Position numbers and translations under genes: made by a program
Shown: positions 1 to 32,815 of the stretch, piece by piece
Layout of the letters: each line of letters opens with the position of its first letter
How positions within the stretch are numbered: the stretch's first letter is position 1
Notes under the pieces: generated by a model
Seen by the model: the letters and a program-made list of their open reading frames with translations, nothing else
Database searches by the model: none
Told to the model about the DNA's origin: nothing
From: an archaeon
Lineage (GTDB): Archaea > Nanobdellota > Nanobdellia > Woesearchaeales > GW2011-AR4
Direction of reading: 5' to 3'
Assembly (NCBI GenBank): GCA_002688925.1
Contig: NZEC01000011.1
Coordinates: 1-32,815 of the forward strand
DNA length: 32,815 nt

Positions 1-1171
<1,171 letters not shown>

Positions 1172-1312
1172 TTATTTATTGGTCGCAAGTATCACAAAAA
1201 TTACACATACTTGATAGTAATATCAAGCACAAGTTAAGTTCAATGTCAAATTTTAGAATTTGGATATCTAAAACATAGACGGAGGCGATAGAGTACTAGC
1301 AAATTATTAGTG
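1172..1312 (-). other. 16S rRNA leader (pre-rRNA 5' region)
   Basis: This non-coding stretch lies between the rRNA promoter and the mature 16S 5' end. It contains an inverted repeat at 1210-1227 (CTTGATA, 4-nt loop, TATCAAG) that would form a hairpin in the precursor and could take part in processing. The matching 3' flank of the rRNA is outside the window, so a processing stem cannot be confirmed. No ORF or tRNA is seen here. Confidence 0.6.
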
Positions 1313-1327
1313 TATTTAAATGTTTCG
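1313..1327 (-). promoter_or_regulatory. BRE/TATA promoter of the 16S rRNA
   Basis: On the minus strand the sequence is CGAAACATTTAAATA, an A-rich BRE followed by a TTTAAATA box A. Transcription would start about 22-26 bases downstream, near 1290, giving a leader of about 120 nt. The identical 15-mer occurs at 11479-11493, and a close relative (acatttaaatac) sits before the twin pilins at about 27674, suggesting it is a strong promoter type in this genome. Confidence 0.65.
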
Positions 1328-1360
1328 TTGATGTTGAATCCTATATAATAATCCATAAAA

Positions 1361-1368
1361 TTTAAATA
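1361..1368 (+). promoter_or_regulatory. TATA box for the hemerythrin-like gene
   Basis: TTTAAATA is centred about 27 bases before the ATG at 1392, which is the spacing expected for a leaderless archaeal transcript. It argues for ATG 1392 rather than the upstream TTG at 1380. Confidence 0.6.
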
Positions 1369-1391
1369 AAATGCCCTAATTGCCTGTTTAC

Positions 1392-1934
1392 ATGAATTCT
1401 ACAGAAAAACCCACAGCAATGCTTTCTGAGGAGCACCAAAGCATACTCAAGGTAATAAATGCACTAATAAAAGAATGCGATGCTCTTGAACAGAAAAAAG
1501 AGCTGGATAAAGATTTTTTTGAAAAAGCTATAGATTTTATACGAAACTTTGCCGATAAATTCCACCATGCAAAGGAAGAAGATATCTTATTCATAGAGTT
1601 ATGCAAAGATGAAGTACAGATGCATTGCAATCCTATACCGCAGATGCTGCATGAACATGACCTGGGAAGGAATTTCGTGAAAGGCATGGAACAGGGATTA
1701 AATGAAAACAATAAAGCCAAAGTGATAGAAAATGCACGAGGTTATATACAATTGCTTCAGGAGCATATCGACAAGGAAGATAATATCTTATATCCTATGG
1801 CTGATGAAGCCCTAAATCCAGAAATCCAAAAAACAATTCTTGAAAAATTTAAGCAGGCAGAACACAAAAGATTCACCGAAGGGACAAAAGAAAAATACAT
1901 TGCCCTTGCTGATGAATTTGAAAAAAGAAATTAA
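1392..1934 (+). CDS. hemerythrin-like (HHE domain) protein
   Basis: A protein of about 180 residues with the His/Glu pattern of the hemerythrin HHE cation-binding family: an N-terminal EEHQ (about residue 15), FHHAKEED (58-65), a central LHEHDLGR, and LLQEHIDKEDNILYP near 135. These residues would bind a non-heme di-iron centre in a four-helix bundle. Family members bind O2 or NO, or serve iron and oxidative-stress functions; which applies here is not visible. The start is set at ATG 1392 because a TTTAAATA box lies at leaderless spacing; an in-frame TTG exists at 1380. The next gene, a cupin, begins 3 nt after the stop, so the two are probably co-transcribed. The gene diverges from the 16S rRNA. 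Confidence 0.88.
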   Translation: MNSTEKPTAMLSEEHQSILKVINALIKECDALEQKKELDKDFFEKAIDFIRNFADKFHHAKEEDILFIELCKDEVQMHCNPIPQMLHEHDLGRNFVKGMEQGLNENNKAKVIENARGYIQLLQEHIDKEDNILYPMADEALNPEIQKTILEKFKQAEHKRFTEGTKEKYIALADEFEKRN

Positions 1935-1937
1935 AAA

Positions 1938-2246
1938 ATGACCGAAAGCTGGAAAAATTTAAGCAAGATTATTGAATATTCTAAGGATGGTGTATTAAGC
2001 AAGGTATTGGCTAAAACCGAAAAGAATAATATAACCTTATTCAGCATGGCAGGCGGAACAGAAATATCCGATCACACATCCACAAAAGAAGGATTTATTT
2101 TTGTCATAGAAGGCAAAGGCATCTTCAACCTAAAAGGAGAAAATATTCCAATGCTCCCCGGAACATTCATTTTCATGGAAAAAAACGATGTCCATTCGCT
2201 AAAAGCCGAGGAAAACACTTCTTTCTTGCTTTCATTGTGTAATTAG
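1938..2246 (+). CDS. small single-domain cupin protein
   Basis: A 102-residue protein matching a single cupin barrel. Motif 1 is around 47-62 (HTSTKEGF then IEGKG) and motif 2 around 74-88 (PGTFIFMEKNDVH). Of the usual metal ligands the first His, the Glu and the last His are present, but the second His of the HxH pair is Ser/Thr, so metal binding may be weak or altered. It starts 3 nt after the hemerythrin-like gene, which suggests one operon and perhaps a shared metal, oxygen or redox role. Small cupins of this type have very varied functions, so no reaction is assigned. Confidence 0.8.
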   Translation: MTESWKNLSKIIEYSKDGVLSKVLAKTEKNNITLFSMAGGTEISDHTSTKEGFIFVIEGKGIFNLKGENIPMLPGTFIFMEKNDVHSLKAEENTSFLLSLCN

Positions 2247-2276
2247 AGCTAATTATTCTAAGTTAAACCCCTAACA

Positions 2277-2284
2277 TTTTTATA
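2277..2284 (+). promoter_or_regulatory. TATA box for nurA
   Basis: TTTTATAC is centred about 27 bases before the ATG at 2308, fitting a leaderless transcript. The preceding 60-nt gap holds nothing else recognised. Confidence 0.5.
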
Positions 2285-2307
2285 CATTAAAACATTCATT
2301 ATCTAAA

Positions 2308-3354
2308 ATGGATGATATTTACAACAAAATAACAGAACTGGTAAAAAATAATATCCTGGATGTTGATGATAATTTTGTCAAGTTTTCTGATTCGGGCTAT
2401 GATGCAGTTAAATTCGATAAAAATAATTTTAGTAATATTGAAAACATAAAATCTGACAATAAAATAGCCTTTATTGATGGGGGAAGCTCGGAAATATTAA
2501 AGTCATCAAATTTCTCATTAAATCTGATAAGGATTTATTATGCAGTTTACTTCAAAAACAAGAGAATAAAATCCGGAAAGAATGACTTCTATTCATTTAC
2601 CTGCGCAAAAAATGTCAATAATGAGATATATTTTGATACTGAGATAATAGGAATAAAAAATAATATTATCAGCAAGGAAGGTTTGTTATTGAGTTCTTTA
2701 GATGAAACTATTAAACAAGGCATAACAAGAGCAAATATCTCAAATATGGCAAATTTAGTAAGGAGATTCTCAGAGATTAAAACCGCTGCTAAAGTTGTAG
2801 AAAGCCTGGATGAGAATGACATTATTGTTTTAGACGGCTCACTACAGTGCACTTTTACAAATGAGAAAAAGTACCTGGAAGAATTATATGAAAATGCATT
2901 AAGAAATAAAGTTATTGTGTGTGGCTTAAGCAAGACAACAGCATTGATGACAGATAAAGGAAATTCAATAACTAGTGCGTTAAACAAATTCAATTTTGAT
3001 GGGAAATGGGCTTATCATCCTGTTGCAGATATAAAAAATGAAAATCATCAGGCAGATATTGCTTTTGTAAAGTTTCATGAAAAATCAAAGTATATGTTTA
3101 GGTTTGAGATATTTAGAAAGCAAAAAGAGCGCATTAAAGATGCCATAAATTTAATTTCCGGAAATTGCAAAGACCCTGTTTTTATTGGGTATCCTTATGG
3201 CCTTGTAGAAGCGGACAGGAGCGCAAGAATATCAAACAGTGAGAAGGAAATGATGCTGACATTTTTTAGCATAAAATTCGGAAAAGAGTGGGAAAAAATA
3301 AAAGATTCGTTAAGCAGTGTTGATGCCCATGAGATTTTAGATAGTATTGGGTAA
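2308..3354 (+). CDS. nurA: NurA-domain nuclease
   Basis: A 348-residue protein of the archaeal NurA family, a 5'-3' nuclease that normally works with the HerA hexameric translocase, Mre11 and Rad50 in resecting double-strand breaks. Visible landmarks are FIDGG near residue 55 and IVLDGSL near 173 (acidic metal-binding residues of the RNase H-like fold), and the C-terminal IGYPYGLVEADRSARIS and DAHEILDS motifs typical of the family. Family members are usually next to herA, but no HerA gene is visible in this window. It converges on the NAD-kinase-like gene with only 5 nt between the stops. The start at ATG 2308 is supported by a TATA box at leaderless distance. Confidence 0.87.
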   Translation: MDDIYNKITELVKNNILDVDDNFVKFSDSGYDAVKFDKNNFSNIENIKSDNKIAFIDGGSSEILKSSNFSLNLIRIYYAVYFKNKRIKSGKNDFYSFTCAKNVNNEIYFDTEIIGIKNNIISKEGLLLSSLDETIKQGITRANISNMANLVRRFSEIKTAAKVVESLDENDIIVLDGSLQCTFTNEKKYLEELYENALRNKVIVCGLSKTTALMTDKGNSITSALNKFNFDGKWAYHPVADIKNENHQADIAFVKFHEKSKYMFRFEIFRKQKERIKDAINLISGNCKDPVFIGYPYGLVEADRSARISNSEKEMMLTFFSIKFGKEWEKIKDSLSSVDAHEILDSIG

Positions 3355-3359
3355 AAAAA

Positions 3360-4373
3360 TCAAACCCCATAAACACTCTGCCTTGCGTCATTAAGATAAG
3401 CCTGCCTTGTTATCAGCCTTTTTCCCAATAAGAGCTCTAATGCATGCCTTACAGTTCTCTCAGGCAAATAAGTCATGTTAATTATTTCTTTCTGCGTCAG
3501 ATTTCCCTCATAAGAAAGAATCTTGTAGACTAATTTTGCGCTCGGAGGCAGATTCATTGTCTTTTCCTCGCTTAAGGAAACCGTTCTTTTCTTGAGCTTG
3601 TTCTCAATTGCATAATCCCTTGAAAACTCTATAAACTGGGCATCATATTTTGATTTTTCTATCTTCACGCTATCACTCTTCAAATTTATCCTTACATCCC
3701 CATCCATGATTACAATTGGAGAAATAGCATCTATATCAGTAATGTTAATTTTTGATTTATTTGAAACAATGGCAGTAGTCTTTTTTTCAATTGAAGATAT
3801 TGGGGTTATGGATAATATCTCTGGCTCATCCAGGATTATCGGACCATAGGCAGAAAAGCTGTAGCCTGTGCTGCCTGTAGGCGTTGCAACTATAAGGCCA
3901 TCTGCATTGTCTTTCCATAATTTTTCATTATTGAGATTTAATGAATATCTTATCAAAGAAGCGCTTTTTGAAGAAAAAATACCTATGTCATTTAATGCAG
4001 CATACTTGCTATTGTCATTAAACTTTGCAACTATCCTTGACCTTTTAAAAATCTTAAATTTATCTTTTTCTATCAAATCTATATATCCCAAAAGATTTGC
4101 AGCATCTGACTGTGCAAGAAAGCTCTGCATTGAGCCTACTCCCAATAAGGGAATCTGCCTTTTTCCAAGATCCCTGAAAGTTTTCAATATTAAATTATCA
4201 TCCCCAAAAGCCAAAATCGCATCTGGAGTTATTTCATCAATATTCTTTTTATTCCCTATAATTTTTAAATTTTTATCAACAGCATAATCGGCATTTATCT
4301 TCCTGAGGTAAGATACTGCACGTTTTGCAAGCTCCAGGGAATTTTTATCTAATTTGCTTGTTACAAAATACAT
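3360..4373 (-). CDS. NAD-kinase-like protein fused to a C-terminal winged helix
   Basis: A 337-residue protein. Residues about 1-260 match the ATP-NAD kinase fold, with DGLIVATPTGSTGYS (about 158-172) and the MDGD segment of the NAD-binding domain. The usual GGDG motif is altered to FGDDN (56-60), keeping the catalytic-position Asp, and the usual NE dipeptide is ND (LNDIGIF). Residues about 275-337 form an added winged-helix domain (LTQKEIINMTYLPERTVRHAL is the likely HTH). NAD kinases phosphorylate NAD to NADP. The added DNA-binding domain, and the divergent placement against nadA-nadC-nadX, suggest (inference) an NAD(P)-sensing regulator, a bifunctional enzyme-regulator, or both. ATG 4373 is preceded by a TATA box at leaderless spacing. 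Confidence 0.8.
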   Translation of the reverse strand: MYFVTSKLDKNSLELAKRAVSYLRKINADYAVDKNLKIIGNKKNIDEITPDAILAFGDDNLILKTFRDLGKRQIPLLGVGSMQSFLAQSDAANLLGYIDLIEKDKFKIFKRSRIVAKFNDNSKYAALNDIGIFSSKSASLIRYSLNLNNEKLWKDNADGLIVATPTGSTGYSFSAYGPIILDEPEILSITPISSIEKKTTAIVSNKSKINITDIDAISPIVIMDGDVRINLKSDSVKIEKSKYDAQFIEFSRDYAIENKLKKRTVSLSEEKTMNLPPSAKLVYKILSYEGNLTQKEIINMTYLPERTVRHALELLLGKRLITRQAYLNDARQSVYGV

Positions 4374-4393
4374 ACAAAAAAGTAAAAAAACCT

Positions 4394-4405
4394 TATTTAA
4401 ATAAT
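4394..4405. promoter_or_regulatory. TATA box between the divergent NAD genes
   Basis: TTATTTAAATAA is itself palindromic. On the minus strand it lies 26 bases from the ATG of the NAD-kinase-like gene, fitting a leaderless start. It could also initiate plus-strand transcription, though nadA has a closer candidate (TTTTAAAAATA at 4475-4485) placed for a leaderless start at ATG 4503. Confidence 0.5.
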
Positions 4406-4416
4406 TTGCTATTTAT

Positions 4417-4431
4417 AGGCAAATATTGCCT
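4417..4431. promoter_or_regulatory. candidate operator palindrome in the NAD promoter region
   Basis: AGGCAA-ATA-TTGCCT is a perfect 6-bp inverted repeat with a 3-bp centre, placed between the divergent NAD-kinase/HTH gene and nadA. A third TTGCCT half-site is at 4456-4461. The geometry suits a dimeric HTH regulator, and the adjacent winged-helix fusion is an obvious candidate. Binding is inference. Confidence 0.45.
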
Positions 4432-4502
4432 CTTTTTTTACAAAACCAGTTAAAATTGCCTGATTGCATAACTATTTTAAAAATACCTTGTCATTGGTAG
4501 GA

Positions 4503-5438
4503 ATGCAGCTTCAACAAACCATATTAGAGGAGAAAAATCCGGATGAAAAGCTAATACAGCTAATTCTAGAGCTGAAAAAACAATTAAACGCAGTTATTCT
4601 GGTGCATAACTACCAACGGCCGGAGATGTACAAAATTGCCGACTTTATAGGCGATTCTTTAGGCCTCTCCGAGGAAGCAGCTAAAACAGATGCTGATATC
4701 ATCTTATTCTGCGGCGTGAAATTCATGGCAGAAACAGCAAAAATTCTAAGCCCGAAAAAAACAGTTTTATTGCCCAGTTTAGATGCAGGATGCGCTCTTG
4801 CTGATATGGCAACCCTTGAGCAGCTAAAAAAAGTAAAAGAAAAACATCCGGATGCTGCAGTTGTAAGCTATGTGAACGCAAATGCAGACATAAAGGCTGA
4901 ATCTGATGTCTGCTGCACTTCCATGAACGCTGTTAAAATTGTCAATTCCCTTCCAAACAAGGAAATAATTTTTTTGCCTGACAAAAATCTTGGAAGGTAT
5001 GTCGCTTCAAAAACAGACAAAAAAATAATTTTGTGGGATGGCTATTGTTTTGTGCATGACAAGCTTAATGCTGAAATGCTTGATGACTTGAAAAAAGATA
5101 TGCCCGGAGCAAAGATAATTGCGCATCCAGAATGCAAAACTGATATCCTACAGGAAGCAGACCATATTAGCGGCACAGGCGGCATGGCAAAATTTGCAAA
5201 TTCAAGCAATGCAAAGGATTTCATTGTTGTCACAGAATGCGGCATGACAGAAAAATTAAAGGAAGATGTTCCGGATAAAAATTTTTACTCGTTCTGCAAC
5301 ATCTGCCCTTACATGAAATACACAACCCTGCCTTTAGTCGTAAGCTCATTGACCCAAAAGCAGCATGAAATAACTCTTCCTGAAGAAACAATAAAAAAGG
5401 CAAGGAAGGCTTTAGATAAGATGCTTGAATATAGCTAA
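4503..5438 (+). CDS. nadA: quinolinate synthase NadA
   Basis: A protein of about 311 residues that condenses iminoaspartate with dihydroxyacetone phosphate to form quinolinate, using a [4Fe-4S] cluster. The family is recognised by VHNYQRPE near the N-terminus, IGDSLGLS, FCGVKFMAETAKIL, and three cluster cysteines in AGCALAD, VTECGM and CNICPYMK. The start is taken at ATG 4503, because NadA proteins begin near this point and a TATA-like element is at leaderless spacing; an in-frame TTG at 4464 would add 13 unsupported residues. nadC follows with a single base between stop and ATG, so the genes are co-transcribed. The enzyme is cytosolic and oxygen-sensitive in the family. Confidence 0.95.
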   Translation: MQLQQTILEEKNPDEKLIQLILELKKQLNAVILVHNYQRPEMYKIADFIGDSLGLSEEAAKTDADIILFCGVKFMAETAKILSPKKTVLLPSLDAGCALADMATLEQLKKVKEKHPDAAVVSYVNANADIKAESDVCCTSMNAVKIVNSLPNKEIIFLPDKNLGRYVASKTDKKIILWDGYCFVHDKLNAEMLDDLKKDMPGAKIIAHPECKTDILQEADHISGTGGMAKFANSSNAKDFIVVTECGMTEKLKEDVPDKNFYSFCNICPYMKYTTLPLVVSSLTQKQHEITLPEETIKKARKALDKMLEYS

Positions 5439-5439
5439 G

Positions 5440-6354
5440 ATGAAAAATGGTATTATTTATGAATTCTGGGGTAGAAGCAAACTTTTAAACTTGGGAAATA
5501 AGCGATATTCTGATTATGTCAAAAATTTTTTTGAGGATAAATTAAAAAATGATATGATCAATAAAGACATTACAACAAAAATTCTTATAAAAAATAATAG
5601 TGCAAGAGCAAGTATTGTAGCAAAAGAAGATGGAATTCTCTCCGGCATGGAAGAATGTTCTATTTTATTCAAAGGACTTAAGGTTAAAAATAAAAAAAAG
5701 GATGGAGAAAAAATAAAGAAAGGCCAGGTAATAACAGAATTAAGCGGAAATATAAACAAGTTCCTTGGAGTTGAAAGAACAATTCTTAATGTTTTGCAGA
5801 GAATGAGCGGCATCGCAACAATAATCTATAATCTGAATAAAAAAATAAAAAATAACTGTAAAATAGCAGCAACAAGAAAAACTTTATGGGGTTTATTGGA
5901 TAAAAAAGCAGTTTCTATAGGAAAAGGCCTTACTCACCGGTTGAACCTTTCAGACGGAATATTAATCAAAGATAATCATATAAAAGCATTGAATAATGAT
6001 ATTAAAACAGCTTTAATTCTTGCAGATAATAATAAAAAAACAAAGTTTGTTGAAATAGAAGTAGCTAATAAAAGACAGGCATTGAAAGCAGCATTAACGA
6101 TAAGCTCATTAAAGAATAAAAAATCAAAAAAAATATTTGCAATAATGCTCGATAATATGAGCCCAAAAGAAATAAAAAAAACAATTGATGAGATAAAGAG
6201 CAAAAAACTGCAGAATAATGTATTGTTTGAAGCATCCGGGAACATTAATGAAAAAAACATAGCAGAATATTCAAAAACAGGGATTGATATAATCTCATTG
6301 GGATTTATAACCCACTCTGCAAAAGCTTTGGATATAGCATTAGAAATAAAATGA
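5440..6354 (+). CDS. nadC: nicotinate-nucleotide pyrophosphorylase (carboxylating) NadC
   Basis: A 304-residue quinolinate phosphoribosyltransferase that joins quinolinate with PRPP to give nicotinate mononucleotide, CO2 and pyrophosphate. Family signatures in order are ERTILNVLQRMSGIAT, AATRKT, the LTHRLNLSDGILIKDNH stretch, FVEIEV, MLDNMSP, FEASGNI and the C-terminal ISLGFITHS. Basic residues for binding quinolinate and PRPP are kept in ATRKT and HR. The protein is Lys- and Asn-rich, like its neighbours. ATG 5440 lies one base after the nadA stop; an upstream in-frame TTG at 5425 would overlap nadA. The last four bases (ATGA) are shared with the nadX start, showing translational coupling. 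Confidence 0.95.
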   Translation: MKNGIIYEFWGRSKLLNLGNKRYSDYVKNFFEDKLKNDMINKDITTKILIKNNSARASIVAKEDGILSGMEECSILFKGLKVKNKKKDGEKIKKGQVITELSGNINKFLGVERTILNVLQRMSGIATIIYNLNKKIKNNCKIAATRKTLWGLLDKKAVSIGKGLTHRLNLSDGILIKDNHIKALNNDIKTALILADNNKKTKFVEIEVANKRQALKAALTISSLKNKKSKKIFAIMLDNMSPKEIKKTIDEIKSKKLQNNVLFEASGNINEKNIAEYSKTGIDIISLGFITHSAKALDIALEIK

Positions 6355-7142
6355 TAACAGGTATTATTGGCTGCGGAAATATTGGAACAGAGCTCGCATT
6401 ATTCATGGATAAAAGAAAGGATTTTGAATTGAAATATTTGTTTGATATTGATAAAGATAATTCAGATAATTTAACTAAAAAATTAAAAAACAGCAATCCA
6501 AAATTTGCATCATTTGATTCACTGATAAAAAATTCTGAATTGACAATTGAGTCAGCAGACAAAGAAGCAGTTAAAAAAATACTGAAAAACAAGGATCTAG
6601 ATAAAAAAAACAAAAAACTGCTTGTAATGAGCACTTCCGGATTGTTTGAAAATATTTCTTCACTAAAAAAAACAAAAAACTGCGATATTTACCTTCCTTC
6701 CGGTGCAATTGCGGGCTTGGATGCAATAAAATCAGTATCTGGAAAAATAAGCTCATTGACTTTAACAACAACAAAAAATCCAAAAGGGATTGCAAACGCT
6801 CCATTTATATTAAAAAATAACATTAATCTTAAAAAAATAAAAAACAAAAAAATAATTTTTCAAGGCAAACTAAAAGAAGCAGTTGTTGGCTTTCCAAAAA
6901 ACATCAATGTCGCAGCAACATTATTCCTGGCATCGAAATTCAATAATATAAAAATTAAAATAATTGCCGACCCAAAAACAAAAACAAACATCCATGAGAT
7001 AGTATGCAAAGGGAATTTTGGAAACTTAACTTTAATTGCTGAAAACCTGCCAAGCAAAAACCCAAAAACAAGCTATCTAGCGATATTGAGCGCAATTCAG
7101 GTATTGAAGAATATAAACAATAAGGTAAAAATTGGGTCATAA
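6351..7142 (+). CDS. nadX: L-aspartate dehydrogenase NadX
   Basis: A 263-residue NAD(P)-dependent aspartate dehydrogenase that oxidises L-aspartate to iminoaspartate, the first step of NAD synthesis in organisms lacking the FAD oxidase NadB. An N-terminal Rossmann motif GIIGCGNIG is followed by LPSGAIAGLDAIK, TTKNPKG, FPKNINVAATL, the catalytic-region HEI and the C-terminal NPKTSYLAILSAI, all typical of the family. Using a dehydrogenase rather than an oxidase fits an anaerobic lifestyle. The gene overlaps nadC by 4 nt and ends the operon; a T-rich tract follows at 7144-7153. With NadA and NadC it completes aspartate to nicotinate mononucleotide. Confidence 0.92.
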   Translation: MITGIIGCGNIGTELALFMDKRKDFELKYLFDIDKDNSDNLTKKLKNSNPKFASFDSLIKNSELTIESADKEAVKKILKNKDLDKKNKKLLVMSTSGLFENISSLKKTKNCDIYLPSGAIAGLDAIKSVSGKISSLTLTTTKNPKGIANAPFILKNNINLKKIKNKKIIFQGKLKEAVVGFPKNINVAATLFLASKFNNIKIKIIADPKTKTNIHEIVCKGNFGNLTLIAENLPSKNPKTSYLAILSAIQVLKNINNKVKIGS

Positions 7143-7153
7143 TTTGTTTTTTT
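7143..7153 (+). terminator. T-rich terminator after the nad operon
   Basis: A run of T residues broken by one G follows the nadX stop directly. Archaeal transcription often ends at such U-tracts without a hairpin. The TATA-like TTTAAATTTATAA at 7163-7175 just beyond it serves topA. Confidence 0.4.
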
Positions 7154-7162
7154 ACAAAGTTT

Positions 7163-7175
7163 TTTAAATTTATAA
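7163..7175 (+). promoter_or_regulatory. TATA region for topA
   Basis: An AT-rich box (TTTAAATTTATAA) is centred about 25 bases before the ATG at 7194, consistent with a leaderless transcript. Confidence 0.5.
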
Positions 7176-7193
7176 GATTTTACTTTAATTATT

Positions 7194-9434
7194 ATGTATG
7201 AACTGATAATTTGCGAGAAGCCATCAGCAGCAAAAAAAATATCTGATGCCCTTGCTGATGGAAAGGCAATAAAGGAAAACATCAACGGAGCCCCAATCTA
7301 CAAAGTCACTCATGGAAAAAAAGACATTGTTGTGGCATGCGCAGTTGGCCATCTCTACGGCCTTGCTGAAAAAGGGAAAAAAACATGGAACTTTCCTGTT
7401 TTTGACATAGAATGGAAGCCTGCATCAGAATTAAACAAAAAATCAGATTTTTCAAAAAAATACCTGAATACAATTAAAAAATTATCTAAGGAAGCTGATT
7501 CTTTTACTATAGCAACAGATTATGATGTTGAAGGAGAAGTTATTGGGTTAAATGTAATAAAATATGCCTGCAACCAAAAAGACGCAAATAGGATGAAATT
7601 CTCCACTTTGACAAAGCCGGACTTAATAGAAGCATACGAAAACAAGAAAAAAACCCTTGACTGGGGACAGGCAAATGCTGGGGAAACAAGGCACTTTCTG
7701 GACTTCTACAATGGAATTTCATATTCTCGCGCTTTAACTTCTTCAATTAAAACAGCTGGCAGCTTTAAATTAATGTCTACAGGCCGTGTCCAAGGCCCTG
7801 CATTAAAGATAATTGTTGACAGAGAAAAGGAAATAAAAAAATTCAAGCCAGTTCCTTTCTGGCAGATAGAATTGCAGGGTGCTGTTAACAAAGGAAACAT
7901 AATTGCATGGCACAAAGAAGACAAATTCTGGGAAAAAGAAAAAGCAGACAAAGTTATGGATTTAGTTAAAAAAGAAAAAAAAGCTTCAGTAAAAAAAACT
8001 CAAAAAAGGCAGTTTCAGCAATCACCCCCAGTGCCTTTCGATCTAACAACAATGCAGGTAGAGGCTTATAGGTGCCATAAGATAAGCCCTAAAGATACAC
8101 TGAGCATTGCCCAGGAGCTTTACACATCCGGATTCATCTCTTATCCAAGAACATCTTCCCAGCAGCTTTCTGATAAGCTTGGATTCAAAAAAATATTTAC
8201 CCAGCTTTCTAAGCAAAAAAAATATTCTGAATTGATAAAAAAAATTCTTAAAACGAGTTTAAAGCCAAATAACGGGAAAAAAACAGATCCTGCACATCCT
8301 GCTATTTACCCAACCGGAATTAATGCTGAAGGCATAAACGAAAGAGAGCAAAAAATCTATGATATGATAGTAAAAAGGTTCATGGCAACATTTGCAGAGC
8401 CTGCAGTAAGAGAGACTATGACAATAGACATAGACTGCAAACAAGAGATATTTATTGCAAAAGGTACAAGGACTGTTGAAAAAGGATGGCATATTTTTTA
8501 TGAGCCATATGTTAAGCTTGAGGAGGAAGAGCTGCCTCAGGTAAAGGAAAAGGATATTGTTGATGTCAAAAAAATAATAATGCACAGCAAGGAAACACAG
8601 CCGCCAAAGCGCTACACTCCTGCCTCTATTATCAAGATGCTTGAATCAAAAAATTTAGGGACAAAAAGCACAAGAGCATCCATAATAGATACTTTATTTC
8701 AAAGGGGCTATGTAGATGGAAAAGCAATTGAAGCCACAAATCTGGGAATAAGGACTATAGAAACTTTAGAAAAGCACTGCCCTAAGATTATCGATGAAGA
8801 ATTAACCAAGCATTTTGAAGAGGGGATGGAAGAAATAAGAGAAGGCAAGATAAAAAGCAAGAATGTTTTGGATGAAGCCAAGGGAGAAATAAAAAACATA
8901 ATGGAAGACTTTAAGAAACATGAAAAAGAAATTGGAAAATCGCTTTTAGATGCAACCATTGAGACAAGGGACGCTTTAAGCACTTTGGGAAAATGCCCTG
9001 TTTGCAAATCAGGAGACTTGCAGATAAGAAGCGGCAAGTATGGGAGGTTTTGTGCCTGCAACCAATACCCCAAATGCAAAACAACTTTTTCTTTGCCCTC
9101 AAATGCATTGATCAAGCCCGCAGGAAAAATATGCGAAACATGCGGCTATCCAAAAGTTCTGGCAATTAAAAAAGGAAAAAAGCCAATGGATTTCTGCATA
9201 AACAAACAATGCACCTCAAAACATGTTGAAGGAAATATTGGAAAGGAAGCAAAGGAAATTGCAAAAGGCATAGTAGAAAAGGAATGCCCAAAATGCAAAA
9301 AAGGAAAAATTGTTTTAAGAGGATCAATTTATGGCAAGTTTTACGGCTGCTCAAATTATCCAAAATGCAAATACACTGAAAAGCTCGGTGAAGGCCCGTT
9401 AAAAGAAGATTTTGATAAAAAGAAAGCTGAATAA
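7194..9434 (+). CDS. topA: DNA topoisomerase I (type IA)
   Basis: A 746-residue type IA topoisomerase that relaxes negatively supercoiled DNA by passing one strand through a transient 5'-phosphotyrosine break. The N-terminal Toprim domain begins IICEKPSAAKKI and has the acidic DYDVEGEVIG metal site near residue 108. The central domain has SRAL, STGRVQGPALKIIVDREKEI, and the catalytic tyrosine in FISYPRTSS. The C-terminus has three Cys4 zinc ribbons: CPVCK...CNQYPKC, CETCG...CINKQC and CPKCK...CSNYPKC. Length and domain order are normal for archaeal enzymes. ATG 7194 is supported by a TATA box at leaderless spacing. It stands alone between the nad operon and the S16 protease gene. Confidence 0.96.
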   Translation: MYELIICEKPSAAKKISDALADGKAIKENINGAPIYKVTHGKKDIVVACAVGHLYGLAEKGKKTWNFPVFDIEWKPASELNKKSDFSKKYLNTIKKLSKEADSFTIATDYDVEGEVIGLNVIKYACNQKDANRMKFSTLTKPDLIEAYENKKKTLDWGQANAGETRHFLDFYNGISYSRALTSSIKTAGSFKLMSTGRVQGPALKIIVDREKEIKKFKPVPFWQIELQGAVNKGNIIAWHKEDKFWEKEKADKVMDLVKKEKKASVKKTQKRQFQQSPPVPFDLTTMQVEAYRCHKISPKDTLSIAQELYTSGFISYPRTSSQQLSDKLGFKKIFTQLSKQKKYSELIKKILKTSLKPNNGKKTDPAHPAIYPTGINAEGINEREQKIYDMIVKRFMATFAEPAVRETMTIDIDCKQEIFIAKGTRTVEKGWHIFYEPYVKLEEEELPQVKEKDIVDVKKIIMHSKETQPPKRYTPASIIKMLESKNLGTKSTRASIIDTLFQRGYVDGKAIEATNLGIRTIETLEKHCPKIIDEELTKHFEEGMEEIREGKIKSKNVLDEAKGEIKNIMEDFKKHEKEIGKSLLDATIETRDALSTLGKCPVCKSGDLQIRSGKYGRFCACNQYPKCKTTFSLPSNALIKPAGKICETCGYPKVLAIKKGKKPMDFCINKQCTSKHVEGNIGKEAKEIAKGIVEKECPKCKKGKIVLRGSIYGKFYGCSNYPKCKYTEKLGEGPLKEDFDKKKAE

Positions 9435-9569
9435 TTCTATTCATATAAATTTAAATAATTAAACTTATAACTTACTGGTTAAATATGATATAAATTTTTG
9501 GAATTCTTATAATCAATATTTATGCAAAAAACAACAAACATTAAAAAATAGATGCCATTACCATAGTCC

Positions 9570-11369
9570 ATGAAAAAAATAATAATCTTCCTGATATTGC
9601 TGTTACTGATTCCTACAGTTAATGCCCAAAGGGGTAATATGAAGCTGCTTGCAGTTTCTGAAACAAATAACGGCTATAAAGGTGGAGTTGCAGACTTGTT
9701 CCTTGAAATCAAGCCGGGCTCCGGCCGTGTTTTTTTAGAAACTTTTCCTTTGACAAAAGTAGACACTCAAATCTCAACAAGGTTTGCAAAGGAAATAGCA
9801 TGCGATTTTGCAGAAGCTGATTGTGAAAAATTTGATTTCTTTTATACAATAACAGCAGGCTCATCAATCATTGCAGGCCCATCTGCAGGAGCAGCAATCT
9901 CAGTTTTGACATTCTCCTTGATTAAAGGTGTTGATTACGATAAAAACATAGCAATAACCGGTACAATAAATTCTGGCGGCTTAATCGGACCTGTAGGAGG
10001 AATAAAAGCAAAGATAGAAGCTGCAGACAGGATTGGATTAAAAAAAGTTCTCATACCTCTTGGAGAACTAATTGCAGCGGAAACCATAACAGGAAATGAT
10101 GCTGCAAATAAAAGCACAAACCCAAGTATAAACGAAAGTTTTGACCTGGAAGAGATGAGAAAAGAGCTTGACATGGATATCATTGAAGTTTCGACTTTAG
10201 ATGAGGCAATATTTGAATTTACAGGCAAAAGATTCAGGCAAAAAAAAGCGGATTTGACCATAAGCCCAGATTATAAAGATACGATGAAGATGCTTGCAAT
10301 ACAATTATGTTCAAGAAGCACAAAACTAAAAAACAAAATCTCAGATTTTCCGGCTACAGGAAACAGGACAGAACAAATACAAAAAAACGCATTCAATCTG
10401 TCTGAAAAAGGCAAGGACTCGTTTAATGATGGAACTTACTATTCCGCAGCATCCTATTGCTTTGGAGCTAATGTCGAGTTTAATTACCTGGATTTATTAG
10501 CTCAAAATTTGACAGAAAAAGAGATAACAGAAAAAGTTCAAGAGCTAAAAGAAGAAATAAAAAATTTTGACACGGAAATAGGAAACAGGGGAATAAAAAC
10601 TATTACAGACCTGGAATCATACATGGTTGTAAAGGAACGATTGATAGAAGCAAATGATTTCCTGAACCTTGCACTGGAAACTATTACAAATAAAAATACA
10701 AGCCTGCATAACCTAGCATATTCAATCGAAAGAATAAACTCAGCAGAATCTTGGTCTAAATTTTTATCAAATACAGGGAAAAAATTTGACCTCAACAGTG
10801 AGGTAATAAAAAATACATGCAAGACTAAGCTTTCAGAAGTGGAAGAACGACTTCAATATGTCCAGCTTTATTTTCCGCAAAACCTCGCAAATACAAGAAA
10901 AGAGCTTGAATACGCTTACCTAGATTTAGAGGAAAATAACTATGAGCTGTGCCTTTTCAAGGCAAGCAAGGCAAAGGCAAATGTTGATACTATCTTAAGC
11001 GTTTTCGGAGTAAGCACTGATAATATCAACAGCGTAATTGACCAAAAGCTCAATATTGTTGAAAGGAATCTTGTAGAAGAAACTGAAAAAGGCATTTTTC
11101 CTATCCTGGGTTATAGCTACTTTGAGTATGCAAATTCCCTGAAAAACTCAGATCCTTTCTCTGCATTGCTTTATTCCGGTTACGCATTGGAATTAAGCAA
11201 TCTTGACATATACTTTAAGAGCTATAATGGGAATATTAATTTTCCAGAAATTGACAAAAAGCTTTTTGTCGTTTTAATATTCGGAATTATACTTGGAATA
11301 ATAATTGCGAATATTCCAAGGATAAGCAAAAAAACAACTAAAAGAAAACCAAAAAGAATCAATAAATGA
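9570..11369 (+). CDS. secreted, membrane-anchored Lon-like S16 serine protease
   Basis: A 599-residue protein. Residues 1-19 are a cleavable signal peptide (ends VNA before QRG). Residues about 25-230 are a Lon-type S16 protease domain with the catalytic Ser in GPSAGAAIS and the catalytic Lys in GPVGGIKAKIEAA. Residues about 240-560 are helical, and one membrane helix follows at about 575-592 with a Lys/Arg-rich tail. The AAA+ ATPase of true Lon is absent. This is the archaeal family with the protease domain on the outer face of the membrane; its substrates are not known, and surface-protein processing or quality control is a reasonable guess. The 135-nt gap before it holds only AT-rich promoter-like DNA. 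Confidence 0.87.
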   Translation: MKKIIIFLILLLLIPTVNAQRGNMKLLAVSETNNGYKGGVADLFLEIKPGSGRVFLETFPLTKVDTQISTRFAKEIACDFAEADCEKFDFFYTITAGSSIIAGPSAGAAISVLTFSLIKGVDYDKNIAITGTINSGGLIGPVGGIKAKIEAADRIGLKKVLIPLGELIAAETITGNDAANKSTNPSINESFDLEEMRKELDMDIIEVSTLDEAIFEFTGKRFRQKKADLTISPDYKDTMKMLAIQLCSRSTKLKNKISDFPATGNRTEQIQKNAFNLSEKGKDSFNDGTYYSAASYCFGANVEFNYLDLLAQNLTEKEITEKVQELKEEIKNFDTEIGNRGIKTITDLESYMVVKERLIEANDFLNLALETITNKNTSLHNLAYSIERINSAESWSKFLSNTGKKFDLNSEVIKNTCKTKLSEVEERLQYVQLYFPQNLANTRKELEYAYLDLEENNYELCLFKASKAKANVDTILSVFGVSTDNINSVIDQKLNIVERNLVEETEKGIFPILGYSYFEYANSLKNSDPFSALLYSGYALELSNLDIYFKSYNGNINFPEIDKKLFVVLIFGIILGIIIANIPRISKKTTKRKPKRINK

Positions 11370-11371
11370 TT

Positions 11372-11456
11372 ATTAAACCCCGGCAAAGCCGAAACCTTGC
11401 CAGGGAAAAAGAGGTGATAGATTATTGTTAATTACTTAACAATAGTCTTATCGTAT
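11372..11456 (-). ncRNA. candidate small RNA, minus strand, with anti-Shine-Dalgarno segment
   Basis: An rRNA-type promoter 15-mer on the minus strand (11479-11493, CGAAACATTTAAATA) would start transcription near 11456. The transcript would hold a perfect 8-bp stem with a GTAA loop (11424-11443), a single-stranded CACCTCTTTTT (11406-11416), and a 9-bp stem with one wobble pair (11378-11386 with 11397-11405) before a T-rich end. The alternative reading is on the plus strand: AAAAAGAGGTG would be a ribosome binding site left from a lost gene, since only a 4-codon ORF follows it. Both are inference. Confidence 0.3.
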
Positions 11457-11478
11457 TGTTACTGTATCATAGTACTAC

Positions 11479-11493
11479 TATTTAAATGTTTCG
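11479..11493. promoter_or_regulatory. promoter element identical to the 16S promoter 15-mer
   Basis: TATTTAAATGTTTCG on the plus strand is identical to 1313-1327. Read on minus, it is the BRE/TATA combination of the rRNA promoter. Read on plus, its TTTAAATG could serve the nuclease gene at 11538 with a leader of about 28 nt. Confidence 0.5.
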
Positions 11494-11537
11494 CATTTTT
11501 TTTGGCCTATAACTGAAAAATAACATAAATAATCAGT

Positions 11538-12533
11538 ATGGAAACAAAAATTAAAAGGTGCAATATCTTAATTTTATTTCTCTTCTTATTTTTAATAAGC
11601 AGCTGCAGCAATATTTTAAATAAAAACAGTGTTAATTCTAAGGATATTTATGAGCCAAATATAAACTTAAATGCTTATTTCTGCCCCAGGGATAATTGTG
11701 CTGCTATAATAAAAAATTTAGTGGATAATGCAGAAAGTTCTGTTCACTGCGCCCTTTACGATCTCGATCTGAAAGAACTAATCACTGCAATTGCAAAAAA
11801 AAGCAAAAAGGCCGATGTAAAAATAGTGATTGACCACAATAACTATGATGAGCAGATTAAAGGGCCGGGAATAAAAGTAGCAAAATCAAAGCAGTACATG
11901 CACAATAAGTTCTGCATAGTCGATAATAAAAAAGTATTAACAGGAAGTTTTAACCCGACAACAAACGGCGCTATTTATAACAACAACAATGTCATAACAA
12001 TAGATTCAGAATATATTGCTGTTAATTATGAAGACGAATTCAATGAATTATGGAACGGCATCTATGTAGCAGGAGATAAGGTAAAATATGAAAAAATAAG
12101 TTCTGATAACCTGGTTATAGAAAATTATTTCTGCCCAGAAGATGGCTGCAAACAGCATACAATAGATGCTTTAAGCGATGCACAAGAAAGCATTTACTTC
12201 ATGACATTCTCCTTTACAGATGAGGACATTGCAGATGCAATCTTATTCAAAAATGTAGATATAAAAGGAATTTTTGAAACAACGCAGGCCGGAAGCAAGT
12301 ACTCCCAATATCAAAGATTAAAAGATTTTGGCCTGGATGTAAAAAAAGACAAAAACAAAAGAAACATGCACCACAAGGCATTCATAATAGACAGGAAAAT
12401 TGTATTAACAGGAAGCTTTAACCCAACAGGAAGCGGAAACTTCAGGAATGATGAAAATATAATAATAATCCACAATAAAGCTATTGCAGATAAATTCTTA
12501 GGGGAATTTAATATTGTCTGGAATCTGGAATAA
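11538..12533 (+). CDS. lipoprotein-like phospholipase D family nuclease with two HKD motifs
   Basis: A 331-residue protein. An N-terminal hydrophobic segment ends LISSC (about residue 23), resembling a lipobox, so it is probably exported and membrane-tethered. Two phospholipase D-type halves follow. The first has MHNKFCIVD then LTGSFNPT, the second has MHHKAFIIDR then LTGSFNPTGSG; each supplies the HxK(x)4D catalytic set and the GSxNxT segment. Each half also begins with a matched NAYFCP/ENYFCP plus Cys motif, showing an internal duplication. Members with this motif form cleave phosphodiesters in DNA or lipid; a surface nuclease for scavenging DNA is plausible but unproven. The last 17 codons lie in a perfect inverted repeat shared with 16666-16725, and 76 bp of the 5' part is repeated at 12626-12701. 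Confidence 0.85.
   Translation: METKIKRCNILILFLFLFLISSCSNILNKNSVNSKDIYEPNINLNAYFCPRDNCAAIIKNLVDNAESSVHCALYDLDLKELITAIAKKSKKADVKIVIDHNNYDEQIKGPGIKVAKSKQYMHNKFCIVDNKKVLTGSFNPTTNGAIYNNNNVITIDSEYIAVNYEDEFNELWNGIYVAGDKVKYEKISSDNLVIENYFCPEDGCKQHTIDALSDAQESIYFMTFSFTDEDIADAILFKNVDIKGIFETTQAGSKYSQYQRLKDFGLDVKKDKNKRNMHHKAFIIDRKIVLTGSFNPTGSGNFRNDENIIIIHNKAIADKFLGEFNIVWNLE
11608..11683 (+). repeat. 76-bp direct repeat, copy 1 (inside the nuclease gene)
   Basis: This coding stretch, just after the signal region of the phospholipase D-like gene, is identical base for base to 12626-12701. This copy is in frame within the intact gene, so it is the source and the downstream copy the derivative. Confidence 0.95.
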
Positions 12534-12625
12534 AAATTCACTTCTTTTTGCTGATAGTCTCAAGCTCTTCTGATTTCTCCAGCTCCAAAAATGCGTTTGC
12601 AAGCTGCTTTCCTCCCACAACTTGG
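12481..12625. repeat. inverted repeat, copy A (nuclease 3' end plus RCK-gene 3' end)
   Basis: Reverse-complementing this segment gives the sequence at 16586-16725. The first 84 bases (12481-12564) match perfectly; the next 56 (12565-12620) differ at 8 positions. The perfect part covers the last nuclease codons, the 5-nt gap and the last codons of the RCK protein gene. Confidence 0.95.
12539..12625 (-). pseudogene. 3' fragment of an RCK membrane protein gene
   Basis: Read on minus, this encodes the last 27 or so residues of a protein nearly identical to the end of the gene at 15901-16668 (VVGGKQLANAFLELEKSEE then LETISKKK, stop). Of the 8 base differences from the intact gene, 7 are silent and one changes Asp to Glu. 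The fragment therefore comes from a gene that was still under selection when it diverged, not from a long-dead copy. It converges on the nuclease gene with 5 nt between stops. Its upstream end is cut at about 12625, where the 76-bp nuclease repeat begins. Confidence 0.85.
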
Positions 12626-12701
12626 GCAATATTTTAAATAAAAACAGTGTTAATTCTAAGGATATTTATGAGCCAAATATAAACTTAAATGCTTATTTCT
12701 G
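12626..12701 (+). repeat. 76-bp direct repeat, copy 2 (truncated nuclease fragment)
   Basis: Identical to 11608-11683. It lacks a start codon and the rest of the gene, so it is a non-functional fragment. At its left end the 5 bases GCAAT are common to the nuclease sequence and to the complement of the RCK gene, as expected for a join at microhomology. To its right an AT-rich stretch runs to the end of the ahcY gene. Confidence 0.93.
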
Positions 12702-12732
12702 ATTAAATAATTATAAAAAAGAAATATATAAA

Positions 12733-14154
12733 CTAATAACGATAATGCTCCGACTTGTAGGGGCCCTCAACCTTTACATTGATATAATCAGCCTGTTCTT
12801 TAGTCAGCTTAGTTAATTTAACTCCCAGCTTATCAAGATGTAATCTTGCAACTTCCTCATCCAATTCTTTTGGCAGGATATAAACACCAATTTCAAGGCT
12901 TTCTGCCCATAATTTAATCTGAGCTAGTGCCTGGTTTGTGAAAGAGTTTGACATAACAAAGCTTGGATGCCCGGTTGCGCATGATAAGTTTATCAAACGT
13001 CCTGCTGCAAGAACATAAATGCTGTGCCCATCTTCAAAAGTATACCTGTCTACAGGGCATTCATTGCCTTTAATCTGCTCTTTTTTAATTCCTGGCAGTT
13101 TATCAAGTTCTGCTACCTGTATTTCATTATCAAAATGGCCTATGTTGCAGACTATTGCCTGGTCTTTCATTTTTTTCATGTGCTCTACTGTTATTATATC
13201 GCGGTTGCCTGTTGCTGTAACATAGATATCAGCGTGAGGCAGGGCATCTTCTACAGTTGTGACTTTATATCCGGTCATGCTTGCCTGCAAGGCGCAGATT
13301 GGATCAATCTCAGAAATCATCACCTTGGCTTTTTCATTGCTCAATGATTCTGCTGAACCTTTTCCAACATCACCATAGCCGCAAATCATTGCTGTCTTTC
13401 CAGATATCAAGACATCCATTGCCCTTTTTATTCCATCGACTAAAGAATGCCTACAGCCATAGATATTGTCAAATTTTGATTTTGTAACTGAATCGTTTAC
13501 ATTAATTGCAGGGAACAAAAGCTTTTTGTTTTTCATCATTTCATAAAGCCTATGCACTCCGGTTGTTGTCTCTTCTGAAACTCCTTTTATTTCCTTTGAT
13601 ACATTTGTCCATACATCTTTCTTTTTTTCATAAAGTTTTTTTAAAACGTTGATTAGTTCTTTAAAATCTTCACCTTCACTGCTGTAATCTTTTTCTAAAA
13701 TTTCCGGATTTTTTTCTATTTCTACTCCTTTGTGAATCATTAAGGTTGCGTCTCCTCCGTCATCCACAATCAAATTAGGGCCTTTCCAGTCTCCAAAATC
13801 AAGGGCTTTTTCTGTACACTCCCAATATTCTTTTAGTTTTTCTCCTTTCCACGCAAAAACAGGAATTCCTGCTTTTGCAATTGCTGCTGCAGCATGATCC
13901 TGAGTTGAGAAAATATTGCAGGAAGCCCATCTTACTTCTGCTCCCAATGCTGTTAAAGTTTCTATTAAAACTGCTGTCTGGACTGTCATGTGCAAGCTGC
14001 CCATAATCCTTGCTCCTTTTAATGGACTTTTGCTGGCATACTTTTCCCTTGTTGCCATCAATCCGGGCATCTCTTTTTCCGCTATCTCAATTTCTTTTCT
14101 TCCAAATTCTGCCAATTTTATATCTTTAATCCAGTAATTTTCTGTTTTTTCCAT
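12733..14154 (-). CDS. ahcY: adenosylhomocysteinase (S-adenosylhomocysteine hydrolase)
   Basis: A protein of about 473 residues that reversibly hydrolyses S-adenosylhomocysteine to adenosine and homocysteine, clearing the inhibitory product of methyltransferases. Visible motifs are [45 protein letters not shown], the NAD-binding [32 protein letters not shown] and the C-terminal KSEHYRY. The length, the extra segment around residues 150-190 and the HYRY tail are the bacterial/eukaryotic form; typical archaeal enzymes are shorter, about 410-425. Acquisition from bacteria is likely. The start is ATG 14154, because GGTGAT lies 6 bases upstream; a GTG at 14163 is part of that site. It diverges from an Lrp-like regulator. 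Confidence 0.95.
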
Positions 14155-14160
14155 TAGAAT

Positions 14161-14166
14161 CACCTA
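14161..14166 (-). promoter_or_regulatory. ribosome binding site of ahcY
   Basis: GGTG (within GGTGAT) stands 6 bases before ATG 14154 on the minus strand and fixes the start. The TATA-like TATATAAATTT at 14213-14223 (minus) would give a leader of about 35 nt. Confidence 0.55.
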
Positions 14167-14244
14167 TTTAGTTTTATTTTTTTGAATTACTTAAGTCAAG
14201 GTAATGAGTTCAAATTTATATAGATTTCCAATTAAAACCTAAAT

Positions 14245-14277
14245 TTTGTCCGTAAAAATTAATAAAAGCTGGACAAA
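14245..14277. promoter_or_regulatory. candidate operator between ahcY and the Lrp-like gene
   Basis: TTTGTCC (14245-14251) and GGACAAA (14271-14277) form a perfect 7-bp inverted repeat around 19 bp. A further GGACA at 14302-14306 lies 31 bp, about three helical turns, from the second arm and between the TATA box and start of the regulator gene. Lrp/AsnC proteins commonly autoregulate through such spaced sites. Binding here is inference. Confidence 0.4.
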
Positions 14278-14287
14278 TAACGAAATA

Positions 14288-14295
14288 TTTATATA
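14288..14295 (+). promoter_or_regulatory. TATA box for the Lrp/AsnC-like gene
   Basis: TTTATATA is centred about 25-26 bases before ATG 14317, fitting a leaderless transcript. Confidence 0.6.
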
Positions 14296-14316
14296 TAACT
14301 TGGACATTATAATTGT

Positions 14317-14751
14317 ATGGAGTTTAGATTAGATAAAAAAGACCTGCGAATTGTTTCAGTCCTGAAAGAGGACGCAAGGCTTCCTATAAGGGATATTGCA
14401 AAAAAAACCGGGATTAGGCCAAGCACAGTGCATCAAAGAATTAAAGCGTTAAGGAAACAAGGGGTCATTGAAAAGTTTACTCTGAAATTAGACAATAAAG
14501 CCATTGGGGAGAATTTTATTGTTATTATGTGGATCAAGACAAAGCCTGCTACAATTCTTGGAGATAATATAATCAACAATAAGCATGTCAGAGAGGTATT
14601 TGGAATTACAGGAGAATATGACCTGATGCTCAAATTAAAATTCAAAAATGTTGAGGAGTTTAATGATTATATCATAAAGTTCAGGAAAGACAGGCAGATT
14701 CAGTCTACATTAACTATGATTGTTACTGCCAATATCAAGGAAGAGGTTTGA
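14317..14751 (+). CDS. Lrp/AsnC family transcriptional regulator
   Basis: A 144-residue protein with the two-domain plan of the family. A winged HTH at about 1-60 contains DKKDLRIVSVLKEDARLPIRDIAKKTG then PSTVHQRIKALRKQGVIE. A C-terminal RAM/ACT-like domain at about 65-144 carries GITGEYDLMLKLKFKNVEEFNDYI, the segment that forms the effector site at the dimer interface. Such proteins bind amino acids or related small molecules and control metabolism genes. The divergent ahcY gene suggests (inference) regulation by methionine-cycle compounds, plus autoregulation through the inverted repeat in the shared promoter region. Its end converges on a PfkB kinase gene across an AT-rich gap of 75 nt. 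Confidence 0.92.
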   Translation: MEFRLDKKDLRIVSVLKEDARLPIRDIAKKTGIRPSTVHQRIKALRKQGVIEKFTLKLDNKAIGENFIVIMWIKTKPATILGDNIINNKHVREVFGITGEYDLMLKLKFKNVEEFNDYIIKFRKDRQIQSTLTMIVTANIKEEV

Positions 14752-14826
14752 TGACACAATTAAAAAATGTTCAATAATAAAATAAAAATTAATTAAATTA
14801 GGAATAAAAATTAGATAAAAAAAATA

Positions 14827-15726
14827 CTAGAAATCCCTCAATTCCTTAAACTCATTGTATCTTTTTTCTATGTCTTTGATATTGATTTTCTTTAGGTTTT
14901 CTATTGAAAATCCTTCTGCGTTTAATGATGCGACAACGCTGCCGTAGATTACGGCTTTTCTCATGTTTTCTTCACTAACATCATTAGTTTTTGTCAGGAA
15001 TCCTGTAAATGCGCCTCCAAAGCAGTCGCCGCAGCCGGTTGGGTCTTTTATGTTTTCTAATGGGTAGCCTGGAGCATTGAAGTGTTTGCTGTCTGTAAAC
15101 AATAATGCGCCATGCTCGCCTTTTTTTATAATGACTGCTTTTGAGACCAGTTTTAATGCTATTCTTGCTGCTTTAACAAGATTAGGAGTGCCGAATAGCT
15201 GCCTTGCTTCTCCGTCATTTAAAATAAGGATGTGGGCTTTTTTTATTGTTTCCAATAATTGCTCTTTTTTTATGTCAATCCAGAAATTCATTGTGTCCAT
15301 TACAATAAGTTCCGGGTTGTTTAATGTGTTGATTACTTTAAGCTGCTGTTCAGGATCAATGTTTGCAAGGAAAACGTATTTTGCATCTTTATAGCTTTCC
15401 GGAACTGCAACAGAATAGGATTCAAGTGAATTAAGCTCTGTCTTCAGTGTTTTGGCTTCATTCATGTCAAACTCATAAAAGCCCTGCCACTTGAATGTTT
15501 TTTCTCCGGTGGTTATTCCATCAATATTTATTTGCCTGCTTTTCAGGAATTCAATATGCTCATTGGGAAAATCCTTTCCTATTATTGACATTATTCCTGG
15601 TTTTGAAAAGAATGATGCTGCAATTGATGCATAACAGGCGCTTCCACCCAATGCATTTTCGACTTTGCCAAAAGGCGTCTCTATGAAATCTAGGGCAACT
15701 GTTCCGATTATAATTGGTTCCGGCAT
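14827..15726 (-). CDS. PfkB family carbohydrate/nucleoside kinase
   Basis: A 299-residue ribokinase-fold kinase. The N-terminal substrate-binding GTVALDFIETPFGKVENALGGSACYASIA stretch carries the GG of the family's first signature. The C-terminal signature reads DPTGCGDCFGGAF, supplying the catalytic Asp and anion hole; ILNDGEARQLFG and VIIKKGEHGAL are also typical. PfkB members phosphorylate sugars or nucleosides. Proteins of this subtype are often next to adenosylhomocysteinase genes in bacteria, as far as I recall, so adenosine made by AhcY is a plausible substrate; this is inference. It lies on the same strand as ahcY, but the Lrp-like gene stands between, so the two are not one operon. 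Confidence 0.87.
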   Translation of the reverse strand: MPEPIIIGTVALDFIETPFGKVENALGGSACYASIAASFFSKPGIMSIIGKDFPNEHIEFLKSRQINIDGITTGEKTFKWQGFYEFDMNEAKTLKTELNSLESYSVAVPESYKDAKYVFLANIDPEQQLKVINTLNNPELIVMDTMNFWIDIKKEQLLETIKKAHILILNDGEARQLFGTPNLVKAARIALKLVSKAVIIKKGEHGALLFTDSKHFNAPGYPLENIKDPTGCGDCFGGAFTGFLTKTNDVSEENMRKAVIYGSVVASLNAEGFSIENLKKINIKDIEKRYNEFKELRDF

Positions 15727-15780
15727 AATATTTTGGAAAAAATGATTGTTTAAAAAGTTTTAGTTTATGATTTTGGAACA

Positions 15781-15804
15781 TTGGCAAATTACGCATAAGC
15801 ACTA
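15781..15804 (-). repeat. degenerate copy of the intergenic 24-nt motif
   Basis: Read on minus, this is TAGTGCTTATGCGTAATTTGCCAA, matching 20 of 24 bases of 18835-18858. Both copies lie in gaps between genes and are preceded by ACTAAGGT, 30 nt upstream here and 13 nt upstream at the other site. The rest of the 174-nt gap (15727-15900) contains an AT-rich promoter region and no ORF or tRNA. Confidence 0.4.
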
Positions 15805-15890
15805 ACTTTGGCAATAATCTCAGATTCAACAAAACCTTAGTAATAAACAAAAAACTTTAATAATAACTATATAATAAATCATTTAAAAAA

Positions 15891-15895
15891 GAGGT
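15891..15895 (+). promoter_or_regulatory. Shine-Dalgarno site of the RCK membrane protein gene
   Basis: GAGGT within AAAAAAGAGGTAG lies 5 bases before ATG 15901 and decides the start. The same AAAAGAGGT form precedes the pilus ATPase and the first twin pilin. Confidence 0.65.
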
Positions 15896-15900
15896 AGTTA

Positions 15901-16668
15901 ATGGCAGATGCTAATATAAAGAATCTTGTATTCGGGATGCTTCTTCTTGTAATCCTTATCTTTGGAGGGGCATACTTGTTCAGCTTCATAGAGGGAGTAA
16001 ACTTATTTGATTCATTATATTCTATTTTTTTGGTTGTGACAACTGTAGAAAGCCCTGAAAATCCCCTCACATTTAATGGAAGAGTCCTGATAATGGTGGT
16101 ATTGGCTTTTGGCATGGGGCTGATGTTTTATATTGCAATATCTATAGCAAGCGCCGTTATAGAGGGAAACACAACATTATTATTAGGCGGAATTAAAGGA
16201 GGTCTGGTCAGAATGAAAAAAGAAAAAAATCATACTATTGTATGCGGTTATGGAAAATTGGGGAAATATGTTTGCAGCATATTAAAGGAGAAAAAGCAAA
16301 AGTATATTGTTATAGATAAAGACAGTGATAAATGCACAAACTTGGTTTCTAGCGGAGAATCTGTTTTGCAAGGTGATGCTTTAGATCCTCGTGTCTTAAA
16401 AAAGGCAGGAGTAGAAAAGGCCAGAGGCCTTATAGGGACTTTAGGAGAAGATTCTGAAAATATATATCTTATAATGACAGCAACTGATCTTAATCCAAAC
16501 CTTGATTTAGCAGCAAAGGCAGAGGAGGAGCATGCAGTTGAAAGGCTGCATAAAGTAGGGGCAAAAATAGTTGTATTGCCGCAGGTTGTTGGTGGGAAAC
16601 AGCTTGCAAATGCATTCCTGGAGCTGGAGAAATCAGAAGATCTTGAGACTATCAGCAAAAAGAAGTGA
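15901..16668 (+). CDS. two-TM, pore-loop-like membrane protein with RCK/TrkA-N domain
   Basis: A 255-residue protein built like a small K+ channel. One membrane helix at about 8-30, a pore-loop region at about 35-60 (FDSLYSIFLVVTTVESPENP), and a second helix at about 62-86 precede a cytoplasmic RCK_N Rossmann domain (TIVCGYGKLGKYV, then IVIDKD) to about residue 240. The pore segment has TTV but not the GYGD that forms the K+ selectivity filter; ESPE stands there instead. It may be a divergent channel or a nucleotide-sensing membrane protein that no longer conducts K+. No RCK_C domain follows. A strong Shine-Dalgarno site fixes the start. The last 80 bases of the gene take part in the inverted repeat with 12481-12620. 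Confidence 0.85.
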   Translation: MADANIKNLVFGMLLLVILIFGGAYLFSFIEGVNLFDSLYSIFLVVTTVESPENPLTFNGRVLIMVVLAFGMGLMFYIAISIASAVIEGNTTLLLGGIKGGLVRMKKEKNHTIVCGYGKLGKYVCSILKEKKQKYIVIDKDSDKCTNLVSSGESVLQGDALDPRVLKKAGVEKARGLIGTLGEDSENIYLIMTATDLNPNLDLAAKAEEEHAVERLHKVGAKIVVLPQVVGGKQLANAFLELEKSEDLETISKKK

Positions 16669-16725
16669 ATTTTTATTCCAGATTCCAGACAATATTAAAT
16701 TCCCCTAAGAATTTATCTGCAATAG
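16586..16725. repeat. inverted repeat, copy B (RCK-gene 3' end plus nuclease 3' end)
   Basis: This is the partner of 12481-12625. Bases 16642-16725 are a perfect reverse complement of 12481-12564; 16586-16641 match with 8 differences. Similarity stops abruptly after the AATAG at 16721-16725. Confidence 0.95.
16673..16725 (-). pseudogene. 3' fragment of the phospholipase D-like gene
   Basis: On the minus strand this holds the last 17 codons and stop of the phospholipase D-like gene, identical to 12481-12533. The rest of the gene is missing: similarity ends at 16725, where a different broken gene end begins. It is a relic of a second tail-to-tail pairing of these two genes. Confidence 0.9.
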
Positions 16726-16836
16726 GCATACTTCGGGTTTATCATCGCATCATACAGGATTTCAAAAATAAGCGAGGAATTCGGCTTTAAGGAAGACGGA
16801 AAAGCGATACAAAAGCTTGTTAAAAAGAGGAAATAG
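16726..16836 (+). pseudogene. 3' end of an unidentified gene, 5' part lost at the repeat boundary
   Basis: An open frame begins exactly at the end of the inverted repeat and runs 36 codons to a TAG at 16834, with no start codon. It encodes a basic, coding-like peptide (ISKISEEFGFKEDG, then LVKKRK at the end). The frame, the Lys/Glu-rich helix-like sequence and the abrupt left boundary point to a gene whose front was removed by the rearrangement. I do not recognise the family. The pilin gene starts 6 nt after its stop. Confidence 0.55.
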
Positions 16837-16842
16837 CCTAAT

Positions 16843-17262
16843 ATGGGAAAAAGAAAAAAAGAGGCCCAGCTAAGTGTAGAATACATGGTGATCATAGGAT
16901 TTGTTACAGTAATAACCATACCCCTGGTAGTGATCTATCATTCTTTCACCCAGCAATCCAGCGAGGAAATAAACTCTGCGCAGATACTTCAGATCGCGAA
17001 GAAGGTAGTTGACGCATCAGAATCAGTATATTATCTTGGCGAGCCTTCCCAGACAACACTAGCAGTAAATATACCCGGTAATATTATCTTGGCAAACCTA
17101 TCCGGCAATGAAGTCGTCTTTAAGATGAAGACAAGGTCTGGAAGAGCAGATATAGTCCAAAGCTCTTCTGTAAACATAACAGGATCTTTGCCGATAAATG
17201 AAGGCGCTTACACAGTAACAATTAAGGCCATATCTAACCATGTTGAAGTTTCTTACAAGTAA
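16843..17262 (+). CDS. class III signal peptide pilin-like protein
   Basis: A 139-residue protein whose N-terminus, GKRKKEAQLSVEYMVIIGF, is an archaeal class III signal peptide: a short basic leader, cleavage before Gln, the QxSxEY motif, then a hydrophobic helix to about residue 35. The remainder is a predicted beta-rich domain with little else recognisable. After cleavage by an EppA-like prepilin peptidase the helix would pack in the core of a type IV pilus filament. It is the first gene of a closely spaced run of five pilin-like genes. AGAGGA at 16826-16831 lies upstream of the ATG and overlaps the preceding gene fragment. Confidence 0.82.
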   Translation: MGKRKKEAQLSVEYMVIIGFVTVITIPLVVIYHSFTQQSSEEINSAQILQIAKKVVDASESVYYLGEPSQTTLAVNIPGNIILANLSGNEVVFKMKTRSGRADIVQSSSVNITGSLPINEGAYTVTIKAISNHVEVSYK

Positions 17263-17263
17263 A

Positions 17264-17659
17264 ATGAACTATATTAAATCCCAGTCATCTACGGAATTTC
17301 TTATCCTAACAGGCTTGGGTTTTCTGATCGTGATGGTGTTTATAGCGCTCTCAGCCAATGAAGTAAAAGAATTTAGGGACCAAAAAGAATTTTTTTTGTT
17401 AAAAGACCTTGCATTAAAACTGCAGAAAGAAGCAAGCATAGCGGCATCTGTCGAAGACGGCTATGAAAGAACATTTACCCTCCCGGACAAGCTTGAAAAT
17501 ACAGTAGACTATTCAATAATAACACAGAACAGCATCATAACAGTAAACTCATCAAAAACAGTTTTTTCTGTTAGAATACCGGACATCACAGGAAACTTCA
17601 CAAAAGGCAGCAATAAGATAGAAAGAAAAGCCGGTAAAATATACATAAACAGGCAATAG
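17264..17659 (+). CDS. class III signal peptide pilin-like protein
   Basis: A 131-residue protein beginning MNYIKSQSSTEFLILTGLGF, a class III signal peptide with cleavage before Gln in QSSTEF and a hydrophobic helix to about residue 30. The rest is a small soluble domain with charged helix and beta segments, likely a minor pilin. ATG 17264 is preferred: it is one base after the previous stop and places the Gln motif at the usual distance from the N-terminus. An in-frame ATG at 17240 would overlap the previous gene and lengthen the leader by 8 residues. The next gene follows after 3 nt. Confidence 0.8.
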   Translation: MNYIKSQSSTEFLILTGLGFLIVMVFIALSANEVKEFRDQKEFFLLKDLALKLQKEASIAASVEDGYERTFTLPDKLENTVDYSIITQNSIITVNSSKTVFSVRIPDITGNFTKGSNKIERKAGKIYINRQ

Positions 17660-17662
17660 AAG

Positions 17663-18796
17663 ATGAAAAAAAATAAGCTAAAAGCACAGATATGGTTTAC
17701 GGATTTTGTTATTGGCACGCTTATATTTTCATTTATGCTCATTGCATATTATACTTATACAACAAACATATCTAAGCAGAATTCTTTTATAATGGATGAT
17801 TTGATTTCTGACGGAAAATCAATTTCTTCTTCGGTTTTGCTTTCTGGATTTCCGGACAATTGGAATAATGCCACAGTGCAAAGCATTGGCATCACAAACA
17901 ACAATCAAAAAATAAATAACACAAAAATAGTGGATTTTAACAGAATTTCCTATGATACGACTAAAAAGCTTTTTGGCACAGCACATGATTATCTTATATT
18001 TTTTACAGATGAAAACGGCACTGTGCTCAATGTAGAGGGAGTTTGCGGCATAGGCAAGCCGGAAATAAATCTGACTTTCAACACAAGATCCGCATATTAT
18101 AATAGTGATGACACTGATTCATTCCTAAAAGATTTTATGATTGAAACATTAGTTGCGGATATTTATAATGAAGATGACCCTATAAATGATTTCGATGCTT
18201 TTATAGTTAATATCAATGATTACGGCTTTGTTGCGATAGAGCATCCTGACCTCTCAACCGCTATTTTTGATAACAATAAGAAAGCAATTGAGGATTACAC
18301 TTCAAACAGGGGATTTTTGATGATGTCTGGACAAATTACCAGCGGCCAGGAAAAAGAGATGGCTGGAGTAAAATACTATAAAAAATCCGGGCAGTCAATA
18401 AGCAACAGGAACTCTACAATAGTTTCTGAGGATGAATTTTTATCATTCACAGTAGGGAAAAACATCATATTCAGCCAGGCTTATTACGTTGAAAATCAAT
18501 CAGAATCACAAAACTTTACCGAGATTGTAAAATTCAACGATGACAATAAAATAGCAGTTTCAAGATGGTCTTATGGCAATGGCAGCGTTTTTTACTTCAG
18601 CGACTTTGATGTTAGCTTCTTCAGCGGAAATTTTGTGGAAGAGATAACAGAAGCAATAAAAAAATGGGGCAATTTTAAGTGCAACCCTATAGATTTAGGC
18701 AACACCCAATATAAAAATTTCATAAAGCTTGAGCGTTTTTTGATATACAATTCAAAGCCAATAAAAATGGTGTTTTACTTATGGAGCAATATTTAG
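17663..18796 (+). CDS. large pilin-like surface protein, function unknown
   Basis: A 377-residue protein with an N-terminus like a class III signal peptide: basic KKNKLK, then AQIWFTDF and a hydrophobic helix (VIGTLIFSFMLIAYY). The remaining 340 residues form an extracellular domain rich in Asn, Ser and Asp with several N-glycosylation-type sequons and only two cysteines. No catalytic motif is recognised. The size suits a minor or tip-associated pilin rather than a major filament subunit. It starts 3 nt after the previous pilin-like gene and is followed by the structured 183-nt gap at 18797-18979. Confidence 0.65.
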   Translation: MKKNKLKAQIWFTDFVIGTLIFSFMLIAYYTYTTNISKQNSFIMDDLISDGKSISSSVLLSGFPDNWNNATVQSIGITNNNQKINNTKIVDFNRISYDTTKKLFGTAHDYLIFFTDENGTVLNVEGVCGIGKPEINLTFNTRSAYYNSDDTDSFLKDFMIETLVADIYNEDDPINDFDAFIVNINDYGFVAIEHPDLSTAIFDNNKKAIEDYTSNRGFLMMSGQITSGQEKEMAGVKYYKKSGQSISNRNSTIVSEDEFLSFTVGKNIIFSQAYYVENQSESQNFTEIVKFNDDNKIAVSRWSYGNGSVFYFSDFDVSFFSGNFVEEITEAIKKWGNFKCNPIDLGNTQYKNFIKLERFLIYNSKPIKMVFYLWSNI

Positions 18797-18979
18797 CTTA
18801 TAACTTAGTAAATAACTAAGGTCGGTATAAAACTCAGTGCTTGCGCGTAAATTGCCAAGTCGAGAAGCCATCTAAGGTCCAGCACAAGCACTGGGTTTTG
18901 AATGAGCTTTGTTGCGAACTCGCACAATCCACTTAGACTCACACAACCCTAAAAACTAAAACTTTTAACATAAAACAAA
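18797..18979. other. structured intergenic region within the pilus locus
   Basis: This 183-nt gap looks more GC-rich than its surroundings. It contains an inverted repeat CTTAGT/ACTAAG (18804-18820), a large hairpin with 15-nt arms that pair fully if one G.U wobble is allowed (18829-18843 with 18885-18899, 41-nt loop), and a small TGCG/CGCA hairpin (18913-18924). CTAAGGTC occurs twice (at 18816 and 18872). Part of it (18835-18858) has a degenerate relative at 15781-15804. It could be an RNA element, a small RNA or a decayed mobile element. No tRNA features are present. Confidence 0.4.
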
Positions 18980-19906
18980 ATGAACAAAAAAGGAGTTTTT
19001 TTTACATTTGCTGCAATTGCCCTGTCTGTTATAATAATAATGTCATTCAATACATACAAGTCATATGATATGAAAGAAAAAACAGATGTTGTTGCAGTGA
19101 GAATAAACACTGTGAACAATTTCATAAAAGATATTGAGCAGGATCTGGAAAAAGGGTTGTTTATAGCAGGTTTCAGGGCTTTTTTAAGCATGGGAGAGAG
19201 TATTGCAAACAAGGGCACTTTTATCACAAATTTAGAGGGAAGCTTTGAAGAATTAGTATTGCAGGGAACATTAAATAATGAGGAATTGAGTCTTATGAAA
19301 GACAGCACTTTTACTGACTGGTCTGAGAAAATAGAAGCACAGGCCAATAAGGTAGGCATCACTGTAAATTTTACAATACTCAGCGTCAGTATAACCCAGG
19401 AAGATGCATGGTCTGTTCTAGTAAATGCTAACTTAAGCCTTGAAGTGAGAGACGAAAAAAACACATCCTCATGGAAAAGAAACAAGAGCATGGCAGCAGA
19501 AATAAGCACAGAAAGTTTTGAAGATCCTCTTTATACATTAAACAGCCAGGGAAGGGTGATAAGCGCAATAACTAAAAGCCCGATAACAGATTTTACTGAT
19601 GAAGGGGATGTAAGCAATCTGTTGGAATTTATCAACAACTCATATTACATAGAATCAAACACCTCTCCTAATTTTTTGATGAGGCTGCAGGGAATATTAT
19701 CAAATTCATCCACCGGAATAGAAAGCCTTGTTAATCTTGAAGAATTCCAAGAACAAGGCCTTGCAATAAAGGACAGAAGTGCAGTTGATTATATTTATTT
19801 TGGCACTCAAAGCACATCAAACTACAGGATTAATAACACACCAGAATGGTTTAAGCTTGATAATGGCCATTTAGAAATTTACAAAGTTCAGAATATAACT
19901 ATATAA
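18980..19906 (+). CDS. pilin-like protein with KKxGVFFT N-terminus
   Basis: A 308-residue protein. It begins NKKGVFFTFAAIALSVIIIMSF, a short basic leader followed by a hydrophobic helix like a type IV pilin, but without the Gln-x-Ser-x-Glu motif of its neighbours. A helical region (about 30-75) and an extracellular domain with several N-x-S/T sequons follow. The next gene has the related start KKRGIFFTIDSI, so the two appear to form a matched subclass. I do not recognise the rest. It lies 4 nt upstream of the von Willebrand protein gene, so the two are almost surely co-expressed, and the product may be its pilus partner or platform. Confidence 0.65.
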   Translation: MNKKGVFFTFAAIALSVIIIMSFNTYKSYDMKEKTDVVAVRINTVNNFIKDIEQDLEKGLFIAGFRAFLSMGESIANKGTFITNLEGSFEELVLQGTLNNEELSLMKDSTFTDWSEKIEAQANKVGITVNFTILSVSITQEDAWSVLVNANLSLEVRDEKNTSSWKRNKSMAAEISTESFEDPLYTLNSQGRVISAITKSPITDFTDEGDVSNLLEFINNSYYIESNTSPNFLMRLQGILSNSSTGIESLVNLEEFQEQGLAIKDRSAVDYIYFGTQSTSNYRINNTPEWFKLDNGHLEIYKVQNITI

Positions 19907-19910
19907 AAAA

Positions 19911-22586
19911 ATGCATAAAAAAAGAGGAATATTTTTCACAATAGATTCAATTTTAGCTGCTGGTATATTCTTTATTATTTTAATTCTAGTATCAACATCT
20001 TATATATCTCAGTCTCCTAAAGTCCATGTAAGCTTTATGTCTCAAGATATAGTAAGGGTTTTTACAAACATCAAAGTAAGTGAGCTGGATAACGATTATG
20101 TAAAAACCTTAATTCAAGAAGGAAAAATAACTAGGCTAAACAGCACAATCTTGGAGCAAATTGGAGAATTTTGGGCAGAAGATCAAATTGATTTGGCAAA
20201 AAACTTTACTAAGAGCATAACCAATTCTTTAATACCTGGACGCTTTGGGCTTGGAGTGTATGTAGATGGAGATGAGATATATTCAAGAAATAAAAGTATA
20301 ACAAGGAATCTTATATCCTCCAGAAAGATAATAAGCGGAATAGAAAAGGACAAACCAATTGAAGGGTTTGCATCCAAGGCTGGATTGACTGGAATAAAAA
20401 GCAAAACGACAAATGCATATACTTATTTTGGAGGATTTGAGGGAGAAGGCAATTTAATAAAAAGGATTGTCCTTCCAAATGATGTAATTGATATAATCAA
20501 CGCCACTTTAGAGGCTGAACCGGGAGGGAATTTTGATTTATATATTAACGGTTTCGATTCTGGAAGCTATACAAAGGGCTCTGCTGGTGGCGGCGCTATG
20601 CTCGCAGATAAGTTTTCAATTGATGAAGATTATTATGAAAATTTCAAAAATGGGATAAACTTTTTTACAATAAATTTTACTGGACTGAATCCGTTTATTG
20701 CAGGAGGTTTTTTAAAGGTGAGATACACAACTTCTGAAATTAATGATACGCTAGAGAATGATAATAAAAGATATTGGTTACCTGGTATAAATGGTTTTAT
20801 CAATTATTATGGTTCGGTATATTCTGCAGGAAATCTGGAAAATATGGAAATCTATTTGGATTTCTTTAGCAACTATACAACATTTATGAAAATTGGAAAT
20901 ACAACTGTTTACAATAATAATACTAATGGCTCAACTACTGCTTTTCTTGACAACTCAACTTTAGCTGATATATTTGCAGCAGACGGTATTTCTTATTCTG
21001 ATTTAAGTAAAAAAGCACTTCCAGTAAGACTTGGAATTGTAAATGTAAGTTCAAAGGGGAATGCTGATGTAATGCTTGTTACTGATGTTAGCGGAAGTAT
21101 GCAATTCTGTACTAGTGGTGATGCAGGTTCGTATCTTAATTGTACAGATTGGTGGGATGACACATTACATCTTAGAGGTGAAAGATGGGTTGATACAATA
21201 ACATGTGAGAGAAAAGTTGATGTGTATAAAGATGCTAGCAATATTTTTGCAGACATAATATTGAATATAAGTGGAAATAAAATTGGTTTAGTAGATTATA
21301 CAAATTATTATGGGGGTTGTCATTGGTTTTGGAGTTGTTATGTTTGTGAATATCCTAATAATTGTGGTTGGAATTGGGCCAATCCAAATTGCATTGTTCC
21401 TTTTCCTGATAGCATTGCCAGAACTAATGATTTAACAATAGATTTAATTACAATGAAAAATGTGATAGACACTACAGAAACATGGTGGGGTACTTGTACT
21501 TGTTGTGGCATAAATAAGGCAGTAGAGATATTAAACGAGCAGAGTAGTGTTGCAAGAAACAAAAGTTTAGTTGTAATGAGTGATGGAGAAGCAAATCACA
21601 TATGCGCAGAGCAAGGAACTGGAAATGCAAAACAAGATGCAATTCAGGCAGCACAAGATGCATGTGGCCAGGGAATAAGTGTTTTTACTATAGGTTTTGG
21701 AGCTGATGTTGATGCAGCAGCATTGCAAGCTATGGCATGCGGAGGTGGAACTTATAATGATGCTACAGACACATCTGAACTTGAAGAAGTTTACAAAGAA
21801 ATTGCTGGGGAGATTATTGAATTAACTTATGAAACACAACAACCTTCTGTAACTCTTACATCGCATCTTAACCCTACTTCATATATACAACTCAATTATT
21901 CTGAAGTCTCTAGTTTAGTATTCGGCAAAATACCATTAAGTTTTGAGACAGATAGATTTGGAAATAATATTACTACAGGAATATTAACTATTCCAGAAAA
22001 AACCACTATATTTGATGCAAAAGTAACTTCTTATTCTGGAGATAAATGGACAGATAACTTTGTTGTTAATAATGATCAAGTTTATAAGTTGACTGACTAT
22101 AATGATGATTATAGTGTTTTGGGAGATCCTTATATTGTTAATATTCCAGTTGAAAATTTAAATACTGGGACTAATAACTTAATAATAAGTACTGGAATTT
22201 CTCCAACTAACAATACTGGAGGCTCTTTAGACGACAGGGCAATTTACACTTTACTGATAAATGCATTTTCAGACTTTTCTGCAGTTGTTGCAAAGTCAGA
22301 AGGATGCAACTGGAATGTAAGATATGAAGATAGCACTACCGATTCAATAACAATACCAACTACTTACAGTAAAAATGATATTTGTTATTATGAAAATGCA
22401 ACTTATGAGCAAGACGATGCGATGGATATAGTAATTTATAATTTATTTGAGAATCTTGATGTTGATAAAGACGGGCTTTTAGATTTAAAAATAAGCGAGG
22501 GAAACTTCAATATAGAGACTTTAACAATATCAAAGGTTCCCAGCTTATGGGGCCCTGCTATTGTAGAGGTTAGAGTTTGGGAGTAA
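19911..22586 (+). CDS. von Willebrand A domain pilus/adhesin candidate
   Basis: An 891-residue surface protein. Residues 1-35 are a pilin-like start (KKRGIFFTIDSILAAGIFFI). An extracellular region at about 80-380 includes a likely beta-sandwich. The vWA domain lies at about 385-620, with the metal-site motif DVSGSM near 391 and the later MSDGE near 554. The vWA domain carries an unusual Cys- and Trp-rich insert at about 465-490 and many further cysteines, pointing to disulfides and an exported location. A beta-rich C-terminal part follows, with an EF-like DVDKDGLLD near 850. vWA domains bind ligands through a metal ion, and in bacterial pili sit at the tip. A tip adhesin fixed to the filament through its pilin-like start is the best guess. 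Confidence 0.75.
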   Translation: MHKKRGIFFTIDSILAAGIFFIILILVSTSYISQSPKVHVSFMSQDIVRVFTNIKVSELDNDYVKTLIQEGKITRLNSTILEQIGEFWAEDQIDLAKNFTKSITNSLIPGRFGLGVYVDGDEIYSRNKSITRNLISSRKIISGIEKDKPIEGFASKAGLTGIKSKTTNAYTYFGGFEGEGNLIKRIVLPNDVIDIINATLEAEPGGNFDLYINGFDSGSYTKGSAGGGAMLADKFSIDEDYYENFKNGINFFTINFTGLNPFIAGGFLKVRYTTSEINDTLENDNKRYWLPGINGFINYYGSVYSAGNLENMEIYLDFFSNYTTFMKIGNTTVYNNNTNGSTTAFLDNSTLADIFAADGISYSDLSKKALPVRLGIVNVSSKGNADVMLVTDVSGSMQFCTSGDAGSYLNCTDWWDDTLHLRGERWVDTITCERKVDVYKDASNIFADIILNISGNKIGLVDYTNYYGGCHWFWSCYVCEYPNNCGWNWANPNCIVPFPDSIARTNDLTIDLITMKNVIDTTETWWGTCTCCGINKAVEILNEQSSVARNKSLVVMSDGEANHICAEQGTGNAKQDAIQAAQDACGQGISVFTIGFGADVDAAALQAMACGGGTYNDATDTSELEEVYKEIAGEIIELTYETQQPSVTLTSHLNPTSYIQLNYSEVSSLVFGKIPLSFETDRFGNNITTGILTIPEKTTIFDAKVTSYSGDKWTDNFVVNNDQVYKLTDYNDDYSVLGDPYIVNIPVENLNTGTNNLIISTGISPTNNTGGSLDDRAIYTLLINAFSDFSAVVAKSEGCNWNVRYEDSTTDSITIPTTYSKNDICYYENATYEQDDAMDIVIYNLFENLDVDKDGLLDLKISEGNFNIETLTISKVPSLWGPAIVEVRVWE

Positions 22587-22634
22587 AAAATTGCAGAATG
22601 AACTTTGATAGATACACACATTTTGATAGAAACA

Positions 22635-22643
22635 TTTTTAAAT
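22635..22643 (+). promoter_or_regulatory. TATA box for the winged-helix/coiled-coil gene
   Basis: TTTTTAAAT, preceded by an A-rich BRE-like stretch, is centred about 27 bases before ATG 22667, fitting a leaderless transcript. It separates this gene transcriptionally from the pilins upstream. Confidence 0.5.
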
Positions 22644-22666
22644 CAATTATCTAATAAATTATTAAA

Positions 22667-23809
22667 ATGGGATTAAAGAACTCCGTTATAGAAACTGGTG
22701 TTGATAAGCTGGTTAGTTTAATCAACGCAAAAGGAAAAATTGCTTCTTACGATGCTGCGAAGGAGCTTGGTGTAAGCTCGACAGTCGTCATGGAATGGGC
22801 GGATTTTCTTGAAGAAGAGGGCATCATAAATATTGAATACAAGTTTACAAAGCCGTTTTTAATCGCAAGAAAGCTCGCAAAAAAAGATGTGCAGGAAAAG
22901 GCAAAGGAATTTTCCGGCAAAAAAGACATTTTTGTAAGAAAAGCAGAGATTTCACTAATCTTTCTTGATAAGGAAGCTGAAAAGCTGAAAAAAATAAAGG
23001 ATGAGTTTGACAAAATCAAAAAAGAGCTTGGATTTGATATGGGAAGCGTTAAGAATGAACTTGAAGAGCTCGATAAGTATGAGCAATTGAAAATAGGCAT
23101 GGATAAGCAGATTGAGAATCAAAGAACCAGTGCAATGTATAAAATTGAAGAGATGACAAGACGGGTTTTAAGGGAGAGAAAAAAATACCAGTATATACTG
23201 TCAGAAATCAAAAAAGAAGAGCATGATTTGAATAGCGAAAAGAATGAAGTGCATTCACTTGAAGAAAGCGAGAAAATTATCAAAAGCAGGATTAATAAGC
23301 TTAAGGCCATTATAGAGCAAGTGGAATCCAGAGTCAAGCAAGAAGAGGAAAATGTCCAAATCTCTGAAAGCCATATCCAAAAGCTCGATATTATGGCAAA
23401 AACCATGAAAATAAGGGTTGAGAGTGAAAAAGGAGTAATAGAGCATTTGATAGCAGAGAGCAAAGAGCAGACAAAAAAGATAAAGGAATTGCAGAATAGA
23501 GTGATAGAGAAGATAGCAGAGAAAGAAAAAAAGCTGAAAGGCGTAAAAAAAGCATCTAAGAAAATAAAGGAGCTTTTCAAAAAAAGGATGGGTATCATGA
23601 ACCTTATTGAAAGGATGAACAAGGACAGGAATGTGCTGCAAAAGGAATTAATCGCTTTGATAAGAAAAGCAAAATCATTTGAGCTAAGCTCAAAAAACGC
23701 AAACATAGGGGACCAGATAGTCAATATAGAAAAAAAATTCAAGGAAGTTGACACCAAAAAGAAATTTTTTGAAAAAGAAGTAAAGAAATTAAATACATTT
23801 TTTAAATAA
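22667..23809 (+). CDS. winged-helix plus long coiled-coil protein
   Basis: A 380-residue protein without signal peptide or membrane helix. Residues about 1-70 resemble a winged helix (IASYDAAKELGVSSTVVMEWADFLEEEGIIN). Residues about 95-380 are almost entirely charged heptad-like coiled coil, rich in Lys and Glu. The N-terminal domain could bind DNA or protein. Its place immediately before the pilus ATPase and membrane platform genes suggests a cytoplasmic regulator, or an assembly or motility-coupling factor for the pilus, but nothing in the sequence proves it. The start is supported by a TATA box at leaderless spacing. Confidence 0.7.
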   Translation: MGLKNSVIETGVDKLVSLINAKGKIASYDAAKELGVSSTVVMEWADFLEEEGIINIEYKFTKPFLIARKLAKKDVQEKAKEFSGKKDIFVRKAEISLIFLDKEAEKLKKIKDEFDKIKKELGFDMGSVKNELEELDKYEQLKIGMDKQIENQRTSAMYKIEEMTRRVLRERKKYQYILSEIKKEEHDLNSEKNEVHSLEESEKIIKSRINKLKAIIEQVESRVKQEEENVQISESHIQKLDIMAKTMKIRVESEKGVIEHLIAESKEQTKKIKELQNRVIEKIAEKEKKLKGVKKASKKIKELFKKRMGIMNLIERMNKDRNVLQKELIALIRKAKSFELSSKNANIGDQIVNIEKKFKEVDTKKKFFEKEVKKLNTFFK

Positions 23810-23991
23810 AAATAAAATAATATTAAGCAACTACAGCGAAATAGATAGCCGCTGATGTGGGCGGGTAAAATTGTTGCTAACAAGGAAAATAAAAAATAAC
23901 AATAAAAAATAACAATAAAAAATATTAATTTCAAAATCAAACCAATTATATTTAAATTATTGTCACATAAATCAAAAAAAGAGGTGGTATC
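23810..23991. other. gap before the ATPase gene: hairpin and 13-bp tandem repeats
   Basis: The 182-nt gap contains AGCAAC (23826-23831) pairing with GTTGCT (23873-23878) around an inner CAGCG/CGCTG stem (23834-23838 with 23850-23854). This segment is GC-richer than the flanks. It is followed by 2.8 copies of a 13-bp unit, AATAAAAAATAAC (23888-23923). A TATA-like box near 23948-23957 and a strong Shine-Dalgarno site (GAGGTG at 23981-23986) then serve the next gene. No ORF or tRNA is seen. Confidence 0.5.
23981..23986 (+). promoter_or_regulatory. Shine-Dalgarno site fixing a TTG start
   Basis: GAGGTG lies 5 bases before the TTG at 23992, and no ATG is available nearby in frame. It therefore supports TTG initiation for the pilus ATPase. 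Confidence 0.7.
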
Positions 23992-25566
23992 TTGAAAAGA
24001 AAATCAAGGCATAAAATAAGTAGTAAAAAGCATCATACTTCGCATTCACATAAATCCAAATCAACTAATAAGAAAACTCCTCATGGCATCAAAATCATTT
24101 CTACTTATAATTTCGATTCCGGAAATATACCAATAACAATAAAGATATACGTAAAAAAAGGGGAATTTGTCCCGATATATGATGTTTCTATAGCAGGCAT
24201 AAGCAAAAACACAGAGATTGTTCTGGAGAAAATAAGGGAAGAACTCACTGCACAGGTAAGTTTGGGAATGGTAGACATATTAAGCATGAAAGATACAGGA
24301 ATCATAGAAAAAAAATTCGGCCAGGCTATAGGGACCCTGCTCAATAAGCATTTTCCCGACGCAAATGAAAAGGTGATTAATTTCCTAAAGTCATATTTAA
24401 TACAGAAAAGCCTGGGCATGGGCTCAATTGAGATTCTTATGGATGATAATGAACTTGAGGAGATTGCAATAAACTGTGCCCAGGACCCGGTCTGGGTTTA
24501 TCATATAAAGCATGGATGGCTGAAAACATCCATAACTCTGCCCAATGAAGAGCAGATCAGGCATTACGCTGCCATGATAGGAAGAAGGGTTGGAAGGCAG
24601 ATAACAGTGCTTGAGCCTTTAATGGATGCTCACCTTGCAAGGGGAGACAGGGTGAATGCTACTTTAGAGCCGATATCTGTAAGAGGCAATACAATCACCC
24701 TAAGAAAGTTTGCCGCAAAGCCATGGACAATAACAGATTTCATAAAATCAGAGACAATATCCACAGGATCAGCAGCCTTGATATGGCTAGGCGTCCAGTA
24801 TGAATTGGCTGCATTGATAGCAGGAGGAACAGCTACCGGGAAAACCTCTATGCTGAATGTTGTCGCAAATTTCTTTCCCCCGAACCAAAGAATAATAAGC
24901 ATAGAAGATACCCGAGAGATTCAACTTCCTAAATTTCTGCACTGGATCCCTATGATAACAAGGCTTCCAAACCCCGAAGGCAAGGGAGAAATTTCAATGC
25001 TTGATTTGCTTGTAAACTCATTAAGAATGAGGCCTGACCGCATAATATTTGGTGAGATAAGAAGAAAAAGAGAGGCAGAAGTTCTTTTTGAAGCAATTCA
25101 TACAGGCCATTCCGTATATGCCACTCTGCACGCTAATGACACTAATGAAACAATAACCAGGCTTACAAACCCCCCAATCGAGATACCAAAAACAATGCTG
25201 CCAGCTATCTCTATGATCATCGTCCAGTACCGTAACAGGCGAAGTGGAATTAGAAAGACATTCCAGATATCTGAAATTTTGCCTAATTCCGAAACAAACA
25301 CTTTGATACAATTAGACATAAAGTCAGGAAAATTAAATAAGATAAACAGGTCAAAATCTTTGTTTAATACAATTGAGACCTTTACAGGATTTTCAAAAAA
25401 GGAAATGGTAAAGTCATTAAAAGAAAAAGAATCGGTTCTTAAGTGGCTGGTCAAGCAAAACATAAACACAGTGGATACTGTAGGAAAAGTAATGGCAGAA
25501 TACTACACGCAGCCCGATTACCTAATGGGTTTTGTCAAAAAAAATAAGCCTTTAATTAGAAAATGA
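23992..25566 (+). CDS. type IV pilus/archaellum-type assembly ATPase (FlaI/TadA/GspE family)
   Basis: A 524-residue secretion ATPase powering pilus assembly at the cytoplasmic side. A basic His/Lys/Ser-rich N-terminus (1-35) precedes the N-terminal domain. The RecA-like domain has Walker A GGTATGKTS near 284, the Asp box IEDTREIQL, Walker B RPDRIIFGEIRR, and the His box HTGHSVYATLHAND. Of family members it looks most like archaeal FlaI/TadA forms. The start is the TTG at 23992, supported by a strong Shine-Dalgarno site. It overlaps the next gene by 4 nt (ATGA), so ATPase and platform protein are made together. A C-terminal extension of about 100 residues follows the core. Confidence 0.93.
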   Translation: MKRKSRHKISSKKHHTSHSHKSKSTNKKTPHGIKIISTYNFDSGNIPITIKIYVKKGEFVPIYDVSIAGISKNTEIVLEKIREELTAQVSLGMVDILSMKDTGIIEKKFGQAIGTLLNKHFPDANEKVINFLKSYLIQKSLGMGSIEILMDDNELEEIAINCAQDPVWVYHIKHGWLKTSITLPNEEQIRHYAAMIGRRVGRQITVLEPLMDAHLARGDRVNATLEPISVRGNTITLRKFAAKPWTITDFIKSETISTGSAALIWLGVQYELAALIAGGTATGKTSMLNVVANFFPPNQRIISIEDTREIQLPKFLHWIPMITRLPNPEGKGEISMLDLLVNSLRMRPDRIIFGEIRRKREAEVLFEAIHTGHSVYATLHANDTNETITRLTNPPIEIPKTMLPAISMIIVQYRNRRSGIRKTFQISEILPNSETNTLIQLDIKSGKLNKINRSKSLFNTIETFTGFSKKEMVKSLKEKESVLKWLVKQNINTVDTVGKVMAEYYTQPDYLMGFVKKNKPLIRK

Positions 25567-26378
25567 CAAATATCTTATTCCAAATAATAGCAAGAAACTT
25601 TCCAAAGCTGAAGTTTAAGCTCAAGAAAGCAGGCATGAATTACAGGTCTGAAGAGTTTATCAAGAGAACTTTTTTGTCTGCTTTTTATATGACAACAGGG
25701 ATTGCATTTTTTTTTGTATTGATACTTGCAAAATTTGATGTGCTTAAGGGCATAATGGTCATATTCATTCCAATCATCTTTTTTATGCTTTTTAGCTATC
25801 TGCTGAGATTTCCCGACGTTAAAATATCAAAAAAAGAGAAAGAGATAAGCAGGGAAATTGTATTTGCAGGCAGATATCTGGTAATAGAGCTTGAATCAGG
25901 AGTCCCATTATACAATGCCTTTGCCAACATATCCAAAAATTATGAGGTCATTGGCCAGTATTTCAAGGAAATAAACAACAAAGTGGATTTAGGCACAAGC
26001 ATGCAGGATGCATTGACAGAAGCAGTAGAGTATATTCCTTCAGATAATTTCAGGAGGATATTATGGCAGATCCTTAACTCTATAAGAACAGGCTCCGATG
26101 TTGCTCAATCTCTTATATCAGTTCTTGAGCAGATTGCAAGGGAACAGACAATAGAAGTAGACAAGTACAGCAAAAAATTAAACCCATTGGCAATGTTTTA
26201 CATGATAATAGCTGTTATCCTGCCGTCTTTAGGTGTAACGATGATAGTTGTCTTCTCCTCATTTGTACAATTTGAGCTTGGCCTGACCGCACTTATATTT
26301 ATAGCATTCTTACTGGGTTTTGTTCAGTTTATGTTTCTTTCCGTAATAAAATTCTCACGACCAGCAATTGAATTTTGA
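25563..26378 (+). CDS. TadC-like type II/IV secretion platform protein
   Basis: A 271-residue integral membrane protein of the T2SF family. Two membrane segments (about 40-85) precede a cytoplasmic helical domain with ELESGVPLYNAFANISKNY and LWQILNSIRTGSDVAQSLISVLEQIAREQ, then two further membrane segments (about 215-265). T2SF proteins form the inner-membrane base that the ATPase turns or pushes to add pilins. The length corresponds to one T2SF unit, and the next gene encodes a second. It overlaps the ATPase gene by ATGA, indicating translational coupling. Confidence 0.88.
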   Translation: MTNILFQIIARNFPKLKFKLKKAGMNYRSEEFIKRTFLSAFYMTTGIAFFFVLILAKFDVLKGIMVIFIPIIFFMLFSYLLRFPDVKISKKEKEISREIVFAGRYLVIELESGVPLYNAFANISKNYEVIGQYFKEINNKVDLGTSMQDALTEAVEYIPSDNFRRILWQILNSIRTGSDVAQSLISVLEQIAREQTIEVDKYSKKLNPLAMFYMIIAVILPSLGVTMIVVFSSFVQFELGLTALIFIAFLLGFVQFMFLSVIKFSRPAIEF

Positions 26379-26380
26379 AA

Positions 26381-27568
26381 ATGCCTAAACTACATATGCC
26401 TAACCTTAAGGAATTTCTGAAGAAAAAACAGGAAGAAACTGCAAATCAGGAAGAAACTGCAAATCAGGCAGATAAACCCAAGCCTAAATTTAATATTTTT
26501 CCTTTTTTCAAAAAGAAGCATAAAAAAGAAGGAAAAATTGAGCACTTCAAGAAGGAAATAAAAAAACAGGAAAAAAAAAGAGCAAGTGTGCAGAAAAGAA
26601 GGCATAACTTAATGCTTTATGTTGAAAAGGCAGGTTTAAGCATTGCTCCGGAATTAGTGTCAAAAAAACTTTTCAACATATGTGTTTTCATAAATTTAAT
26701 TATCTCAGCTTTCCTGATATATCATTTTTCTACTACCTTTGGGATTACATGGCCGACAATATTACTATCTATAGCCACCTTATGGATTTTTGTTTTCATT
26801 ATGCTGCTTTTTGTATTATGGGTTCTGTTTTATCTTGTTATTGATTTAAAGATTTTCAAAAGAAAAATTGGCATTGAAGATGTCCTTCCAGATTTCCTGC
26901 AGTTAACAGCATCCAATATCAAGGCAGGCATGACAATAGACCGTGCATTATGGTATGCTGTTAGACCTAGATTTGGAGTTTTAGCAAAAGAAATAGAGAT
27001 AGTGGCAAAGGAAACAATGGGAGGAGAAGACTTAGAGGAGGCATTACAAAAGTTTGCTGACAAATACGGTTCTGCTTTGTTGAAAAGGTCCATTAGCTTG
27101 CTAATAGAAGGAATAGAAGCAGGAGGTGAAATTGGAGACTTGTTGAATAAAATTGCGCTAAACATACAGGAAACCAAGATAATGAAGCGCGAAATGGCAG
27201 CAAATGTAACAACTTATGTTATATTCATAACCTTTGCAGCAATACTTGCAGCCCCTGTTCTCTTTGCGCTTTCAGGCACTTTAATACAGGTTATAGGCAG
27301 TTTTGGATCAGTGTTGGATAATGGTGCTTCAGGCGCTGGATTTGGATTGTCTTTTTCAGGCAGCGGTATAGAATATAGTGATTTCAAAATATTTGCAATG
27401 GTATCTTTAATAGTTACCTCATTTTTCTCAGCAGTAATCATTGCCACAATAAAAAAAGGCAATGCAAAATCTGGATTAAAGTACATACCAATATTCATAA
27501 TAACATCAGTAACACTATTTTTGATTGCAGATGTGGTTTTGGGAAAATTATTAGGAAACTTTTTTTAA
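26381..27568 (+). CDS. second TadC-like platform protein with Lys-rich N-terminal tail
   Basis: A 395-residue T2SF-type membrane protein. The first 75 residues are a hydrophilic, Lys/Glu-rich cytoplasmic tail; they include a tandem QEETAN repeat from an 18-bp duplication (26429-26464). Membrane helices lie at about 98-160, a cytoplasmic domain with FLQLTASNIKAGMTIDRALWYAV and LIEGIEAGGEIGDLLNKIA follows, and three more helices finish the protein. Paired TadB/TadC-like platforms are usual in archaeal pilus systems. ATG 26381 follows the previous stop by 2 nt; a TTG at 26375 overlapping that stop (TTGA) is also possible and would add Met-Lys. Confidence 0.86.
   Translation: MPKLHMPNLKEFLKKKQEETANQEETANQADKPKPKFNIFPFFKKKHKKEGKIEHFKKEIKKQEKKRASVQKRRHNLMLYVEKAGLSIAPELVSKKLFNICVFINLIISAFLIYHFSTTFGITWPTILLSIATLWIFVFIMLLFVLWVLFYLVIDLKIFKRKIGIEDVLPDFLQLTASNIKAGMTIDRALWYAVRPRFGVLAKEIEIVAKETMGGEDLEEALQKFADKYGSALLKRSISLLIEGIEAGGEIGDLLNKIALNIQETKIMKREMAANVTTYVIFITFAAILAAPVLFALSGTLIQVIGSFGSVLDNGASGAGFGLSFSGSGIEYSDFKIFAMVSLIVTSFFSAVIIATIKKGNAKSGLKYIPIFIITSVTLFLIADVVLGKLLGNFF
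26429..26464 (+). repeat. 18-bp tandem duplication in coding sequence
   Basis: Two exact, adjacent 18-bp units encode Gln-Glu-Glu-Thr-Ala-Asn twice in the soluble tail of the platform protein. It is in frame and likely a slippage product. Confidence 0.9.
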
Positions 27569-27675
27569 TTATCAAGAGTTACACTATCATTTAATTGCCC
27601 AAAAATTACTACTAAGTATGGACTATAATATATATATTACACTATAACTGTATATCAGTATACAAAAACATAACA

Positions 27676-27683
27676 TTTAAATA
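27676..27683 (+). promoter_or_regulatory. promoter of the twin pilin genes
   Basis: TTTAAATA, within a stretch (acatttaaatac) matching 12 bases of the rRNA promoter, would start RNA near 27706 and give a leader of about 59 nt. A strong ribosome binding site (GAGGTG at 27753-27758) precedes ATG 27765. Both features suit a highly expressed filament protein. The 196-nt gap 27569-27764 contains no ORF. Confidence 0.6.
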
Positions 27684-27764
27684 CTAGCTATTGTATTAAT
27701 TTCCATTGATTAATAGAATCAGAACTAAAATACTAGATTATAATAAAAATAAGAGGTGTGAATA

Positions 27765-28214
27765 ATGAAACTTAACCCAATCAGGCATAAAAAATCTCAA
27801 GCAGCCATGGAATTCTTAATGACCTATGGTTGGGCTATTCTAGTCGTTCTCGCTGCAATTGCAGCATTAGCATATTTCGGTGTTTTAAGCCCTGAAAAAT
27901 TTCTGCCTGAGAAATGTCTAATTGAGACAGGCTTCACATGCATAAGCAGTAAAGTTGAATCTACTCAATCAACAATAGTATTTTCAAATGGATATGGGAA
28001 GAGTATAGTTATAGACACCATCCAGATAGGTGGCTGTCAAGCTAGTTTCAATACATCCATGACAAGTGAAGACGAAGACCTTTTTGTTATAACCGGATGC
28101 AATAATGGAGATGTAAAAGATACATTTAAGGGTGATGTTACTATAAAATACATGGAAAAGCGTACTGGTCTTAATAAAACCGCATACGGTGTAATAAATA
28201 CAAAGATAGAATAA
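27765..28214 (+). CDS. class III pilin, probable major filament subunit (twin 1)
   Basis: A 149-residue pilin. The basic leader ends HKKS, cleavage is expected before Gln in QAAMEFLMTYGWAILVV, and a long hydrophobic helix runs to about residue 42. The globular part has four cysteines (two near 51 and 59, two later) likely forming two disulfides in the mature protein. Strong promoter-like and ribosome binding sequences suggest high expression. The next gene encodes a close paralog: signal and helix are nearly the same, even at DNA level, while the exposed domains differ. This fits a type IV-like pilus with two alternative or mixed subunits. Confidence 0.9.
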   Translation: MKLNPIRHKKSQAAMEFLMTYGWAILVVLAAIAALAYFGVLSPEKFLPEKCLIETGFTCISSKVESTQSTIVFSNGYGKSIVIDTIQIGGCQASFNTSMTSEDEDLFVITGCNNGDVKDTFKGDVTIKYMEKRTGLNKTAYGVINTKIE

Positions 28215-28239
28215 AAATTAAAATTATTAAAAAAGCGAT

Positions 28240-28677
28240 ATGAGTAAAATGTTTAAAAAATCTCAAGCAGCCATGGAATTCTTAATGACCTATGGTTGGG
28301 CAATTTTAGTAGTTTTAGTTGCTATTGGCGCATTAGCATATTTCGGTGTTTTAAGCCCGGATAAGTTTCTGCCAAGCAAATGTACATTACCTGCAGGAAT
28401 TGCGTGTATGGATTTTAAAGTAGGAACAGGTGCAGTAGATGTAGTGTTGAGGAATGGCCTTGGATTTGATGCAACTTCAGTTACTGTTGCAGTAACCGGT
28501 TGTGGAACATCTGCAAGCGCAGGCTTATCAAACGGCGCGCAATCAACATTCACATCTGGATCTTGCACCAATACAGCAGGCTCAAAATTCAGCGCCGACG
28601 TTAATGTATCCTACACAAATGCAGACTCAGGATTATCGCATAAAGTGCAAGGTTCAATAACAGGAAGAGTTGAATAA
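28240..28677 (+). CDS. class III pilin, probable major filament subunit (twin 2)
   Basis: A 145-residue paralog of the previous pilin with the same QAAMEFLMTYGWAILVV start and four cysteines at corresponding positions (CTLPAGIAC, then TGCGT and GSC). The exposed domain is richer in Ala, Gly, Ser and Thr than that of twin 1. A 48-bp stretch (28254-28301) is identical to 27788-27835, and 29 bp (28330-28358) to 27864-27892. The gene lies 25 nt after twin 1 and lacks its own strong ribosome binding site, so it is read from the same transcript. A T-rich terminator follows. Confidence 0.9.
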   Translation: MSKMFKKSQAAMEFLMTYGWAILVVLVAIGALAYFGVLSPDKFLPSKCTLPAGIACMDFKVGTGAVDVVLRNGLGFDATSVTVAVTGCGTSASAGLSNGAQSTFTSGSCTNTAGSKFSADVNVSYTNADSGLSHKVQGSITGRVE

Positions 28678-28679
28678 AA

Positions 28680-28697
28680 CTCTTTTATTTTTTCTAT
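28680..28697 (+). terminator. T-rich terminator after the twin pilins
   Basis: CTCTTTTATTTTTTCTAT follows the stop of the second twin pilin. Archaeal RNA polymerase commonly stops at such U-tracts. The rest of the 249-nt gap to 28926 is AT-rich with no ORF, tRNA or clear repeat. Confidence 0.5.
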
Positions 28698-28926
28698 AGT
28701 TCTTATTTTGGAAATTATCATAAACTATCAATTATATACGATAATCATGGCTTATTCGGCTTTTATTGGGCCAGAAACAGTGAATAATAAAGCAATTTAA
28801 ACATCAAGTTCCATAATTATTCTAAATTTTTATTTTACTAGTTCAGTAAGAAATTCATTTGAATCTTTAATTGTCTATATCCCTATTTAAGATAAATAAA
28901 AAAATAAACCTAAAGAAAAGAAAAAT

Positions 28927-29574
28927 TTAAACCTGCTGTTTCTTCTTCTGATACATCACTATCAGCGCAATTCCTATTATCACAACTATTGCTGCTATAA
29001 TCCATGCTGTTGGAGATTTTCCTGGCGCTTCTACTGGTTTTGGCTCTTCTACTGGTGTTGGTGCAGGAGCTTCTGCTCTTGGACAATCAGCTTCACAATT
29101 ATCGCTATTCTCATTTTCTTCACAGATGCCATCTCCGCAGGTTACTGTCCTGACATTTAAAGTTGCAGAACTTTTACTAAAGCCTTCGCTAGTAATCCAC
29201 CTTGTTTCAAATTCATGGCTTCCTTCAGCACTAGGCGCATCAATCTTATAGGTTATGCTTGGTGATCCTGAACTTGCAGTAAATGCCCAGCTATGCCTGT
29301 CAAAGCCCTCTTTTTGGCTTGCCTTAGTTGCATAGCTTACATCATCTTTTGCTTCTTCAGAGCCAGAGATTTCCCATGATTTTAGGCTGATTGTATTTGG
29401 AATGGTATCTTCAATAGCTACACCTTCTCCTGCTGGTGCGCCATTAAGGGTCAATGTTATGCTGACCTCTGCACCTGGATCAACTCTTGCAGGCATATCT
29501 CTACCAACACTTGCTGCAAAAACTGCGCTTAAAGCCAATAATGACATAACTAACAATACAATTAATTTTTTCAT
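28927..29574 (-). CDS. small membrane-anchored surface protein with CGDG cysteine motif
   Basis: A 215-residue exported protein. Residues 1-20 are a signal peptide ending VFA. A beta-sandwich-like domain (about 22-140) follows, then a Cys-rich CGDGICEENENSDNCEADC segment (about 146-165; four cysteines with Asp, Glu and Asn, reminiscent of small Ca-binding modules). A Pro/Glu/Ala linker, a membrane helix (about 190-208) and a KKKQQ tail complete it. It therefore sits on the cell surface with its C-terminus inside. Its ATG is 2 nt after the stop of the giant surface protein, so the two are co-expressed and may interact. I recognise the CGDG module as common in this archaeal group, but its ligand is unknown. 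Confidence 0.8.
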   Translation of the reverse strand: MKKLIVLLVMSLLALSAVFAASVGRDMPARVDPGAEVSITLTLNGAPAGEGVAIEDTIPNTISLKSWEISGSEEAKDDVSYATKASQKEGFDRHSWAFTASSGSPSITYKIDAPSAEGSHEFETRWITSEGFSKSSATLNVRTVTCGDGICEENENSDNCEADCPRAEAPAPTPVEEPKPVEAPGKSPTAWIIAAIVVIIGIALIVMYQKKKQQV

Positions 29575-29576
29575 TT

Positions 29577-32500
29577 TTATGCACCACCTGCTGAATAATA
29601 AGCGTCTATTGCATCGAGTATTTCAATCAATGACGGGCTTCCTGTTGCATAGAAGCTGTCAATCATATCAAGTATGGCCTGTAATTCTGCACTTGCAGCA
29701 GTCTTACTTCCAATTGCAAAGTAGCTGAATCCAGGTGTCTCTGCTTCGTAATTGACATATGTATCGTCAGTTCCAGTGACCTTTACAGCAAGCCTGTTCC
29801 ACTTGTTATCATTATACCTGTATAAAGAGATATCATTGGATGCAAGATTACTGTCATCAAGCCATGATTTTGTAACTCTGAAGCTTATTTTTAAGGTTTC
29901 TGCATCACTATCCACAATATTCTTCTTATTGATTCTTAAATACTGGAATACTTTTGCAGCTGCAGCTGCTGAAACCGGCTTTTTAGTTAAGGCTTGAACC
30001 TCGATTTCTACATCGCTCAACTCGGATTTAATATTATCAACAGTAACTTTGGTTATTCCTACTGTTGACTTATCAACATCTAAGCTGAAAGATGAGCCAG
30101 CAGGTACTGAATTCCAGACCTGTGCTTTTGAATCTGAAACCGTGCTTACTGCTGCAGCTCCTCCGCCACCTGTACCAGTTCCTGCTGCTGATTCTTCTTC
30201 TTCTTCATCTTCATCAGCTGCAGGGCTTGTTGTGAATTGGAATGTACCATTCTTAGCAAGATTACCATTAAAGTCATATAAACTAATATTGTAATAATAT
30301 GTTGTGCCGGAACTTAAACCAGTTAAAGTCACAGACTGCGATTGGCTGAAGTCTGTTTGCATCCCATTTGTAAATGAACTTCCATTAGTTGGAATTACAG
30401 TTGCATTCACTGATTCATTAACATTGCTTACAGTAATAGTTGCTCCGCTTGAGCTTACACTGCTTGCAGTTGGTCCAGGAGTGTTTGATGCTGTGCCATC
30501 TGACATTTCAAAAGTCATGTTTGTTTCATTAATATTGCCTGATGCATCTGTTACATTATAAGTTATATTATAAGCACCATCCTTAAACCTAACCTCGTCC
30601 CAAGTACAAACCTTATCATTTCCTAATGTAATAGGAGTTGCTGCACTTGATACATTGCTTGTAGCTGAGCTTTTAGTTGTATCTGTCAAGTTCAGTATGT
30701 ATTTACAACTTGTAGCATCAGAGCTTACAGTCACATTCGGAACAAACCCGCTTACTCCTTGTGGTGTTGCAGGAGTATTTATTGCTACAGTTGGCGCTCT
30801 TGAATCATTACCACCGCCAGCAGCAGAGAAGTGAGGCACGAATAGTAATGTTTTGCCACCACCAGTATTATTCCAGCATGGAGTTGTTGTTGTTCGACTA
30901 AAGTCAGCAGTACATTTACTTACATTAGTCCTATCAGTTAAGTCATCTGAATTTGAGAACCACCATATTTCTTGTGCTAGGCGATTAGCTCCAGATATGT
31001 TAAATGGCAATAGAACCTTGCCGAAATAACTATTTGTATCATTAATAAATTCATCTAAGCTTGAATTAAAGTATACAAAATCAAAGAGGTCAGCTGTAAT
31101 GTTATTCTCAATTCCTGCAATAATCCCAGCATCATCTATTAAAATAGAGAAGTTTATCTTATCCCAATTAGCAGCAGAGCCATTCAGTTCTGTTATTGTT
31201 ACATTAATGCTGTCTAAATCAGTAGATGAATTTAGATTTATAAATATTTCAAAAGTATTGTCAATATCTGTTGTATTTGCTAGTCCGTAACCTCCTCCAA
31301 CATCCTTTTTTCTAATAGTAACATTTACTGGAACACTATTCAGTGTCCTTAAATAACTAGCAATGCTATTATTTATTTCGCCAGCTTTTATTGGCCCAGT
31401 CTGAACAAATGTTATTACACTGCTGTTTCTTTCATTTCCTAATGTATCATTAGCCCATATTTTAATTGTATGGGTTCCAGGAGTAAAGTTGGCATTCACA
31501 CTTATAAAAGAGACATTTTCTCCTTGGTATGTTGCTAAAAATGCACCAATTGCAGTTCCATTTAGACTACTGTTTAGAGTATTGCTGCCATCCAAGTAAA
31601 ACCCAGCACTATCAATTCTGCTCATACTATCAAATGCAGAAATATTTATCTGTGTAAGGTCTGAATACCTTGCTCCATCAACAGGGCTATGAACAGTTAA
31701 GGTTGGCGCATAATCATCGACTGCAAACTGGAAACTTGCTGTTTGAGTATTTCCTGCATCATCAGACACTTCTATTGTTACTGTTCGATTTTTCTCTTCA
31801 TCAGCAGGACAAAGTGTAGTATCCGAAACATTCTCATGGAAAGGATATATGAAACTTAGATTTGCTACAGGGAAATTTCCACTTGAACTTGCAATTACAT
31901 GATTTGTTGTATTACATGTTGATGTCCATGTAAAATTTTTCATCTTGCCTGTTGCGCCATTTGTTGCAGTAAAGTTAAGACCAGTTCTAATCGTTACATT
32001 GGATTGATTTACAGCTGATAAGCCATTTTCTAAACTACTTAAAGTAATTGTTGGAGTAACTCCGCTTTCTATGGTAAAGTTATGGAATTCTCTCTCTAAA
32101 TTGTTCCATGAATCAATTGCAGTTACTACAATATAATGTGAGCCATTTCCTAATGAACAGCCAGCTGTTGACTCGATTTGGAATGATCCGTTTCTCCATC
32201 CTCTTCCACTATCTCCTGTTTCTACATGGTATGCTTGAAGACTTGCTGAAGAACTGAAGAATGCAGATTTTTTACAGATATCATATCCTCCGGTAGAAGC
32301 AGGAGCTAAAGTGCCATCAACACTTATGTTTATACTAGTCAATGCACTCCCTTCATTTACAGCCCAACTTATTAATGGCCTTGTATCCGATATATTACTT
32401 CCATTAACTGAAATTGTTCCATTAATGGTTATAGTTGGCACTGTAGTATCATTAATCTGGATTGTAATGTTTTGAATTGTTAAAGTAGTATTTATATTGC

Positions 32501-32815
32501 CTACTGTATCATTAGCCACAACCCTAAACGACACATTATCACCTTCATATATATTATGCCCAATTGGTGGAGTAAAAGATAGGTTAATCCAGCTTGAATT
32601 GCGAGATGCTCTATAATTTGAAGGAGATTGACTTACAGTTACCCAACTTGAACTGCTCTCATTATAAGCCTGCAATGCTCCCTGCAATACCTGCGTCAAA
32701 TTATCAGTAAAGTTAGCGAATGCATATAATGTTACACCTTGTGCCCTTGACACACCTTCTCCTGTACCTAATTCTATGGCGCTATTGCCCCCTCCGGTTA
32801 CATTAAATGTTGATG
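29577..32815 (-). CDS. giant multi-domain surface protein with PGF-pre-PGF domain (N-terminus beyond window)
   Basis: At least 1,078 residues are visible. The frame is still open at the window edge, so the GTG at 32753 is not a trustworthy start. Several Ig-like/fibronectin-like repeats, rich in Asn-x-Ser/Thr sequons, run from the N-terminal side (for example the domains beginning near TVPTITINGT, YAPTLTVHSPVDG and SRAPTVAINTP), then an FnIII-like domain (LSSGTTYYYNISLYDFNGN). An acidic/Gly-rich linker (DEDEEEEES then GTGTGGGG) leads to a PGF-pre-PGF domain (VWNSVPAGSSFSLDV ... PGFSYFAIGSK). The C-terminus is not the usual PGF-CTERM anchor but two related LD-x-ID-x-[FY]Y segments. An S-layer or adhesin role is likely; attachment may depend on the small anchored protein downstream. 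Confidence 0.85.
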   Translation of the reverse strand, partial: STFNVTGGGNSAIELGTGEGVSRAQGVTLYAFANFTDNLTQVLQGALQAYNESSSSWVTVSQSPSNYRASRNSSWINLSFTPPIGHNIYEGDNVSFRVVANDTVGNINTTLTIQNITIQINDTTVPTITINGTISVNGSNISDTRPLISWAVNEGSALTSINISVDGTLAPASTGGYDICKKSAFFSSSASLQAYHVETGDSGRGWRNGSFQIESTAGCSLGNGSHYIVVTAIDSWNNLEREFHNFTIESGVTPTITLSSLENGLSAVNQSNVTIRTGLNFTATNGATGKMKNFTWTSTCNTTNHVIASSSGNFPVANLSFIYPFHENVSDTTLCPADEEKNRTVTIEVSDDAGNTQTASFQFAVDDYAPTLTVHSPVDGARYSDLTQINISAFDSMSRIDSAGFYLDGSNTLNSSLNGTAIGAFLATYQGENVSFISVNANFTPGTHTIKIWANDTLGNERNSSVITFVQTGPIKAGEINNSIASYLRTLNSVPVNVTIRKKDVGGGYGLANTTDIDNTFEIFINLNSSTDLDSINVTITELNGSAANWDKINFSILIDDAGIIAGIENNITADLFDFVYFNSSLDEFINDTNSYFGKVLLPFNISGANRLAQEIWWFSNSDDLTDRTNVSKCTADFSRTTTTPCWNNTGGGKTLLFVPHFSAAGGGNDSRAPTVAINTPATPQGVSGFVPNVTVSSDATSCKYILNLTDTTKSSATSNVSSAATPITLGNDKVCTWDEVRFKDGAYNITYNVTDASGNINETNMTFEMSDGTASNTPGPTASSVSSSGATITVSNVNESVNATVIPTNGSSFTNGMQTDFSQSQSVTLTGLSSGTTYYYNISLYDFNGNLAKNGTFQFTTSPAADEDEEEEESAAGTGTGGGGAAAVSTVSDSKAQVWNSVPAGSSFSLDVDKSTVGITKVTVDNIKSELSDVEIEVQALTKKPVSAAAAAKVFQYLRINKKNIVDSDAETLKISFRVTKSWLDDSNLASNDISLYRYNDNKWNRLAVKVTGTDDTYVNYEAETPGFSYFAIGSKTAASAELQAILDMIDSFYATGSPSLIEILDAIDAYYSAGGA

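Follow-up and report, generated by a model that had tools for sequence, protein, structure and literature searches.

The 32,815-nucleotide stretch of archaeal DNA analysed here (the window) carries a gene whose product joins an NAD kinase (NADK) fold to a C-terminal winged helix. The sequence-only reading had this gene diverging from nadA-nadC-nadX across a palindrome, an arrangement that was confirmed; the features of the locus are collected in Table 1. For nadA, the ATG at 4503 was preferred to the listed TTG at 4464 as the probable start, on the basis of promoter spacing. A gene for a NurA-domain protein (2308–3354) is convergent with the fusion gene and lies close by in most family members.

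Table 1. Features of the fusion gene–nadA locus, in window coordinates
Feature	Position	Strand	Basis
NADK-fold and winged-helix fusion gene, putative regulator	3360..4373	(-)	337-amino acid ORF with ATG start; Pfam NAD_kinase_C; PDB NADK matches (sequence and AlphaFold2-model fold)
C-terminal winged-helix domain, about residues 272–337	3363..3560	(-)	identity to haloarchaeal HTH proteins; modelled helices
Probable TATA box of fusion gene, about 26 bp before ATG	4394..4405	(-)	inspection of the sequence
Putative operator palindrome GGCAA-N3-TTGCC, GGCAAATATTGCC	4418..4430	(.)	identical in 21/21 family members
Third half-site TTGCC, 12 bp before nadA TATA box	4456..4460	(+)	all 22 upstream regions
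Probable TATA box of nadA, TATTTTAAAA	4473..4482	(+)	ATG 30 bp further on
nadA, quinolinate synthase	4503..5438	(+)	Pfam NadA, E 2.8e-120
nadC, nicotinate-nucleotide diphosphorylase	5425..6354	(+)	NCBIfam TIGR00078, over cut-off
nadX, aspartate dehydrogenase	6351..7142	(+)	Pfam Asp_DH_C, E 1e-26; NCBIfam aspartate dehydrogenase, below equivalog cut-off

Residues 1–250 of the window protein match NAD kinases by Pfam, by sequence against the PDB and by the fold of an AlphaFold2 model, with residues 127–249 corresponding to NAD_kinase_C (Pfam, E 2.9e-21). Input to the model was the window protein together with two of its fusion relatives and a set of ordinary NADKs, and the resulting model of the window protein had a pLDDT of 84.1 and a pTM of 0.71. 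The last ~65 residues show 50–59% identity to haloarchaeal winged-helix/MarR-type helix–turn–helix (HTH) proteins; the likeness is to the C-terminal domain, and the matched stretch in those proteins stands without an NADK domain, unlike in the window protein. Three helices were modelled in this part (277–289, 294–301 and 305–316), the wing region is ill-defined and of low model confidence, and HTH matches of the protein stay below the Pfam cut-off. Taken together, identity and model point to a winged helix of a putative DNA-binding transcription regulator, and the domain pair proposed from the sequence alone, an NADK fold with a C-terminal winged helix, was upheld.

In all, 38 such fusions were found, in one archaeal phylum and falling into two groups (other phyla were covered by a peptide-pattern scan only). 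The first comprises 21 of the 36 genomes of the window's family, with one further fusion in a genome of another family (G057); the second comprises 16 genomes from two other families of the class. Fusion contigs include JADFJW010000021.1 (Nanoarchaeota archaeon) and JADHVG010000005.1 (Candidatus Woesearchaeota archaeon). In a phylogeny restricted to NADK domains, in which some long branches were flagged, the fusion domains formed one clade with support of 97/94. An apparent bacterial fusion (L176, Bacillota) was rejected as an ordinary NADK with a spurious long match. Broken or truncated fusion genes, which may reflect decay or assembly error, were seen in G004 (L036:9219-10182, with a frame change around residue 268–283), G013 (L052:10475-11020) and G473 (L206:5885-6559).

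Within the window's family, the fusion gene lies divergently beside nadA in 17 of 21 cases, and the co-occurrence of fusion and NadA (17/4/3/12) gave a Fisher P of 5e-4, relatedness being ignored. In the second group, the fusion adjoins NAD salvage genes in 16/16 genomes, the first eight of which were found blind to their neighbours and the other eight drawn after the pattern had been seen. These neighbours are pncB (nicotinate phosphoribosyltransferase), pncA (nicotinamidase-like isochorismatase), nadE (NAD synthase) and NADK, to which some loci add NMN adenylyltransferase or PRPP synthase. The fusions are thus tied to two non-homologous NAD routes, de novo and salvage. Fusions scattered away from nad genes had been named beforehand as an outcome that would count against a role in NAD synthesis; when this was checked, 33 of the 38 were found to adjoin NAD genes, and the operator was kept in four of the five others.

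Compared with NAD kinases (PpnK/NADK, e.g. Archaeoglobus fulgidus 1suw/1z0s), the window protein shares sequence and fold over residues 1–250 as well as the NAD-site motifs, but it lacks GGDG, has the added winged helix and comes from a genome that encodes an active-type NADK elsewhere. By alignment, G57-D58-D59-N60-L61 occupies the site of NADK G-G-D-G-T. The GGDG motif is described in PMC5890153 as key to ATP binding, with contacts to the phosphate of ATP and to the NADP 2'-phosphate. The alteration noted from the sequence alone (GDDN in the window protein) extends to the fusions generally: none of the 36 readable copies has GGDG intact (the copies of G387 and G549 are cut short). The position reads GDDx, GDNK or GNDR in the window's family and GDSF, GNSF, GSSF, GSSS or GGTD in the second group, with the catalytic-position D changed to N or S/T in several fusions. 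TPTGSTGY, also reported as kept, is present at residues 164–171, and N-E/D and TPTGST-type NAD-site motifs are retained across the fusions, the second group showing minor variants. The dipeptide N128-D129, on the other hand, had been read as a departure from NE and proved to be normal variation: ordinary NADKs with intact GGDG often read ND in the alignment, and PMC5890153 terms the second motif NE/D, so that ND was rejected as an active-site lesion. On these motifs, the NADK domain of the fusion would be catalytically dead.

The same evidence bears on whether the fusion might still be an NAD kinase that also regulates, in the manner of NadR, which joins enzyme and repressor domains. Such a dual role would fit the retained NAD-site motifs and the retention of D59 in most fusions of the window's family, but we consider it improbable given the loss of the ATP-binding motif from every readable copy, the replacement of its Asp in the second group and in three members of the window's family, and the presence of a separate GGDG NADK, which is encoded with NE in the window's own genome and is also carried by the second-group clusters. 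Enterobacterial NadR (repressor/NMN adenylyltransferase/NR kinase), for which NAD is the ligand according to PMC6800001, resembles the fusion in joining DNA binding to NAD-pathway enzyme domains; it differs in its enzyme folds, none of them NADK, and in an N-terminal repressor domain as against the C-terminal winged helix here. The ordinary NADK of the window's family (L002:1000-1905) has an unusual TASGSYAW/TPSGSxAW replacing TPTGSTAY.

The palindrome GGCAA-N3-TTGCC has one match in the window against 0.08 expected. It lies 46–48 bp from the fusion ATG and is unchanged in every fusion-bearing member of the family; the G057 copy departs from it at a single position. Information content is 2.00 bits in the arms, compared with a mean of 0.67 for the other columns. 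In all 22 upstream regions (21 family members and G057), a third TTGCC follows at an offset of 38 or 39 bp. In the window, palindrome and half-site each end 12 bp from the TATA box that they face, and the distance from the nadA TATA box to its ATG suggests leaderless transcripts at the locus. Binding sites on the upstream side of an archaeal TATA box often serve activation, whereas NrtR represses, and for that reason no choice was made between repressor and activator. In a few genomes a second copy of the palindrome lies inside nadA; it seems to be a coincidence of codons and was set aside, as was a wider regulon built on further palindromes, since the other sites lie within ORFs or are isolated.

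It could be argued that the C-terminal domain makes protein contacts rather than binding DNA, and that the palindrome belongs to another factor. The weak Pfam support for the domain leaves some room for this, but its close similarity to haloarchaeal HTH proteins makes it very improbable, as does the observation that, among the relatives searched, a palindrome in the vicinity of nadA is accompanied by the fusion gene: no such palindrome was found near nadA in G002 and G021, where nadA is present but the fusion is missing, and the contig of G032 begins immediately ahead of the palindrome position.

Four genomes (G001, G003, G004 and G011) have lost nadA and retain the fusion with the full operator arrangement and the nadA-type promoter, now before a small ORF (L033:9268-9723, L034:2242-2814, L035:14427-14942 and L036:10313-10831). 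Its product, of an unknown family unrelated to nadA and ending ...ELWEKxGFYQ...VQLWPEHxxYDHFKxxRAFLFC, was found in these four genomes and in no other relative searched, and NAPRTase as a replacement route was not found in the nadA-less genomes. The retention of the fusion in these genomes implies that it sometimes has targets other than nad genes. In G057 (L037:1942-3613), the operator faces a 91-amino acid membrane ORF and a sodium:solute symporter (PF00474), possibly a vitamin uptake gene. These loci, with the symporter or the small ORF at the nadA position, and the other genomic palindrome copies within ORFs or standing alone, could mean that the regulator governs nothing beyond its own gene or a neighbouring function and that its adjacency to nad genes is inherited linkage. 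We think this unlikely, because the adjacency involves two different NAD routes, holds throughout the second group and is accompanied by a half-site that keeps a constant distance from the nadA TATA box.

The reading that we favour is of an NADK-derived sensor that has lost catalysis, binds the operator and controls NAD synthesis together with its own gene. With two NAD routes nearby, GGDG lost, the NAD-site motifs kept and an operator conserved base for base, we regard this as likely on sequence grounds; of the earlier proposal, a kinase-derived sensor or a bifunctional kinase-regulator, the same four points support the first half and count against the second. In such a scheme, the NADK domain would still bind a pyridine nucleotide, most likely NAD, and ligand binding would alter the dimer or tetramer and thereby the placing of two winged helices, which would contact two elements between the divergent promoters, the palindrome and the half-site close to it. 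Occupancy of the operator would adjust transcription of nadA-nadC-nadX and of the regulator gene itself, and NAD supply would thereby follow the NAD level.

A close parallel in logic is bacterial NrtR, in which, as described in PMC6800001, an enzyme-derived sensor, often without enzyme activity, is joined to an HTH domain, and whose mycobacterial gene adjoins nadABC, a palindrome separating the two. The fusion shares the enzyme-derived sensor, the HTH domain, the adjacent nad genes and the (here putative) palindromic operator, and may work like NrtR. By fold it falls outside that family: NrtR is bacterial and has a Nudix fold, ADP-ribose as ligand and a different site, whereas the fusion is archaeal and has an NADK fold in place of a Nudix-like sensor.

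The fusion is probably a previously undescribed NAD-sensing switch of NAD supply; no description of NADK-HTH fusions was found in the open-licence literature (subscription journals and preprints lay outside the search). It is also likely that it represents a hitherto unrecognised family of transcription factors responsive to NAD, which would be the first derived from NAD kinase and possibly the first regulator of archaeal NAD synthesis to be described, wired to de novo synthesis or to salvage by lineage. If so, an NADK-derived member would be added to the few known regulators of NAD synthesis, the path of NrtR from enzyme to sensor would have been repeated from another enzyme, and small-genome archaea, in which regulation is almost unknown, would gain a regulator with an operator and targets that can be put to the test. 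The genomes that keep the operator without nadA would point to unknown genes that may have a role in NAD supply.

In the second group, the same protein family would be wired to salvage genes instead. The palindrome is not conserved there and gave weak candidates only, which were rejected: the best sites have 2–3 mismatches, with shuffle P values of 0.01–0.22 depending on the locus, at the thresholds shown. In the pncB-pncA intergenic region of this group (L202–L207), a conserved inverted GGGAAA...TTTCC pair was spotted by eye and is a candidate operator.
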